A stretch of 64,000 nt of DNA from Halothiobacillus neapolitanus c2 (GTDB lineage: Bacteria; Pseudomonadota; Gammaproteobacteria; Halothiobacillales; Halothiobacillaceae): contig NC_013422.1 in assembly GCF_000024765.1 (NCBI RefSeq), forward strand, positions 1,383,501-1,447,500, in the 5' to 3' direction. The position numbers and the translations under genes are program-made. The notes under the pieces are model-generated. The model did not search any database and had not been told where the DNA came from. It saw only the letters and a program-made list of their open reading frames with translations. How positions within the stretch are numbered: position 1 is the first letter of the stretch; every line of letters starts with the position of its first letter. Positions 1 to 64,000 of the stretch are shown here, in pieces.

Positions 1-571
1 CACCGTTCTGGAACAAGACGCACTTACCCTCAATCTCGAGCCACTCGCTTGCGAAGGCCCGCTACGCATTGCGGGTAACTTGCCGTACAACATTGCCACG
101 CCATTGATTTTTCACTTACTTGAACAGTCGAAACACATTATCGACATGACCTTCATGCTGCAAAAGGAAGTGGTCGATCGTTTAGCCGCCCACCCCGGCA
201 ACCGGGACTATGGTCGTCTTTCGCTCATGGTGCAGGCGGTGGCCGAAGTCGAATCACTTTTCGTCGTCCCGCCCACAGCGTTCAATCCGCCGCCAAAGGT
301 CGATTCCGCGATCGTCCGACTTGTGCCAAGAACGCACCCCCTCGTTCCGGATGACCTGAAAGCATTGTTCGGGGAGTTGGTCAGCCTCGCTTTTGCTCAT
401 CGGCGAAAAACGCTGCAAAATAACTTGAAACATCGCCTGCCCACGTCAACAATCGTTCTAGCGGGGATTGACCCCGGCACCCGGGCGGAACAAGTCAGTC
501 TTGATGAGTTCATTACACTGGCCCGTCTCGTAAAGGAACAGGCATCGGACTCACCCAACCCGGGGAAATAA
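1..571 (+). CDS. rsmA: 16S rRNA dimethyladenosine transferase RsmA/KsgA, 5'-truncated by window edge
   Basis: RsmA transfers methyl groups from SAM to two adjacent adenosines near the 3' end of 16S rRNA during late 30S assembly. The reading frame is open from base 2 and already inside the gene. The RNA-adenine methyltransferase motif IV, NLPYNIATP, is encoded at about bases 77-103. Downstream are the family patterns VVPPTAFNPPPKVDSAIVRL and FAHRRKTLQNNL. The N-terminal SAM-binding half lies left of the window. A TTG at base 80 is inside the conserved motif and is not the start. The next gene, pgl, begins 55 bases after the stop. The context rsmA ... apaG ... apaH matches the enterobacterial ksgA-apaG-apaH order. 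Confidence 0.96.
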   Translation, partial: TVLEQDALTLNLEPLACEGPLRIAGNLPYNIATPLIFHLLEQSKHIIDMTFMLQKEVVDRLAAHPGNRDYGRLSLMVQAVAEVESLFVVPPTAFNPPPKVDSAIVRLVPRTHPLVPDDLKALFGELVSLAFAHRRKTLQNNLKHRLPTSTIVLAGIDPGTRAEQVSLDEFITLARLVKEQASDSPNPGK

Positions 572-626
572 ACCGATCACTTTTAGGCCCTATGCACGGA
601 CTGAACTCAAAACCTGGTGGTGCACC

Positions 627-1367
627 GTGAACAACGCCCTAATCATTCCCAGCGTATCGGCGACCATCGACGAACTGGTTGCACAGTGCGGACACTATGT
701 TCAGCAAAAGCTCAACCTTGCCATCGCGCAACGGGGTATTGCACGCATGGCTCTGGCCGGCGGCAATACCCCGAAGGCACTGTATGCATGGCTCGCCAGT
801 TCTGCTCAAGCGTTACAGGTGGATTGGTCTCGCGTGCAATTTTATTTTGGTGATGAGCGCCCAGTACCCCGGTCTCATCCCGATAGCAATTACGGCATGG
901 CTAAAACCCACCTATTCGATACGCTGCGTATCAATCCAGCCCAAATCTTCCCGATGATCAGCGAGCCGATGCTCGATATCGTCGAAGAGGCAGCGCGGTA
1001 CGAAAAAATTCTCGATAGCTTAAGCGGTCAATCATCCGGTAGAACACCGCCTGTGCTCGATCTCGCGCTCAATGGGATGGGCGCGGACGGTCACTTTGCC
1101 TCACTTTTTCCAAACACGCCTGCGTTGTTGGAAAACGAACACTGGGTCGTTGCGAATCCTGTAGAAAAACTGGCGACACAACGGATCACCCTCACCTATC
1201 CTGTGTTTGAACAGGCGCGTGCCGTGTGTTTTCTGGTTGCGGGGACAGATAAGCAGGATGCCTTTTTTGCAGTCCAACAACCCGACTCCGAGCTACCCGT
1301 CGCCCGACTGATACGTAAACGACAGACAGACTGGTTTGTTGACCAAGCCTGTATTGAAGGCATTTGA
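627..1367 (+). CDS. pgl: 6-phosphogluconolactonase
   Basis: This is a 246-residue member of the DevB/Pgl family, which hydrolyses 6-phosphogluconolactone in the oxidative pentose phosphate pathway in the cytosol. Recognisable segments are LAGGNTPKALY near residue 48, FYFGDERPVP near 73 with the following HPDSNYGMA, and LALNGMGADGHFASLFP near 148. These are the sugar-phosphate isomerase-like motifs of the family. Length is normal (about 230-260). The start is GTG at 627, since no ATG fits the N-terminus. The stop is directly followed by the apaG ATG, so the genes are probably co-transcribed. A pgl gene between rsmA and apaG is unusual; zwf and edd, its usual neighbours, are absent. Confidence 0.93.
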   Translation: MNNALIIPSVSATIDELVAQCGHYVQQKLNLAIAQRGIARMALAGGNTPKALYAWLASSAQALQVDWSRVQFYFGDERPVPRSHPDSNYGMAKTHLFDTLRINPAQIFPMISEPMLDIVEEAARYEKILDSLSGQSSGRTPPVLDLALNGMGADGHFASLFPNTPALLENEHWVVANPVEKLATQRITLTYPVFEQARAVCFLVAGTDKQDAFFAVQQPDSELPVARLIRKRQTDWFVDQACIEGI

Positions 1368-1796
1368 ATGATATTCATGGACCAAATCTCAGATCATCCG
1401 CGAGAAAACGATGCCAATGATGCATCCATCGAAATTCAAGTTAAAACGACATTCGTACCGGAGCATTCCGACTCCAAATTGAATCGCTTTGCCTTCGGGT
1501 ACGAAATTCACATCGCAAACCGGGGATTACATACCGTCCAGCTCATGGATCGACACTGGCAGATCGACATGGGCAACGGCTGCATCCAGGAAGTACGGGG
1601 AGAAGGCGTCGTCGGTGAGCAGCCGGTTCTGGCACCTGGCGAATCCTATCAATATCAATCCGGGGCTATCATCGAAACACCCGCCGGGCGCATGTGGGGC
1701 GATTACGGTTTCGTGACTGAAAACGGAGAAAGATTCCGGGCTCCGATCCCCCTGTTCCATCTTTTGGCCCCCGATCAATTCCGCCCTATTCACTGA
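1368..1796 (+). CDS. apaG: ApaG domain protein (Co2+/Mg2+ efflux protein)
   Basis: ApaG is a small single-domain protein with a fibronectin-III-like fold. In enterobacteria apaG mutants show altered Co2+ resistance and Mg2+ efflux, but the biochemical role is uncertain. The 142 residues include the family core: FAFGYEIHIANRG near residues 41-53, then LMDRHWQID, then the glycine-rich VRGEGVVGEQPVLAPGESY, then the hydrophobic WGDYGF. Family members are usually about 125 residues. The extra N-terminal residues could be trimmed by using the ATG at 1377. The gene starts on the base after the pgl stop and is followed after 5 bases by a methyltransferase gene, giving a tightly packed operon that ends with apaH. 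Confidence 0.93.
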   Translation: MIFMDQISDHPRENDANDASIEIQVKTTFVPEHSDSKLNRFAFGYEIHIANRGLHTVQLMDRHWQIDMGNGCIQEVRGEGVVGEQPVLAPGESYQYQSGAIIETPAGRMWGDYGFVTENGERFRAPIPLFHLLAPDQFRPIH

Positions 1797-1801
1797 ATAT
1801 T

Positions 1802-2416
1802 ATGAGCCTACGCCAAACCTACCGCCTATGGGCCCCAATCTACGATTTGATGCTCAAGCAAGCCACCCGTGCTGCACGGTCGCGCAATCTTGAAGAACTG
1901 GGCGCAATGGAAGGCAAAGCGCTCGCCATAATCGGCATTGGCAGTGGTTTAGACCTTGATTTATTCAACGAGCGAACCCGGCCCGAATACTGCGTAGGAC
2001 TGGATATCACCCGGGCGATGCTCAAACGCGCACAAGCCCGTGGTGACGCTAGTTCATTTCCAGTGCGGCTTATCGAAGCCGATGCCATGAACACGCCACT
2101 TAAGTCGCAACAGTTCGATGTTGTGTTGCTGCATCTGATTCTGGCCGTCGTCCCTAAACCGGAGCGGGCCTTGGCCGAAGCCAGTCGGATACTCAAACCG
2201 GGTGGAAGAATCGTTATTTTCGACAAATTCCTGCATCATCATCAAAAAGCACCACTCCGGCGGCTGATCAGCCCATTGCTTGGCATGCTGGCCACCCGAA
2301 CGGATGTCGAGCTCGAACCACTATTGGCTGCACATCCCGAACTGAGGCTCACTCGCGACGAATCGCTGCTGGCCCGCGGTTGGTTTCGAGGCATCACACT
2401 TATTAAAAACGCTTAG
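1802..2416 (+). CDS. class I SAM-dependent methyltransferase (PmtA/UbiE-like)
   Basis: This 204-residue protein has the Rossmann methyltransferase motifs: motif I as IIGIGSGLDLDL near residue 40, the acidic loop GLDITRAML near 62, and LLHLILAVVPKPERALAEASRILKPGGRIVIFDKF near 104-142. The N-terminal YRLWAPIYDLML pattern is shared with bacterial phospholipid N-methyltransferases of the PmtA type and with UbiE relatives. Substrate choice among phosphatidylethanolamine, a quinone precursor or a small molecule cannot be decided from sequence. A true ubiE lies at 53725-54468, so this is not the quinone enzyme. It sits inside the apaG-apaH operon, 5 bases after apaG and about 20 bases before apaH. 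Confidence 0.85.
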   Translation: MSLRQTYRLWAPIYDLMLKQATRAARSRNLEELGAMEGKALAIIGIGSGLDLDLFNERTRPEYCVGLDITRAMLKRAQARGDASSFPVRLIEADAMNTPLKSQQFDVVLLHLILAVVPKPERALAEASRILKPGGRIVIFDKFLHHHQKAPLRRLISPLLGMLATRTDVELEPLLAAHPELRLTRDESLLARGWFRGITLIKNA

Positions 2417-2436
2417 AATTGATTGAAGGAACAAGC

Positions 2437-3300
2437 ATGGCCACCTATGCAATTGGCGACCTCCAAGGATGCCTCGACCCACTTAAATCCCTGTTGGATA
2501 AAATTGCCTTCGATCCGGCAGTAGATAAACTCTGGTTTGTAGGGGATCTGGTCAATCGTGGTCCGCAATCGCTCGAAGCACTCCGCTTTGTTCGAGACCT
2601 AGGTGACTCAGCCTTTACGGTGCTCGGCAATCACGATCTGTTTCTGCTCGCCTGTGCCTTTACCGATCGCTCACCCAAACCGGGCGATACGCTGGACACC
2701 ATCCTCAATGCACCGGATCGGGATGAACTCATCGACTGGTTGCGCAACCGTCCCCTGATTCATCACGACACCCAACTTGGCTGGACGCTTGTTCATGCAG
2801 GCATTCCACCTGAATGGGATCTGGATACGGCCTTGGCGCAGGCCAAAATGGCGCAGAAGGCCCTGAGGCAATCAGACCCTCTGCCCTTTTTCACGGCCAT
2901 GTTCGGAGAAAACCCAGCGCTATGGCATGAAAAGCTGAGCAAAACGCTGAAAATACGCTACACAATCAACGCCCTGACCCGGATGCGCTATGTCACTCAG
3001 GATGGTCAGCTCGATCTCAAGGAAAAGCGCCCGGTCGAAGAAGTTGGCGACAAGTTGCTACCCTGGTTCGACTATCCGCGTCGCGCCAGCCGCAATGAGC
3101 GAATTGTATTTGGGCACTGGTCGGCACTGGGCGATGCACGCGACCGAAAGAAAACATGGTGCATTGATCAGGGTTGTCTCTGGGGGCGCGAGTTGACCGC
3201 ACTCCATCTTGATACCCGTCCGGCCACCGTCATTCAAGTTTCCTGCCCCTGTTACCGGCAGCTGAACGTCACAACGCCGTCGAAGCAGTCATCGACTTGA
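2437..3300 (+). CDS. apaH: diadenosine tetraphosphatase, symmetrical (ApaH)
   Basis: ApaH cleaves Ap4A symmetrically into two ADP and can remove Np4N caps from RNA. The 287-residue protein carries the calcineurin-type phosphoesterase motifs in order: GDLQGC (residues 6-11), GDLVNRG near 36, GNHD near 64 and the later VHAGIPPEW and FGHWSALG. The chosen start is ATG at 2437, preceded by GAAGGA at 2425-2430 with six spacer bases. The frame also opens at TTG 2419, but that would put the ribosome site inside the gene. Length is slightly above that of E. coli ApaH. The last 32 bases overlap the 3' end of the convergent GST-like gene. Confidence 0.96.
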   Translation: MATYAIGDLQGCLDPLKSLLDKIAFDPAVDKLWFVGDLVNRGPQSLEALRFVRDLGDSAFTVLGNHDLFLLACAFTDRSPKPGDTLDTILNAPDRDELIDWLRNRPLIHHDTQLGWTLVHAGIPPEWDLDTALAQAKMAQKALRQSDPLPFFTAMFGENPALWHEKLSKTLKIRYTINALTRMRYVTQDGQLDLKEKRPVEEVGDKLLPWFDYPRRASRNERIVFGHWSALGDARDRKKTWCIDQGCLWGRELTALHLDTRPATVIQVSCPCYRQLNVTTPSKQSST

Positions 3301-3946
3301 GTTGTTCGTACCACTTTGCGAATGTCGGACTGGACGCCTTGGCCAATGAAACCGCCGCAAGACCATCCGTAGAACGGAAAACGCCGAACACACTGAGATC
3401 AGCCAGATCTGGGGTTTCACCACCGTGGAATGTCCGCCCCGCCAAACCGTCATTAACCCAATGCGCCACCGCTTCGGTCAAACCCGTGGGTGCGTCGCTA
3501 ATGCCGCGTTCACGCGCCTTTTTCTGCGATGACTTAGACATTGCCAAAGAACCTGCAAGCCGGATCATCGTGCGTTTCATCACGCCGAAGCCAGATGGTT
3601 TCAAAACCTGACCGAAGGTTTGCCACGCCGTGCCGAAATCTTTGTAGATGATCGGCGGAATATAATGCACCAGGGTGTTGTCCACCCATTCGCGCCACTC
3701 TGGAACCGTGTCATCATTGGCCAGATGCGCGTAGTGTTCGTTGATGTAATCCATCACTACGGAAGACTCCGACACAACCTGCTCAACATCAACCAGTACC
3801 GGCACTTTCTTCAAACCCAATGGCTCAAGTTCTTTGGAGTTCATGGGATTGACTTCGACAATCGTGTATGGAATTTTCGAAAAGTGCAGTAACGATTTGA
3901 CTTTCCAGCAGAAAGGGCAGGATTCGAATTGATACAAAGTCAGCAT
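3269..3946 (-). CDS. glutaredoxin/GST-fold protein resembling prostaglandin E synthase 2
   Basis: The 225 residues form an N-terminal glutaredoxin-like domain with a CPFC redox motif (about residues 10-13) and TVEVNP- and KVPVL-type segments that bind glutathione in this fold. A C-terminal helical GST domain follows, with GETPDLADLSVFGVFRSTDGL near the end. The run YQFESCPFCWKVKSLL and the C-terminal FGVFRSTDGL...WYEQL resemble the membrane-associated prostaglandin E synthase-2 family rather than GrxB. The bacterial substrate is unknown; glutathione-dependent reduction or haem binding are known for relatives only. It converges with apaH and overlaps it by 32 bases. Upstream is the divergent purM, with about 160 bases between. 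Confidence 0.82.
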   Translation of the reverse strand: MLTLYQFESCPFCWKVKSLLHFSKIPYTIVEVNPMNSKELEPLGLKKVPVLVDVEQVVSESSVVMDYINEHYAHLANDDTVPEWREWVDNTLVHYIPPIIYKDFGTAWQTFGQVLKPSGFGVMKRTMIRLAGSLAMSKSSQKKARERGISDAPTGLTEAVAHWVNDGLAGRTFHGGETPDLADLSVFGVFRSTDGLAAVSLAKASSPTFAKWYEQLKSMTASTAL

Positions 3947-4106
3947 GAAAAAACTCCGATAAATAATCAGGTGGAATAGTCACAGGGTGGGAGTCCCACG
4001 ATGGTAAAAAAATCCCTTGGCGGACATTCCCACCAGATTTCCCTCCGTCGCCCCCCTGCTCTGTTGTAAACTGTGCGACAAATTTTTTATGTGATAAAGC
4101 GCCACC

Positions 4107-5162
4107 ATGACGACCGATAGCACACAAGACGATCATACCCCACTCACCTACCGCGATGCAGGCGTCGACATCGATGCCGGCGAAGCGCTGGTCGAACGAA
4201 TCAAACCCGCTGTAAAACGGACCACACGCCCCGAGGTGATTGGTGGTCTGGGCGGATTTGGCGGCTTGTTTGCGCTGGGGAATAAATACAAGGACCCCGT
4301 TCTGGTTTCCGGCACCGATGGGGTCGGCACCAAGCTTCGACTGGCAATCGATCTTGATCGCCACGATCACATCGGCATTGATCTGGTGGCCATGTGCGTG
4401 AACGACATTGTCGTCACGGGTGCAGAGCCTCTGTTCTTCCTCGATTACTACGCCACCAGCAAACTGGATGTTCCGATTGCCGCACGCGTCGTCAATGGGA
4501 TTGCGGCGGGATGCGAACTATCCGGCTGTGCGCTGATCGGTGGTGAAACGGCAGAAATGCCGAGCATGTATCACGCCGGCGATTATGATCTGGCCGGATT
4601 TGCCGTAGGCGTGGTCGAACGCAGCGAAATGATCGACGGCAGCAAAGTCAAGGCGGGAGACGTATTGATCGGTCTGGCCTCTTCTGGCCCGCACTCAAAT
4701 GGCTACTCGCTGATCCGAAAAATTATCGAGCGCGCCAAACCGGACATGAATGCCCAGATGGCTGATGGTCGCGCACTGGTGGAGCACCTGCTCGCTCCCA
4801 CACGCATTTACACCAAGAGCGTCCTCGCACTCCGTCAAGCGGTTGAAATTCATGCGCTGAGCCACATCACCGGGGGCGGCCTCACGGACAACTTGCCGCG
4901 TGTGTACGGTGAGAACCTGACAGCCGCTATCAAACTCGACAGCTACACACGCCCCGAAATTTTCGACTGGTTGGCAGAACACGGTCGTGTCGAACCCGCT
5001 GAAATGCGCCGAACATTCAACAATGGTGTCGGCATGGTCGTCGTCGTTGCGGCCGAAGACGTCGAAAAAACACTGAGCGCCTTGAAGGCCCAAGGCGAAA
5101 CCCCCTGGATTCTGGGAGAGATGTTGACGCGTGGCGATCAAGCACCCGTCGTCTATCGCTGA
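4107..5162 (+). CDS. purM: phosphoribosylformylglycinamidine cyclo-ligase
   Basis: PurM (AIR synthetase) closes the imidazole ring in step five of purine synthesis, converting FGAM and ATP to AIR. The 351 residues match the family length. Diagnostic segments are [21 protein letters not shown] at the N-terminus, [24 protein letters not shown] near residue 72, [25 protein letters not shown] near 90-115 and [10 protein letters not shown] near 256. It is followed by purN, which takes PRPP-derived GAR to FGAR two steps earlier; the pair is commonly an operon. No convincing upstream promoter or PurR-type operator was recognised in 3947-4106. Confidence 0.97.
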
Positions 5163-5175
5163 GCCTTTCCAAGAC

Positions 5176-5838
5176 ATGACCGATAACGCCAGTCCTAAGG
5201 CACGCCTATGCGTGTTGATCTCGGGCAGCGGATCCAATTTGCAGGCAATCATGGATGCCTGCCGCGGGCATATTCTGAATGCGACAGTGGTTCAAGTCAT
5301 CAGTAATCGCGCCGATGCGCATGGCTTGATTCGAGCTCAGCAAGCCCAGATTCCAACCGAAGTGCTGAATCACAAGACTTTTGCCGACCGGCCCGGCTTC
5401 GATGCCGCACTGGCCGATCACATTGACCAATGCAATCCAGATTTCGTCGTTCTGGCCGGGTTTATGCGCATACTCACGCCGGGTTTTGTAGAACGTTTTT
5501 TAGGCAGGTTAATCAATATTCACCCATCCTTGCTGCCGAAATACCCCGGCCTGGATACGCATGCGCGTGCACTGGCGGCAGGTGATCAAGAACATGGCGC
5601 AACGGTGCATTTCGTCACCCCAACGGTTGATGCGGGGCCACCCATCGTTCAAGGTATTCTAGACGTTCTGCCGGATGACTCGGTGGACACCTTGAAAGCA
5701 CGAATTCATCAACTGGAACATGTGATTTATCCCCACGCCCTCGATCAACTCATTAAAGGGAACGTCTGCTACCGCCAGCAAAAGGCGTACTGGACTGACG
5801 GACGAGAGAGCAACTCGCCCGATATTATTCGGCTTTGA
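5176..5838 (+). CDS. purN: phosphoribosylglycinamide formyltransferase
   Basis: PurN transfers the formyl group of 10-formyl-THF to GAR. From ATG 5176 the product is 220 residues, starting just before LCVLISGSGSNLQAIMDAC, the phosphate-binding loop. The folate site INIHPSLLPKYPGLDTH (near residues 112-128) contains the catalytic Asn and His, and HFVTPTVDAGPPIVQ supplies the catalytic Asp. The frame also opens at GTG 5131 inside purM, but the ATG at 5176, 13 bases after the purM stop, fits the family N-terminus. About ten C-terminal residues after the last helix look non-conserved. It converges with cysM with only 15 bases between stops. Confidence 0.96.
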   Translation: MTDNASPKARLCVLISGSGSNLQAIMDACRGHILNATVVQVISNRADAHGLIRAQQAQIPTEVLNHKTFADRPGFDAALADHIDQCNPDFVVLAGFMRILTPGFVERFLGRLINIHPSLLPKYPGLDTHARALAAGDQEHGATVHFVTPTVDAGPPIVQGILDVLPDDSVDTLKARIHQLEHVIYPHALDQLIKGNVCYRQQKAYWTDGRESNSPDIIRL

Positions 5839-5853
5839 CCGGGCTGTGCATGT

Positions 5854-6756
5854 TCAACCACTCGGGAAAACGCCTGTGGAAAGATAGCGATCACCTCGGT
5901 CGCAGATAATCGAAACGATGACCGCATTTTCCTGTTCCGCGGCCACCTGCAAGGCCGCTGCCATCGCGCCGCCCGATGATATGCCAGCCAAAATACCTTC
6001 TTCTCGAGCCAATCGTCGGGTTGTTTCTTCTGCAGTGCCCTGGTCAATATCAATGACACGATCAACCAGACGGGGGTCGAAGATTTTCGGTAAATATGCA
6101 GCTGGCCAGCGACGTATGCCGGGAATCTGAGCACCGTCCGCAGGTTGCACACCCACGATCTGAATAGCCGGATTTTGTTGTTTCAAATAACGCGCCGTAC
6201 CCATGATCGTCCCTGTCGTGCCCATTGCGGAAACGAAATGGGTAATCTTTCCTGCCGTATCCCGCCAGATTTCAGGACCTGTCGTGGCGAAATGAGCGGC
6301 TGGATTATCCGCATTACTGAACTGATCCAGAACGATTCCTTCTCCTCTTGCTGCCATTTCCTGAGCCAGATCTCGTGCCCGCTCCATGCCCTCGGCTTTC
6401 GGCACAAGTATGAGCTCGGCTCCATAAGCGGCCATGGATTGGCGTCGCTCAAGAGACATATTATCCGGCATGATCAATGTCATATTCAGGCCAAGGGCCG
6501 CTGCGACCATCGCCAGCGCAATACCCGTGTTGCCTGATGTGGCCTCGATCAGGCGGTCACCCGTTTTAAGCTCGCCGCGCGCCATTGCCTGCTTTACCAT
6601 CCCCAAAGCGGCACGATCCTTTACGGAACCACCGGGATTATTTCCCTCAAGCTTGCCCAGCAGTCTGTTTCCACGGGCAGCGAGCTGCTCAGACAAATGT
6701 TCTATTCGCACCAAAGGCGTGTTGCCGATCAATTCTTCTAGGTTATACGTTTTCAT
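5854..6756 (-). CDS. cysM: O-acetylserine/O-phosphoserine sulfhydrylase, cysteine synthase B type
   Basis: This PLP enzyme makes cysteine from O-acetylserine and sulfide; CysM-type enzymes can also use thiosulfate to give S-sulfocysteine. The 300-residue product starts MKTYNLEELIGNTPLV. It carries the PLP lysine in NNPGGSVKDRAA (near residue 45), the phosphate-binding TSGNTGIALA (near 72) and GTTGTIMGTARYL (near 178). Overall length and the PGGSVKDRAAL pattern favour CysM over CysK. It is divergent from the sensor gene at 6883 (126 bases apart) and convergent with purN. Confidence 0.93.
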   Translation of the reverse strand: MKTYNLEELIGNTPLVRIEHLSEQLAARGNRLLGKLEGNNPGGSVKDRAALGMVKQAMARGELKTGDRLIEATSGNTGIALAMVAAALGLNMTLIMPDNMSLERRQSMAAYGAELILVPKAEGMERARDLAQEMAARGEGIVLDQFSNADNPAAHFATTGPEIWRDTAGKITHFVSAMGTTGTIMGTARYLKQQNPAIQIVGVQPADGAQIPGIRRWPAAYLPKIFDPRLVDRVIDIDQGTAEETTRRLAREEGILAGISSGGAMAAALQVAAEQENAVIVSIICDRGDRYLSTGVFPSG

Positions 6757-6882
6757 TTGTCCGAATCTTCATCAAAATAAGTATAAGTACGTACACTATC
6801 TTCATCATCCAGATAGAAACGAGGCCATGCCACCTGATGGATTGTCGCATACTCGGTTATTCTGATTAACGCACGGAAAAAA

Positions 6883-9078
6883 ATGAAGCCAAGCACAACG
6901 CCCCTGCCCCGGCGAAACTTCTACTCTCTTTCGCATATCTGGCCCATGTTACTGGGGTTGCTGCTGAGCCCTTGGCTGCTCTATGTTCCTCAGCATTCCA
7001 CGAACCCGCACTTAGAATCCCTGACTGTTCTTGGCATGATCGGCCTCAGTCTGGGATGGACCGGGCTATGGATTGGCATAACCATTCTTGTCCAATTATT
7101 CTCCAATCGAAGTTTTTTCGTCCGAACGAATCATGCGAATGAAAATGGCTCTTCATCAGACTGTTCACCTGGAGACCGGCCAAAAATCCCCGCCCAGCAA
7201 ATCGCGCAGGTCAACCAACACTGGGTTACACCGCTGGGTCATATACGCGCCGCAACGGATACCCTGGCCGAGACGAATGAAAATCCGAATATTAATGAAC
7301 GTCTTACCCCAGAGTTAGCCGTCATTCGTGCCGCCAATGCTGAACTTCGCCTTGCGATCGAAAATGTTCTGGATTATTACGAAGCCACAACCAACCGCCT
7401 TAAAGCAACACCGCGAAAAGCCGATATTCGACTACAAATCGAGGACGCTGTAGCCGAGTGGGAAATTTCCGCCCAACATCGAGTCGGCTTGATCCAATAC
7501 ATCTGTTTTCAGGATGTACCCGGCCTTGTTGCAGTAGATATTCGTCTGTTGCGTCGACTGCTCGACAATTTGCTCGTCATCTTGATTCAGCAACCCGACA
7601 TACAAGATTGCAGCGTCACGTTGCTGGAGTCCGACACCATCGAAGAACTTGGCCTGGAAACAAGTGCTGCAAACACGGCAGAAAATGAAACAAACTTCAC
7701 ATTCGATCTAGTCATTGATGGCAAATCTTCGGGGCCGCTTGATCACTTTGCCGAAGCGCTCAGTAGACCGCAGACTCTCAGTCTTTGTAAAAACACAGAT
7801 CCGTTATTCATGGGCACGGAGCTATCCGTGTGGCTCATCGACCAATTCTGCAGACAACTGGATGCAACATTGATTGTCGGTGAAACAAGGGAAGGACGTC
7901 AGGGTTTTCGATTGAAGTTCACGGCACCCGTACTTGGCGCACACCAACCATGGCAACCCTGGTTACGCGGCAAATCCTGTGCGGTGATCACGCAGTCAGC
8001 CACTCATGCTCAGGCGTGGCGTGGCCATCTTTCCGCCTTCGGCGCGGATATCATACTGGACCCTAGCCGCAGCGAAATTGATTGCCTTTTTATTGACAGT
8101 GAAAATTGGCAGCGGCTGAGTACAGAAATGCCACTTTGGTTCCAACATGCGCGCCAGCACAGCAGGATCATTGCCTTGTGTACGCAATTGTCCCTTCGTG
8201 GACGTCCAATCGGCCAATTCGATTGGGCACAAATCAGCCTACCTATATTTATAAGACAACGCGTACTCCAAACCCTACTCCCAAGAATTCTGCAGAATGA
8301 CAAGATCACGCCCACCCCAAAGAAAAAACAATCGATAACGGCCGAAACTCCGCCGAATCAGACGGAGCAAAGCCTCCCTTCATTTGCCGGCAGAACCGCG
8401 CTTGTCATTGACGACGACAAGATTTATCAAAGTCATCTGGTCAATCTGTTGACCAAGATTGGCGTAACGACGTTATCTGCATCTGATGGCAAAAGCGGCC
8501 TGTACCAAGCACAACACGCTGACCTTGATCTTGTCCTAACCGACATGCACCTTCCCGACATTCTGGGCACAGGAATCGTACGCATGTTGCGAAAACAGGA
8601 TCGACACAGGCACACCCCAGTCATAGCCATTACCGCGAATGTGCAAACGGAGGTGCATCAGTCATTACTCCAGGCCGGAGCCGACATTGTTCTGACCAAG
8701 CCGGTGTCACTGGGTGAGTTGATCAACGCGATCAGCCAGTTTCTGCAACCTATTAACCCGGACCCACCGACTTCCTGCATGGTTCACCCGCGAGATCGGG
8801 TGCTCGACACCCTCCTTTGTGACGAACTGCCAATTTATCGCCAGAACCTGATTCAGACCGACCAGAATCCAGCAATGCTTCGCCATCTGGCGCACAAACT
8901 TCGTGGTGCCGCCGCCTGCTGTCAAGCCAAGTCACTCCAGACGCACGCAGGTATACTCGAAGATCATTTACTGAGCGATCCATCGGATGCCGAACGCATT
9001 GCTTTGCTTACCAAATTGCTAATCGATGCCATCGATGCAACAATCATCGAGCGGAGCTGCCTGACGATTACTCATTAA
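6883..9078 (+). CDS. hybrid sensor kinase with degenerate kinase core, receiver and Hpt domain
   Basis: This is a 731-residue BarA/GacS-like protein. Two membrane segments lie near residues 18-35 and 45-70. A dimerisation region follows, QHWVTPLGHIRA at about 112-123. The classical HELRTPL box aligns with Q112-H113-W-V-T-P-L, so the phospho-histidine position is Gln with His one residue later. The ATPase part has a weak N-box (LLRRLLDNLLVIL) and no clear glycine boxes. A receiver domain at about 505-625 is intact: acidic pair at 510-512, phospho-acceptor Asp554 in LTDMHLP, and TAN and TKP switch residues. The C-terminal Hpt domain has His671 in HKLRGAAA. Probably a phosphorelay protein that cannot autophosphorylate normally. 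Confidence 0.85.
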   Translation: MKPSTTPLPRRNFYSLSHIWPMLLGLLLSPWLLYVPQHSTNPHLESLTVLGMIGLSLGWTGLWIGITILVQLFSNRSFFVRTNHANENGSSSDCSPGDRPKIPAQQIAQVNQHWVTPLGHIRAATDTLAETNENPNINERLTPELAVIRAANAELRLAIENVLDYYEATTNRLKATPRKADIRLQIEDAVAEWEISAQHRVGLIQYICFQDVPGLVAVDIRLLRRLLDNLLVILIQQPDIQDCSVTLLESDTIEELGLETSAANTAENETNFTFDLVIDGKSSGPLDHFAEALSRPQTLSLCKNTDPLFMGTELSVWLIDQFCRQLDATLIVGETREGRQGFRLKFTAPVLGAHQPWQPWLRGKSCAVITQSATHAQAWRGHLSAFGADIILDPSRSEIDCLFIDSENWQRLSTEMPLWFQHARQHSRIIALCTQLSLRGRPIGQFDWAQISLPIFIRQRVLQTLLPRILQNDKITPTPKKKQSITAETPPNQTEQSLPSFAGRTALVIDDDKIYQSHLVNLLTKIGVTTLSASDGKSGLYQAQHADLDLVLTDMHLPDILGTGIVRMLRKQDRHRHTPVIAITANVQTEVHQSLLQAGADIVLTKPVSLGELINAISQFLQPINPDPPTSCMVHPRDRVLDTLLCDELPIYRQNLIQTDQNPAMLRHLAHKLRGAAACCQAKSLQTHAGILEDHLLSDPSDAERIALLTKLLIDAIDATIIERSCLTITH

Positions 9079-9155
9079 TTTTGAAAGCCCACTGATAAAA
9101 AATATGCGCAGAAGCAAGTAATCTTTGGCGGTATCCTTCAGTGTAGATCTGAGCC

Positions 9156-9332
9156 AGTGTACTGTTTTGCTCTTGGAGGTACTTTCAGAGCCGTCCGAAT
9201 GCGTCAGGACAAGGCGCCGTGCGCAGGCAATGGCCACACCCTTGGCAAGCACGGCAACGCCGTCATGGCGCATTCGGAGGACTCCCTTCGGGCGAGCCGC
9301 TGAATGTGCCTCCAAGAACGAAACAGTACACT
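9156..9332. repeat. MITE-like element, long imperfect inverted repeat
   Basis: The two ends, 9156-9182 and 9306-9332, are 27-base inverted repeats differing at three positions; both contain the core CCTCCAAGA and end in CAGTACACT or its complement. Inside them a second perfect 9-base pair, CCGAATGCG with CGCATTCGG, and a GC-rich GGCGCCGTGC/GCACGG pair nearly extend the palindrome to the centre. No transposase frame is inside and no target duplication is evident in the flanks. It sits 25 bases before the start codon of the broken GGDEF-EAL gene. It could be a non-autonomous mobile element or a large hairpin regulator. Confidence 0.65.
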
Positions 9333-9357
9333 AGTTGCCATCAGGAACTTGAAGCAT

Positions 9358-10983
9358 ATGGATTCAGCAGAAATATTAGCTTCGCTAAAGCATCCGGTTT
9401 TTGTTACGGATGCAAGCAAATCACTGCGCTACATCAACGAATGTGCGCGGCATATGCTTGGTCTTCCCCTATCCGGGCAACTGGTCATTGAAGATATCCT
9501 TCGGAAACTTTTGACCAAGGAAGGAGCGTCACTGAGCCGCGAAGCGCTTGCTATCATGGCCCCAATCCATGTCAGTCTGAAATCTGATGATCTCCTTCGA
9601 GTCGACGCCCTATTGAGTGCGCACACCCTGAGTGATCACTCGGTCTGCTATGAACTCAGCCTGATGCAAAACGGTTCGACCACGACGATCGACCCACTTA
9701 CCGGGTTGATGGACCGGGGACATATGCTTAAGCTCATCGGCGCAAGACGTCGTGAAGGCGTAGGCGCACTCATTCTGATCGATATTGATCGCCTGAAAAT
9801 CATCAATGACTTCCTGGGTTATGAAGCGGGAGATCATGTTATTCATGCTTTGGGGCACGCGCTGAGACAGCAGACACACGCATCTGTATGTCTCGCGCGC
9901 TGGAGTGGCCATGAATTCATGGCGTTGGTGCCAAAAAGTCTGATGGACCAAACCGCTCAATTAGCTGAGTCGTTCAACACTATTGCTCGCGAACTTCCAT
10001 TGGCCAAATCACTCAATTTACCGGGCGGGAAACTAAGTCTTAGCGTCGGTTATACCCAGTTTGGCACATCAAAGGTCGACAATCAGGACCCGCTGACCGA
10101 AGTCAACGCCGCAGTCTACGAAGCCAAGCGCGCGGGTCGAAATCGAGCTGTAGATGCTCATCAACTGACAAAGCCATCCATTTACATTACGGGCGGCGCC
10201 TTGGAAACAGCATTGCTCGAAGAGCGAATTGTTGTCGCGGTTCAGCCCATATTCGACTTGAAAACAGGCCAGATCGTTGCGGACGAATCACTTGCCAGAA
10301 TGATAACCAAAGAAGGAGACGTGATTGCGGCAGGCGAATTCATAACGGCTGCCGCCTCACTGCAACTGGCGCATAGAATTGATCAAAGCATCATCAAGCA
10401 AACGATCAACTATTGCGTTACCAGCCACTTTAGTGCGCCACGTGCCCATTTTGTCAACATTTCCGGAGATTTTCTCCACCACCCAGAGCTGATCGAAGAA
10501 ACCATTGTAACGGCGATGAACGCCTGCGCCTGCACCCACCCGGATTAGGCAAGCGCGCGCCAGACCAAACCGTTGGTGATTGAGATCACGGAACGCGAAT
10601 TGGTCGATGACACACTGGAAGCTCTTCGGGCCCTGCAACCGTTGATTGATTTCGGCTTGCGCTTGGCTTTAGATGATTTTGGTAGCGGCTACTCTTCTTA
10701 TCGTTATCTGCTTGACCTTCCGTTCAGTTTCCTGAAAGTTGAAGGGGAGTTGGTTCGGCACATCACCACCAACGACAAGGCTCGACGCATCGTCCAGCAT
10801 ATCCAGCACATGGCCCAGGATCTTGGACTGATTACCGTGGCAGAATTCATCACCGATCAGGCCACCGCAGACATGTTGGCAGACATAGGGTTGGACTGGG
10901 GCCAAGGCTTCCACTTGGGCAAACCGGAACTGTTACAGAAAAATCACCTGCTAAAAAGTTATAAAGAGTGGCACACGATCTGA
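9358..10983 (+). pseudogene. PAS-GGDEF-EAL protein interrupted by in-frame TAG
   Basis: One continuous reading frame of 541 codons is broken by a single TAG at codon 397 (10546-10548). Before it come an N-terminal PAS-like domain (ILASLKHPVFVTDA), a GGDEF domain whose signature reads SGHEF at about residues 183-187, and the first half of an EAL domain with ESL in place of EAL. After it, in the same frame, the EAL domain continues with EITEREL, DDFGSGYSSYRYL, FLKVEG and GLDWGQGFHLGKP. The cyclase signature is degenerate; the phosphodiesterase half keeps several metal-site residues. ATG 9358 is preferred over ATG 9304, which lies inside the inverted repeat. The truncated 396-residue protein would lack EAL active-site residues. 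A CAG-to-TAG change or a sequencing error are the simplest explanations. Confidence 0.85.
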
Positions 10984-11380
10984 TCGGCCATTAGATCAAC
11001 TTAAAAAATGAATTTCTATCTAAAGCCTGCCTTTCTGAGGTCAGTTCATACTCAAACCTGATTGCGGGAACTAGATGTTTATAAACAAACAACTTCTCGA
11101 ATAGATCACGATCTTTAGCTCAAAGCCGCACTTTGCACCTCATCTCCGATTCATTCTGAGGCCAGATGGGAGCACGAACCTCAATAGACAAATATCTTAA
11201 AATGATTGCATGTAGTTCGGTAGAGGAATATAAGGAGATAACGCTTCGAATGTCGTTTATGCAAAGAATAAAATTGAAAATTCCAATCACTAGAAAACGG
11301 CAATCAGGTTATTAAACAAAAAATGTTTCAGAAGCGTTCATGATAATTTAATAAATAAAACAGCGAGGACTAAATAAAGT
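10984..11380. other. AT-rich intergenic region upstream of the PilZ gene
   Basis: Nearly 400 bases with no supportable gene. The region is clearly more AT-rich than the flanking genes and contains a small palindrome TGTTTATAAACA at 11076-11087. A TATAAG hexamer near 11230 could be a -10 element but lacks a good -35 partner. The last part carries GCGAGGA upstream of the ATG at 11381, a plausible ribosome site for the PilZ gene. Confidence 0.5.
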
Positions 11381-11788
11381 ATGTCTCAAGAAGCAACATC
11401 ACCCAAAGAGCAGCGAAAATTCACACGTCTGGAATTGTCATTACCGGGCAGTCTTAAGCTCGAAAACAAAAAATATCGTGTGCGAATCCAAGATATTTCC
11501 CTCAAAGGTGCGCTGATTGAGCAAGAGCACGGTCAAAACGATGATTCGTCAAAACTTGACTTTCAAAAGAATTCTTCTGGACACCTAGTAATTTTAGCAG
11601 ACCCAGAAGACATTCCACTGTTAGAATTAGACGTTCAAATATTGCGTAATCAATCTGGCATGATTGGGTTGACTTGGCCTACTATAGATCTGGACAACCT
11701 AACGCAGTTACGTGAAATACTGATTGCCAATCTTGCAAATGAAGAGCTTATTGATCGTGACCTTATTGAACTATTCCATACTGACTAA
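11381..11788 (+). CDS. PilZ domain protein, predicted c-di-GMP receptor
   Basis: This is a 135-residue single-domain protein. The c-di-GMP-binding signature of PilZ is visible: RKFTRLELSL (an RxxxR-type element near residues 11-20) and QDISLKGALI (a D/NxSxxG element near 40-49), followed by predicted beta strands. Nothing else is fused to it, so it would act by binding a partner. It lies between the broken GGDEF-EAL gene and a GGDEF cyclase gene, which supports a role as local effector. Codon use is more AT-rich than in neighbours, as is the upstream spacer, which may indicate later acquisition. GAGGA about 12 bases before the ATG supports the start. Confidence 0.85.
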   Translation: MSQEATSPKEQRKFTRLELSLPGSLKLENKKYRVRIQDISLKGALIEQEHGQNDDSSKLDFQKNSSGHLVILADPEDIPLLELDVQILRNQSGMIGLTWPTIDLDNLTQLREILIANLANEELIDRDLIELFHTD

Positions 11789-11844
11789 ATACCTCAGGAC
11801 TTCAGGTATATGCCCATCCATGCCGTCAAAAGGAATTTGCAGCC

Positions 11845-12906
11845 ATGTTTGATTACACGCACGATCACGCACAATCTCAAGAGATCCTCCGTCTGGTTCT
11901 TATTGAATTAAATGCATTAAATCTGCCCCCAAACCCCATATTCTTCACCCTGTTCTACGAGCGTGCGCTCAAGCGAGATGCCAGTCTTAACAAAGACATA
12001 GATGATGCCATCAACAGCGATAAGGGACTTAGCGTTGATACTGCTCAGGAAATCTTCGACACGCATGTTTTGAACGGTGCGATCAAGGAAATGAGCAAAG
12101 CGCAAAGCGCACTGCTGCGCGTGATTCGAAACGTCATGATGCAAATGCTCAACACAGGCAATGAGTTTTCGAACTATGCGTCATCCCTCGGTGACTTTGT
12201 GCGCAAAATTGATAGGACGGATTCGGTACAGGATATTCGGATGCTCACTGCCGAGGTGATCGAAGATTCACGCCAACTTGAGCGCACGTCTAAAGAAACA
12301 TCATCGCAATTGAACGATGCCGGAGAGCAGATTACCCGCCTGAAAGAAGAACTCGAAGCAGCCAGAAGGGATGCACGCACCGACCCGCTGACCGGTCTGG
12401 CAAATCGCCGCGGTCTCAATGAACTGCTGCTGCAACGCATCAATCTGTTCTTGCAGGAAAAGACTCCTTTTTGCGTGATTCTGGCAGACATCGACCACTT
12501 CAAACGCATCAATGACTCGTATGGTCATCTGGTTGGCGACAAGATATTGCGCTTCGTGGCACGCACCTTGATGGCCAACATCAAGGGTCAGGACAGCGTC
12601 ATCCGCTTCGGTGGTGAGGAATTTGCGATCGTTCTGCCCTATACGCAATACGATGGGGGGATTATCGTTGCTCAACATCTGAGACAGAAAATTGCTTCAT
12701 CGCGACTCCGACTGGCCGAAAGCGGGCGTGATCTCGGCGGACTCACCATCTCCCTCGGAGTGGCAGCCGTTCATACGGATGACACCCCCGATTCACTCTT
12801 GCGCCGCGCGGACGATGCCTTGCTCAAAGCCAAGGCAGAGGGTCGTGATCGCGTGGTGGGCTTGCCTTCTGAAAAACCCACGGGCGACGTAACTGAAATG
12901 CTTTGA
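11845..12906 (+). CDS. diguanylate cyclase (GGDEF)
   Basis: This 353-residue protein probably makes c-di-GMP from two GTP. Residues 1-130 are a helical region of unknown function without membrane segments, and about 150-185 is a coiled coil (SSQLNDAGEQITRLKEELEAARRDAR). The GGDEF domain then begins with DPLTGLANRRGL and carries the active signature GGEEF at 256-260, with metal ligands in ILADIDHFKRIND. The position of the inhibitory I-site reads KGQD rather than RxxD, so product inhibition may be weak. AAGGA lies about ten bases before ATG 11845. Order after the PilZ gene, 56 bases apart, suggests co-transcription. Confidence 0.93.
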   Translation: MFDYTHDHAQSQEILRLVLIELNALNLPPNPIFFTLFYERALKRDASLNKDIDDAINSDKGLSVDTAQEIFDTHVLNGAIKEMSKAQSALLRVIRNVMMQMLNTGNEFSNYASSLGDFVRKIDRTDSVQDIRMLTAEVIEDSRQLERTSKETSSQLNDAGEQITRLKEELEAARRDARTDPLTGLANRRGLNELLLQRINLFLQEKTPFCVILADIDHFKRINDSYGHLVGDKILRFVARTLMANIKGQDSVIRFGGEEFAIVLPYTQYDGGIIVAQHLRQKIASSRLRLAESGRDLGGLTISLGVAAVHTDDTPDSLLRRADDALLKAKAEGRDRVVGLPSEKPTGDVTEML

Positions 12907-12990
12907 TACTCAGATACAGCACTCATTGAGCTGAATCCTGACCATGCTACTCGGTTGAATGAATTCAATTTGGGCGCATTATTCCCGATC

Positions 12991-13012
12991 CCCATACGAA
13001 TATTCGTATGGG
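12991..13012. repeat. perfect 22-bp palindrome
   Basis: The 22 bases from CCCATACGAAT to ATTCGTATGGG are perfectly self-complementary. It lies 84 bases after the cyclase stop and 50 bases before the PAS gene. No T-run follows on the plus strand, so it is not a typical intrinsic terminator. A DNA-binding protein site or RNA hairpin are possible. Confidence 0.6.
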
Positions 13013-13062
13013 CAAGGAATAAGGCTCAAGGATGAATTGCTTTTTCAACAGGTACGCATTAA

Positions 13063-13617
13063 ATGTTATCCATGGGATTCAATCCGTCCATCGACGTTAC
13101 ACAAGTAACCAATAAAGCCATAGAACTTGGTTCACATCGCGCACTGCAATCGAAGACCGATCTTCAGGGCATCATCACGCACGCAAGTCGCTCTTTAGCA
13201 GACATCTCCGGTTTTACCGTAGATGAGCTGATCGGCCAACCCCATAATATTTTGCGCCATCCGGCCATGCCCGACGCCGTTTACTACTTGATGTGGCAAA
13301 AAATCCGGATGGGTGAAGAGTTCTACGGCATCGTGAAAAATCGCTGCAAGAATGGCGACCATTACTGGGTAATGACACGCGTAGCGCCCGTCATCGAGAA
13401 TGGCGCTCCCGTAGGTTACACATCGGCCAGATTCACCCCACGCACCGAGCTCGTCCCCATGTGGGAAGAACTCTTCGCGAAGATGCGGGACGCCGAAAAC
13501 GGCAGTGGCTTCAATGACGAACGCCGTTTCAAGCCGGCACACGATATCTTGTGCAAACTGGTTCAACGAAAAGGCTATAACGATCTGAGCCAGCTTGTGT
13601 TATCTCAACGCGTCTAA
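13063..13617 (+). CDS. Aer-type PAS domain protein without a signalling domain
   Basis: The 184 residues contain one PAS domain of the Aer aerotaxis type: TDLQGIITHASRSLADISGF, then LIGQPHNILRHPAMPDAVYYLMWQKI and GIVKNRCKNGDHYWVMTRVAPV (about residues 28-125). In Aer this domain binds FAD and senses redox state. Here it is followed only by about 50 residues and no methyl-accepting, HAMP or kinase domain, so signal output must go through a partner. ATG 13063 is used; a second ATG at 13072 is possible. It follows the c-di-GMP genes and precedes the cyd region, which would suit redox input, but that is inference. Confidence 0.82.
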   Translation: MLSMGFNPSIDVTQVTNKAIELGSHRALQSKTDLQGIITHASRSLADISGFTVDELIGQPHNILRHPAMPDAVYYLMWQKIRMGEEFYGIVKNRCKNGDHYWVMTRVAPVIENGAPVGYTSARFTPRTELVPMWEELFAKMRDAENGSGFNDERRFKPAHDILCKLVQRKGYNDLSQLVLSQRV

Positions 13618-13769
13618 TTACTTCGAACAAAACATGCCCAAGATGGCGGTAGAGGGAATCGTTCGTCACGTAGAATCCATCCTCAAACCGCATCCGTGCT
13701 CAAAGATGGTCTGCACAAATGCAGTTTTTTCAGTTTAGGGTATAAATGCCCTTCCGCTTATTGAAGTAA

Positions 13770-13880
13770 GGGAAGCTCGAAAAACCCGTCATTCCCGCGT
13801 AGGCGGGAATCCAGCGCCTTGATTTTTCTGGGTTCCCGCTTTCGCGGGAACGACGAATCATGGGGTATTTCGAGGTGCCC
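13770..13880 (+). repeat. 111-bp intergenic repeat, copy 1
   Basis: This copy starts GGGAAGCTCGAAAAACCC and ends with the inverted form GGGTATTTCGAGGTGCCC; 15 of 18 end bases match. It contains two 20-base hairpins: ATTCCC-N8-GGGAAT at 13791-13810 and GTTCCC-N8-GGGAAC at 13832-13851. Copies of the same length lie at 30787-30897 and, inverted, at 40789-40899. The first hairpin has the form of the neisserial dRS3 repeat. Confidence 0.9.
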
Positions 13881-14046
13881 GTAAGTCATTCAAAATCGGG
13901 GGTCGGGCCAGACGTGAACACGAACGTTCGCCCGCTTTGCATCCAGCTGCTGCAAGCCCACCGATTTGAGCGGAACTGCACGAAACCCTGGTTGAACTCG
14001 TGCAGAGATTTTCAATGAACCTTCCGCAGGCGCTTAACGATGAGCC

Positions 14047-14052
14047 TATAAT
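14047..14052 (+). promoter_or_regulatory. possible -10 element for cydDC
   Basis: A perfect TATAAT hexamer lies 82 bases before the cydD start codon. No good TTGACA-like hexamer is found at 16-18 bases upstream, so this may need an activator or may be chance. Confidence 0.35.
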
Positions 14053-14134
14053 CCAAGGGGTGCAGACACGCGGTTAAGTCCAAACATGTTCGCGCTCGAC
14101 TAAAACACTCAACGCCTCGGAAATCATCAAACCC

Positions 14135-15907
14135 ATGGCCAATCCTGCCGCGATGCAAGACAAGGAACAGATCCGCCAACTGGATCGATGGCTAAGAAGT
14201 CAGGCAAAAACGGTAAAACGGCCCCTGAATACAGCCGTTCTGCTCGGCAGTGTGAATGGTTTTTTACTGATTGCCCAATGCTGGATGCTGGCTCAGGTGC
14301 TAAATGCAACTGCGATCGGCCACCAACCGATTACTGCAGTCTGGGGATATCTGGCAGGCATGATCGGACTTTTTCTGCTGCGAGCCGGGGTAAATTACGG
14401 TAGCCAGCGGTTCACCTTCGAAGCCGGTGCCCGCCTGCGCACCGAACTCAGAGCCAGTATCTTCGATCACATCCATGCACTCGGCCCGGCATGGAGTCGT
14501 GATCAACGCTCGGGAGCACGCGCAACCGAGGTAGTGGATGGCGTCGAAGCACTGGATAAATATTTCAGTCTTTATCTGCCACAAATGCAGCTCGCCATTA
14601 TTATTCCTGCGGCGATCCTGGTTTTTGTCTTCCCGTTCGATTGGATATCCGGACTGATTCTGTCCATCACGGCACCTTTGCTTCCCGTATTCATGATCAT
14701 CATCGGCAGTCAGACCGAAAAACTAAATCAGGCGCAGTGGCAAAGTTTGTCTCGCATGGGGGCACACTTTTTCGACATGATCGAGGGACTGACGACACTC
14801 AAGCTGTTTAATGCCGCCCAGCGTGAAGCCCGTTTTATCGGTCAGATCGCAGAAGACTACCGCCTGCAAACCATGAAGGTGTTGCGCGTCGCCTTTCTCT
14901 CTTCGATGGTGCTTGAATTTCTGGCTGCCATCAGCATCGCCATGGTGGCTGTTTATGTCGGCTTTCGATTGATGTACGGCGACATCCATTATCTCAACGG
15001 CATTTTCGTGCTCTTGCTTGCGCCGGAGTTCTATCTCCCCTTGCGCAGCATGGGAACGCAATTTCACGCGCGAATGGATGCACTGGGCGCCGTGGAGCCG
15101 ATTATTGAACTCTTGAATACGCAGCCATCCACCAAGCCGACTGGTGAAATTGAGCTGAAACCGGAACATGCGCCTCAGATTACCTTTTCCCATCTCGACT
15201 TTGCCTACCCAAATCGGGACGCAGTCATAAGTGGCCTTAACCTCGATTTACGAGCGGGCACGCACACGGCACTCATCGGCGCGAGTGGCGCGGGAAAATC
15301 GACAGTGGGTCAATTGCTGCTTGGTTTTTTAACACCCACTGATGGCAAAATCCTGATCAACGGCATGCCGCTCTCTAAGATTTCGCCACCTAGCTGGCAC
15401 AAACAGGTAGCCTGGTTACCGCAGAATCCAACACTGTTTCACGGCACCATCGAAGATAACATTGCGCTGAATCGTCGTTCGAGCGGTCACGATGATGCGT
15501 TGCATCAGGCTGCGCAAAATGCACAGGCACTCGACTTCATCAACCGCCTGCCAAACGGGTTCCAGACGATTGTCGGGGATCGGGGCCAAGGGCTTTCGGG
15601 CGGTGAAATACAACGCATTGCCTTGGCACGCGCATTTTACAAGGATGTGCCCGTTGTGCTGCTGGACGAACCTTCTGCCAGCCTTGACCCGGAAAGTGAG
15701 CGCCTGATCACGGATGCCATCGCCAGACTATCCTCAGGTAGAACCATGCTGACCATCGCGCACCGATTGACCACGATCGAGCGAAGCGATCAGATCGTGG
15801 TACTCGACGGCGGGAAAATCATCGAGCAAGGGACGCACGATGTTTTAATCCAGACGAATGGTGCCTATGCAGAACGCTACCGGCAATATCGGAGCGCCGG
15901 GCTATGA
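14135..15907 (+). CDS. cydD: heterodimeric ABC exporter subunit CydD
   Basis: CydDC exports glutathione and cysteine to the periplasm and is needed for assembly of cytochrome bd. The 590 residues comprise a six-helix ABC membrane domain (about 35-310) and a nucleotide-binding domain. The latter has Walker A GASGAGKST near 386, Q-loop QNPTLFHGTIEDNI, signature LSGGE near 488 and Walker B VVLLDEPSASLD near 508. The start is ATG 14135, with an alternative ATG at 14153. It overlaps cydC by four bases (ATGA), so the subunits are translationally coupled. The cydAB genes follow downstream, supporting the assignment over generic ABC exporters. Confidence 0.94.
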   Translation: MANPAAMQDKEQIRQLDRWLRSQAKTVKRPLNTAVLLGSVNGFLLIAQCWMLAQVLNATAIGHQPITAVWGYLAGMIGLFLLRAGVNYGSQRFTFEAGARLRTELRASIFDHIHALGPAWSRDQRSGARATEVVDGVEALDKYFSLYLPQMQLAIIIPAAILVFVFPFDWISGLILSITAPLLPVFMIIIGSQTEKLNQAQWQSLSRMGAHFFDMIEGLTTLKLFNAAQREARFIGQIAEDYRLQTMKVLRVAFLSSMVLEFLAAISIAMVAVYVGFRLMYGDIHYLNGIFVLLLAPEFYLPLRSMGTQFHARMDALGAVEPIIELLNTQPSTKPTGEIELKPEHAPQITFSHLDFAYPNRDAVISGLNLDLRAGTHTALIGASGAGKSTVGQLLLGFLTPTDGKILINGMPLSKISPPSWHKQVAWLPQNPTLFHGTIEDNIALNRRSSGHDDALHQAAQNAQALDFINRLPNGFQTIVGDRGQGLSGGEIQRIALARAFYKDVPVVLLDEPSASLDPESERLITDAIARLSSGRTMLTIAHRLTTIERSDQIVVLDGGKIIEQGTHDVLIQTNGAYAERYRQYRSAGL

Positions 15908-17592
15908 GTCGCGAACAAAAGCAAATACCAAAGCATAGTGAATGGCGCTGGCTTTATGAAATCAGTCGCCCGTATCTTGGCTGGATGATGGCTGGTGTTC
16001 TGCTTGCCACCACGGTTATTCTCGCCAATGTGGCTTTACTCTCCGTGTCCGGCTGGTTCATTACCGCCATGGCAATCAGCGGACTAACTGGCGCAGTCAT
16101 CAATTACTTCACGCCGGCAGCGGCCATCCGCGGTTTGGCAATTTTGCGTACCGTGGGCAGATATCTCGAACGATTGATCACCCATGAGGCCACATTCCGG
16201 CTCCTCGCCGGCTTGCGTCAATGGTTCTTCGAACGTTTGGAACCATTGGCACCGGCTCGCCTTCAGTATTATCAGGGCGGGGATTTGCTGAGCCGAATTC
16301 GTGCCGACATCGATAGCCTCGAAAATGCGTATTTGCGCATCGTTACCCCTACGCTTGCCGCCCTGCTCTCCACCGTGCTGATGGTTCTGTTCTTGTTGTG
16401 GTGGAGCCCTGCTATTGCACTGACAAACCTTATTGGCCTGATGATCGTCGGCTTGATTTTGCCTTGGTTGGCGCTGCATCTGGGCATGAACAGTGGTAAA
16501 CAGATTGTCGAGGCGCGTGCGGCCTTGCGTCAACGGACCAGCGAAACCGTGCGCGGTCTGGCCGAAATCACACTCTACGGCGATCCGCAACAACGCATCG
16601 ATACCATTCACAAGGAGAACAGCGCGCTGGTCGTGCCCCAGAGACAGCAAAACCGCATCGATGCCGGCAGTACGGCCCTGACAGGTCTATTCAGCCAACT
16701 GACCTGGCTCACCATGATTGTCATAGCCATAGGTCTTGTTCAGAACGGAATGCTTAACGGACCGGAACTGGTGATGCTGGCATTCTTCGGCATGGCCAGC
16801 TTTGAGGCAGTCGCCGCCTTGCCCATTGCCTTTCGCGCCCTCGGGGAAACACGCAGCGCCGCTGGCCGGATTTTGGATCTGGTCGATGCTGAACCTGAGG
16901 TGATCGAACCAATCGAACCTTCGGCCGCGCCACAGCGCTTCGACATACGATTCGACAAGGTGTGCCTCACCTACCCCGGAAACAAACAACCCGCGCTGCA
17001 CGATGTCAGCTTCCACCTTAAACAGGGACAGAAACTCGCCATCCGAGGTGCCAGTGGCTCCGGCAAAACCAGTTTGACCCAGCTAATACTCAAGTTCTGG
17101 GCACCCGACTCCGGTCAGATCAGCATTGGCGAGACAAATCTTTGTGATCTGAGTGGCGACAGTGTTCGAGCGCTCTGTGCTGTTGTCAGTCAGCACGTTC
17201 ATCTGTTCAACACGACCTTGGCTGCAAATTTATACCTCGCCAAACCTAATGCCACGCAGGAAGACCTGGTGAGTGCTTGCCGAGCAGCTTCGATCCTCGA
17301 CGATATCCTCGCCTTGCCTGAAGGTTTCAACACAGTAGTTGGTGAAGCCGCCGCTCGACTATCAGGCGGTCAAATCAGACGCATCAGCATCGCCCGAGCT
17401 TTATTGAAGGATGCGCCCATCGTGATTCTTGACGAACCCACAGAAGGCCTTGATGCCAAAACAGAACAGGCAGTCACGAAAGCATTGGCTTGGCTACTGC
17501 AGGATCGGACAGCGTTAATTATTTCTCATCGCCCCCAACTACTTACGCTCGCCGATCAGACAATCGTGCTGGATGCAGGAAGCATCATTTAA
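15904..17592 (+). CDS. cydC: heterodimeric ABC exporter subunit CydC
   Basis: The partner of CydD. Its 562 residues include a membrane domain with the CydC-typical SVSGWFITAMAISGL and AILRTVGRYLERLITHEATFRLL segments (about residues 38-105). The ATPase domain has Walker A GASGSGKTS near 380, signature LSGGQIRRISIARALL near 488 and Walker B IVILDEPTEGLD near 510. The D-loop and H-loop (SHRP) are present, so both sites of the heterodimer could be active. It starts within the cydD stop (ATGA). The stop is followed by a 329-base gap before cydA, so cydAB may have its own promoter. Confidence 0.94.
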   Translation: MSREQKQIPKHSEWRWLYEISRPYLGWMMAGVLLATTVILANVALLSVSGWFITAMAISGLTGAVINYFTPAAAIRGLAILRTVGRYLERLITHEATFRLLAGLRQWFFERLEPLAPARLQYYQGGDLLSRIRADIDSLENAYLRIVTPTLAALLSTVLMVLFLLWWSPAIALTNLIGLMIVGLILPWLALHLGMNSGKQIVEARAALRQRTSETVRGLAEITLYGDPQQRIDTIHKENSALVVPQRQQNRIDAGSTALTGLFSQLTWLTMIVIAIGLVQNGMLNGPELVMLAFFGMASFEAVAALPIAFRALGETRSAAGRILDLVDAEPEVIEPIEPSAAPQRFDIRFDKVCLTYPGNKQPALHDVSFHLKQGQKLAIRGASGSGKTSLTQLILKFWAPDSGQISIGETNLCDLSGDSVRALCAVVSQHVHLFNTTLAANLYLAKPNATQEDLVSACRAASILDDILALPEGFNTVVGEAAARLSGGQIRRISIARALLKDAPIVILDEPTEGLDAKTEQAVTKALAWLLQDRTALIISHRPQLLTLADQTIVLDAGSII

Positions 17593-17921
17593 TCTCAACA
17601 CTGACCGTCAATAGAACCTAATGGATGTTCTATACACAACAACAAGTTAATGAGAGTTTCAATAAAGGCCGAAATTATCATTAAAAACCATATGGTTAAA
17701 TTTTTAGATGAATCGCCTAATAAATTCTACAAATACTTAAAAAGTAATCTATCATAAGTTAATAAAACAGGGTTCACATCGCGACCATCGACAGCAGTGA
17801 CACCCTGAAAGAGCCTAAAAGAACCTAAAAAGAGCAAGGGTGGCGATTAGTCTCCACCGGACCATAAACCTTGTATTGAATGTGATCGCACTGACGATTT
17901 CACACAGTCGGGAGCATAAAA
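17593..17921. other. intergenic region between cydC and cydA
   Basis: The first half is AT-rich. Near 17811-17840 the motif CCTAAAAGA/CCTAAAAAGA occurs twice in tandem. A TGTGATCGCACTG stretch near 17881 resembles half-sites of CRP/FNR-type operators but has no correctly spaced partner. CGGGAGCA about ten bases before the cydA ATG is a plausible ribosome site. No terminator hairpin was recognised after cydC. Confidence 0.45.
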
Positions 17922-19373
17922 ATGACAGATCCAACTTTGATGACTGATCTCGCACGGCTAGATTTTGGGTGGATCACCACCATGCATATCCTCTACCCCC
18001 CCTTAACCATTGGTCTGGCCTCGTTTCTTTTGTACAGCGAATGGCGCTGGATGAAAACCGATAACGACGAGTGGTATCGCCTCACCCGTTTCTTTGAAAA
18101 ACTGTTCATCATCAACTTCGGGGCTGGCGTTGCCACGGGCGTTACGATGGAAATGTCCTTCGGGATACTGTTTGCGCCCTTTTCACAGGCTGCCGGACCA
18201 TTCTTTGGCAACATCCTGGGCTATGAAACCATCACGGCCTTCATGTACGAGGCGGGCTTCATCGGTCTGATGATTTTCGGCTGGGGCAAAATCAGCAAGA
18301 AAATGCACCTCTTCGCCACGTTCAACGTTGCGTTTTCATCCATGTTGTCGGCCATGTGGATTCTGGTGGCCAACTCCTGGATGCAATCCCCTACCGGCGT
18401 TCATCTCGAAAAAGGTCTTTTTTTGGTGGACGATTGGACGGCGGCCATTTTTAATCCGAATTTCCTCACTGCGTTCCCGCACATGTTTATCGCAGCAATC
18501 GAAATCGGGTTGTTCTTTGTGGCCGGTATCTCAGCTTGGATGATCTACAAGAATCGCCATGCGCAGATGTTTATGCGCACCCTGACTGCATCACTGATGG
18601 CACTGGTTATCGTTGCCCCCCTTCAAGTCTACATCGGCGACGAATTGGGGCGCACGGTGGCAGAACACGATCCGGCCGCACTCGCCGCCATGGAAGGTCA
18701 TTGGCACACCTACAATGCCGACGGCACCCCAAACACCAGCTGGAACTTGGTCGCATGGCCTGATGAGGAAAAGGGCACCAATACGTTTCAGATTGGCATC
18801 CCCCACGTGTTGAGCCTGCTGGAAGATCACAAATGGGTCAGCACAGTGAAGGGTCTGGATCAATTCAAGCCGGAAGACCGTCCACCGGTTCTGGCGCCCT
18901 TCTATGCCTTCCGCATTATGGTGGCCGCTGGTGGAATTCTGATGTTGGTGGCGTTTTGGGCGCTGTATCTGCGCTACAAAGGCAAATTCAATGCCCTTGA
19001 GTTACAGCGTCGTCCGTGGTTTCTGCGGGCGGTCATTTTCAGTGCCATCCTGCCGTATGTCGCTATTTGGACGGGTTGGTGGACCCGTGAAATCGCACGT
19101 CAGCCTTGGATCGTACATGGCATGATGCGCACCTCCGAAGGGGTCAGCCAGATGAGTATTTCAGCCGAGATCGCCTGGTTCATCGGCTTTGTATTCTTTG
19201 ATCTGGTCGTTTGGATCGGCGCCTGGTACTTCTTCTCGAAAGTGGTCCGCCGTGGTCCGGACATGCATGAAGAAATCATTCATGGTGTACAAGGCGAAGG
19301 GCTTCACTTGGGGCAACTGCCGGAGCGCGACGCGCCGGAAGGCCGCCCACTGTTTGAACGACCCGCCATCTGA
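17922..19373 (+). CDS. cydA: cytochrome bd ubiquinol oxidase subunit I
   Basis: The haem-bearing subunit of cytochrome bd, which oxidises quinol and reduces O2 to water at the inner membrane. The 483 residues include about nine membrane segments. Likely haem ligands are His22 in MHILYPPLTIG and His187 in FPHMFIAAIEIG. The family block GWxxxExARQPW appears as GWWTREIARQPW near residue 390, and the Q-loop carries QIGIPHVLSLL-type sequence. E. coli CydA is 522 residues; the shorter length here suggests the short Q-loop (CIO-like) type. That sub-type call is inference. Oddly, the usual Gly in GRQPW is Ala. Confidence 0.96.
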   Translation: MTDPTLMTDLARLDFGWITTMHILYPPLTIGLASFLLYSEWRWMKTDNDEWYRLTRFFEKLFIINFGAGVATGVTMEMSFGILFAPFSQAAGPFFGNILGYETITAFMYEAGFIGLMIFGWGKISKKMHLFATFNVAFSSMLSAMWILVANSWMQSPTGVHLEKGLFLVDDWTAAIFNPNFLTAFPHMFIAAIEIGLFFVAGISAWMIYKNRHAQMFMRTLTASLMALVIVAPLQVYIGDELGRTVAEHDPAALAAMEGHWHTYNADGTPNTSWNLVAWPDEEKGTNTFQIGIPHVLSLLEDHKWVSTVKGLDQFKPEDRPPVLAPFYAFRIMVAAGGILMLVAFWALYLRYKGKFNALELQRRPWFLRAVIFSAILPYVAIWTGWWTREIARQPWIVHGMMRTSEGVSQMSISAEIAWFIGFVFFDLVVWIGAWYFFSKVVRRGPDMHEEIIHGVQGEGLHLGQLPERDAPEGRPLFERPAI

Positions 19374-19394
19374 TCAGAACATAAGGAGATTTTT

Positions 19395-20441
19395 ATGCAA
19401 CACATCATGGACATCACTCACGGCTACCAATGGCTCACGTTCATCTGGTGGGTCCTGATCGGACTATTCGTCGTGCTGTACATCATCTTGGACGGCGCTG
19501 ACCTTGGATCGGGAATTTACTCGCTCTTCAATTCCGACAGCGAGGAGCGCGGCGCCATCATGGCTTCCATGGCCGGCACATGGGATGCGAATGAAACCTG
19601 GCTGGTGGTGGCCGGCGGGGCTATTTTCGGCACGTTTCCATTGGCTTACGGGTCGCTGTTTCATTATTTGATGATCCCCTTGATGGTCGTTCTGTGGGGC
19701 ATCATCATTCGGGCTGTCTCATTGGAGTTCCATCATTATTCCAAACGCAGCCGGGCATTATGGGATTGGGGGTTCGGCATCGGGAGCTTGGTGACCACCT
19801 TTGGTGCAGGTGTTTGCCTAGGCGCTTTTCTGCAGGGATTCCAGATGACCACTGGGCAGGTACCTACCTTCGGCGGCGGTGCATTGGATTTCCTCACGCC
19901 ATTTAGCATATTGACCGGTTTTACGGCTGTCATCGCCGCCTCACTGGCGGGCGGAGCCTACCTGCGGGCCCGGTTCGACCGTTCCACCGAAATCTATGCC
20001 AAAGCGCTCAAATGGACGGATTTGATGTTCTATCTCGCCTTGGTAGCCATCATGATTACCGTCGTGTGGACGTTCATCCAATTCTCCTGGGCACGCGACA
20101 AGTGGATCGGTCCGTATTGGTGGGCATATGTTATTGCTGGCGCGATTGTGCTTTTCGCGACTTGGTCCATGCGCAAGGCTTCGCGCGAACAGCGGGATAT
20201 CACGGCAATGATCTGGCTCGCCAGCATCGTGTTCATCAATTTTGCCACCATGATGGCGACACTATACCCCTGGTTTGTGCCCGGCACGATGACGATTTAC
20301 GATGCAGCCAACCCGTCCAACTCATTGAGCGCCTTCAGTTATGCCATGCTCGGGTTTGTACCGGTCATGCTGTCGTATAACTTTTATCAAGCCTGGGTTT
20401 TCCGCGCCCGACTGCACAAACTTGCTGGTTATGCACACTAG
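19395..20441 (+). CDS. cydB: cytochrome bd ubiquinol oxidase subunit II
   Basis: The second large membrane subunit of the bd oxidase, 348 residues with about nine hydrophobic helices. Family-typical blocks are YIILDGADLGSGIYSLF near residues 30-46, WDANETWLVVAGGAIFGTFPLAYG near 62-85 and LRARFDRSTE. It starts 21 bases after the cydA stop behind ATAAGGAGA, a strong ribosome site. No cydX-like short frame follows immediately; the next gene begins 172 bases later. Confidence 0.96.
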   Translation: MQHIMDITHGYQWLTFIWWVLIGLFVVLYIILDGADLGSGIYSLFNSDSEERGAIMASMAGTWDANETWLVVAGGAIFGTFPLAYGSLFHYLMIPLMVVLWGIIIRAVSLEFHHYSKRSRALWDWGFGIGSLVTTFGAGVCLGAFLQGFQMTTGQVPTFGGGALDFLTPFSILTGFTAVIAASLAGGAYLRARFDRSTEIYAKALKWTDLMFYLALVAIMITVVWTFIQFSWARDKWIGPYWWAYVIAGAIVLFATWSMRKASREQRDITAMIWLASIVFINFATMMATLYPWFVPGTMTIYDAANPSNSLSAFSYAMLGFVPVMLSYNFYQAWVFRARLHKLAGYAH

Positions 20442-20613
20442 CTGCCCGTCGGTCTTGATGAAAATCGGCTGTAAATCCCCATAGTCGACTTTTATTTCAC
20501 CACTTTTTTGGGAAACAGGGACAACTATTCACCTTGAAAAGTGGCAAAAAATGTCTTCGCTCAGCTAGTTTTTCACTAGAATTCCTAAAACCTGACAGGC
20601 TGATTGGAAATAA

Positions 20614-20850
20614 ATGTTAGATCACCGCCGCATCACAACTTCCTTAACCGCACGTGCCATTTGGCGTTTGCGTGGAATGATGCTCTTTCTGATCGGACCT
20701 GCAGCAGGTCTCCTCCTTGTCAATGTCATCTTCGGTCTCCCGGCAGTATTGTGGTGGTCTGCTGGCGCGATGGGCCTTCTCATGCTTACCATCTTCGTGC
20801 TCATGGTCATCAAGGAGCGAAAGCTCATTCGCTCTATAGGAAGCGTGTAA
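20614..20850 (+). CDS. small two-helix membrane protein, unrecognised
   Basis: A 78-residue protein with a basic N-terminal tail, two hydrophobic helices (about residues 22-42 and 46-66, MLFLIGPAAGLLLVNVIFGL and WWSAGAMGLLMLTIFVLMVI) and a basic C-terminal end. I do not recognise a family. It is longer than CydX and has two helices rather than one, so it is not an obvious bd-oxidase small subunit. It sits 172 bases after cydB and 99 bases before a DUF1461-like membrane gene on the same strand. The ribosome site is weak (TTGGAAATAA). It could be an accessory membrane protein. Confidence 0.55.
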   Translation: MLDHRRITTSLTARAIWRLRGMMLFLIGPAAGLLLVNVIFGLPAVLWWSAGAMGLLMLTIFVLMVIKERKLIRSIGSV

Positions 20851-20949
20851 ATATGCATCGCCATATTCGCTAAGAAAGAGCACGAAAATTAAGAACCATT
20901 CCCATGCATAATACGGAGCAAATCTGCGGATTATTAAGGAGACAGCCGC

Positions 20950-21711
20950 ATGCGCTTACCTCGGAACGTTGCACAGCACTTGCGAAATAGCGCCCAAGTC
21001 ACGGTTCATCTGGCCCTCTTATGGCCGACTGTATTGTGGTTAGCATGGCTCGCATTATCTCAGGTCAATTTTTTCTACCCTGAGAATTACCGACTGCTGG
21101 ATATCCCGTCCACCATTGAAAAATATGTGCCGCAAAATCGTCATGGCAAACAAAATTTCATCGAGACAAATTCTAAGGAACACGCGCGCCTGTTTTCTGC
21201 CATCACGCATGCAATCAACCATGAAGGGCGTGGATTAGCCCAATTGCACTACTTCGCTCCAAATGGGCGAGATCTGGGCGTGTTTCTGACTAAAGACGAA
21301 GTAACACATCTGACTGATGTCGCTCGGGTTGTCGACAAGGGAAACGACATTGGACGAATCGCCCTTTTAGCCTGGCTCATTCTGATCGCGGTGAGCGTCT
21401 GGAAACGACGCCGTTTACCCAGCTTCAGATCATTCGCCGCAGGCACATTGATCACCCTGTTCATCGCCACGGTGACGGTGCTTATGATTGGGCCAATGCG
21501 AGTATTTAACGACTTCCACCGAAGCGTATTCCCCGCCAACCACCCTTGGTTCTTTTATTATCAGGACTCACTGATGACTACCTTTATGCAGGCGCCCAAC
21601 CTGTTCGGGTTGATCGTTCTTTGGTGGCTGGCTGCCGCTGGCATCCTGTTGGCATTGCTCTGGAGTATAGCGAAAGGTCTGATTGCACTTCGCAATTCGC
21701 AACAAGGCTGA
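20950..21711 (+). CDS. DUF1461/TIGR01906-like integral membrane protein
   Basis: This 253-residue protein has an N-terminal helix (about 20-40), a roughly 95-residue extracytoplasmic loop, and three more helices (about 135-155, 162-182 and 218-245). The loop segment FLTKDEVTHLTDVARVV and the later FHRSVFPANHPWFFYYQDSLMTTFMQAPNLF resemble the DUF1461 pattern, in which a membrane protein carries a HxxDV-like loop and an FxxGNWxFxxxDxLIxxFP-like loop. Function is unknown for the family. AAGGAGACA precedes the ATG, a strong ribosome site. It may belong to the cydAB transcription unit, but spacing leaves this open. Confidence 0.65.
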   Translation: MRLPRNVAQHLRNSAQVTVHLALLWPTVLWLAWLALSQVNFFYPENYRLLDIPSTIEKYVPQNRHGKQNFIETNSKEHARLFSAITHAINHEGRGLAQLHYFAPNGRDLGVFLTKDEVTHLTDVARVVDKGNDIGRIALLAWLILIAVSVWKRRRLPSFRSFAAGTLITLFIATVTVLMIGPMRVFNDFHRSVFPANHPWFFYYQDSLMTTFMQAPNLFGLIVLWWLAAAGILLALLWSIAKGLIALRNSQQG

Positions 21712-21804
21712 GAGCAGTGATCGAGTCAAGACGCTATGCCAGAAAGCGCTGAAACCGACAACGTTCACCTTGGTACCGGACGCCATAAAAACACCGTAAC
21801 GAAA

Positions 21805-23448
21805 TCAATGCCCGGCCAACACCTCGGAAACAAGCGTCTTGGCCTCATTCAGAATCTGGGCGAGATGCTCGTTTGAAATAAAACTTTCAGCATAAATCTT
21901 GTAGATATCTTCCGTCCCGGATGGACGCGCGGCAAACCAGCCATTGGCAGTCTCAACTTTCAGCCCACCCAAAGGGGCCTGATTGCCGGGCGCATGCGTC
22001 ATCACGCGGGTAATATCCTCACCGGCAAGTTTGGTGGCATGAACAGATTCGGCCGTCAGCCCCTTGAATTGCGCTTTCTCTTCAGCCGTGATGGGCGCAT
22101 CCACGCGGGTGTAGTAAGGCTGGCCATACTTATCGACCAACACATTGAAATATTCCCAGGGATCCTTACCGGTCACCGCCAAGATTTCAGCGGCAAGAAG
22201 CCCCAAAATCAGGCCATCCTTATCGGTCGTCCACACCGCTCCATCACGACAGAGGAACGTGGCGCCAGCCGATTCTTCACCGCCGAACCCCAAATCCCCG
22301 GCAGTCAATCCCGGTTGAAACCATTTGATGCCCACGGGGGTTTCAAATACGGGTCGACCTAAACCCGCCGCCACGCGATCAATCATCGAACTGGAAACGA
22401 CCGTTTTACCAATGGCAAGATACCGAGCCCACTCTGGCCGATGACGGAACAGATAATCGATTGCCACCGCAAGGTAGTGATTCGGATTCAGAAGACCGCC
22501 ATCCGGAGTCACAATTCCATGACGATCGGCATCGGTATCGTTTCCAAATGCAATGTCGAAACGATCCTTGATCGCCAGCAATCCGGACATGGCATACGGA
22601 GATGAGCAATCCATACGGATTTTCCCATCATGATCAAGCGGCATGAAACGAAAATCCGGCTCGATACGCTCATTCACCACAGTCAAATCGAGCTGGTAAT
22701 GCTCAGCAATCGGTTTCCAATAAGGCAAACCGGCGCCACCCATCGGATCGACGCCAATTGAAATCCCGGCCTTGCGAATCGCCTCGAAATCAATCACCTG
22801 CGCGAGTTCTGATACATAAGGCGTGACGAAGTCGTCAGCAATCACAAAGGACTGTTTAAGTGCCTCAGCGAAGTCCATCCGAGGGATGTCTTCCCATTGA
22901 TCGAGCAATTCATTCGCGCGGTTCTGAATCCAGCCCGTGGCATCCGTATCGGCGGGCCCACCGTGTGTAGGGTTGTACTTGAAACCCCCATCGCTCGGCG
23001 GATTGTGTGATGGCGTGATCACGATTCCATCGCACAAAGCGGACGAGGATGCCGCATTGTTGTCAATAATCAACCGGGAGATGACCGGCGTTGGCGTCGG
23101 TTTGAAACCGGCTTGGTAACGCAAAGGGACGCCGGCGGCCGCCAGAACTTCAATCGTAGTCACAAACGCCGGCCAAGAGAGCGCGTGTGTGTCCACCCCG
23201 ATCAGAATGGCGCCCGCTATACCCTGCTCTTGACGATATTCAATCAATGCTGCCGTGATGGCCGCGATATGCGCTTCATTGAAACTCGTGTTCAGACTCG
23301 TGCCACGATGACCGGACGTACCAAAGCTCACCTGTTGCCGAACCACCCGCGAATCCGGTTTCTGCGTGTAGTAGGCACTGATCAGTTCGGGAATTTGAAC
23401 CAGCATATCCGGCGTGGGCGGCGTACCAGCAAGTGGTGATGAAGACAT
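21805..23448 (-). CDS. pgm: phosphoglucomutase, alpha-D-glucose specific
   Basis: This enzyme interconverts glucose-1-phosphate and glucose-6-phosphate, linking glycogen or sugar-nucleotide synthesis to glycolysis. From ATG 23448 the protein is 547 residues, the size of E. coli Pgm (546). AAGGA stands eight bases upstream. The frame also opens at GTG 23487. Key sites are VSFGTSGHRGTSL near residue 36, the phosphoserine loop VITPSHNPPSDGGFKYN near 128-144, the Mg2+ loop GNDTDADRHG near 300 and the sugar-phosphate loop RPSGTEDIYKIY near 507. It converges with the DUF1461-like gene. Confidence 0.96.
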   Translation of the reverse strand: MSSSPLAGTPPTPDMLVQIPELISAYYTQKPDSRVVRQQVSFGTSGHRGTSLNTSFNEAHIAAITAALIEYRQEQGIAGAILIGVDTHALSWPAFVTTIEVLAAAGVPLRYQAGFKPTPTPVISRLIIDNNAASSSALCDGIVITPSHNPPSDGGFKYNPTHGGPADTDATGWIQNRANELLDQWEDIPRMDFAEALKQSFVIADDFVTPYVSELAQVIDFEAIRKAGISIGVDPMGGAGLPYWKPIAEHYQLDLTVVNERIEPDFRFMPLDHDGKIRMDCSSPYAMSGLLAIKDRFDIAFGNDTDADRHGIVTPDGGLLNPNHYLAVAIDYLFRHRPEWARYLAIGKTVVSSSMIDRVAAGLGRPVFETPVGIKWFQPGLTAGDLGFGGEESAGATFLCRDGAVWTTDKDGLILGLLAAEILAVTGKDPWEYFNVLVDKYGQPYYTRVDAPITAEEKAQFKGLTAESVHATKLAGEDITRVMTHAPGNQAPLGGLKVETANGWFAARPSGTEDIYKIYAESFISNEHLAQILNEAKTLVSEVLAGH

Positions 23449-23747
23449 AAAACAATCCTTGAAGTTTGACAACGGAGCATCTGCCACAGAATGCCAAATC
23501 TGTGACGAACAACAAAGTTAAAAATTGCGGCACGCGGCTTCACTGATTTATCAAGAGGCGGGCAAGTTGACGACAGATGTCTAGGCATCGATCGATGCGG
23601 GTTCGTGAGAGATAAACCCAAGTATTCTCACATTACTATGATTATTTTTATTTATACAGCAAAAACTTGTGATATGTTAGTTTCTTCTAATGTACGCGAC
23701 GGCCTGACAAACACAACCCAAACAACTAGTTATTAGAGGTATCTATT

Positions 23748-24962
23748 ATGTTGGTTAAAAATTTTGGGGCTAAATTCAACCCCTTGTATTTTCTTGCATC
23801 CCTTGGCGCAGGCGGCTTGTCCGTATCATTTTTCATCTATTTGATGTTTTTGCTCCCACATCCCAATACACCCATGGTGACATTCAACGACGTGTGGCCC
23901 ATCCTCACGGGGCCAAACATCATCAACGCAGTGCTCACCGGCTTAACTATTTCATTGATTCTTTTTTTTGCTTATTGGCATTTCCGTTTACTTTTATGGA
24001 ATATCAGCGAATTTGGCCTATTTAAACAAACCGAGGCCTATCAAAAGCTGATCGTAAGCAACTCAGAAATTGCGCTGATGGCCATCCCACTTACTTTGGC
24101 TATGACAGTGAATGTGTCTTTTGTACTCGGTGCCATATTGATTCCGAACCTTTGGTCGGTGGTCGAATGGTTGTTCCCGCTTGCAATCACCGCATTTTTT
24201 GTGATTGGCGTCTTTGCCATGAAAATTTTAGTGCGCTACTTCGCACGGGCATTCATTGGTGGTCAAGTTGATTTTGCGACCAACAACAGTTTGGCCCCCA
24301 TGATTTCAATGTTTGCACTTTCCATGATTGCCGTTGGTTTCGCCGCACCGGCTTCCATGTCCGAAAACACAACGGTGATCGCCATATCGATTGCACTCTC
24401 ATTGTTCTTCCTGACCGTTGCGGTTCTTTTAGCGATCGTCAAACTGGTGAACGGTTTTCAATCCATGATGGTCAACGGAATCAATGAATCCGCCAGCCCA
24501 AGCTTGTGGATCATGATTCCCATTTTGACTCTATTGGGGATTACCTGGATTCGCTTGAGCCACGGACTACACCATGGATTTGATAGCTCCATGAACTACA
24601 GCGGTTTGTTTGTCAGCAGTATGATTGTGCTTTCCGCTCAAATCCTGTTTGGCTTACTTGGATACGCAGTCATGCGCCATCTCGGTTATTTCCAGCACTA
24701 TATTCATGGCGAGAAAGGCAATGCGGGCTCATTCGCTCTGGTTTGCCCCGGCGTTGCGTTCTTCGTGTTCGGCATGTTTTTCATCAACGTCGGGCTAACC
24801 CATAACGAGATCATCAGCCACCGCTCGTGGGTCTACTTTCTGTTGATGACTCCTTTCGTTTACATCCAACTCAAAACGGTCCAGGTGTTTTGGGAGCTCA
24901 AGAACAAACTACTGATCCGCAACTCGACTCATTTCGACCAACCTGCCACCACCCGTAATTAA
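23748..24962 (+). CDS. ten-helix membrane protein, possibly TDT/SLAC1-like transporter
   Basis: A 404-residue hydrophobic protein with about ten membrane segments, near residues 12-34, 50-75, 100-125, 130-152, 175-195, 202-228, 248-265, 280-305, 325-348 and 358-380. The helix number and length fit the tellurite-resistance/dicarboxylate (TDT, SLAC1/TehA) group of anion channels, but no signature could be matched with certainty. Alternative families cannot be excluded. It stands alone: pgm is divergent upstream (about 260 bases), and a strong intrinsic terminator follows 14 bases after the stop, so it is a monocistronic unit. Codon use is a little more AT-rich than the flanks. Confidence 0.7.
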   Translation: MLVKNFGAKFNPLYFLASLGAGGLSVSFFIYLMFLLPHPNTPMVTFNDVWPILTGPNIINAVLTGLTISLILFFAYWHFRLLLWNISEFGLFKQTEAYQKLIVSNSEIALMAIPLTLAMTVNVSFVLGAILIPNLWSVVEWLFPLAITAFFVIGVFAMKILVRYFARAFIGGQVDFATNNSLAPMISMFALSMIAVGFAAPASMSENTTVIAISIALSLFFLTVAVLLAIVKLVNGFQSMMVNGINESASPSLWIMIPILTLLGITWIRLSHGLHHGFDSSMNYSGLFVSSMIVLSAQILFGLLGYAVMRHLGYFQHYIHGEKGNAGSFALVCPGVAFFVFGMFFINVGLTHNEIISHRSWVYFLLMTPFVYIQLKTVQVFWELKNKLLIRNSTHFDQPATTRN

Positions 24963-24976
24963 ACAAACGCAACGAG

Positions 24977-25003
24977 AAAAGCCCCGGTTTTCGGGGCTTT
25001 TTT
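24977..25003 (+). terminator. intrinsic terminator after the ten-helix membrane protein gene
   Basis: The stem is AAAAGCCCCG paired with CGGGGCTTTT around a loop of five bases, followed by further Ts. It lies 14 bases after the stop at 24962. The A-run before the stem also makes it usable from the opposite strand for the convergent lytic transglycosylase gene. Confidence 0.92.
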
Positions 25004-25046
25004 ATTAGTTATAGGTTTCAATCGCACAGTTTAAGGCTGGATCCAG

Positions 25047-25703
25047 CTATTGGGATTGCTCCGCCTTGGCCACATAACGCTTCTGTAAATCGAGCACGCG
25101 CGTCACATAGTTTTGTGTTTCGTTGTATGGCGGCACGCCAGAATACTTTTGCACCGCGCCTTCGCCTGCATTGTAGGCCGCTACCGCCAGTTGCCGATCA
25201 CCGTGGAACAAATCAAGCAAGAAGGCAAGATAAGCAACACCGCCGGCAATGTTTTCCTCGGGGTTGAACCGGTCGGCAACACCGAATCGTTCTGCCGTTT
25301 GCGGCATCAACTGCATCAATCCACCCGCGCCCGCAGAAGACACTGCGTTGGGGTTGAACGCACTTTCAGCATGCATAACGGCACGCACCAGCGTTGGATC
25401 AACGCCGAACTGCTTGGCGTAATGTCTGATTTCATCGTCGTAGGTGTGAACATTCAAGCGTGGCAGGATCTTGAAACCATCGTGCCAAGCCTTGGGCGCT
25501 GTCCATGCACTTTTCTGAAACAGCGTATAGCCAGAATGTTTTTTTGGGGTCACGTTTGTCAGATGCGCCACACCATTGGCATCCCGAAGCACATACACAT
25601 CCGCTGTCGCCGTAGAACATGCCACAGTCATCAGAAGGCCGAAGGAAAAAATTACTCCCACCACCCGCCGGTTGAAACTATATTTGATTTGGCAATCCAT
25701 CAT
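25047..25703 (-). CDS. secreted lytic murein transglycosylase, SLT domain with DUF4124
   Basis: A 218-residue exported enzyme that cleaves peptidoglycan between MurNAc and GlcNAc with formation of anhydro-MurNAc. An N-terminal signal sequence (about residues 13-34) probably ends at TATA before DVYV. A cysteine at 29 is not in a convincing lipobox. Residues 35-55 (DVYVLRDANGVAHLTNVTP) resemble DUF4124. The SLT domain follows, with catalytic Glu113 in HAESAFNP, then SSAGAGGLMQLMPQTAERFGV and VAAYNAGEGAV. It faces the DUF1249 gene divergently and is convergent with the transporter-like gene. Confidence 0.92.
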   Translation of the reverse strand: MMDCQIKYSFNRRVVGVIFSFGLLMTVACSTATADVYVLRDANGVAHLTNVTPKKHSGYTLFQKSAWTAPKAWHDGFKILPRLNVHTYDDEIRHYAKQFGVDPTLVRAVMHAESAFNPNAVSSAGAGGLMQLMPQTAERFGVADRFNPEENIAGGVAYLAFLLDLFHGDRQLAVAAYNAGEGAVQKYSGVPPYNETQNYVTRVLDLQKRYVAKAEQSQ

Positions 25704-25785
25704 GCCCTAACCTCTTCAATCATCGCATCACAGGCCACGAGACGCCCGCGACAACTTTCACGCATTGTATGGCACAACACCGCTC

Positions 25786-26223
25786 ATGAATACTAAGACG
25801 CAAACTCCCCCCTTTCAACGTTCCGGCACTTTCGAGCGCTTGATGGACGCCTATGAGCAAAATTACATTCTTATGCGGCGGTTGTTCGGCGATTTAAAGC
25901 ATCTTAAAAGTGGCGATGAGTGCCCGTGGAATGCGAATATCACCTCGAAAATCATCGCCAAGAGCAAATTTACCCTTGATGTCCAATTTACGGACCAGCT
26001 CGTCGTGGGTAACAAAAATCGCCCATTGAAGCTAAAAGTACGGGTGTATCACGATGCCCGAACTGCCGAATTACTCGACCCGGTTCATAGAAATCAGTGC
26101 CTGCAGGAACTCACCAGCAAATGCACAGAACAGCAGTTCAAACGCAACCGGCTGCTCAAAAACTGGTTGATCAAACAAGTAAACATCCTATCTGGTGGAT
26201 ATAATCTCTCTATGCCCGAGTAA
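25786..26223 (+). CDS. DUF1249 family protein (YqiB-like)
   Basis: A cytosolic protein of 145 residues from ATG 25786; a TTG at 25765 in the same frame is less likely. The family pattern shows in FERLMDAYEQNYILMRRLF near the N-terminus, KLKVRVYHDARTAELLD in the middle and the basic RNRLLKNWLIKQVNIL tail near the C-terminus. This matches E. coli YqiB, whose function is not established. In enterobacteria yqiB lies beside nudF and cpdA; here it lies between a transglycosylase gene and an Rrf2-family regulator. Confidence 0.8.
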   Translation: MNTKTQTPPFQRSGTFERLMDAYEQNYILMRRLFGDLKHLKSGDECPWNANITSKIIAKSKFTLDVQFTDQLVVGNKNRPLKLKVRVYHDARTAELLDPVHRNQCLQELTSKCTEQQFKRNRLLKNWLIKQVNILSGGYNLSMPE

Positions 26224-26277
26224 ATTACTCAGCTATGATTGTTTAAATCAATTATAGAAAGCAGAGGTATACACACC

Positions 26278-26730
26278 ATGCGACTCACAACCAAATGCCG
26301 CCATGCAGTGACCGCCCTCATCCACCTCGCAAATCGATCAAACGAGCAGACCACCGTTTCGCTCGCGGAAATATCAACGATACAAGGCGTATCGATTTCC
26401 TATCTGGAACAGCTCTTTTCGAAGATGCGCCAGGCTGATTTGGTCATCGGCACGCGCGGGCCAGGCGGTGGCTATCGCTTGAACAGACCGCCAGAACAGA
26501 TCACCGTCGCCCATATCGCCGATGCCATAGATGATCGCTGCCGCGAAGAACGTCTCGAAGGTTTCAACAAATCCTGCCCAGACAAACGCAATTTCGCCCA
26601 AGACAAATGGAATGAGTTCTCTCGAGAGCTTTATTTATTCCTAGACACAATCACCCTATCCCGCTTCGTGGAAAACCAGACACCAATTCAAAACCGTCCT
26701 GAAATCAGTCTGGCCCAAGCAATCAGGTAA
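26278..26730 (+). CDS. Rrf2-family regulator, IscR homologue lacking Fe-S ligands
   Basis: This 150-residue protein aligns with IscR without gaps over the first 110 residues: MRLTTKCRHAVTALIHLA, the recognition helix GVSISYLEQLFSKMRQ and the wing TRGPGGGYRL. The four [2Fe-2S] ligands of IscR (Cys92, Cys98, Cys104, His107) fall on Leu93, Ser99, Asn105 and Gln108. Two other cysteines, 88 and 100, are present at non-ligand positions, and Cys7 replaces Gly. It therefore probably binds DNA without a cluster or senses something else. ATG 26278 follows GCAGAGG. No isc genes are nearby. An imperfect palindrome TGATTGTTTAAATCA near 26236 could be an autoregulatory site. Confidence 0.88.
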   Translation: MRLTTKCRHAVTALIHLANRSNEQTTVSLAEISTIQGVSISYLEQLFSKMRQADLVIGTRGPGGGYRLNRPPEQITVAHIADAIDDRCREERLEGFNKSCPDKRNFAQDKWNEFSRELYLFLDTITLSRFVENQTPIQNRPEISLAQAIR

Positions 26731-26799
26731 TACGGCAGCATAAATGCCCAAAACCCGCAGTGATCAAAGTACCTAAACTAAGAAAAACCCAGAGGGTGA

Positions 26800-26828
26800 T
26801 TGACAACATGTCTTCATCCATGAATAAT
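26800..26828 (+). promoter_or_regulatory. sigma-70 promoter for the tRNA-Gly/tRNA-Cys unit
   Basis: TTGACA at 26800-26805 is followed by a 17-base spacer and AATAAT at 26823-26828. Transcription would start around 26835, just ahead of the tRNA-Gly 5' end at 26842. This is the clearest consensus promoter in the window. Confidence 0.85.
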
Positions 26829-26841
26829 TCCGCCCCTGTTT

Positions 26842-26917
26842 GCGGGAATAGCTCAGCTGGTAGAGCGCAACCTTGCCAAGGTTGAGGTCGCGAGTTCGAA
26901 CCTCGTTTCCCGCTCCA
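26842..26917 (+). tRNA. tRNA-Gly (GCC)
   Basis: A 76-base cloverleaf with acceptor stem GCGGGAA/TTCCCGC, D-arm AGCTCAGCTGGTAGAGC, anticodon loop CTTGCCAAG, T-arm GTTCGAACC and an encoded CCA end. The anticodon GCC reads glycine codons GGC and GGU. It is transcribed together with tRNA-Cys four bases later. Confidence 0.98.
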
Positions 26918-26921
26918 AATT

Positions 26922-26995
26922 GGCTGGATGTCAGAGTGGTTATGTCGCGGATTGCAAATCCGCTTACCTCGGTTCGATTCCGGGTCCAGCCTCCA
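26922..26995 (+). tRNA. tRNA-Cys (GCA)
   Basis: A 74-base cloverleaf with acceptor GGCTGGA/TCCAGCC, anticodon GCA in the loop ATTGCAAAT, T-loop GTTCGATTC and an encoded CCA. The Gly-Cys tRNA pair is common in gammaproteobacteria, often with a tRNA-Leu after it; none follows here. Confidence 0.98.
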
Positions 26996-27164
26996 CACAA
27001 AAACCGATCAAAACGGAAACCAGCGACAGACAATGTCATCGTACGATGATTGATCGACGCTAGTACGCTCCTTATTTGTGCCCATAGCCATGTCGATACC
27101 AACCGGGCAAAACGGCATCCAAGCGCCCATCAAGGGGCTAAATTTGCTCCCTATGTAGAAAAAA

Positions 27165-27193
27165 ACCAGCCCCATTTCTGGGGCTTTTTTGGT
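27165..27193. terminator. bidirectional intrinsic terminator
   Basis: The stem AGCCCCA/TGGGGCT (27168-27174 with 27179-27185) is followed by TTTTTT on the plus strand. On the minus strand it is followed by GG and seven Ts. It ends the tRNA transcript from the left and the DUF429 transcript from the right. Confidence 0.9.
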
Positions 27194-27246
27194 TTTTGCC
27201 AACTATGCAGACACCAGATGATGTTTATTTCCCCGGACAAGTCGGC

Positions 27247-27987
27247 TTACTGTCTCGATTCACAGTGACATTGCGGCACATAAATATATCCGAGATCAAC
27301 ACTACCAAATAATTGCCCCGGTTCTGACCGGGCGAATAAACCCGCGATGTAGAGGCAGATGATGGCATCGAGCACATCTTCGTTTTGCTTAAGTGATCGG
27401 CCGCGTAAGGATTGGATATATTCTGCGGAAAAATGATGCGACCATTCTCCGGCCACAATGAGCGCCAGTTTGGGCGATTGAGCCAGAGATTTTAGCCGTT
27501 GCGCCAATTCGATCTGGCCTTGCTGCCGCGCTGGCACGGGCCCTTTTTTGTAGAGATGCCGTTCTGCCAGCTGGAAGATCTCAATGAGCGCAGGATGCGG
27601 GTAGCATTCAATCTGCCACTTTGTTGCCTGCTGACAGGCATGCTCGTGTCTCCGGTGGGCGAGCCAATCGGATAATGCCACGCTGTCCGCTTCAGGATAA
27701 CGATCACGGTTCGTTGGATGGCAACCGGCTTTGCGCCCGCCATAGCAGCGTGCCAATTCCCGCTCACAGGCTCTGGCCCCATATTGATTGGTGATGATAG
27801 TCGGGGCATCGATCGCAACCCCCCGAAGATCGGGTGCCGATTCGAGTGCATTTTGGATGCAGGAAAGCCCCAACAAGTCCGGTTGGATGGCGATCAGGGT
27901 GAGCTGATCATTTTGCAGTTCACCAAACGCAATCGCGGTTGGGTGGCTTGCCGTGATCCAGGCCATGTCGATGCCAGCAAGTGTCAT
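27247..27987 (-). CDS. DUF429 protein, predicted RNase H-like nuclease
   Basis: This 246-residue protein matches the DUF429 pattern: an N-terminal LAGIDMAW acidic strand, GVAIDAPTIITNQYGARACERELARCYG near residues 56-82, IECYPHPALIEIF near 126, and the C-terminal KQNEDVLDAIICLYIAGLFA near 199-218. The spaced acidic residues are those predicted to form an RNase H-like site, but no activity is established for the family. It stands alone on the minus strand with a shared terminator downstream. The start is ATG 27987. A downstream promoter region of about 150 bases separates it from the divergent SDR gene. Confidence 0.85.
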   Translation of the reverse strand: MTLAGIDMAWITASHPTAIAFGELQNDQLTLIAIQPDLLGLSCIQNALESAPDLRGVAIDAPTIITNQYGARACERELARCYGGRKAGCHPTNRDRYPEADSVALSDWLAHRRHEHACQQATKWQIECYPHPALIEIFQLAERHLYKKGPVPARQQGQIELAQRLKSLAQSPKLALIVAGEWSHHFSAEYIQSLRGRSLKQNEDVLDAIICLYIAGLFARSEPGQLFGSVDLGYIYVPQCHCESRQ

Positions 27988-28143
27988 ATTACGTCGGGGC
28001 CTCGTTAGAGATTGGATGGCTTGTCGGCCGAAAAGGCATCCCTTAAAGCATGCCGGCAGCGGGCATAGCTTGTCGATGACTCGAAGTCAGTAATTGGTTT
28101 TTTCTTTTCTATACTCGTGGTCCGTTTTCCGTTTGGGTTCAGC

Positions 28144-28845
28144 ATGAGTAACCAGCCAAAAAATATTGCCGTTGTGGGTGCTTCGAGTGCCATCGCTGAG
28201 GCATTCATTCGTTGCGTTCAGATACGTTACCCCAATGCGGTTGTGCACGCGTTTTCGCGACAAGGCGATCGACCCATCGACTATAGTCAGGAAGAAAGCA
28301 TCGCGCTGGCCGCGGAACACGCCAGCCGGACGGGCCCGCTGGATGGGGTGTTCGTGGCCAACGGCATATTGCACGATGGACGGGTTGCCCCGGAAAAATC
28401 ATTAGGGCAATTGTCACGCGATCATTTTCAGCATGTGTTCGAGATCAACACCGTCGTTCCTGCGCTTGTCGCCAAGCATTTCTTGCCCGTACTCAATCGC
28501 CAGCGCCCCGCTTATTTTGCGGTGCTCTCGGCGCGTGTCGGCAGTATTTCCGACAACCAATTGGGTGGCTGGTATGCGTACCGCGCATCCAAGGCGGCTT
28601 TGAACATGCTGATCAAAACGGCGGCGATCGAGGTGGCACGGCGCAACAAACAGGCAATCGTCGTTGCGCTCGATCCGGGAACCGTCGACAGCCCGCTTTC
28701 CCGACCGTTTCAACGCAATGTGCCCAGCCATAAACTGTTCACTCCCGATCTGGCCGCTGACCAACTGCTGAATGTTCTCGAGCACCTGACACCGGCGCAG
28801 ACAGGTCGGTTCATTGGTTGGGATGGTGAGGAGATATTGCCGTGA
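28144..28845 (+). CDS. short-chain dehydrogenase/reductase, CsgA/C-factor-like
   Basis: A 233-residue classical SDR. The Rossmann motif is IAVVGASSAIAEAFIR near the N-terminus, with a slightly unusual glycine pattern (GASSAIAE). NG (VFVANGIL) is near residue 77 and the catalytic YxxxK is WYAYRASKAALNML near 149. The NAD-binding DPGTVDSPLSRPF follows. The substrate is unknown. ATG 28144 is used; a longer form from 28117 lacks support. The stop overlaps the next gene (GTGA), and that gene overlaps the photolyase gene (ATGA), so the three form one coupled operon. Confidence 0.88.
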   Translation: MSNQPKNIAVVGASSAIAEAFIRCVQIRYPNAVVHAFSRQGDRPIDYSQEESIALAAEHASRTGPLDGVFVANGILHDGRVAPEKSLGQLSRDHFQHVFEINTVVPALVAKHFLPVLNRQRPAYFAVLSARVGSISDNQLGGWYAYRASKAALNMLIKTAAIEVARRNKQAIVVALDPGTVDSPLSRPFQRNVPSHKLFTPDLAADQLLNVLEHLTPAQTGRFIGWDGEEILP

Positions 28846-29060
28846 ACGAATCGTCCGCAGCGATCAGTGAGCTGATCGAAATGGCCTGGCAGGACCGAAT
28901 CACCTTCGATGACATTCAGCGTCTGACCGGGTATTCAGAGTCCGAGGTCATTCGGTTGATGCGCGCCCAGTTGAAGCCTTCAAGTTACCGACTATGGCGC
29001 AAACGGGTAACCGGCCGGGTAACCAAACACAAAAAGAAATGCGGTGTGGCGCACGAATGA
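28842..29060 (+). CDS. TIGR03643/DUF2805 family small protein
   Basis: This 72-residue basic protein matches the family pattern exactly: ISELIEMAWQDRITFDDIQRLTGYSESEVIRLMRAQLKPSSYRLWRKRVTGRVTKH, a predicted helix-turn-helix-like core ending in a very basic tail. The family is a conserved hypothetical one often found beside cryptochrome/photolyase genes. The start is GTG at 28842, overlapping the SDR stop; the stop overlaps the photolyase start. A nucleic-acid-binding role is plausible from the basic C-terminus but not shown. Confidence 0.88.
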   Translation: MNESSAAISELIEMAWQDRITFDDIQRLTGYSESEVIRLMRAQLKPSSYRLWRKRVTGRVTKHKKKCGVAHE

Positions 29061-30580
29061 ACGTTGTCTGGTTCAAACGGGACCTTCGTCTTTCCGATCA
29101 CACGGCGTTGGCGCGTGCGGCAAAGCAAGGGCCGGTCCTGCTGCTGTACATTCTGGAGCCCGAATTGTGGCAGCAACCCGACATGAGCGAACGTCAGTTT
29201 CGTTTTTTGACGGCCTGTCTGGACGAATTGAAAACCGTGGCCCAAGACAGATCGATTCATTTCGTGATTAAAGTGGGTGAGGCCGTCGAAGTGCTTACCT
29301 CGCTTCATCAAAAGTACGCCATTACGGCGTTGTGGTCGCATCAGGAAACAGGTAACGGCTGGACCTTCGCTCGAGATCAACGCGTTTCCCGGTGGTGCCA
29401 ATACCATCACATTCCGTGGCATGAGCCTGCACAACACGGGGTCGTCCGCCGTCTGGCCAATCGATCGGGTTGGGCCGCCCGATGGTATCGACAGATGAAA
29501 CAGCCAATCGCCGAACTGCCGCCGGTCATTCACTCGATAGACGAACCATCAGACTCCTGGCCCTCCCCAGCCGATCTGGGTTGGGTAAATGCTGAAACAG
29601 CCCAAATTCAATCGGGGGGGCGCAGCCGGGCGCTTGGTTTGCTGCATGATTTTTTGCATGAGCGTGGTGAAACCTACGCGCGCGCCATGTCTTCACCCGT
29701 GACCGCCTTTGAGCGTTGTTCCCGGTTATCTCCTCACTTGGCCTTTGGCACCGTTTCTATCCGTGAGGTTTTTCAAGCCGTTGAGGCGCGCAAACTGGCG
29801 TTGATGATGCAACCACCCACCGAGCGGGGAATGTGGCCGAGTGCCCTGCGTTCATTCTCCGGGCGACTGCGCTGGCATTGCCATTTTATTCAGAAGCTCG
29901 AAGATGAGCCACGCATCGAATTCTGCAATCTGCATCCGGCCTACGAGGGCCTGCGAGAAAGCGAATTCAATCCTGCTTTTTTTGAGGCGTGGCAAGCGGG
30001 CAGAACGGGGTATCCGATGGTTGATGCCTGCATGCGGGCCCTCAAGGCCACCGGCTGGCTGAATTTTCGCATGCGTGCCATGGTCATGAGTTTTGCCAGT
30101 TATCATCTTTGGCTGCATTGGCGACAACCCGCGTTGTATCTGGCGCGAATGTTTACCGACTACGAACCGGGCATTCATTACAGCCAAGCTCAGATGCAAT
30201 CGGGCACAACGGGCATCAACACTCTGCGCATTTACAACCCGATCAAGCAAGGCATCGACCATGACCCCGAAGGGGTGTTTATTCGTCGCTGGGTGCCGGA
30301 ACTAATGGACCTTGATCGGACTTGGATTCACACGCCCTGGCTTGCCCCCTCGCCACCGACTAACTACCCCAGGCCGATCGTCGATGAGGTTCAGGCCAGA
30401 AAGGCGGCCGCCGAAAAAATCTATCAATTGCGCAAAACCGACCCAATGCATAGAGAATGGGCGCAGAAAATCGCCGAGAAACACGCCAGCCGAAAACCCG
30501 GCAGACAACAATCTCCCAAAACCAAGCAGCCACCGAAAGCTGAAAAACCCCGAACTCAGCTTTCGCTTTTTGAGGATTGA
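29057..30580 (+). CDS. cryptochrome/deoxyribodipyrimidine photolyase family protein
   Basis: A 507-residue FAD flavoprotein of the photolyase family, which uses blue light to reverse pyrimidine dimers or acts as a photoreceptor. The N-terminal antenna domain begins NVVWFKRDLRLSDHTAL. The C-terminal FAD domain has FSGRLRWHCHFIQKLEDEP near residue 270, TGYPMVDACMRALKATGWLNFRMRAMVMSFASYHL near 318-352 and DYEPGIHYSQAQMQSGTTGINTLRIYNPIKQ near 370-400. The coupling to an SDR and a TIGR03643 gene suggests the subgroup found with that pair rather than classical PhrB. About 40 C-terminal residues are basic and low in complexity. The start is ATG 29057 inside the previous stop. Confidence 0.92.
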   Translation: MNVVWFKRDLRLSDHTALARAAKQGPVLLLYILEPELWQQPDMSERQFRFLTACLDELKTVAQDRSIHFVIKVGEAVEVLTSLHQKYAITALWSHQETGNGWTFARDQRVSRWCQYHHIPWHEPAQHGVVRRLANRSGWAARWYRQMKQPIAELPPVIHSIDEPSDSWPSPADLGWVNAETAQIQSGGRSRALGLLHDFLHERGETYARAMSSPVTAFERCSRLSPHLAFGTVSIREVFQAVEARKLALMMQPPTERGMWPSALRSFSGRLRWHCHFIQKLEDEPRIEFCNLHPAYEGLRESEFNPAFFEAWQAGRTGYPMVDACMRALKATGWLNFRMRAMVMSFASYHLWLHWRQPALYLARMFTDYEPGIHYSQAQMQSGTTGINTLRIYNPIKQGIDHDPEGVFIRRWVPELMDLDRTWIHTPWLAPSPPTNYPRPIVDEVQARKAAAEKIYQLRKTDPMHREWAQKIAEKHASRKPGRQQSPKTKQPPKAEKPRTQLSLFED

Positions 30581-30786
30581 TCACTCGCTGTTCCGCAAAA
30601 CAATTAATTCTCGCTGCCGCTGTATGACCCAAAATACAGACTTCACGATTCGGATTTTTTCGGAAGCTCATGCTTGATGATTTGAAATAAAAAATTGTTT
30701 TTTACTTGGGTATGTGTCTTTTATTCCTCTGGACGAATAAAATCAGCCGCCTCGAAAGTGGGTGAAAGAAACTTTGTTCAACCTTA

Positions 30787-30897
30787 GGGAATCTCGAAAA
30801 ACCCGTTATTCCCGCGTGGGCGGGAATCCAGCGCCTTGATTTTTCTGGGTTCCCGCCTACGTGGGAACGACGAATCACGGGTATTTCGAGGTGCCCC
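30787..30897 (+). repeat. 111-bp intergenic repeat, copy 2
   Basis: Same orientation and length as copy 1. It starts GGGAATCTCGAAAAACCC and ends TATTTCGAGGTGCCCC. Both hairpins are present: ATTCCC-N8-GGGAAT and GTTCCC-N8-GGGAAC. Loop bases differ from copy 1, but the outer stem bases are the same. Confidence 0.9.
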
Positions 30898-30919
30898 TTG
30901 GAGATTTTTGCTCCCTTCC

Positions 30920-30947
30920 TTGACGTTCTTCTGGGTTTTCATAGAAA
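30920..30947 (+). promoter_or_regulatory. candidate promoter of the OFA transporter gene
   Basis: TTGACG at 30920-30925, a 16-base spacer and TAGAAA at 30942-30947 match the sigma-70 hexamers at five and four of six positions. It lies 43 bases before the ATG and 23 bases after the 111-bp repeat. Confidence 0.4.
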
Positions 30948-30990
30948 AATCGACAGGATTGAACCGGCCAACACCATCAGAGGATGATTG

Positions 30991-32607
30991 ATGTCAGGAT
31001 TATTGGATAAACAACGTACGATCGCCGGAGCGCAATTCAACCGCTGGCTGGTTCCACCAGCCGCCCTTGCCATTCATTTATGCATCGGCATGGCCTATGG
31101 ATTCTCCGTTTTCTGGCTTCCGATGACGAAACTCGTGGGACAGAGCTCAACCGAATGCAGCAGTCATTCTTGGATGACAAACCTGTTTTCCAGTCAATGC
31201 GATTGGACCGTGCCGCAAGTCAGTATCACCTTTACCTTGTTTATCTTCATGCTGGGAGTTGCGGCCGCTTTCTGGGGCGGATGGATGGAACGCGTGGGCC
31301 CACGCAAATCGGGCTTTATTGCGGCTATTTGTTGGGGTGGCGGCATGGCTCTTGGCGGAGTCGGTGTCATGACACACCAACTCTGGCTGGTGTGGCTCGG
31401 TTGCGGCGTTCTCGGCGGAATTGGCCAGGGTCTGGGCTACATCACCCCAGTATCGACGCTCATTAAATGGTTCCCTGACCGTAGAGGCATGGCAACCGGT
31501 CTCGCCATCATGGGCTACGGTGGGGGCGCCATGATTGGGGCCCCTGTCGCGGTTGCCTTGATGAGTCATTTCGGTGGCGGCGTATCGGCTCAAGGCGTCG
31601 CGCTTACGCTCATCACCATGGGTGCGATTTACTTTGTGATCATGACCATCGGCGCTTTCGGTTTCCGAGTTGCTCCCGCCGGGTGGATGCCGACAGGTTT
31701 CAAGCCCACACCGACACAATCCAAAGCGATGATCACCGATGGCCATGTGCATCTTTCCAAGGCTTGGCGGACACCCCAGTTCTGGCTGATATGGGGCGTA
31801 CTGTGCCTCAATGTGAGCGCCGGTATTGGCGTCATCGGGATGGCTTCGCCCATGCTGCAGGACATTTTCGGCCCCTTGCTGGTTGGTGTCACAAGTGACG
31901 CCACACTGACTGCGGCTCAAAAGGCCGGGATTGTGGCCGCCGCCGCCGGACTGGTGGGTCTGATCAGCCTGTTCAATAGCGTGGGCCGGTTGTTCTGGGC
32001 TTCGGTATCGGACTGGATTGGACGCAAGAACACTTATTTCACGTTTTTCATACTCGGTACGGCTCTGTATCTGTTGATGCCCACACTGGGACACATGGGC
32101 GCAGCGGGCCTTTTCGTGCTCGTGGTCTGTGTCATCCTGAGCATGTATGGCGGTGGATTTGCCACCGTGCCCGCTTATCTGGCGGACATTTTCGGCACTC
32201 AGATGGTCGGAGCCATTCATGGCCGCCTGCTGACGGCGTGGTCTGTCGCTGGCATTATTGGCCCGGTTTTGATATCCAATTTACGACAGGCCCAGCTTGA
32301 TGCAGGCGTACCCAAGAATTTGGTGTACGACAACACGCTGTATATTTTGGCCGGTTTATTGATTTTGGGCTTTTTCCTGAACTTGATGATCAAGCCGGTT
32401 GATGCGAAACACTTCATGACACCCGATGAACTGGCTGCGGAACAAGCACTAACCGAAAAAGCCAGCCACAAAGCAGCCGATGCCGGTTCCGCTGCACGCG
32501 GCAGTTTTGGTATGACCGGTATATTGGCCTGGCTGGCCGTTGGCATTCCCTTCCTGATCGGTGTTTGGATCGCCATCGGCAAAGCTTCGGCACTCTTCAT
32601 GCACTGA
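30991..32607 (+). CDS. OFA-family MFS transporter
   Basis: A 538-residue major facilitator with twelve predicted helices. The family shows in the N-terminal PAALAIHLCIGMAYGFSVFWLPM, a cysteine-containing first periplasmic loop, GCGVLGGIGQGLGYITPVSTLIKWFPDRRGMATGLAIMGYGGGAMIGAP near residues 130-178 and FWASVSDWIGRKNTYF near 332. The OFA group includes the oxalate/formate antiporter, but many members transport other monocarboxylates, so the substrate is open. A long, basic and alanine-rich loop near 480-500 precedes an additional C-terminal helix. ATG 30991 follows AGAGGA. A terminator follows the stop. Confidence 0.88.
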   Translation: MSGLLDKQRTIAGAQFNRWLVPPAALAIHLCIGMAYGFSVFWLPMTKLVGQSSTECSSHSWMTNLFSSQCDWTVPQVSITFTLFIFMLGVAAAFWGGWMERVGPRKSGFIAAICWGGGMALGGVGVMTHQLWLVWLGCGVLGGIGQGLGYITPVSTLIKWFPDRRGMATGLAIMGYGGGAMIGAPVAVALMSHFGGGVSAQGVALTLITMGAIYFVIMTIGAFGFRVAPAGWMPTGFKPTPTQSKAMITDGHVHLSKAWRTPQFWLIWGVLCLNVSAGIGVIGMASPMLQDIFGPLLVGVTSDATLTAAQKAGIVAAAAGLVGLISLFNSVGRLFWASVSDWIGRKNTYFTFFILGTALYLLMPTLGHMGAAGLFVLVVCVILSMYGGGFATVPAYLADIFGTQMVGAIHGRLLTAWSVAGIIGPVLISNLRQAQLDAGVPKNLVYDNTLYILAGLLILGFFLNLMIKPVDAKHFMTPDELAAEQALTEKASHKAADAGSAARGSFGMTGILAWLAVGIPFLIGVWIAIGKASALFMH

Positions 32608-32627
32608 TCGGCTGACAAGCCAAAGCA

Positions 32628-32670
32628 AAAGCCCGGCAAGTTGCACTATTCCGGGCTTTATTATTTTTTA
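32628..32670 (+). terminator. intrinsic terminator after the OFA transporter
   Basis: AAAGCCCGG at 32628-32636 pairs with CCGGGCTTT at 32651-32659 around a 14-base loop, followed by ATTATTTTTTA. It lies 20 bases after the stop. The same hairpin could serve the convergent minus-strand operon. Confidence 0.8.
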
Positions 32671-32692
32671 AAGCAATAAACGCTCAGAGGCA

Positions 32693-33919
32693 TCACTCCG
32701 TTGATTTGGCCTGAACGCCCTCTTCCAAACCGGCGGCGAACGTGAGATGGGCTACGTTGTCGCGTGCAAAAAACCCCTGAAAGCCGTCAAAACGTTGAAC
32801 GTATTCAATGATTAATGAGGAAAAATCCGAAGCGGAGGAAAAAATCTGTTTGAGCCCCTCTTCTCGCGACCCAACCGTATCGAGCAGGAATCGTTTACCT
32901 TGGGAGGCAATGGCACCAACGACAAAGTCGATATTTTCCATGCCATTGGTCTGCCCATCGGTCACCGTCAACGCCATGTGATGCAGGCGTGGGCCGTAAT
33001 TGCGCACAAAGGATTCCGTCGGGCTGGGAAGCTTATCGAGGTGATTCACGCAGTACGGCAGATTGTTTGCGGTAAACACCTTCGCCGGGGACATGGATTC
33101 AGGATCGCCACGAACATTTTTAGTAACGTTGGTCGATGAATTCTGATCCTTAATGTCGTAACTGCCCCAATAGTAATAGCTGGACAACGCAAGGTATTCG
33201 AGCAGCGCCGCCTCACGGTTTTGGCTGTACACGCGAGTGGCCAGATGATCAATCGGCATGAGCATGTCCTTCACACCGATGTGCTCCTGCATGATCTTGC
33301 CGCGCTCATAAGCCGCTTGCGCGTCTGCCATGATGGTGGAGACGCCATGTTTATACACGCGAATGCCCTCGGACGACCGTTCCATATAACCGACCACATT
33401 CTGGGTATACGGCGAGGGTTTGGAAACGCTGAAATTAAGCGGTAAATCCAACTCGGTCAGTTGCCCCATGGTCAGAAAACGGAACTCGCGCTCCTGCTGC
33501 ATAGCCACCACGTCCAAGCGGTCAGTCACACGGAGGATTTCGCCAAGATAGCGGCTGTGCGGGCGCCGCGCACCGATTGGGTACTGATCGTTCAGGCTAC
33601 GGAACAGATCGGTGTAATCCGGAACCTTGATTTCACGCAAGAGAATATCGGGTGAATTCATGTCAATTCGCAGGACATGGGTCATGTGCTTCGGCCCATC
33701 CAGCGTTACCAGATAATGGTAGGGCGTCATCAGTGCCAATTCGGCAATGTATTCCAGCGACTTTCCAGGTTCGACGGCAATCAACAAGGCTTCGATGCCG
33801 CCGATCATGTCAGTCAGCCCACACCGGTCACGCTCGGTGAGTACCCGAAACAGATACTCCTCGAAAAAGGCTGAATTCTGTTTGTCCCCGAAACGCTGAT
33901 AACTATTGGAATCAAACAT
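32693..33919 (-). CDS. VOC-superfamily protein resembling 4-hydroxyphenylpyruvate dioxygenase
   Basis: This 408-residue protein has no clear motif in its first half but an HPPD-like second half. His225 in IDHLATRV, His314 in RLHHMALTV and Glu372 in LIIEYVQRFDGFQGFF match the HPPD patterns DHxxxxV, HxAL and E-x-x-QR...GF that carry the 2-His-1-Glu iron ligands. The spacing between the second His and Glu is shorter (58 against about 83 residues), so it is not a standard HPPD. It lies 21 bases downstream of the transglutaminase/DUF2126 gene on the same strand and probably belongs to that operon. A Fe(II) dioxygenase acting on an operon product is possible but inferred. Confidence 0.6.
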   Translation of the reverse strand: MFDSNSYQRFGDKQNSAFFEEYLFRVLTERDRCGLTDMIGGIEALLIAVEPGKSLEYIAELALMTPYHYLVTLDGPKHMTHVLRIDMNSPDILLREIKVPDYTDLFRSLNDQYPIGARRPHSRYLGEILRVTDRLDVVAMQQEREFRFLTMGQLTELDLPLNFSVSKPSPYTQNVVGYMERSSEGIRVYKHGVSTIMADAQAAYERGKIMQEHIGVKDMLMPIDHLATRVYSQNREAALLEYLALSSYYYWGSYDIKDQNSSTNVTKNVRGDPESMSPAKVFTANNLPYCVNHLDKLPSPTESFVRNYGPRLHHMALTVTDGQTNGMENIDFVVGAIASQGKRFLLDTVGSREEGLKQIFSSASDFSSLIIEYVQRFDGFQGFFARDNVAHLTFAAGLEEGVQAKSTE

Positions 33920-33940
33920 GATTGCCTCGAAATAAGGAAG

Positions 33941-36900
33941 TTAACTGGGCTGCCAACGCAAATCGAGCGTAAGCGGGAACCGTGGATTGATCTGTTCCTG
34001 CGGCACCGTGAACTGGCCCGGTGTGTGACCATGATCCCAAAAGCGTGAGCGACGTCGAGCTTCCGCCTCCAAGGCATTGATCGGGAAAGTATCGTAGCTT
34101 CGACCACCCGGATGGCTGACATGATAGGTACAACCGCCCAGGGCCCGGTTATTCCAGCCATCGACCAGATCGAACCTAAGCGGTGCCTGCACTCCGATGG
34201 TCGGATGCAGTGCCGAATACGGCGCCCAGGCCTTAAAACGAACGCCCGCGACGAACTCACCCGGCACGCCCGTTGGGTGCAGCGGCACTCGCCGCCCGTT
34301 GCAGGTCACGTAATGCCGATTGCCGATCAAGTTTTGCACCTTAATTTGCACGCGCTCAATGGATGAATCGACATATCTCGCCGTGCCACCGGCTGCCATT
34401 TCTTCACCCAGCACGTGCCAAGGCTCTATGGCTTGACGAATTTCAATGATCACGCCGTCGTAGGTCACGCTGCCATATCGAGGAAAGCGGAATTCGAGGA
34501 ACGGCAAAAACCACGCATCGTCAAACGCATAGCCTGATTCGCGCAGGTCGGTACAGATATCGCGCATATCCTGCTCTATAAAATGCGGAAGCATGAAGCG
34601 ATCATGCAGCGATGTTCCCCAATCGACGAGACGACTATGCAACGGTGTTTTCCAGAAACGCGCCACAAGTGCGCGTAACAGCAAAGATTGAACGAGGTTC
34701 ATGCGCTGGTGTGGCGGCATTTCAAACGCTCGCAACTCAAGCAAACCCAAGCGACCAGTGGAAGAATCCGGGGAATACAGCTTGTCGATGCAGAATTCGG
34801 CACGGTGCGTATTGCCGGTTAAATCAACCAGCAGATGTCGCAACAGCCGATCAATCAGCCAAGGCTGATCGGACTCCGTACCGGACGGAAAGGCCAGATC
34901 AAGATGCTGGAAGGCAATTTCCAGTTCACCTAAGGTGTCGTCGCGAGCTTCATCGACACGCGGTGCCTGACTCGTCGGGCCAATGAACTGACCCGAGAAC
35001 AAATAGGACAGCGCCGGATGCTGTTGCCAATAGGTCAGCAGGCTCTTGAGCAAGTCCGGGCGGCGCAGAAACGGACTATCGGCCGGAGTTGCACCGCCCA
35101 ATGTGACATGATTGCCACCACCTGTTCCCGTATGCCGGCCATCCAGCATGAACTTCTCTGCGCCCAGACGGGCGAGGCGCGCCGATTCGTAAAGCAGGTG
35201 CATGTTCTGCTCGAGCGTCGACCAGTCACTGGCCGGGTGAATATTGACCTCGATGACGCCGGGATCTGGGGTAACAGAGAGCGACTGCAAGCGTGGATCC
35301 CGTGGCGGCGTGTAGCCCTCGATCCGTATCGGCTGTTTCAGCGTTTTCGCACAGAATTCAATGGCAGACACCAGTTCCAGCCATGCCTCCAACGTAGTGA
35401 TCGGCGGCATGAAAACGTACAGCACACCATTCCGAACTTCCAGTGCCAATGCAGTGTGAATGACTTCTTCCGGGTTGATTTGCGCGGGTGGCGGTTCGGC
35501 TGGATTGAGTTTGAGCGAAGCAGGCGTGCGCGGATAATCACCCAAAACCTGACGCGATGCGAACGGATCAACCGGAAAATTGACCGGTTGCGCTTTGGGA
35601 TGAACCCAAGGCAGGCTGTCGAGCGGTAATCTCAGGCCCAGCGGTGAATCACCGCCCAACAGGAAGAGACGTTCGGTGCGCAATGGCCAAAGGCTTGAGG
35701 CCCACTGGGTTTTGCTGGAATCCAGCGCTTTGAGCGGCAGAACATAACCGACGATATCACCCAATCCTGATTGCAACTTGCGCGAAACCTGCCCTCGCTT
35801 GCCCGTATCCTTGAGATCAATTTTCATGGGATCGAGATTCACCGGCAATGCGGTTTCCATGGACAGCGCCAGCAATGGATCTTCATAAGCCGGAATCACG
35901 TAATCGGTCGAAAGCTGCAAACGCGACGCCAACAGATGGGCGAAGTGATATGCCCGAGCCTTGGGAATTGGTTGGGCATCCGGTTTCGGATTTTCTGCCA
36001 TCAACTCAGGATCGTGCCAGACGGGCACGCCATCGGTACGCCAGAAAACACTGAGCGCCCAGCGTGGCAACGGCTCACCGGGATACCATTTTCCCTGACC
36101 GTAATAACGCACCCCGCCCTGTGCAAACTGCCGGCTCAAACGCGCCATCAAATCCTGAGCAAGCACCCATTTCTGATCACCCAGTGCATCGGTATTCCAT
36201 TCCGGCGCATCCATGTTATCAATGGATACGAACGTCGGTTCGCCCCCTTGGGTCAGACGGACATCGTTGGCTTGCAGTTCGGAATCAACCCAGTAGCCCA
36301 GGCTCTGAATCGCCTGCCATTGGGTTTCGGTATACGGTTTGGTGACACGCGGATCTTCATGAATCCGAGTGACACTCATCTCAACGATCAGCTCGGATTC
36401 ACAAACGCTCGTCATGCCTGTAATGGGCGCCGCCGAGGTAGGTTGTGCTGTGGCCGCTAGCGGGATGTGCCCCTCGCCAGCCAACAGGCCGGATGTAGCA
36501 TCCAGACCGATCCAACCGCCCCCCGGGATAAATGCCTCGCACCAGGCGTGCAGATCCGTAAAATCAGCCGTCGGCCCACTCGGGCCATCAAGCGAAGGCT
36601 GATCTGCCACCAGCTGGATCAGATAACCGGAGACAAAACGCGCCGCAATACCGAGGTGGCGAAGCGCCTGCACCAGAAGCCAGGCGCTATCACGACAGGA
36701 TCCGGAACCGTTGGAGAGCGTCTCTTCCGGCGTTTGCACCCCCGGTTCCATCCGAATGAGATAGGAGACGCTACTCTGAACTTTTTGATTGATCCGAACC
36801 AGAAAATCATTGATCGTCAAATCTTTCGGCATGGCCTGCGTAAATTCTGCCAACCATTTCCTGAAGTGCTTATCGAGTGGCGCCGCCTCAAGAAAGGGTG

Positions 36901-37243
36901 CCAATTCAGCCTTCATCACATCGGGATAGGCAAACGGATAATGTTCAGCCCATGGCTCTACAAAGAAATCAAACGGATTGATGACGGTCATATCGACGAT
37001 CAAATCGACCGTCACATCCAATGCGACTGTTGGCTCGGTGAATGTCAGACGGGCGACGAAGTTTCCATAAACGTCTTGCTGCCAGTTAACGAAGTGCTTT
37101 CCGGGCAATACCTGCAGGGAGTAACCCAAAATCGGGGTGCGGCAATGGGCGGCCGGACGCAGTCGGATCTCATGCGGTGAAAGTACGACTGACCGGTCGA
37201 ACAGGTACCGGCTTTTGTGATGCAGCGCAACGCGAGTGGTCAT
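33941..37243 (-). CDS. transglutaminase-like protease fused to DUF2126
   Basis: A giant 1100-residue protein. Residues 1-130 form the bacterial transglutaminase N-terminal domain. The papain-like core follows with Cys183 in [10 protein letters not shown], His232 in [13 protein letters not shown] and Asp248 in IGLDATSG. The remaining part (about 310-1100) is DUF2126, opening with [29 protein letters not shown] and containing [10 protein letters not shown] and [29 protein letters not shown]. Members are thought to act as peptidases or amide-forming enzymes beside ATP-grasp proteins. ATG 37243 overlaps the upstream protease stop (ATGA), showing coupling. A longer reading to 37324 would run through that gene. 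Confidence 0.9.
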   Translation of the reverse strand: [1100 protein letters not shown]

Positions 37244-38043
37244 ATGGGCGGTATCCCTTGATTTTGTAATTGACCGTCTGACGGAGTTTGAGCCGGCTCT
37301 GCGTCCGGTGTCTGACATGCCCACTCCGGATTGGGCAACTGGGTGAATACGCTATTTAGCCCTTCACTCCACTTTGAACTGATTGACGTGAAATAAGGGT
37401 CGCCTTCCTGCATCTGCTTGATGTTGTCCAGCGACAGGCTATCGGTCATATAACAAGCCATGTCGATTGGCATGCCTACGGAGACGTTACTGCGCATGGT
37501 TGAATCAAAAGAGACCAACAGGCATTTGATTGCCCTGTTGAGGGTGGTTTCTGAGTTGATGATCCGGTCAATGATCGGTTTGCCGTACTTGATCTCTCCA
37601 ATCTGAAAGAACGGCGTGTTTTCGGTCGCTTCAATAAAGTTGCCTTCGGAGTACACCAGAAACAAACGCGGCGGCTCGCCAGCAATTTGCCCGCCGACAA
37701 TGAAATTGGCACTGACATCAATGTTGCCCGCCATCAGGAACGGACGGTCTGTGTTTTGCACATGCCGTAAACAGCCGCCCAGCAAAGAGGCCACGTCGAA
37801 CATGGATGTAGCGTTCCAGATATTCTGTTGCTCTGGACTGCGGCCCTGTGTTTCCAACTGGTTGATGGCATTTTGTGTGATGGACAAATTGCCTGAGCTC
37901 AATATCACAATGACGCGGTCACCCCGATTCACGAAGGTACGCATTTTCTTGAAGCTGGAAATCTGATCGATGCCCGCATTCGTACGTGAATCGGAGGCGA
38001 AGACAAGCCCTGCATTGAGTTTGAGTGCAACACAATAAGTCAT
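37240..38043 (-). CDS. Anbu-type proteasome-like peptidase (predicted)
   Basis: A 267-residue Ntn-hydrolase of the Anbu (ancestral beta subunit, COG3484) group. The start MTYCVALKLNAGLVFASDSRTNAGIDQISSFKKM places Thr2 as the N-terminal nucleophile after Met removal, with the Asp and Lys of the fold at about residues 18 and 33. The longer reading from 38160 would hide this Thr. Anbu genes occur with circularly permuted ATP-grasp, alpha-E and transglutaminase genes, as here. Its substrate is unknown. hslV, a second proteasome-like gene, lies at 51385. The start lies 28 bases after the alpha-E stop, and no good ribosome site is visible. Confidence 0.88.
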   Translation of the reverse strand: MTYCVALKLNAGLVFASDSRTNAGIDQISSFKKMRTFVNRGDRVIVILSSGNLSITQNAINQLETQGRSPEQQNIWNATSMFDVASLLGGCLRHVQNTDRPFLMAGNIDVSANFIVGGQIAGEPPRLFLVYSEGNFIEATENTPFFQIGEIKYGKPIIDRIINSETTLNRAIKCLLVSFDSTMRSNVSVGMPIDMACYMTDSLSLDNIKQMQEGDPYFTSISSKWSEGLNSVFTQLPNPEWACQTPDAEPAQTPSDGQLQNQGIPPI

Positions 38044-38071
38044 GATCGAAAACCCAAGGAAAAAAGGATCA

Positions 38072-39073
38072 TTATTGTAGTTGCAATTGAAAACGATCGG
38101 GGCGGATTCCGTCCGGCTGCTTATCATCTCTGAGCGAAAGAAAGGCATCGTGGATTTCACTGCTCAACTCATGCGTTCTGGCGAGAAACTCGGTGAGAAA
38201 CTCATGCAGTCCATGCGCGAAAATATCTTCGATACGGCCATAGTGCAGTGACGCGTGCAACTCGCCCGCCAGACGTCTTGCTTCGGTACCGGTCGGGCCA
38301 TTGATCAAACCTAATGTGGCATCGACCTCGTTAAGGCACGCATGCAAGGACCGGGGCATATCGCCTCGCAAAATCAGTAATTCCGCCACACGAAGCGGCT
38401 TAATGCTGTCGCGATAGATTTTTCGATAGGCTTCCTGCGCGCTTACCGAACTGAGCAGGGAACCCCATTGGTAATAATCGGCGGCACCACCGACATCCTG
38501 CACACTGGGCAGCAGAATGTGATATTTCACATCGAGTATGCGCGCCGTGTTGTCTGCCCGCTCAAGAAACGTGCCCAACCGAATGAAATTAAGGGCATCA
38601 TCTTTGAGCATCGTGCCCAGTGTTACCCCACGAAACAGGTGTGAACGTTCCTTTACCCAGTCAAAAAATCCCTCCGGATTCGTTTTATCCAGAGAAGGCA
38701 GCATGCGCTTTAAATCAAGCCACATGCTGTTGATGATTTCCCACATTTCGGAGGTAATCGCACCCCGAACAGCACGCGCATTTTCACGCGCTTCCATGAG
38801 GCTTGAGTAGATACTTGAAGGGTTTTCAGGATCCAGCGTCATATAGTTGGTAACACTAGTCTGAATAGCGAGCCCGTGCTTTTCCTCATAACCTTCAGCC
38901 GATCCGCAAATATTCAGCGGTGCGAACCACAGACGGGCGTCAGCCCCCTCCTCATCATCCGGTAGCAACGATGTACGCGACGCCACATCCAGTACCCGCG
39001 CCGTATTTTCTGCCCGTTCGATATATCGAGCCATCCAGAACAGATGATCAGCTGTGCGTGAAAGCATAGTCAT
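38072..39073 (-). CDS. alpha-E domain protein
   Basis: A 333-residue all-helical protein of the alpha-E (DUF403) family. The N-terminal MLSRTADHLFWMARYIERAENTARVLDV block and the repeated FIRLGTFLERADNTARILDVKYHILLP segment near residues 155-185 are diagnostic. The alpha-E domain is found fused to or next to permuted ATP-grasp domains and may present or bind the substrate. The stop of the upstream ATP-grasp gene lies five bases before the start codon. ATG 39073 is used; a second ATG lies two codons on. Confidence 0.92.
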   Translation of the reverse strand: MTMLSRTADHLFWMARYIERAENTARVLDVASRTSLLPDDEEGADARLWFAPLNICGSAEGYEEKHGLAIQTSVTNYMTLDPENPSSIYSSLMEARENARAVRGAITSEMWEIINSMWLDLKRMLPSLDKTNPEGFFDWVKERSHLFRGVTLGTMLKDDALNFIRLGTFLERADNTARILDVKYHILLPSVQDVGGAADYYQWGSLLSSVSAQEAYRKIYRDSIKPLRVAELLILRGDMPRSLHACLNEVDATLGLINGPTGTEARRLAGELHASLHYGRIEDIFAHGLHEFLTEFLARTHELSSEIHDAFLSLRDDKQPDGIRPDRFQLQLQ

Positions 39074-39078
39074 GGTTT

Positions 39079-40521
39079 TCAGTCCTCCAGTACCCAGGTA
39101 TCTTTTGTGCCGCCACCCTGTGACGAATTGACGACCAGGGAGCCCTCTGTGAGTGCCACTCGCGTCAACCCACCTGGTGCAAGGCGGATTTCCTTGCCAG
39201 ACAACACAAATGGCCGCAAATCCACATGCCGTGGAGCTATGCCGCTTTCAACCATGGTCGGGCAGGTGGAAAGCGCGAGCGTTGGTTGCGCAATGAATCC
39301 CGCCGGGTTCTCAAGAATTCGTGCGCGGTAGGCTTCAATTTCCTTGGACGAACTTGTGGGCCCGACCAACATGCCGTAGCCGCCGGAACCCTGCACTTCC
39401 TTGACGACCAGCTCCGGTAAATGTTCGAGTACGTATTTAAGGTCATCCGAACGATCGAGACGCCAGGTAGGCACATTAGAAAGCAACGGCTTTTCGCCCA
39501 GATAAAACTCGATCATTTCAGGGACGAAAAGATAGGTTGATTTATCGTCCGCAATACCTGTACCCACACCGTTGGTCAGTGATACGCCCCCGTGTCGATA
39601 CGCATCGAACAACCCGGGCACGCCCAGAACTGAATCGGCACGAAACGCCAACGGGTCCAGAAAATCATCGTCAACACGGCGATAGATCACATGTACCTGC
39701 TGTGCACCTTGGGTGGTGCGCATATAGACCTTGTTGTTGCTGACAAAAAGATCCTTGCCTTCAACCAGTTCAACACCCATCTGGCTTGCCAAAAACGCAT
39801 GTTCAAAATAAGCGCTGTTGTAAGGGCCCGGTGTCAATACGACGATTACTGGGTTTTCAATGTGCGCAGGTCCAGACTCGCGAAGTGTTTCCAGCAAAAT
39901 CTGCGGATAGTGCGCAACCGGCTGAATGGTGCGTTGTGTAAACATATTCGGGAATAACCGCATCATGGTATTGCGGTTTTCAAGCATGTAGGAAACACCT
40001 GATGGGGTGCGCAAGTTGTCTTCCAATACGTAAAAATCGTTTTCAGCCACTCGGACCAAATCAATGCCTGCAATCTGGGCATAAACTTGGTTCGGCAGGT
40101 CGACTCCCTGCATTGCAGCGCAATACATGCTGTTACCCAGCACTTGAGACGCCGGAATGACACCCGCCTTGATGATCTCCTGATCGTGATAGATGTCGTG
40201 CAAGAACATATTCAGCGCGCGTACGCGTTGCTTTAATCCGAGCTCTAAACGGCGCCACTCATTTGCGCCGAACACGCGCGGCACCACATCGAATGGAATC
40301 AGCCGTTCTTCGGAAGAATTCGCCCCATAGACAGCGAACGTGATTCCCATACGGCGGAACAACAGCTCCGCGTCACGCTGTTTGTGAACAAGCACATCAT
40401 TGGGCAATGAAGCTAACTGCCGAACAACTTCAGAATATTGCGGACGGGCCATCTGACCATCGAAGCCGTACATCTCGTCAAAACCGCTATACAGATAACT
40501 CGGGTCTTTCATGGTATCCAT
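39079..40521 (-). CDS. circularly permuted ATP-grasp protein (DUF404/DUF407)
   Basis: A 480-residue protein of the CP_ATP-grasp type, predicted to use ATP to form amide (peptide-like) bonds. Visible blocks are GFDEMYGFDGQMARPQY at the N-terminus, the LNMFLHDIYHDQEIIKAGVIPA segment near 105 and FYVLEDNLRTPSGVSYMLENR near 165-185. Others are VVLTPGPYNSAYFEHAFLASQMGVELVEG near 225, SLTNGVGTGIADDK near 310 and VKEVQGSGGYGML near 363. This is the first gene of the operon. ATG 40521 is preferred to GTG 40545, being preceded by GAGAG. The peptide product is unknown. Confidence 0.92.
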   Translation of the reverse strand: MDTMKDPSYLYSGFDEMYGFDGQMARPQYSEVVRQLASLPNDVLVHKQRDAELLFRRMGITFAVYGANSSEERLIPFDVVPRVFGANEWRRLELGLKQRVRALNMFLHDIYHDQEIIKAGVIPASQVLGNSMYCAAMQGVDLPNQVYAQIAGIDLVRVAENDFYVLEDNLRTPSGVSYMLENRNTMMRLFPNMFTQRTIQPVAHYPQILLETLRESGPAHIENPVIVVLTPGPYNSAYFEHAFLASQMGVELVEGKDLFVSNNKVYMRTTQGAQQVHVIYRRVDDDFLDPLAFRADSVLGVPGLFDAYRHGGVSLTNGVGTGIADDKSTYLFVPEMIEFYLGEKPLLSNVPTWRLDRSDDLKYVLEHLPELVVKEVQGSGGYGMLVGPTSSSKEIEAYRARILENPAGFIAQPTLALSTCPTMVESGIAPRHVDLRPFVLSGKEIRLAPGGLTRVALTEGSLVVNSSQGGGTKDTWVLED

Positions 40522-40555
40522 TATTGCTCTCGGTGAAATTATCACTGACGGGATT

Positions 40556-40581
40556 TGCTTGTTAACGATATTAACAGCAAG
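40556..40581. repeat. imperfect palindrome at the ATP-grasp operon start
   Basis: The arms TTGCTTGTTAA and TTAACAGCAAG are nearly complementary around a short CGATA centre. It lies about 35 bases upstream of the operon's first start codon on the minus strand, a plausible operator position. Confidence 0.45.
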
Positions 40582-40788
40582 AGATGGGCCAATAAAAACT
40601 TAAAAATTACCAGTTGATTCAAATAACTTTGAACCTTGAACAAAAAAAATGTGAATAGGCACAATGCACCATTTAAGAACTCAAAATAATATGTGCCGCA
40701 CCAATATGTGGCGCAGTGATTTTTAATTTTATAACCAGAACAATTTAAAAATTATTAAAAAGGCTAAATCACAGCAAATTATTATGAA

Positions 40789-40899
40789 GGGGCACCTCGA
40801 AATACCCGTGAATCGTCGTTCCCGCGAAAGCGGGAACTCAGAAAAATGAAGGCGCTGAATTCCCGCCTACGCGGATATGACAGGTTTTTCGAGATTCCC
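40789..40899 (-). repeat. 111-bp intergenic repeat, copy 3 (inverted)
   Basis: Same length as copies 1 and 2 in the opposite orientation: it starts GGGGCACCTCGAAATACCC and ends TTTTTCGAGATTCCC. The GTTCCC-N8-GGGAAC hairpin is intact; the other hairpin has mutations in one arm (GCGGATAT instead of GCGGGAAT), so this copy seems older. Confidence 0.9.
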
Positions 40900-41033
40900 G
40901 AAGGTGAAATCTATTTTTGCGCGCACCTATGGCGTCCAAAAAAACGCGGCGTAGCAAATGGGTGCACCAAAATGTGTCCATGAATCGTGTGTCAAACGAA
41001 AGTTGCAACGATCAACAAAGATACGATTTGCTC

Positions 41034-41555
41034 TTAAAGAAGAGGTTCGATATTCCGTGAAATCTGCTCCAGAGCCTGGCGAATCTGGGTGAGCGGTGGA
41101 ACACCTGAGTCAATACTCAGAGGAGAAAGTTGGGTCATATCATCGCCATGTTGCGCATTCACAGGCGAAGTTTGAGCACGCTCCGTCAAGTCGACAGGGC
41201 CATCCGATGGCGACGCAACAGGTGCAATGTCAGACAGCAAATCATGCTCATAATTTAGGGCTGTAAGGTCAGAAGACTGTTTGAGCACATTTACGAGCTG
41301 CTGGCGTGCGCCGGCAATAGTGAACCCCTGTTCATACAAAAGGCTACGAATCAGACGAATGATCTCGATATCATGCCGTTGATAATAACGTCGGTTACCA
41401 CGACGTTTGGTCGGCTTGAGCTGAGTAAATTCCTGCTCCCAATACCGCAGCACGTGTGACTTCACATCACACAACCCGCCTACTTCACCAATCGTGAAGT
41501 AACGCTTGTTGGGAATCGGCGGCAGGGTCGATTCAGGATGCGACAGTGCCGTCAT
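41034..41555 (-). CDS. MerR-family transcriptional regulator beside ihfA
   Basis: A 173-residue protein with an N-terminal MerR winged helix-turn-helix: [70 protein letters not shown] (residues 18-88). The rest is acidic, proline-rich and probably unstructured, with no cysteine-based metal site. This small MerR next to ihfA is a standing feature of gammaproteobacteria; its regulon is not established. Its start overlaps the ihfA stop by 23 bases, so it is the last gene of the infC-to-ihfA set. Confidence 0.9.
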
Positions 41556-41835
41556 AGGCCTCGACCATGGCCTTGAGTTTTTGGCCGGCTCGGAACGTCA
41601 CAACGCGACGTGCAGAAACCGGAATCATCTCGCCCGTGCGTGGATTACGACCGGGTCGTTCGTTTTTATCTCGCAACTGGAAATTACCGAAACCGGAAAG
41701 CTTTATTTCCTCGCCCGATTCGAGCGTGGCGCGGAGCTCTTCAAAGAAAATATCAACAAAATCCTTGGCTTCGCGTTTGTTCAAGCCAAGTTCGGCGTGG
41801 AGTTTTTCGACCAGATCTGCTTTGGTTAAGGCCAT
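41533..41835 (-). CDS. ihfA: integration host factor subunit alpha
   Basis: IHF-alpha forms with IHF-beta a DNA-bending heterodimer that binds a specific sequence. From ATG 41835 the protein has 100 residues, matching the family (E. coli 99). The start [35 protein letters not shown] and the arm [39 protein letters not shown], with the intercalating Pro in [10 protein letters not shown], are conserved. It is preceded by pheT with 13 bases between. The beta subunit gene is at 56839-57144. Confidence 0.97.
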
Positions 41836-41848
41836 GAAATGCTGTCCT

Positions 41849-44248
41849 TTAGGTGCGCAATTGAATGTTTTTCTGCGCAAGCTTTGCGCGTATGTCGCTG
41901 ATTATACCGACAATTTCATCATCCGTCAGCGTGCGTTCGGATTCCTGGAAAATTAATTTGACCGCAACGCTCTCAAACCCAGGTTCAATACCGGTGCCGA
42001 CGTAGCGATCAAAGATCCCAACCTCACGCAAACTCGCCGGGCTGTCCTTCTTAATGAGGGATAACAATTCGGAAATCGGCAAAGTGGCTGGCTTGAGTAA
42101 AGCCAGATCCCGTCGAACTTGCGGGAAACGCGAGCGCGGCTTATTCATCGGCAAATGCCGGTTTTGCAGGGCATGAAGATCAAGTTCCAGGACAAAAACC
42201 GATCCATTCACGTCCATTTTTTCTGCTATGTCAGGATGAATGGCACCCAACCAACCACAAGGGCGGTCGTGAATCAGGATTTCTGCAGTTTGACCAGGAT
42301 GCAATGCCGGGTGGGCCGCGGCTTGGAATCTGACGTTGGCTGGATGCTCGGAAGTGGCGTCAATGCTGAATCCAAGATGCAGTAAAAGCGCCTCACAATC
42401 ACCCTTGAGGTCGAAGAAATCTACTTGAGCGCTTTTTTCAGCCCATTGCTCCGGCCAACGACCACCAACCATCACAGCTGCGAGTTGATCAATTTCCTGG
42501 ACATTATCAAGAGAGCCCTTAAAGCTTCTGCCCAACTCGAACAAACGGACACGCGACTGCTGACGATTCTGGTTGAAGGCCACGGCCTGCAACAAGCCCG
42601 GCCACAGGCTTTGACGCATGACGGCCATCTCGCTGGAAATCGGGTTCGCGAGTGTAATACTTGGTTCAGAAGAGAACAGTTCTGCAACGACCGGATCGAT
42701 GAAGCTATACGAAATCGCTTCAAAATAACCTCGGCTCGCCATAAAGTCGGCCACTTTTGCGAAGCTGTTTTCGGTTTCCGGCCGGACACCAATTGTCAAA
42801 GGCGAACGTCCCATGGGCGCACGAAACGCATCAAAACCAAGCAGTCGCGCCAATTCCTCAAGCAAATCCTCAGCAATCACCATGTCGAAACGATGACTTG
42901 GCGGGGTTACTGTCAATATTGTTTCAGATTGAAATTCAACGATGCAGCCCAAACGCACGAGGAATGTTCTGGCTTGCTCTGGCGGAATAGCCAAGCCCAA
43001 GCGTCGCTCAGCCCAATCCATATCCAGCACAATGACCGCAGGCAATCGAGGCGCTTGTGCGCCCTGAGCGGCGCTCGCCGGTCCTGCCTGACCACCACAG
43101 ATTTGCTGAATCAAAGCGGCCGCACGCGACAAGGCACGTTCGGGCAACAAAGGATCGACACCCCGCTCGAAACGAAATGCCGCATCGGTAGTCAAACCCA
43201 GACGACGCGCTCGACCCGCAATCACTTCGGGTGTGAAATGGGCCGATTCAAGAACGATGCTCACTGTTTCAGAGGATACGGCCGAGCCCAAACCACCGAT
43301 AATACCGGCAAGTGCGACGGGCCCAGCAGCATCGGCGATCACAAGACAATCGGCATCCAATTCAAGCTTTTGCTGATTGAGCGCATCCATGGTTTCACCC
43401 GGACGCGCATGACGTACCGTCAAGCCGCCATGCAGCTTTTGTTGATCGAAGGCATGTAAAGGCTGCCCCAACTCAAGCATGACATAGTTGCAAATGTCCA
43501 CAATCGGCTCGATCACCTTGATCCCGGCACGACGCAGGCGTTCGGACATCCACATTGGTGTTCGGCGCTCCACAGACACACCTGAAATAACCTGGGTCAA
43601 ATAAACCGGGCAATCATCGGGTGCGTCGATTTGAGCGGGCTGAATGGCATCCGAGGTAACCTGAACGGCTGAGGATTGATCACACAGTGTGAGATCCATA
43701 TCGAACAATGCCGAACAATCACGGGCAATACCCAAAATCGACAGCGCATCACCCCGGTTGGGGGTTATCCCTAACTCGATCACGGAGTCATCCAGATTCA
43801 GCCAGTCGCGAATCGATTGTCCCAATGGTGCATCCGAGGGCAATTCCCACAATCCGTCGACGACACTGGGTATGCCCAGCTCGCTCGCCCCGCACAACAT
43901 GCCCTCGGAAGGAATACCGCGTAGCTTGGCCGATTTGATAACCAAACCACCGGGCAACCGTGCGCCTAATGTCGCCAACGGCACACGCATACCCACACGA
44001 ACATTGGAAGCGCCACAAACGATCTGGTACTCGTTGTTGCCATCGGTGACACGGGTAATTTTGAGCTTGTCCGCATCCGGATGCGGCTCAACGGAGCGCA
44101 CATCGGCAACCACAACGCCGCTAAACGATTCCGCTGCCGGCTCAATGGCATCGACTTCGAGCCCTGCCATCGTCAGACGGTGAGCCAGGGTGGTCGTATC
44201 AACCGGCGGATTAATCCATTCGCGCAACCAAGATTCAGAAAATCGCAT
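41849..44248 (-). CDS. pheT: phenylalanyl-tRNA synthetase beta subunit
   Basis: The 799-residue beta subunit of the (alpha-beta)2 PheRS, matching E. coli PheT (795). N-terminal [33 protein letters not shown], a tRNA-binding OB domain near 40-150 ([22 protein letters not shown]), the B3/B4 editing region ([19 protein letters not shown] near 270), the B5 domain, and a C-terminal FDX-ACB domain ([14 protein letters not shown] near 706) are all visible. pheS lies upstream, 41 bases away; ihfA follows after 13 bases. Confidence 0.97.
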
Positions 44249-44289
44249 AAGAAGCTCGTGTATTTAAGCTGAAAGAAAGACCGGGCATA

Positions 44290-45420
<1,131 letters not shown>

Positions 45421-45463
45421 TTATGGATTAATCCGCTGGCATTATTTGTGAAAACCACCAACG

Positions 45464-45485
45464 AAAAGGCGCTCTTGCGAGCGCC
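45464..45485 (-). terminator. intrinsic terminator of the infC-rpmI-rplT unit
   Basis: On the minus strand, GGCGCTC and GAGCGCC pair around GCAA and are followed by TTTTCG. It lies 50 bases after the rplT stop and about 150 bases before pheS, so pheS probably has its own promoter or depends on read-through. Confidence 0.8.
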
Positions 45486-45534
45486 CAATTGTATTCGATT
45501 ACATCATTTGATTGACGCAAATCAAACAAACGGA

Positions 45535-45894
45535 TTATTTGCCAAGCGCAGCCTTTGCTTGTGCGGCGATGGCCGCAAATGCAGGCTTGTCGAAAACGGC
45601 GAGGTCGGCAAGAACCTTACGGTCGATTTCGATATTGGCTTTATGAATGCCTTCCATCAAACGGCTGTAAGACAGTTCATTGTTACGCGCCTCAGCATTG
45701 ATACGGGTGATCCACAATGCACGGAACGTACGTTTCTTGGCACGGCGGTCACGGTAGGCGTATTGGCCAGCTTTGACAACTGCTTGGTGGGCAACTCGGA
45801 ACGTACGTGAACGGGCACCGTAGTAACCTTTCGCTTTATCGAGGACTTTCTTGTGTTTTGCGCGGGCGTTAACGCCACGTTTTACTCTAGCCAT
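45535..45894 (-). CDS. rplT: 50S ribosomal protein L20
   Basis: The 119-residue L20 binds 23S rRNA early in 50S assembly and in enterobacteria also represses its own operon by binding the rpmI leader. The sequence [35 protein letters not shown] and [23 protein letters not shown] is diagnostic. Length equals the usual 117-119. It follows rpmI with 13 bases between. Confidence 0.98.
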
Positions 45895-45907
45895 GGTTCA
45901 GTGCTCC

Positions 45908-46102
45908 TTACGCGTACGGCAACATGATGTGAATTGATGGAACATCGCGCTCGTGAACGAACGCAGGCGAACCCAATTGACGCTTACGCTTGGATGACTT
46001 CTTGGTCAGAATATGTCGCATGTGCGACTGCTTACGCTTGACGCCGCCAGCGGTAATTTTGAACCGTTTGGCTGCACCGCGATTGGATTTAATCTTCGGC
46101 AT
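45908..46102 (-). CDS. rpmI: 50S ribosomal protein L35
   Basis: The 64-residue L35 starts [23 protein letters not shown] at ATG 46102. The frame opens 13 codons earlier, but those residues are not in the family. It is the smallest gene of the infC-rpmI-rplT set. The 313-base gap between infC and rpmI (46103-46415) holds no gene and could contain the L20-binding leader known in enterobacteria, though no specific fold was verified. Confidence 0.97.
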
Positions 46103-46415
46103 ATCGACTCCAGTTTCACTGTTTAAGTTTATGACACCCAATACGTCGGAGTTAAATAACGCATCGAGGCTAATGTCCCCAAAACCTCAAGACGGTCAAA
46201 AACCATCTCGAGTCAATGTGCACGCAATGTGCGCACGGGGGAATTCTTTATCTTGGCCGCCGCAGGCTCCATTCATTATAAACAGAGCCTACGAACAACC
46301 ACGATCAAAGTGGCGCGAGATAATACAAAAAAACCAGGGGACAATCAAGAATAATTGATCATTCCATTTGGCCCTACCTGCATCAAGGCGGGCCTACGGA
46401 GCAAGTAACTGCGTA

Positions 46416-46970
46416 TTAACTTGTTTTCTTTGGGGACAAGACCATTGTTACCTGGCGACCTTCCATCTTGGGTCGCTGCTCTACGGTTGCCAACTCGATC
46501 AGATCCTGTTCGATTCGATCAAGCAGGACGCCTGCCACTTCCTTATGTGCCATTTCGCGTCCACGAAAACGCAGCGTAATCTTGACCTTATCGCCCTCTT
46601 CCAGAAAACGCAGGATGCTGCGCATCTTGACTTGATAATCATGGTCTTCCGTTCCGGGACGGAACTTGATTTCCTTGACTTCGATCTGCTTCTGCTTCTT
46701 GCGCGCCTCAGCCAGTTTCTTGCTTTGCTGAAACTTGAACTTGCCGTAATCCATGATCTTGCAGACTGGCGGGTTCGCATTGGCAGCCACTTCGACGAGA
46801 TCAAGTTCTACTTCGGCAGCACGATCGAGTGCATCGCGGGTCCGGACGATACCGGCCTGTTCACCATTCTCATCGACTAATCGAACTTCACGTGCGGTGA
46901 TTTCGTTATTGATACGCGGCTCGTCTGGATCACGGTTGGCCGGCGGGGTTTGTCCACGGAGTTGAGCTAT
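46416..46970 (-). CDS. infC: translation initiation factor IF-3 with likely AUA start
   Basis: IF-3 prevents premature 50S joining and checks the start codon. The conserved body [23 protein letters not shown] to [15 protein letters not shown] fits E. coli IF-3 (180 residues). The start is unusual. An ATG at 46988 has no ribosome site, while AAGAGGA followed by seven bases leads to an ATA codon at 46970, giving 184 residues. IF-3 genes commonly use AUU, AUC or AUA starts so that IF-3 represses itself, which fits. The ATG start (190 residues) remains possible. Confidence 0.93.
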
Positions 46971-46988
46971 CTTCTTATCCTCTTGCAT

Positions 46989-47326
46989 TTAAAACAGATG
47001 GGGGCGAAATATAACGCCCCGCATCACTTAAGGTAGCTCCGAATAATTCCATCCTAGAATCTTCAGAGGGGGAAAATCAAAAGAACGATCTTTGATTTTC
47101 CTCGTGAACAATCACTTGAATGATCGTTCATGGCGGCACATCCCTGTGCCGCACAGAACTTCCGATTAAATCGAAGGTTCACTAACCAGGGTACGTGCCT
47201 TGGTTTTCAGGTCGAACATGTTAATACGCATTGCAGCGTAATGAAACCTTCACCATGTTGCGACAGCAAAAATAGCAACAAAATGATCGAAATCGATCCT
47301 TGTCGCAATTCTGATTCTCGGGATCA
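46989..47326. other. intergenic region between thrS and infC
   Basis: About 340 bases with no gene. In E. coli this junction is short and infC is read from thrS-linked promoters. Here small dyads lie near 47113-47126 (TGAATGATCGTTCA, imperfect) and 47287-47300 (GATCGAAATCGATC arms). No promoter could be set with confidence. Confidence 0.45.
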
Positions 47327-49240
47327 TCACACTACGCCGGGTGCGCGAGATTCTGATTGCAATTTCTCAAGCAAATCAGTCACAGCCATGACACCGAGGT
47401 CAGTGCCCTCCCTCGTACGAACAGCAATGGATTCGGTCTCCATTTCCCGATCACCTGCCACGAGAAGATAAGGCACGCGTTCCAAGGTATGCTCGCGAAT
47501 CTTGAAACCGACCTTTTCATTGCGCAGGTCTTCAACGACGCGTATCCCAGATGCCTTGAGTTTGGCCGTGAGCTGTTGCACATAACCCGCATGCTTATCG
47601 GTAATCCCCATCACAACAACCTGAATCGGCGCAAGCCAGAACGGCAGCATCCCGGCATGGTGCTCAATAAGAATCCCGATAAAGCGCTCCATCGAGCCAA
47701 CAATAGCGCGGTGCAACATGACAGGGTGGCGACGCTCGCTGTGCTCATCCACATAGGTCGCACCAAGGCGCTCGGGCATCATGAAATCAACCTGAATCGT
47801 GCCCAACTGCCAAGTCCGCCCAATCGCGTCTTTTAAGTGATATTCGATCTTGGGACCGTAGAAAGCCCCTTCGCCCGGCAATTCCGTCCACGCCACACCG
47901 GCTGCACGCAAGGCACCGCGCAGGGCAGCCTCGGCTTCATCCCACACGACATCAGAGCCCAGACGCTTGTCCGGACGCAGGGCGATTTTTACTTGAATGT
48001 CGGTAAAACCGAAGGTCGCATACACAGACAACGCCTGTTCATGGAAGGCCTTGACCTCGGACTCGATTTGACTCTCCATACAGAAGATGTGGCCATCATC
48101 CTGCGTAAACCCGCGTACGCGCAAAATGCCGTGCAGCGCGCCCGAAGGTTCGTTGCGATGACACGAACCAAACTCGCCGTAACGGATCGGCAAGTCCCGA
48201 TAACTGTGCAAACCATGATTGAACACCTGCACATGACCCGGGCAGTTCATCGGCTTGACGGCAAACGTGCGCTTCTCCGATTCGGTGAAGAACATGTTTT
48301 CCTGATAGTTGTCCCAATGGCCCGATTTTTTCCACAACGACACGTCCAAAATTTGCGGACAGCGAATTTCGTCATAGCCAGATGATCGATAAATGCCGCG
48401 CATATGCTGCTCGATCACTTGCCACAAGGCCCAACCCTTGGGATGCCAGAACACCAGCCCCGGTGCTTCTTCCTGAAAGTGAAACAGGTTCTGCTGCTTG
48501 CCGATGCGACGGTGATCGCGCTTTTCGGCCTCGGCCAGTTGATTCAGGTAGACCTTCAGCTCCTTGTCGCTGGCAAACGCCGTGCCGTAGATTCGCGTGA
48601 GCATGGGGTTTTTGGCATCACCACGCCAATACGCGCCGGCCACCTTCATCAGCTTGAATACTTTGAGCCGGTTCGTATTCGGCACATGGGGGCCACGACA
48701 GAAGTCGGTGAAGTCGCCTTGTGTATATAAAGTCAGCTCTTCCGCTTCTGGAATACTCTGAATAATCTCGACCTTGAACTCTTCACCCAATTGATCGAAG
48801 AATTGCACGGCTTCAGATCGATCAACGACACGACGAGTTAAGTCATCACCTTTCGCAGCAAGCTCATGCATTCGCGCTTCGATCGCCGCCAGATCTTCAT
48901 CATTGAAGGGGCGCTCGAAATAAAAATCGTAGTAGAACCCGTTGTCGATCACCGGACCAATGGTGACTTGTGCGCTCGGATAAAGCTGCTTGACCGCTTG
49001 CGCCATCAAGTGCGCCGTTGAATGGCGGATAACCTCCAGCCCTTCCGGATCCTTGGCGGTCACAATGGCAATTCGTGCATCGTGATCGACCACGCGGGAC
49101 AAATCGACGAGCTTGTCGTCAATCTTGCCGGCGATGGCTGCTTTCGCTAATCCCGGGCCGATATCAGCCGCGATTTCACCAAGGGTAACGGGGTTCTCAA
49201 ATGTACGTTGTGACGCATCGGGCAGGGTAATCGTCAACAT
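47327..49240 (-). CDS. thrS: threonyl-tRNA synthetase
   Basis: A class II synthetase of 637 residues (E. coli 642). Order: N-terminal TGS domain ([28 protein letters not shown]), an editing domain with [16 protein letters not shown] near 73 and the zinc-site residues HExxH-like CRGPHVP near 182, and a catalytic core with [12 protein letters not shown] near 334. Next come [35 protein letters not shown] (motif 2) near 363, motif 3 [24 protein letters not shown] near 510, and an anticodon-binding C-terminus. AAGGAGAG is upstream of ATG 49240. Confidence 0.97.
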
Positions 49241-49590
49241 GACGCTCTCCTTTGGCAGTGGCGGCTCCTACAACAAACCGCATGTTTCAGGGGCGATACG
49301 GGGTGGGGTGTCGGTAAACCGACAACGTGATCCGAATCAGGGAAATCGCAGATCAACCAGATTTCGGCGCTCGACCACAAAACGAGCCATCCTAAACCTT
49401 CGATCTACAACAGCCGATCATCATAAAACAACCTAATAACACGTCAAAGATAATCTAAGCTGAACATATGGAAAGAGCCTACTTGGGTTGCTGAACATGC
49501 GGGTCTGGATTGATTGCGGCAAACGGGCATTCGGGTTAAGGTTCTCAGAAGAGATCTTATCCGCACAAACAACGATTAAATAAAACCATC
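49241..49590. other. intergenic region between thrS and the DUF484 gene
   Basis: About 350 bases separating divergent genes, so it should hold two promoters. No clear -35/-10 pair, hairpin or operator was recognised. A thrS operator of the tRNA-like type known in E. coli could lie close to the thrS ATG but was not verified. Confidence 0.4.
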
Positions 49591-50313
49591 ATGACGAACG
49601 AAGCCACCGCCATCTCACTGATCGACAACAACAATCAATCGCCAGATAATACGGCGGTAACGCTGTTTTTGCAGCAGAATCACGGGTTTCTTGCCGAGCA
49701 CTGTCAGACGAATTTACGATCCGTACTTGAAGATTTGCTTGCTTCAACACCCACGTTACTGACAGAAATCAAACTGCCTTCACCGCCTGATGGTGTTGCC
49801 TCGTTGCCACATATTCAATTGCGCATTTTGAGAGAACGGCTTGAACGCCTGACTCATCAGATCAATCAGCTACGTTTCACCGCTGAAGACAATGCGCGTC
49901 TCGATCAGGTTTTGCATGATTTCGCATCCGATCTTCTACGCACGCCTCAGCGCACCCCAGAGCAGTTGCGAACACTGCTCCACCAACACTTTACTGTTGA
50001 TGCCGTCGAATTATTACGTATGACGGACATCTCGGCACAGGGCCAACAGATACTCCGCGGATGGCTGGACAGCCGCACTCCCTTATGTGGCCGTCTCAAC
50101 GAAGCGCAACGTGAATTGATATTCGACACCCACTTCCCGGATACCGGCTCTGCGGCCTTGATTGCAGTAGGAAATAATCTGGCAGAACCCGACTGGATAT
50201 TGGCACTCGGTCGTCATGCTCCGGATGGATTCAACCCCACGCAAGGCACTCTGTTTTTGCGTCAAATCGGTGATTTGGCAGCGGCCTTCCTATGCCCCCA
50301 AACCAACGATTGA
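49591..50313 (+). CDS. DUF484 family protein
   Basis: A 240-residue protein of the DUF484 group, which has a GAF-like fold and lies next to xerC in most gammaproteobacteria. Key segments are VTLFLQQNHGFLAEHC near residue 22, LRILRERLERLTHQINQLRFTAEDNARL near 75-105 (predicted coiled coil) and the LILALGRHAPDGFNPTQGTLFLRQIGDLAAAFL-like end. The function is unknown. Its TGA shares a base with the xerC ATG at 50313 (TGATG), suggesting translational coupling. Confidence 0.9.
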   Translation: MTNEATAISLIDNNNQSPDNTAVTLFLQQNHGFLAEHCQTNLRSVLEDLLASTPTLLTEIKLPSPPDGVASLPHIQLRILRERLERLTHQINQLRFTAEDNARLDQVLHDFASDLLRTPQRTPEQLRTLLHQHFTVDAVELLRMTDISAQGQQILRGWLDSRTPLCGRLNEAQRELIFDTHFPDTGSAALIAVGNNLAEPDWILALGRHAPDGFNPTQGTLFLRQIGDLAAAFLCPQTND

Positions 50314-51302
50314 TGGAGGAACCCTCCCCCCTCTCATCCCAAACAGCCCTCCATGCCGCTTTCGAGTGCGCAAGGGCTTGGCTTACCGAAAGCGCTACGC
50401 TTGCCCCCAAAACTCAAGCGGCCTATCTCGGTGATTGGCAGCAACTGCAATCGCATCTACACGATCAGGATGTTATCAAGCCAGACCAGATAGATGATCG
50501 TCGCCTGCGTGGTTATCTCGCCCATTGCAGGGAATCGGGCCTGGACAACCGCAGCATCGCGCGCAAATCCTCGGCGACGCGCTGGTTGCTTAGATATTGG
50601 CAAAAAATCCACATTGCCTGCCCTGCCAGTCCAGACGCGCTCAAATCCCCCAAGGCGGCAAAGAAATTACCGGATGCGCCCGCCATCGAAACGATGAATC
50701 AGCTTCTTGATCAACCCATGGTTGAAGATGAGTTGCTCATTCGCGATCGCTGCATGTTTGAACTGATCTACAGCAGCGGGCTTCGTGTGGCCGAACTGGT
50801 ACGGCTCGACGTACATGATATTGATCGGTCAGAAGGAATTGCCCGTGTTACCGGCAAGCGCGAAAAAACCCGGCTGGTTCCGGTGGGCGGCAAAGCACTT
50901 GACCGTGTGGCGCTATGGCTCCCCATCAGAAAAACCCTGTTGAAAGACACGACTGAACCCGCTTTGTTTCTCAATCGTCGCGGCCAACGCCTGACGATCC
51001 GCTCCGTCCAGATGCGACTTAATCGCCTGGCCCAACAAACCCACCTGGGTCAGACTCTGCATCCACACCAGTTGCGACACGCCTTCGCAACGCATGTACT
51101 GGAATCATCGGGTGATTTGCGGGCCGTACAGGAAATGCTCGGGCACGAAAGCTTATCCACAACACAAATCTACACCCATCTGGATTTTCAACGACTTGCC
51201 CAAGTGTATGAATCAGCGCACCCTCGAGCCCATATTAAAAAGCAAGTTAAAAGCACGATCGTGTCGGAACAAAATGAACGGAAAATAGAAATTCCCGATT
51301 GA
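50313..51302 (+). CDS. xerC: tyrosine recombinase XerC
   Basis: XerC with XerD resolves chromosome dimers at dif. The 329-residue product includes an N-terminal SAM-like domain (CARAWLTESATLAPKTQAAYLGDW) and a catalytic domain. The latter has Arg in YSSGLRVAELVRL, Lys in GKREKTRLVPVG, HQLRHAFATHVLESSGDLRAVQEMLGHESLSTTQIYTHL with HxxR, the second His and Tyr nucleophile. Two starts are possible: ATG 50313, coupled to the DUF484 stop and used here, or ATG 50292 seven codons earlier. A C-terminal extension of about 25 residues beyond the usual 298-300 is basic and acidic mixed. Confidence 0.95.
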   Translation: MEEPSPLSSQTALHAAFECARAWLTESATLAPKTQAAYLGDWQQLQSHLHDQDVIKPDQIDDRRLRGYLAHCRESGLDNRSIARKSSATRWLLRYWQKIHIACPASPDALKSPKAAKKLPDAPAIETMNQLLDQPMVEDELLIRDRCMFELIYSSGLRVAELVRLDVHDIDRSEGIARVTGKREKTRLVPVGGKALDRVALWLPIRKTLLKDTTEPALFLNRRGQRLTIRSVQMRLNRLAQQTHLGQTLHPHQLRHAFATHVLESSGDLRAVQEMLGHESLSTTQIYTHLDFQRLAQVYESAHPRAHIKKQVKSTIVSEQNERKIEIPD

Positions 51303-51384
51303 TATTTGCCGTTCATGACCCAAATTAAAGTAACCACTGATTCATTCAGGCCATACATCACTTTCGAACTCAAGGTTCAAACCT

Positions 51385-51924
51385 ATGGAAAACTTTCGCG
51401 GCACCACTATTTTATGTGTGCGTAAAAACGGCCAAACCGTCATTGGCGGCGATGGACAAGTCACGCTGGGCAACACGGTCGTCAAAGGCAATGCTCGCAA
51501 GGTACGGCGACTCTACAACGGCGATGTGCTGGCCGGATTCGCTGGGGCAACCGCCGATGCGTTTACCCTGTTCGAGAAATTCGAAGCCAAACTGGAAAAA
51601 TTTGGCGGTAATTTGCTCCGTTCCGCTGTCGAGCTTGCCAAGGAATGGCGCACCGATCGCGCCATGCGCCGACTGGAGGCTATGCTGGTTGTCGCCGATC
51701 GCACGCACATGCTTACCATCAGCGGCAATGGTGACGTGATCGAACCCGAAACCGACCTGATCGCCATCGGTTCGGGCGGCGCCTTCGCACAAGCAGCCGC
51801 CACCGCACTGATGCAGCATTCCGCACTAGAAGCCCGCGCGATTGCCGAAGCCGCGCTCAATATTGCTGGCGATATCTGCATCTACACCAACCACAACCTC
51901 ACGATTGAAGTACTCGACGCATGA
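51385..51924 (+). CDS. hslV: ATP-dependent protease subunit HslV (ClpQ)
   Basis: The peptidase ring of the HslUV protease, a dodecamer of proteasome beta-like subunits. The 179-residue precursor [16 protein letters not shown] loses the first six residues to expose Thr7 as nucleophile. The active-site Lys lies in [14 protein letters not shown]. The stop overlaps hslU by four bases (ATGA), so the protease and unfoldase are produced together. An Anbu-type paralogue is at 37240-38043. Confidence 0.98.
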
Positions 51925-53261
51925 ACCTCACGCCTAAAGAAATCGTAACCGAACTCGACAAACACATCGTCGGTCAAGCCGCAGCCAAGCGGGCCGTCGC
52001 AATTGCTTTGCGCAACCGCTGGCGGCGACAACAGGTGGGCGAACCGCTGCGCGGAGAGATCACACCGAAAAATATTCTCATGATCGGCCCCACCGGCGTG
52101 GGCAAAACCGAGATCGCCCGACGATTGGCCAAATTGGCCGATGCGCCCTTCCTGAAGGTTGAAGCCACGAAATTCACCGAGGTGGGGTATGTCGGTCGTG
52201 ATGTTGAATCGATCATCCGCGATCTCGCCGACATCGGCCTGAAAATGCAACGCCAGATCGCCATGGTCGAGGTGCGCGACAAGGCTCAGATCGCAGGTGA
52301 AAACCGGGTTTTGGACGCCCTGCTCCCCGCCCCGCGTGATGAGGGCTGGAACAGTACGGCCGATTCCCATCGTGACGAAGCCTATCGCAACACTCGGGAG
52401 AAATTCCGCCAGAAGCTGAGAAATGGCGAACTGGATGACAAAGAGGTCGAAATCGAACTGCGCCAAACCGCAAGCAACATCGATATTCTATCCCCGCCGG
52501 GTATGGAAGAGATGGCCAGCCAAATTCGCGGCATGTTCCAGAATGTGAATCAAGGGAAAACGCAAACCCGTCGTCTGCCCGTATCCGAGGCGCTCAAGCT
52601 GCTGACTGAAGAGGAAGCCGGTAATCTGGTCAACGAAGAAGAAGTCCGTGCACAGGCACTCGAACGGGTGGAACAGCACGGTATCGTGTTCATCGACGAG
52701 ATCGACAAGGTGGCCAAACGCGGAGAATACGGCGGCGGCGAAGTCTCACGCGAAGGCGTGCAACGCGATTTACTGCCCATCATCGAAGGTTCGACCGTCA
52801 ACACCAAGCTCGGTATGGTCAAAACCGACCATATTCTCTTTATCGCCTCGGGTGCATTCCATTTAAGCAAGCCGTCGGACCTCATTCCGGAATTGCAGGG
52901 CCGACTGCCGATTCGGGTCGAGCTTGAAGCATTATCGGCAAAAGACTTCGTACGGATTCTTACCGAACCGGATGCGGCGCTGATTCGCCAACACACCGCC
53001 TTGCTGGCATCCGAACAATTCGAGGTGCAGTTCAGTGACGAAGCCATCCAGCGGATCGCCGAAATCGCCTTTGAGGTGAATCGCCGCACCGAGAATATCG
53101 GGGCCCGCCGTCTGCACACCGTGATGGAACATCTACTTGAAGCACTGAGCTTCGATGCCGATACACGTAGTGGCGAGACGATGAACATCGATGCCGATTT
53201 CGTCGATCAACGTTTGGGCGCCTTGGCCGAGGACGAAGACCTCAGCCGGTTTATTCTGTAA
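51921..53261 (+). CDS. hslU: HslU ATPase (ClpY)
   Basis: The AAA+ unfoldase that feeds HslV. The 446 residues (E. coli 443) include [38 protein letters not shown], Walker [18 protein letters not shown] near 58, the pore loop [19 protein letters not shown] near 81, the I domain (about 110-240), Walker [16 protein letters not shown] near 255, and a C-terminal tail ending EDLSRFIL, as needed for HslV activation. It begins inside the hslV stop. Confidence 0.98.
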
Positions 53262-53276
53262 GCATCGAGCGAGACC

Positions 53277-53699
53277 ATGCCCCAAACCAACGCACGCCTC
53301 ACCGATCTTAAATGGCACAAACGCCAACAGACCATCAGCCTGCATTTCGCAGATGGCACCGAAGGCACGCTCCCTGCCGAATTCCTGCGGGTATTTAGCC
53401 CCTCGGCCGAAGTGCGCGGGCATGGCGGCGGCGAGGCCATGCTGGTGATCGGCAAGGAACAGGTCAAGATAGTGGCCATCGAACCGGTGGGGCGTTATGC
53501 CGTCAAACTGGTGTTTGATGATGGCCATGACAGCGGCCTGTACGACTGGAAGACTCTGCATGATTTTTGCTTGAACAAGGACGCCATGTGGCAACGCTAT
53601 AATGAACGCATGGCGGCCGTTGGGCTCTCACGAGCACCGGCACAAGTACCAAAAGACCTGTTGATCAAGGATCTTTTGGCCGATAATCAATCGGATTGA
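53277..53699 (+). CDS. DUF971 (GBBH-like N-terminal domain) protein
   Basis: A 140-residue protein with the DUF971 fold: [40 protein letters not shown] near residues 11-50 and [30 protein letters not shown] near 63-95. This domain resembles the N-terminal domain of gamma-butyrobetaine hydroxylase and may bind an Fe-S or zinc site in some relatives; no cysteine set is seen here. It sits 15 bases after hslU and 25 bases before ubiE, its usual place in gammaproteobacteria. Function unknown. Confidence 0.9.
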
Positions 53700-53724
53700 C
53701 CGTTTTTTATTTCTGGAGCCCAAC

Positions 53725-54468
53725 ATGAGTGAACATACCCACTTTGGCTATCGTCAGGTGCCGGTCGAAGAAAAAGCCAAGCTAGTTGGCCGTGTCTTCG
53801 ATTCTGTAGCCAACCGCTATGATGTCATGAACGATGCCATGTCGCTGGGTATTCACCGCCTTTGGAAGCGTGTGGCACTGGAACATACCGGCTTGCGGGC
53901 AGGAATGCGTGCGCTGGATCTTGCTTCCGGCACCGGTGATCTCGCCTTGAAAATGGCCGGCATGGTTGGCGAGAAAGGGCTGGTCATTCTCTCCGACATC
54001 AACCAAAGCATGTTAAGCGAAGGCCGGGCCAAGCTCGATAATGTCGGCGTAGTCGGCAACGTCGATTATTGCTTGGCCAATGCACAGTTCCTTCCCTTCC
54101 CGAGCAATCATTTCGACTGCGTAACCATCGGCTTCGGGCTGCGCAATGTCACGGATAAGGGCATGGCGCTCCGGGAAATGGCACGCGTGATCAAGCCGGG
54201 CGGACGAGTGGTTGTACTTGAGTTCTCCAAGCCCATCTCGCCAATGATCAGCAAAGCCTACGATCTCTACTCATTCACTGCCCTGCCCGCGCTCGGAAAG
54301 ATTCTGGCCAAAGATGCCGACAGTTACCGTTATCTGGCCGAATCCATACGCATGCATCCCGACCAGGACGCGCTCAAAGCCTTGATGATTGAATCGGGTT
54401 TTGATCACGTTGATGTGCAAAATCTGACACTGGGTGTCGTGGCGCTTCACATCGGTTACAAGTACTGA
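53725..54468 (+). CDS. ubiE: demethylmenaquinone/2-methoxy-benzoquinol methyltransferase UbiE
   Basis: This SAM-dependent C-methyltransferase acts in ubiquinone (and, where present, menaquinone) synthesis. The 247 residues include [44 protein letters not shown], motif [16 protein letters not shown] near 69, [11 protein letters not shown] and [14 protein letters not shown] near 133. [17 protein letters not shown] follows. TCTGGAGC is the ribosome site. It supplies quinone for the bd oxidase encoded at 17.9-20.4 kb. Confidence 0.97.
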
Positions 54469-54529
54469 CGATGTCAGCCACGAATAAGCAAGTACAGCGC
54501 ATCCGGTATATAACGGTACTGGACGTTTC

Positions 54530-56065
54530 GTGACTCAACCTGAACCAACACGAACGCCCCAAAAGCAGCCCTGGTGGCTTAGGATTCTGGGTGTATCCGC
54601 GCTGGTTGGCGCACCGCTGATCTGGTGGCTAAATGCTTATCCACCCGCCCCCTATGGCACGACAGCCATGGACGAACGTATCACCCGTTCATTTGAACAA
54701 ACACCCCAGCTTGAACAGGTTCGTAACCGTGGCTACCTCAGAGTCGCTACGCTGATCAGCCCCACCATCTATGTCCCCGACAAGAATCAGACTCAAGGTC
54801 TGGAATACGACCTTGTGACGCGGTTTGCTGCAAGTTTAGGACTGGGTGTTCGATTTATCATCGCCAAGAACATCGATAATGCCTATAAACTCGTCGCCGA
54901 AGACAAAGCCGATTTCGCAGCAGCCGGTCTCGTGGTCAATCTCGCCCGAGAGAACAAATTTCGCTACGGCCCGAGTTATCTATCCGTTCGGCGACAACTC
55001 ATTTATCGACAAGGCGTAGATAAACCCAAAAATCTTCAGGATATCGGCAACGCAACGCTTGCAGTCGAACAGGGCTCCAGTAATCAGCATTGGCTTGATG
55101 AGCGCACTAAGGGTGGCGTGCTCGACATTTCACCGAACGATGTGCCCGATTCATCTGATCTCACCCCACCTGATGACGGCTACGCGATCCGCATCAAATT
55201 AGAAGAAAGCAGTCTCGGTACACTGGAGGCGCTGGAGAATGGTACGGTCGATTACGGCATTGTGTTGTCGCATGAAGCGATGCTCGGGCAGAAATTATCG
55301 GACAAGATCAAGGTGGCAACCGATCTTGGGCCTCCCGTATCTTTTGCGTGGGCCTTTTCCCGTCTTGCCGATGAATCTCTACTGGACAAAGCACGCCAGT
55401 TTTTCGCTTCCATACGTGCCAACAATGAACTCAAGAATCTGATCGATCGTCATTACGCCCAATTCGAGCAACTCGATCAACAATTGGCACAACAATTCAT
55501 CGAAGATGTGGACAAGCGTATTTCACCTTATCTGGCCGCATTCAAGGCCGCGGGGAAGAAATACGACATTGACTGGCGATTGCTGGCGGCGATGGCGTAT
55601 CAGGAATCGAAATGGGACCCTGAGGCACGCTCCCATATGGGCGCATACGGCATCATGCAGATCACGGCGCCTACCGCACAGGATATCGGTTTGATTGACC
55701 CGGCCAATCCAGTGAAGAACATCATGGCAGCCGCCAAATACCTGGACCAACTCCGTGCACTCATACCGGATAACGCGAAGGAGCCTGACCGTACCTATCT
55801 TGCCATGGCCGCCTATAACGTAGGTATCGGCCATCTGACCGATGCCATCAAGTTGACCAAAATACAGGGCGGTGATCCCAACCGGTGGCGAGACATCCGT
55901 GAACGACTGGCTCTTTTATCTAATCCAAAGTATTACCGGAAGTTACGCAACGGCTATGCCCGCGGGGAAGAGACGATCCAATATGTCGAGAACATTCGTG
56001 CATTGCACGATCTTATGATCTGGGTCGAAACCCAACACAACCTCATACGAGACGCAAAACACTAG
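54530..56065 (+). CDS. mltF: membrane-bound lytic murein transglycosylase F
   Basis: A 511-residue fusion of a family 3 solute-binding domain and an SLT transglycosylase domain. Near residues 18-35 lies one hydrophobic segment (WWLRILGVSALVGAPLIWWL) that would act as signal or anchor; no lipobox is seen. The binding domain runs from LEQVRNRGYLRVATLISPTIYV (about 62) to 300. The SLT domain follows, with Glu359 in AMAYQESKWDPEARSHMGAYGIMQITAPTAQDIG, then AMAAYNVGIGHL. In MltF the first domain binds muropeptides and regulates the second. The start is GTG 54530, 61 bases after ubiE. Confidence 0.93.
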   Translation: MTQPEPTRTPQKQPWWLRILGVSALVGAPLIWWLNAYPPAPYGTTAMDERITRSFEQTPQLEQVRNRGYLRVATLISPTIYVPDKNQTQGLEYDLVTRFAASLGLGVRFIIAKNIDNAYKLVAEDKADFAAAGLVVNLARENKFRYGPSYLSVRRQLIYRQGVDKPKNLQDIGNATLAVEQGSSNQHWLDERTKGGVLDISPNDVPDSSDLTPPDDGYAIRIKLEESSLGTLEALENGTVDYGIVLSHEAMLGQKLSDKIKVATDLGPPVSFAWAFSRLADESLLDKARQFFASIRANNELKNLIDRHYAQFEQLDQQLAQQFIEDVDKRISPYLAAFKAAGKKYDIDWRLLAAMAYQESKWDPEARSHMGAYGIMQITAPTAQDIGLIDPANPVKNIMAAAKYLDQLRALIPDNAKEPDRTYLAMAAYNVGIGHLTDAIKLTKIQGGDPNRWRDIRERLALLSNPKYYRKLRNGYARGEETIQYVENIRALHDLMIWVETQHNLIRDAKH

Positions 56066-56112
56066 TCTCGGAACTGTCTCTTATGTGGAATTTCGGGGTT
56101 GAACTGAGTGAA

Positions 56113-56829
56113 TCAGTCGCTTGAAGCAATGCTGGCAAGGATATCGCTGACGACCCCGGCCGGGTTGGGCGCGCGCGTAATTGGGCGACCGACTACAAGC
56201 GAGGTTGCGCCGGCGAAAATGGCTTCCGACGGCGTCATGACTCGGGATTGATCATCCAGCGCAGCACCAGAAGGCCTAATGCCGGGCGTGACGATCGCGG
56301 GCACAGGTTGCGTAAAAATTCGACGCATCGCATGTGCTTCCAAGGCTGAGCAAACGACACCATCGAGCCCCTCTTCCTGGGCCAAACGTGCCAGCATGGA
56401 CACCTGCTCCGCCAGTGGTCGGGTAACCCCCACCTCGGCCAAAGCGGATTGGTTCATTGATGTCAGCACCGTGACAGCGATAAGGGCCGGTGATCCCGAT
56501 GACTCTGAAACGGCACGGCGGGCAGCGGCCATCATGGCACGCCCACCCATTGCATGAACATTGACCAAACGCACACCCAGATCACAGGCCGCCTTGCACG
56601 CCTGCTCAACTGTATGCGGAATATCATGGAACTTGAGATCCAGGAAAACGGGAAAGCCTTGCTGTACCAGGCGACGAACCAGATCAGGTCCGCCTCGGGT
56701 AAACAACTCCTTGCCAACCTTGAGTCCGCATTCACCGGGGTTCAACTGATCGACAAAGGGCTCAACCAACTTTGGATCTGCGAAATCCAGCGCAACGTAA
56801 AGTTGGGGCTGAGGAGCGGTCTCTGACAT
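56113..56829 (-). CDS. pyrF: orotidine-5'-phosphate decarboxylase
   Basis: PyrF decarboxylates OMP to UMP, the last step of pyrimidine synthesis. The 238 residues carry YVALDFADPKLVEPFVDQL, LKVGKELFTRGGPDLVRRL near 36, the catalytic DLKFHDIPHTVEQACKAACDLGVRLVNVHAMGG near 62-94 and TPGIRPSGAALDDQSRVMTPSEAI near 187. It lies nine bases after ihfB. In many gammaproteobacteria lapA and lapB sit between ihfB and pyrF; they are absent here. Confidence 0.97.
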   Translation of the reverse strand: MSETAPQPQLYVALDFADPKLVEPFVDQLNPGECGLKVGKELFTRGGPDLVRRLVQQGFPVFLDLKFHDIPHTVEQACKAACDLGVRLVNVHAMGGRAMMAAARRAVSESSGSPALIAVTVLTSMNQSALAEVGVTRPLAEQVSMLARLAQEEGLDGVVCSALEAHAMRRIFTQPVPAIVTPGIRPSGAALDDQSRVMTPSEAIFAGATSLVVGRPITRAPNPAGVVSDILASIASSD

Positions 56830-56838
56830 GGTTCTATC

Positions 56839-57144
56839 TTATTCGCCGCGAATGGCTTGACCCGCCTTTTCATTAACCCGCTCCCGTAATTCCTTGCCGG
56901 GCTTGAAATGAGGGACATATTTGGAATCCAGAGCAACACTCTCACCCGATTTCGGGTTCCGACCGATACGCGGTTTGCGGTAATTCAAGGAAAAACTACC
57001 GAAGCCCCGGATCTCAATCCGATCACCACGAGACATTGAGGAGATCATCTCATCGAGCATCAGCTTTACAGACGTATCAATATCGCGAATTGAAAGATAT
57101 TTTTGACGATCCGCCAAGCGGTCGATCAGCTCTGATTTTGTCAT
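56839..57144 (-). CDS. ihfB: integration host factor subunit beta
   Basis: The partner of IhfA. From ATG 57144, with AGGA eight bases upstream, it has 101 residues: [91 protein letters not shown]. The GRNPKSG arm holds the intercalating proline. An ATG three codons earlier (57153) is also possible. The rpsA-ihfB order is conserved, here with two tandem terminator-like hairpins between. Confidence 0.97.
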
Positions 57145-57231
57145 GCAAGTCATCCTGTATTTTTGGTTTTAGTGACCACGTTGAGCACGTTACATTTTGT
57201 CGAAGAAGAATGTTTCATCGGCACTCTGCTT

Positions 57232-57269
57232 TGAAAAAATGGTTTGGGTTTGAACAGACAAACCCAAAC
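57232..57269 (-). terminator. second hairpin between rpsA and ihfB, terminator-like
   Basis: A perfect 11-base stem GTTTGGGTTTG/CAAACCCAAAC (57242-57269) with a six-base loop is followed on the minus strand by CATTTTTTC. It follows the rpsA terminator and lies about 100 bases before ihfB. Confidence 0.7.
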
Positions 57270-57278
57270 TGATCAATC

Positions 57279-57303
57279 AAAAACGCCATCACAAGATGGC
57301 GCC
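57279..57303 (-). terminator. intrinsic terminator of rpsA
   Basis: On the minus strand the stem GGCGCCATC/GATGGCG pairs around TTGT and is followed by TTTTTGATTG. It begins 23 bases after the rpsA stop. Confidence 0.85.
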
Positions 57304-57325
57304 TTTACTTCAAGCTAATCCGATC

Positions 57326-59008
57326 TTATTCAGAGCGATTGAGCTGTTCTTTCAGCAGATCACCCAAGGTCGGGTTGCTGACGGTAGCGCGGCTGCTCAA
57401 TTCTTCCATTGCTTCGGACTCTTCCTGAGAATCCTTGGCACGGATAGAGAGGCTGACCATACGGTTTTTACGATCAACGCCCATCACCTTGGCTTCAACG
57501 GCATCACCTTCCTTGAGGACGGTGCGTGCATCGTCGATGCGGTCACGGGAGATGTCAGAGGCACGCAAGTAACCTTCGACGCCTTCGCCGAGATCGATCA
57601 CGGCACCACGAGCATCAACTTCACGAACGGTACCGTTCACGATTTTGCCCTTCTGGTTATCGGCAGCGTAGTCGCCGATCGGGTCGCTTTCAAGCTGTTT
57701 CAAGCCCAAAGAAATACGTTCGCGCTCTGGATCGATCGCGATGACAACCGCTTCGATTTCTTCGCCTTTCTTGAACTGACGCACGGCTTCTTCGCCTGCT
57801 TCGTTCCAAGAAAGATCAGACAGGTGGATCAGGCCATCGATGCCGCCATCCAGACCAATGAACACACCGAAGTCAGTGATCGATTTGATTTGACCGCTAA
57901 CCTTGTCGCCCTTCTGGTGCGAAGCAGCGAAGGCATCCCAAGGATTGGCCTGGCACTGCTTCATGCCCAGAGAAATACGGCGGCGTTCTTCGTCGATATC
58001 CAGAATCATGACTTCGACTTCGTCGCCGACAGAGACGACTTTGCCTGGATTGACGTTTTTGTTGGTCCAATCCATTTCTGAAACGTGAACCAGACCTTCA
58101 ACACCGTTGTCGATTTCAACGAAGCAACCGTAGTCAGTCAGGTTGGTCACTTTACCGAACATACGGCTGCTGATCGGGAATCGGCGAGCCAGATCGCTCC
58201 ATGGGTCTTCGCCCATTTGCTTCATGCCCAGTGATACGCGGTTACGATCACGGTCGAACTTCAATACCTTAACGTCGACTTCATCACCGATGTTCACCAC
58301 TTCAGAAGGATGCTTGACACGCTTCCACGCCATGTCGGTAATGTGCAGCAGGCCATCGATGCCGCCGAGGTCAAGGAACGCACCGTAATCGGTGAGGTTC
58401 TTGACGACCCCGCGCAGAACCATGCCTTCTTGCAACTGGTCGAGCAGCGCATCGCGTTCGGCGCTGTACTCTTGCTCAACAACGGCACGGCGAGATACCA
58501 CTACGTTGTTGCGTTTCTGGTCAAGCTTGATGATCTTGAATTCGACATCCTTACCTTCGAGGTACGTGGTGTCGCGGATCGGACGCACATCGACGAGTGA
58601 ACCCGGCAGGAACGCACGGATTTCGCCCATCTCGACGGTAAAGCCACCTTTGACCTTGCCGGTGATGCGACCGGTAACAATTTCTTCGTTCTTGAATGAT
58701 TTTTCAAGCGCGGTCCATGCACGGGCGCGCAGTGCTTTCTCGCGGGAAAGCTTGGTTTCGCCGAAACCATCTTCAACCGACTCAAGTGCGACATCAACCT
58801 TATCGCCAACCTTGACAGTCAATTCGCCGTTTTCATCAAGAAACTCGGCTGCGGGAATCACACCTTCAGATTTAAGGCCCGTGTCGATGACGACAAAATC
58901 GCCATTGATCGCAACGACGGTACCTTCGATGATGGCACCCGGCTGCATTACTGCATTTTTTTGACTCTCTTCAAAGAGATCGGCAAAACTTTCAAATTGA
59001 GCTGACAT
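57326..59008 (-). CDS. rpsA: 30S ribosomal protein S1
   Basis: The 560-residue S1 (E. coli 557) binds mRNA to the small subunit. Six S1 OB-fold repeats are visible, beginning near residues 22 ([21 protein letters not shown]), 108, 194 ([32 protein letters not shown]), 279, 366 and 453. Repeats 3-6 are the RNA-binding ones. The start is ATG 59008. cmk lies 114 bases upstream, the usual partner. Confidence 0.98.
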
Positions 59009-59122
59009 GAATACTTCGTTCCAAAAAATACGACCAGACGCTCCGAATGACTGTCTGTCGTGGTGGTTAAAAGGCTGACCATTCCGCGTCCCTGGGTTGG
59101 CAGTCCGAACAGTAGCGTTAAA

Positions 59123-59782
59123 TCAAACAACACCTTGCGCACGAATGAATTCCATCATCCGTGCTTCAACGGCCTCAATCGACAGATGCGTGGAATCAAC
59201 CACCAAGGCATCTTCGGCGGGAACAAGCGGGGCAACCGCTCGATTGCGATCCCGATCGTCCCGAGCCTGTATCTCCTCGACGAGGGCGGCTAAATTAGCA
59301 CTTAAACCATTCTCGATCAACTGTTTATAGCGCCGTTCGGCCCGAATTTGCGCGCTGGCGTCCAAAAAAAGTTTGGCTGGCGCGTCCGGAAAGACGACGG
59401 TACCCATATCACGGCCATCGGCGACAAGCCCCGGTGCTGTCGCAAACGCTCGCTGACGCTCAAGCAATGCCGCACGCACGTCGGGTCGCGCTGCAATTTT
59501 TGAGGCCATCGCTCCAGTTTGTTCTGTGCGCAAAACCGAATCAACGCACGCGTCGTCCAGATAAGCTGCGCCATCGGGATCAAAACGCACATTGAGTGAC
59601 TGCGCTACGGCGGCCACTTCGGGGGCTTCCAAATCAATGTTCCGCTTCTGGGCTGCCAATGCGGTCAAGCGATACAGCGCACCGGAATCGAGCAGATGAA
59701 AGCCGAGCTGCTCGGCCAAACGCCGGGCCAGTGTGCCCTTGCCCGAACCGCTGGGTCCATCGATGGTAATGACCGGGATCAT
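59123..59782 (-). CDS. cmk: cytidylate kinase
   Basis: Cmk phosphorylates CMP and dCMP with ATP. The 219-residue protein has the P-loop GPSGSGKGTLARRLAEQLGFHLLDSGALYR at the N-terminus, RPDVRAALLERQRAFATAPGLVADGRDMGTVVFPDAPAKLFLDASAQIRAERRYKQL near 97-150, and RDDRDRNRAVAPLVPAEDALVVDST near 168. The ATG overlaps the aroA stop by four bases. aroA-cmk-rpsA is a standard gammaproteobacterial order. Confidence 0.97.
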   Translation of the reverse strand: MIPVITIDGPSGSGKGTLARRLAEQLGFHLLDSGALYRLTALAAQKRNIDLEAPEVAAVAQSLNVRFDPDGAAYLDDACVDSVLRTEQTGAMASKIAARPDVRAALLERQRAFATAPGLVADGRDMGTVVFPDAPAKLFLDASAQIRAERRYKQLIENGLSANLAALVEEIQARDDRDRNRAVAPLVPAEDALVVDSTHLSIEAVEARMMEFIRAQGVV

Positions 59783-61149
59783 GCGCGTTCACCTGTTACC
59801 AACTGATCAACCAGACCACCACCACAATGTCGGAACAGGTCTGCGAAACCGGGAAATGAAGTTTCGACGAACTCACAGTTATGAATCGTGATCGTGCCTA
59901 CCGAGCGCAAGCCCGCCACCGCAAAAGACATGGCGATACGGTGGTCACCCTGACTCCATATTTCTGCAGAACCAAAGGATTGGCTGTTTGCCCCTTTCCC
60001 TTGAATGATCATGCCGTCCGGGGTGGCCGTGGCCTCTACACCCAACTTGTTGAGGCCGTCGGCCATCACGGCGATACGATCAGATTCCTTAACGCGGAGT
60101 TCCTCGGCACCCGTCAGAACGGTTCGCCCTTCGGCACAGGCCGCCGCAACGAACAACGCCGGGAACTCATCGATGGCGAGCGGCACGAGCGCTTCGGGTA
60201 TGTCGATTCCGCGCAGCTTCGCACTTCTGATCTTGACATCCGCGACGGGCTCCCCACCCACTTCACGCGGATTGTGAAGGGTAATGTCGGCACCCATGAG
60301 TTTCAGAATATCAATCACGCCGGTGCGCGTCGGATTCATGCCCACATGTTCGAGCGTGATATCGGCCTCAGGCGCGATACTGGCCGCGACCATGAAAAAG
60401 GCAGCCGATGAAATATCTGCGGGCACATCGATCTGACGGGCGATAAGTTGGCCGCCACCGTCGAGACATGCCGTCGACCCATCGCGTGCCACCGGATAAC
60501 CAAACCCAGTCAGCATGCGCTCGGTGTGATCACGAGTTGGTGCCGGTTCGGTCACGCAGGTCTTGCCTTCGGCATACAGCCCGGCCAGCAGAACACAGGA
60601 TTTGACCTGCGCACTGGCCATCGGCAAGGTGTATTCGATCGCGCGCAACCTTTGACCACCCCGGATAGTGAGTGGTGATCGCCCGCCCTCAGCCGATTCG
60701 ATGACCGCGCCCATTTGGGTCAGCGGATCAATCACCCGTTTCATCGGCCGCCGTGAAAGGGATTCATCGCCTTCCAATACGGTATCGAACGACTGTCCAG
60801 CGAGAATCCCCGCCATCAAGCGCATCGATGTACCCGAGTTACCCACGTACAAAGGATGGGCAGGTGCTTTCAAACCATGCAAACCCACACCATTGACACG
60901 CACTCGACCCTCAACGGGCTCAGTAATTTCAACGCCCATCGCACGGAAGCAGCGCAGTGTGTTCAGGCTATCCTCCCCTTGAAGAAAGCCGGTAATTTCG
61001 GTCGTACCATCGGCGAGCGCACCCAGCATGATCGATCGGTGGGAAATGGATTTGTCACCCGGAACGCGGATGGAACCCTGGATTTTCGCCCGCCCGGGCT
61101 GCGTGATGTACGTCACCGCCATAGGTGCCGGTTCTGTGGCTGTATTCAT
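59779..61149 (-). CDS. aroA: 3-phosphoshikimate 1-carboxyvinyltransferase (EPSP synthase)
   Basis: AroA joins PEP to shikimate-3-phosphate. From ATG 61149 the protein has 456 residues; GTG 61158 would add three. Visible motifs are IRVPGDKSISHRSIMLGALADG near 27-48, LYVGNSGTSMRLMAGILAGQSFDTVLEGDESLSRRPM near 101-137, and EELRVKESDRIAVMADGL near 347-364. The GNSGTS motif with Ala in the PEP loop (GNSGTSMR) is the class seen in many bacteria; resistance type was not assessed. It is coupled to cmk and follows tyrA after 25 bases. Confidence 0.97.
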   Translation of the reverse strand: MNTATEPAPMAVTYITQPGRAKIQGSIRVPGDKSISHRSIMLGALADGTTEITGFLQGEDSLNTLRCFRAMGVEITEPVEGRVRVNGVGLHGLKAPAHPLYVGNSGTSMRLMAGILAGQSFDTVLEGDESLSRRPMKRVIDPLTQMGAVIESAEGGRSPLTIRGGQRLRAIEYTLPMASAQVKSCVLLAGLYAEGKTCVTEPAPTRDHTERMLTGFGYPVARDGSTACLDGGGQLIARQIDVPADISSAAFFMVAASIAPEADITLEHVGMNPTRTGVIDILKLMGADITLHNPREVGGEPVADVKIRSAKLRGIDIPEALVPLAIDEFPALFVAAACAEGRTVLTGAEELRVKESDRIAVMADGLNKLGVEATATPDGMIIQGKGANSQSFGSAEIWSQGDHRIAMSFAVAGLRSVGTITIHNCEFVETSFPGFADLFRHCGGGLVDQLVTGERA

Positions 61150-61174
61150 GTCAGACACTCAAAAAAAGAAGAAA

Positions 61175-62053
61175 TCAGGATTGGGATGTTGCTGGTCGGT
61201 ACAGTGCGTCCCGAACGGCCTTGGCGTCGGCAAAAAGCTTTTCAACACCGGCACTGTCACTCGCTTCGATCAACTGCCGCAGTCGGTGCAACTCAACCAG
61301 ATAATGATCCAGCATCGGCAGCAATTCATCTCGGTTCGCGACACAGATATCACGCCACATTTGCGGATCGGAGCTGGCAATGCGAGAAAAATCACGGAAT
61401 CCGCCCGCGGCATAACGGAACACCTCGTACCGCTCTTCAAGGCGGGACAAAGCGGACACCAGACCGAAGGCGGCTAAGTGAGGCAAATGACTGGTTGCCG
61501 CCAACACATGATCATGATGCTGAACATCCATCTGTTCGACGATGGCACCCACACTTTGCCAAAGATCGACGGCACGAGTCACCATCTCGGGGGCATTTTC
61601 GCTAATGGGTGTCAGGATCACGCGGTGATCAACGAACAAGGTGGCGAACGCCGCATCGGGGCCGCTGCGTTCGGTACCGGCAATCGGGTGGCCGGGGACA
61701 AACTGCCCCCACTGCGCGGGGCTCAAAGACAACTTTGCAGCTGCCACCACATTGCCTTTCACACTACCGCCGTCGGTGATTAATGCGCCTGGATCAAGCT
61801 CGGGGCCTATTTCAGCGAAAACCGATGCCATCGCCTGTACCGGCGTGGCAATAAACACCACATCGGCACCACGCACCGCCTCAGCGGCGGAATCGACAGG
61901 TCGATCGATCAGTCCTAGCTCGCGCGCGCGAAGCCGGGTCTGCAACTGACGGCTATAGCCCACCACCTCGCCGACCAGTCCTCGTTCCTTGAGTGCCAGA
62001 CTCAAGGAACCGCCGATCAAACCCAGACCAATAAGTGCCAGACGGTTGATCAT
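61175..62053 (-). CDS. tyrA: prephenate/arogenate dehydrogenase
   Basis: TyrA oxidises prephenate or arogenate with NAD(P)+ to the tyrosine precursor. From ATG 62053 it has 292 residues; GTG 62056 is one codon earlier. N-terminal NRLALIGLGLIGGSLSLALKERG is the dinucleotide-binding motif. VFIATPVQAMASVFAEIGPELDPGALITDGGSVKGNVV (near 69-105) and FVPGHPIAGTERSGPDAAFATLFVDHRVILTP (near 119-150) follow, then the helical dimerisation domain. No chorismate mutase fusion and no ACT domain are seen. It lies between hisC and aroA, as in pseudomonads. Confidence 0.96.
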   Translation of the reverse strand: MINRLALIGLGLIGGSLSLALKERGLVGEVVGYSRQLQTRLRARELGLIDRPVDSAAEAVRGADVVFIATPVQAMASVFAEIGPELDPGALITDGGSVKGNVVAAAKLSLSPAQWGQFVPGHPIAGTERSGPDAAFATLFVDHRVILTPISENAPEMVTRAVDLWQSVGAIVEQMDVQHHDHVLAATSHLPHLAAFGLVSALSRLEERYEVFRYAAGGFRDFSRIASSDPQMWRDICVANRDELLPMLDHYLVELHRLRQLIEASDSAGVEKLFADAKAVRDALYRPATSQS

Positions 62054-62062
62054 CACCCAAAT

Positions 62063-63247
62063 CTAACCCGCAGTTGCCCGAAGTGTCGTCAGCACGAGGT
62101 CCATCGCGGCCAGTGCACGTTCATTCTGAGCCTGCGTGCCAATCGTGATCCGGATATGGCACGAAAGCCCACCGGTATCGGATTTGCCGCCCAAAGGTCG
62201 GACAATCACACCCTCACGAAGCAAGGCATCAAACACAAGCCCGGCGGGCAAACCTGTATTGACGGTAACGAAATTGGCAAGCGATGGAATAACTGATAGA
62301 CCGCGCGACGCCAATGCTTTTGCCATGAAGTCCAGTCCGGTCGCGTTCACCGCGCGGCTATGCAGGATAAACTCTTCATCTGCCAGAGCCGCTTCGGCCG
62401 CCTTGAGCGCAAGACTATTGACGTTGAATGGCTGCCGCACCCGATCAAGAATAGCGATGACTTGCGGATGACCTACCGCGAAGCCCACGCGAAGCGCTGC
62501 CAGCCCATAGATTTTGGAGAAGGTGCGCATAACAAGCACATTGGGGAATTCGCGCGCCAAAAGCAGGCCATCGGGAAAACGGCCATCGGCATAAAAAGCA
62601 CGATCAACATATTCACTGTAGGCCTCGTCAAGAACCACAACGACACTGTCTGGCACGGCTTCCAGAAACGCGCGCAACTCAGGTTCACTGACCCAGGTAC
62701 CCGTCGGGTTGTTCGGGTTAGCCAGAAAGACCACGCGGGTATCGGCATCGATGGCGGCAGCCATGGCAGGCAGATCGGCGCCATACGGCATGGTCGGATG
62801 ATCGGGTGGTAGCGCAGGCACAATTTTAGCCTGCGCACCCGTGGCCTGAGTTACCAAAGCGTAAACCGCAAAAGCATGAGCGGAGAACACGGCATTACGC
62901 CCCGGTGAAAGATACGCGCGGGCAACCAATTCCAGCAGATCATTCGAACCATTACCCAGCGTGATCGCAGATGGCGCCACATCGAACTTCTTTGCAATGG
63001 CGGTTTTAAGTGCGTAGCCACTGCCATCGGGGTAAATATGTAGATCGTCCAGAGACTGCATAGCCGCGCGAGCACGCGGGCTGGCACCCAGGGGATTCTC
63101 GTTGGAAGCCAGCTTGATGATGTCGGTCAGGCCGAATTCACGTGCGACTTCATCAACGGGTTTGCCGATGACGTATGGGGAAATGGCACGTACGTAATCC
63201 AGCGCCTGCCCCGACAATTGTTGACCGATGCGATCGTATGCGCTCAT
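62063..63247 (-). CDS. hisC: histidinol-phosphate aminotransferase, HisC2-like
   Basis: A 394-residue class I/II PLP aminotransferase from ATG 63247, overlapping the pheA stop (ATGA). Signatures are KLASNENPLGASPRARAAM near 45, GNGSNDLLELVARAYLSPG near 97, LANPNNPTGTWVSEPEL near 175, VVVLDEAYSEYVDR near 203 and the PLP lysine in MRTFSKIYGLAALRVGF near 236. Its place in the aromatic cluster between pheA and tyrA suggests it also or mainly transaminates prephenate or phenylpyruvate; histidine genes are not nearby. The longer frame to 63346 lies inside pheA. Confidence 0.95.
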   Translation of the reverse strand: MSAYDRIGQQLSGQALDYVRAISPYVIGKPVDEVAREFGLTDIIKLASNENPLGASPRARAAMQSLDDLHIYPDGSGYALKTAIAKKFDVAPSAITLGNGSNDLLELVARAYLSPGRNAVFSAHAFAVYALVTQATGAQAKIVPALPPDHPTMPYGADLPAMAAAIDADTRVVFLANPNNPTGTWVSEPELRAFLEAVPDSVVVVLDEAYSEYVDRAFYADGRFPDGLLLAREFPNVLVMRTFSKIYGLAALRVGFAVGHPQVIAILDRVRQPFNVNSLALKAAEAALADEEFILHSRAVNATGLDFMAKALASRGLSVIPSLANFVTVNTGLPAGLVFDALLREGVIVRPLGGKSDTGGLSCHIRITIGTQAQNERALAAMDLVLTTLRATAG

Positions 63248-64000
63248 GACACAACCCTGCCCGATGTTGATCCACCCGCTGCATTGGGACTTGATGCAGA
63301 CATGACCGCGCGTGGATAGGAACCCAAAACACGAAGAGAACTGCAAAACGGTTGCATTTTGCTCAGGGCCGCCCGAATGCGCTCATCGTCTGCATGTCCT
63401 TCGAAATCGATGAAAAACACATACTCCCACGCCCGTTCCCGCGCTGGTCGGGATTCGATGCGCATAACATCAATCCCCGCCTCCGCCAGCGGTGCAAGCA
63501 AACGCGACAACGCTCCGGGCATGTTGTTGACGGAAAGCACCAGTGAGGTTTTGTCCGCACCCGAGGGCGGTACTGTGTCCCGACCGATCACGACGAATCG
63601 GGTGGTATTGAACGCACTGTCCTGAATGTTTGCAGCGACTATATCCAGACCATGCTGCTCTGCAGCCAGCGTGGGACCAATGGCCATGATGCTTGGTGAT
63701 TCAGCGGCAAGGCGAGCAGCTTCGCTATTGCTCTGCACCGCAATGCGTTCGACGCCGGGATAGTGAACGTCCAGCCATTCCCGACATTGGGCCAATGACT
63801 GGGCATGGGACACAATACGCTGGGGCAAGACATCGCGCGCATCCTGCCGAGCCATCAACTGCTGATCTATCTTGAGCGACAGTTCACCGCAAATGCGGAC
63901 TTCCCCGGGCACCCAAACACCATACAAGGCGCCACCAGTCGCTCCAAATGCCAAGGCATCCAAGGTTTGGGACACGCTGCCTTCCGTGGAGTTTTCAACG
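63244..64000 (-). CDS. pheA: prephenate dehydratase (P-protein), 5'-truncated by window edge
   Basis: PheA makes phenylpyruvate from prephenate; the N-terminal part, possibly a chorismate mutase domain, is outside the window. The frame is open to the window end, where it encodes ENSTEGSVSQTLDAL, the conserved PDT motif, so the GTG at 63975 is internal. IAVQSNSEAARLA and the conserved TTRFVVIG follow. The C-terminal ACT domain has VNNMPGALSRLLAPLAEAGIDVMRIESRPARERAWEYVFFID; the ESRP motif binds phenylalanine, so feedback inhibition is likely. It is the first gene seen of the pheA-hisC-tyrA-aroA-cmk operon. Confidence 0.96.
   Translation of the reverse strand, partial: VENSTEGSVSQTLDALAFGATGGALYGVWVPGEVRICGELSLKIDQQLMARQDARDVLPQRIVSHAQSLAQCREWLDVHYPGVERIAVQSNSEAARLAAESPSIMAIGPTLAAEQHGLDIVAANIQDSAFNTTRFVVIGRDTVPPSGADKTSLVLSVNNMPGALSRLLAPLAEAGIDVMRIESRPARERAWEYVFFIDFEGHADDERIRAALSKMQPFCSSLRVLGSYPRAVMSASSPNAAGGSTSGRVVS

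Follow-up and report, generated by a model that had tools for sequence, protein, structure and literature searches.

An active GGDEF diguanylate cyclase carries the signature GG[D/E]EF, and the catalytic segments of an EAL domain comprise the E of ExL, followed by N, TE, DD, K, E, and Q. Nonsense codons in genes of c-di-GMP metabolism have been described in Shigella, where dgcE, dgcQ, and dgcN bearing such mutations still made c-di-GMP (PMC11327459). For two of the nonsense-bearing genes, a product as large as the full-length protein is described there, and read-through is offered as one possible cause (PMC11327459). The gene considered here, a GGDEF-EAL gene of Halothiobacillus neapolitanus c2, is likewise interrupted by a nonsense codon. 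It lies in a 64,000-nucleotide stretch of the genome, referred to below as the window, and its surroundings are made up of the following features (window positions).

6883–9078, + strand: gene preceding the broken one, encoding receiver and Hpt domains (Pfam); kinase-like by inspection only
9156–9332, no strand assigned: MITE-like inverted-repeat element of 177 bp, in the gap from gene 6883–9078 to the start codon; missing here in the relatives G001 and G002
9358–10545, + strand: N-terminal open part, with a weakly PAS-like N-terminus, a GGDEF domain with SGHEF, and EAL profile positions 3–106 of 236
10546–10548, + strand: in-frame TAG; glutamine is encoded at the aligned position of the other same-genus orthologues (9 of 9)
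10549–10983, + strand: remainder of the EAL domain (profile positions 115–236) in the same frame, ending in TGA, with the segments ITE, DDFGSG, LKVE, VAEF, and GQGF

The reading frame runs for 396 codons from ATG 9358 to the TAG, and then for a further 144 codons to TGA 10981–10983. It is the same on both sides of the TAG, with no other stop or frameshift within the gene. Pfam matches follow this layout: GGDEF at residues 110–263 (E 8.8e-25), the first portion of EAL (PF00563) before the TAG (E 2.4e-14), and the complementary portion after it (E 9.3e-33), both EAL halves passing the Pfam cut-off. A single EAL domain is thus split in two by the TAG without a change of frame, and chance is no explanation for such a match. 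A frameshift, or two separate genes, was ruled out by the shared frame and by the one EAL profile that spans the stop. The description of the locus in the first-pass annotation, as a GGDEF-EAL gene divided by one in-frame TAG, is therefore borne out by translation and Pfam alike.

The longest possible ATG start is at 9304, inside the inserted repeat element. Position 9358 is preferred because it is backed by the orthologue alignment, in which the codon matching this start is ATG in seven of nine relatives and GTG in one, while the ninth match starts four residues in. The PAS-like character of the N-terminus is below threshold. When residues 1–111 were searched alone, PAS_8 scored 20.1 bits (cut-off 21.8) and PAS 16.3 bits (cut-off 22.6), and the whole N-terminal part gave no Pfam PAS match at E 0.001. 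The same part, used as a query, found 24 related places in its own genome, its own gene included.

Orthologues were sought in 40 genomes, and a genus-wide search covered 10, the c2 genome being counted in each set. In all nine of the other same-genus genomes, at least eight of which are metagenome-assembled, the orthologue is uninterrupted and full length, with identities of 92, 86, and 66–71%. Each has glutamine at the codon aligned with 10546–10548, the outcome anticipated by the first-pass annotation, which had proposed a comparison with close relatives as its check. The TAG is private to the c2 genome within the ten-genome genus sample, and the gene has the premature stop of a nonsense pseudogene, set against nine whole orthologues. 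Two of the metagenome-assembled genomes are titled Halothiobacillus neapolitanus, and their best orthologue segments are just 62 and 66% identical to the c2 protein; as applied to these two, the species name is probably drawn too broadly. Possible interruptions of this kind are also seen in other GGDEF/EAL matches, of which at least four among the matches listed have one internal stop (in genomes G035, G025, G001, and G031). One further candidate for a second in-frame TAG (match 126553–127080) was rejected, since the TAG is codon 168 of 176, preceded by 462 open codons and followed by 29, and is thus an ordinary gene end.

The explanation favored here is that a single nonsense point mutation within the EAL domain has very probably shortened a conserved GGDEF-EAL regulator in this lineage. 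The allele is probably young, and the case an ordinary one. Translation would stop after 396 codons. The product would retain its N-terminal region and GGDEF domain but under half of the EAL domain. Because the TAG precedes the ITE, DDFG, LK, VAE, and GQG segments, the truncated chain would lack them all, and phosphodiesterase function should be lost.

What would have been lost can be judged from the ancestral protein. The segments DESLAR, NIS, ITERE, DDFGSG, LKVE or LKIE, VAE, and GQG are present in the ten alignment rows, one of which reads MTERE. In the c2 gene, these catalytic segments do not lie in one chain, as the TAG comes before TE, DDFG, K, VAE, and Q. The active-cyclase signature GG[D/E]EF is absent throughout, its place being taken by an identical SGHEF in 10 of 10 genus genomes. 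Since SGHEF is common to all ten, the non-canonical signature is ancestral, and recent degeneration of the GGDEF motif was ruled out. SGHEF had earlier been described as degenerate; it is indeed non-canonical, but forms no part of the decay. Given that the EAL segments are retained and that the cyclase signature is non-canonical genus-wide, the ancestral protein was most likely an enzyme of c-di-GMP breakdown. More broadly, its role was likely the breakdown or sensing of c-di-GMP, with the GGDEF domain serving a regulatory function.

The TAG is accompanied by a second change that the first-pass annotation had not recorded, namely the insertion of a 177-bp element upstream of the gene, private to this lineage at this site. 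The element (9156–9332) sits between gene 6883–9078 and the GGDEF-EAL gene, and ends 25 bp ahead of the start codon, which is spared together with those 25 bases. In an alignment with G001 and G002, the closest relatives, no element is present at this site. A counterpart of gene 6883–9078, in which no Pfam kinase domain was found at E 0.1, lies upstream of the orthologue in all eight named relatives. The gap from its stop codon to the start codon is 279 bp in c2 versus 82–120 bp in those eight.

The genome has five copies of the element with paired ends; two measure 177 bp and the other three 267–269 bp. The four copies other than that at 9156–9332 are located as follows (genome positions).

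1172207–1172473: element copy with paired ends
1547937–1548203: element copy with paired ends
1875300–1875476: element copy with paired ends
2174093–2174361: element copy with paired ends

These four share 95–97% identity with the 9156–9332 copy across the aligned parts. A search with the end pattern (≤3 mismatches) returned 11 places, comprising the ten ends of the five copies and one at 2420663–2420686 with three mismatches. Multiple copies and terminal inverted repeats, the hallmarks by which a MITE is recognized, are thus present together. Related sequences exist elsewhere in G001 and G002, and there is one partial match in G003, which brings the genomes concerned to four of the ten in the genus, c2 included. 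Some element borders read CT|AG, but at the 9156–9332 copy the left border is CC|AG and the right one CT|AG. When folded, the RNA of 9150–9340 forms a single extended hairpin (−108.3 kcal/mol, z −8.75). A consensus scan for promoters and terminators found nothing promoter-like on the + strand and nothing terminator-like at the element. Over 8900–11400, the scan gave a single promoter-like site, on the − strand, and two terminator-like sites, which fall within the gene; each count is lower than its shuffle mean. The element, 25 bp before the start codon, may have reduced expression that reaches the gene from 6883–9078.

The age of the stop was approached through private changes, counted in a three-taxon comparison with G001 and G002, the latter serving as outgroup. 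Behind the TAG, the c2 genome has eight synonymous and two non-synonymous private changes, compared with eight and three in G001 and 34 and 13 in G002. By these counts, no relaxation of selection is seen behind the TAG in c2, and past purifying selection has acted on this part of the gene. Had the entire branch been neutral, ~27 non-synonymous changes would be expected there versus the two observed. Under a simple Poisson model with a background omega of 0.04, a value chosen by the authors, the neutral share of the branch is bounded, at the 5% level, to less than ~20% (P = 0.053 for a share of 20% and 0.020 for one of 25%). On that model, the TAG arose in roughly the last fifth of the branch since the closest sampled relative, which may still be a long time. 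An earlier claim of one recent nonsense mutation therefore stands as regards a single nonsense change in one gene, while “recent” is only roughly bounded. The low non-synonymous count is consistent with a stop that came late on the branch, and equally with a tail that is still translated.

Before the TAG, synonymous and non-synonymous private changes number 64 and 26 in c2, 16 and 14 in G001, and 67 and 43 in G002. Around alignment columns 240–360, G001 shows zero private changes and G002 few, and the c2 genome many. This mosaic divergence within 9358–10545 suggests recombination between the G001 and G002 lineages. With the mid-gene pattern read in that way, faster decay of the c2 copy before the TAG was set aside as an explanation.

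Several other accounts of the TAG can be given. The real codon may be a sense codon and the gene whole, with the TAG introduced by an error of sequencing or assembly; the TAG is one base from a sense codon and the rest of the gene is unbroken, as such an error would have it. Finished genomes seldom contain isolated substitution errors, however, and the sequence that carries the TAG, assembled from one strain, is a single contig of 2,582,886 bases with 99.94% completeness. Moreover, the insertion of the upstream element is a separate private change, and not an error of that type. An error of sequencing or assembly is considered very unlikely; the TAG might also be a mutation acquired in culture. 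Alternatively, the TAG could be read through by an amber tRNA, by near-cognate reading, or by a programmed signal, yielding full-length enzyme at a lower level. Strong constraint on the part behind the TAG speaks for this, as does the full-length-size product of nonsense-bearing c-di-GMP genes in Shigella (PMC11327459), and the intact, undecayed tail would be compatible with continued translation too. Yet the TAG is found in one of ten genus genomes, unlike a conserved programmed site. The tRNA survey found 38 genes above the cut-off, all within the 38 loci run through ARAGORN, and none has a CTA anticodon, although the set is incomplete, lacking any Lys tRNA and Ile GAT. The PylS model likewise gave no match above its cut-off (178.15 bits), the one weak match (22.8 bits) being in a threonyl-tRNA synthetase-like gene, so named by inspection. 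Finally, TAG serves as the end codon in 5 of the 42 non-overlapping ORFs of ≥200 aa in the window, namely the broken gene and four others. Read-through is judged slightly less probable again than sequencing error. Since there are two private lesions, the TAG and the element, gene loss is favored over programmed read-through.

Two more elaborate schemes fare no better. In one, the TAG would act as a lineage-specific dosage valve, in which amber read-through at a low level maintains a little full-length phosphodiesterase, most chains ending as a GGDEF protein that lacks EAL, and the hairpin element upstream further tunes expression; this is held to be highly improbable. In the other, the truncated protein would be complemented by a separate C-terminal piece begun at TTG 10573 or GTG 10576, codons that do lie in frame after the TAG. 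No Shine-Dalgarno-like sequence is visible by eye ahead of the first in-frame TTG/GTG, and the cut falls within one domain, whereas the Shigella stops come before an intact GGDEF domain (PMC11327459). A pair of complementing chains is the most improbable of the readings weighed here. Truncation by a nonsense mutation, with probable loss of function, is retained as the best explanation.

Elsewhere in the window, PilZ, GGDEF, and PAS genes lie downstream (11381–13617), and these are found beside the orthologue in only two of the eight named relatives (tblastn, 1e-10; ~1.5–5.5 kb of downstream sequence compared). A hisC-like gene at 62063–63346 (− strand, named by inspection) also ends in TAG, after which its frame stays open for 295 codons into a tyrA-like gene (61175–62056). 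Read-through at this point would yield a fusion protein, and the shared frame is probably a coincidence.

Halothiobacillus neapolitanus c2 is a model organism for carboxysomes. With the gene truncated, the c-di-GMP network of this strain would be without one conserved regulator of the phosphodiesterase type, a circumstance of relevance when its attachment or biofilm formation is compared with that of relatives. Otherwise, the locus represents another young nonsense allele within a large gene family. Among the papers listed for the species together with c-di-GMP or with pseudogenes, none has a title about this gene.

With respect to known systems, the upstream element resembles MITEs in being short (177–269 bp, leaving no room for a transposase gene), in having terminal inverted repeats, and in its five copies. 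It differs in that no mobilizing transposase was identified for it and in that the border of the 9156–9332 copy is not a clean target duplication. The interrupted gene itself is most like the dgcE, dgcQ, dgcN, and dgcM alleles of Shigella flexneri, which are c-di-GMP genes that have hardly changed apart from gaining a nonsense codon and that are intact in relatives (PMC11327459). The difference is one of position, as the stops there precede an intact GGDEF domain, and here the EAL domain itself is cut (PMC11327459). The part after the TAG matches 40 distinct PDB sequences (E up to 0.001). Among these EAL-domain structures, 3s83 and 3u2e give 115-residue alignments with the tail and have the TE, DDFG, LK, VAE, and GQGF segments in common with it, and YahA (4kie) and PA0861 (5xgb) are further structures to which it can be likened. 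Compared with such solved EAL-domain proteins, the c2 gene has the local variants ESL, KVE, and AEF, and is split by a TAG.
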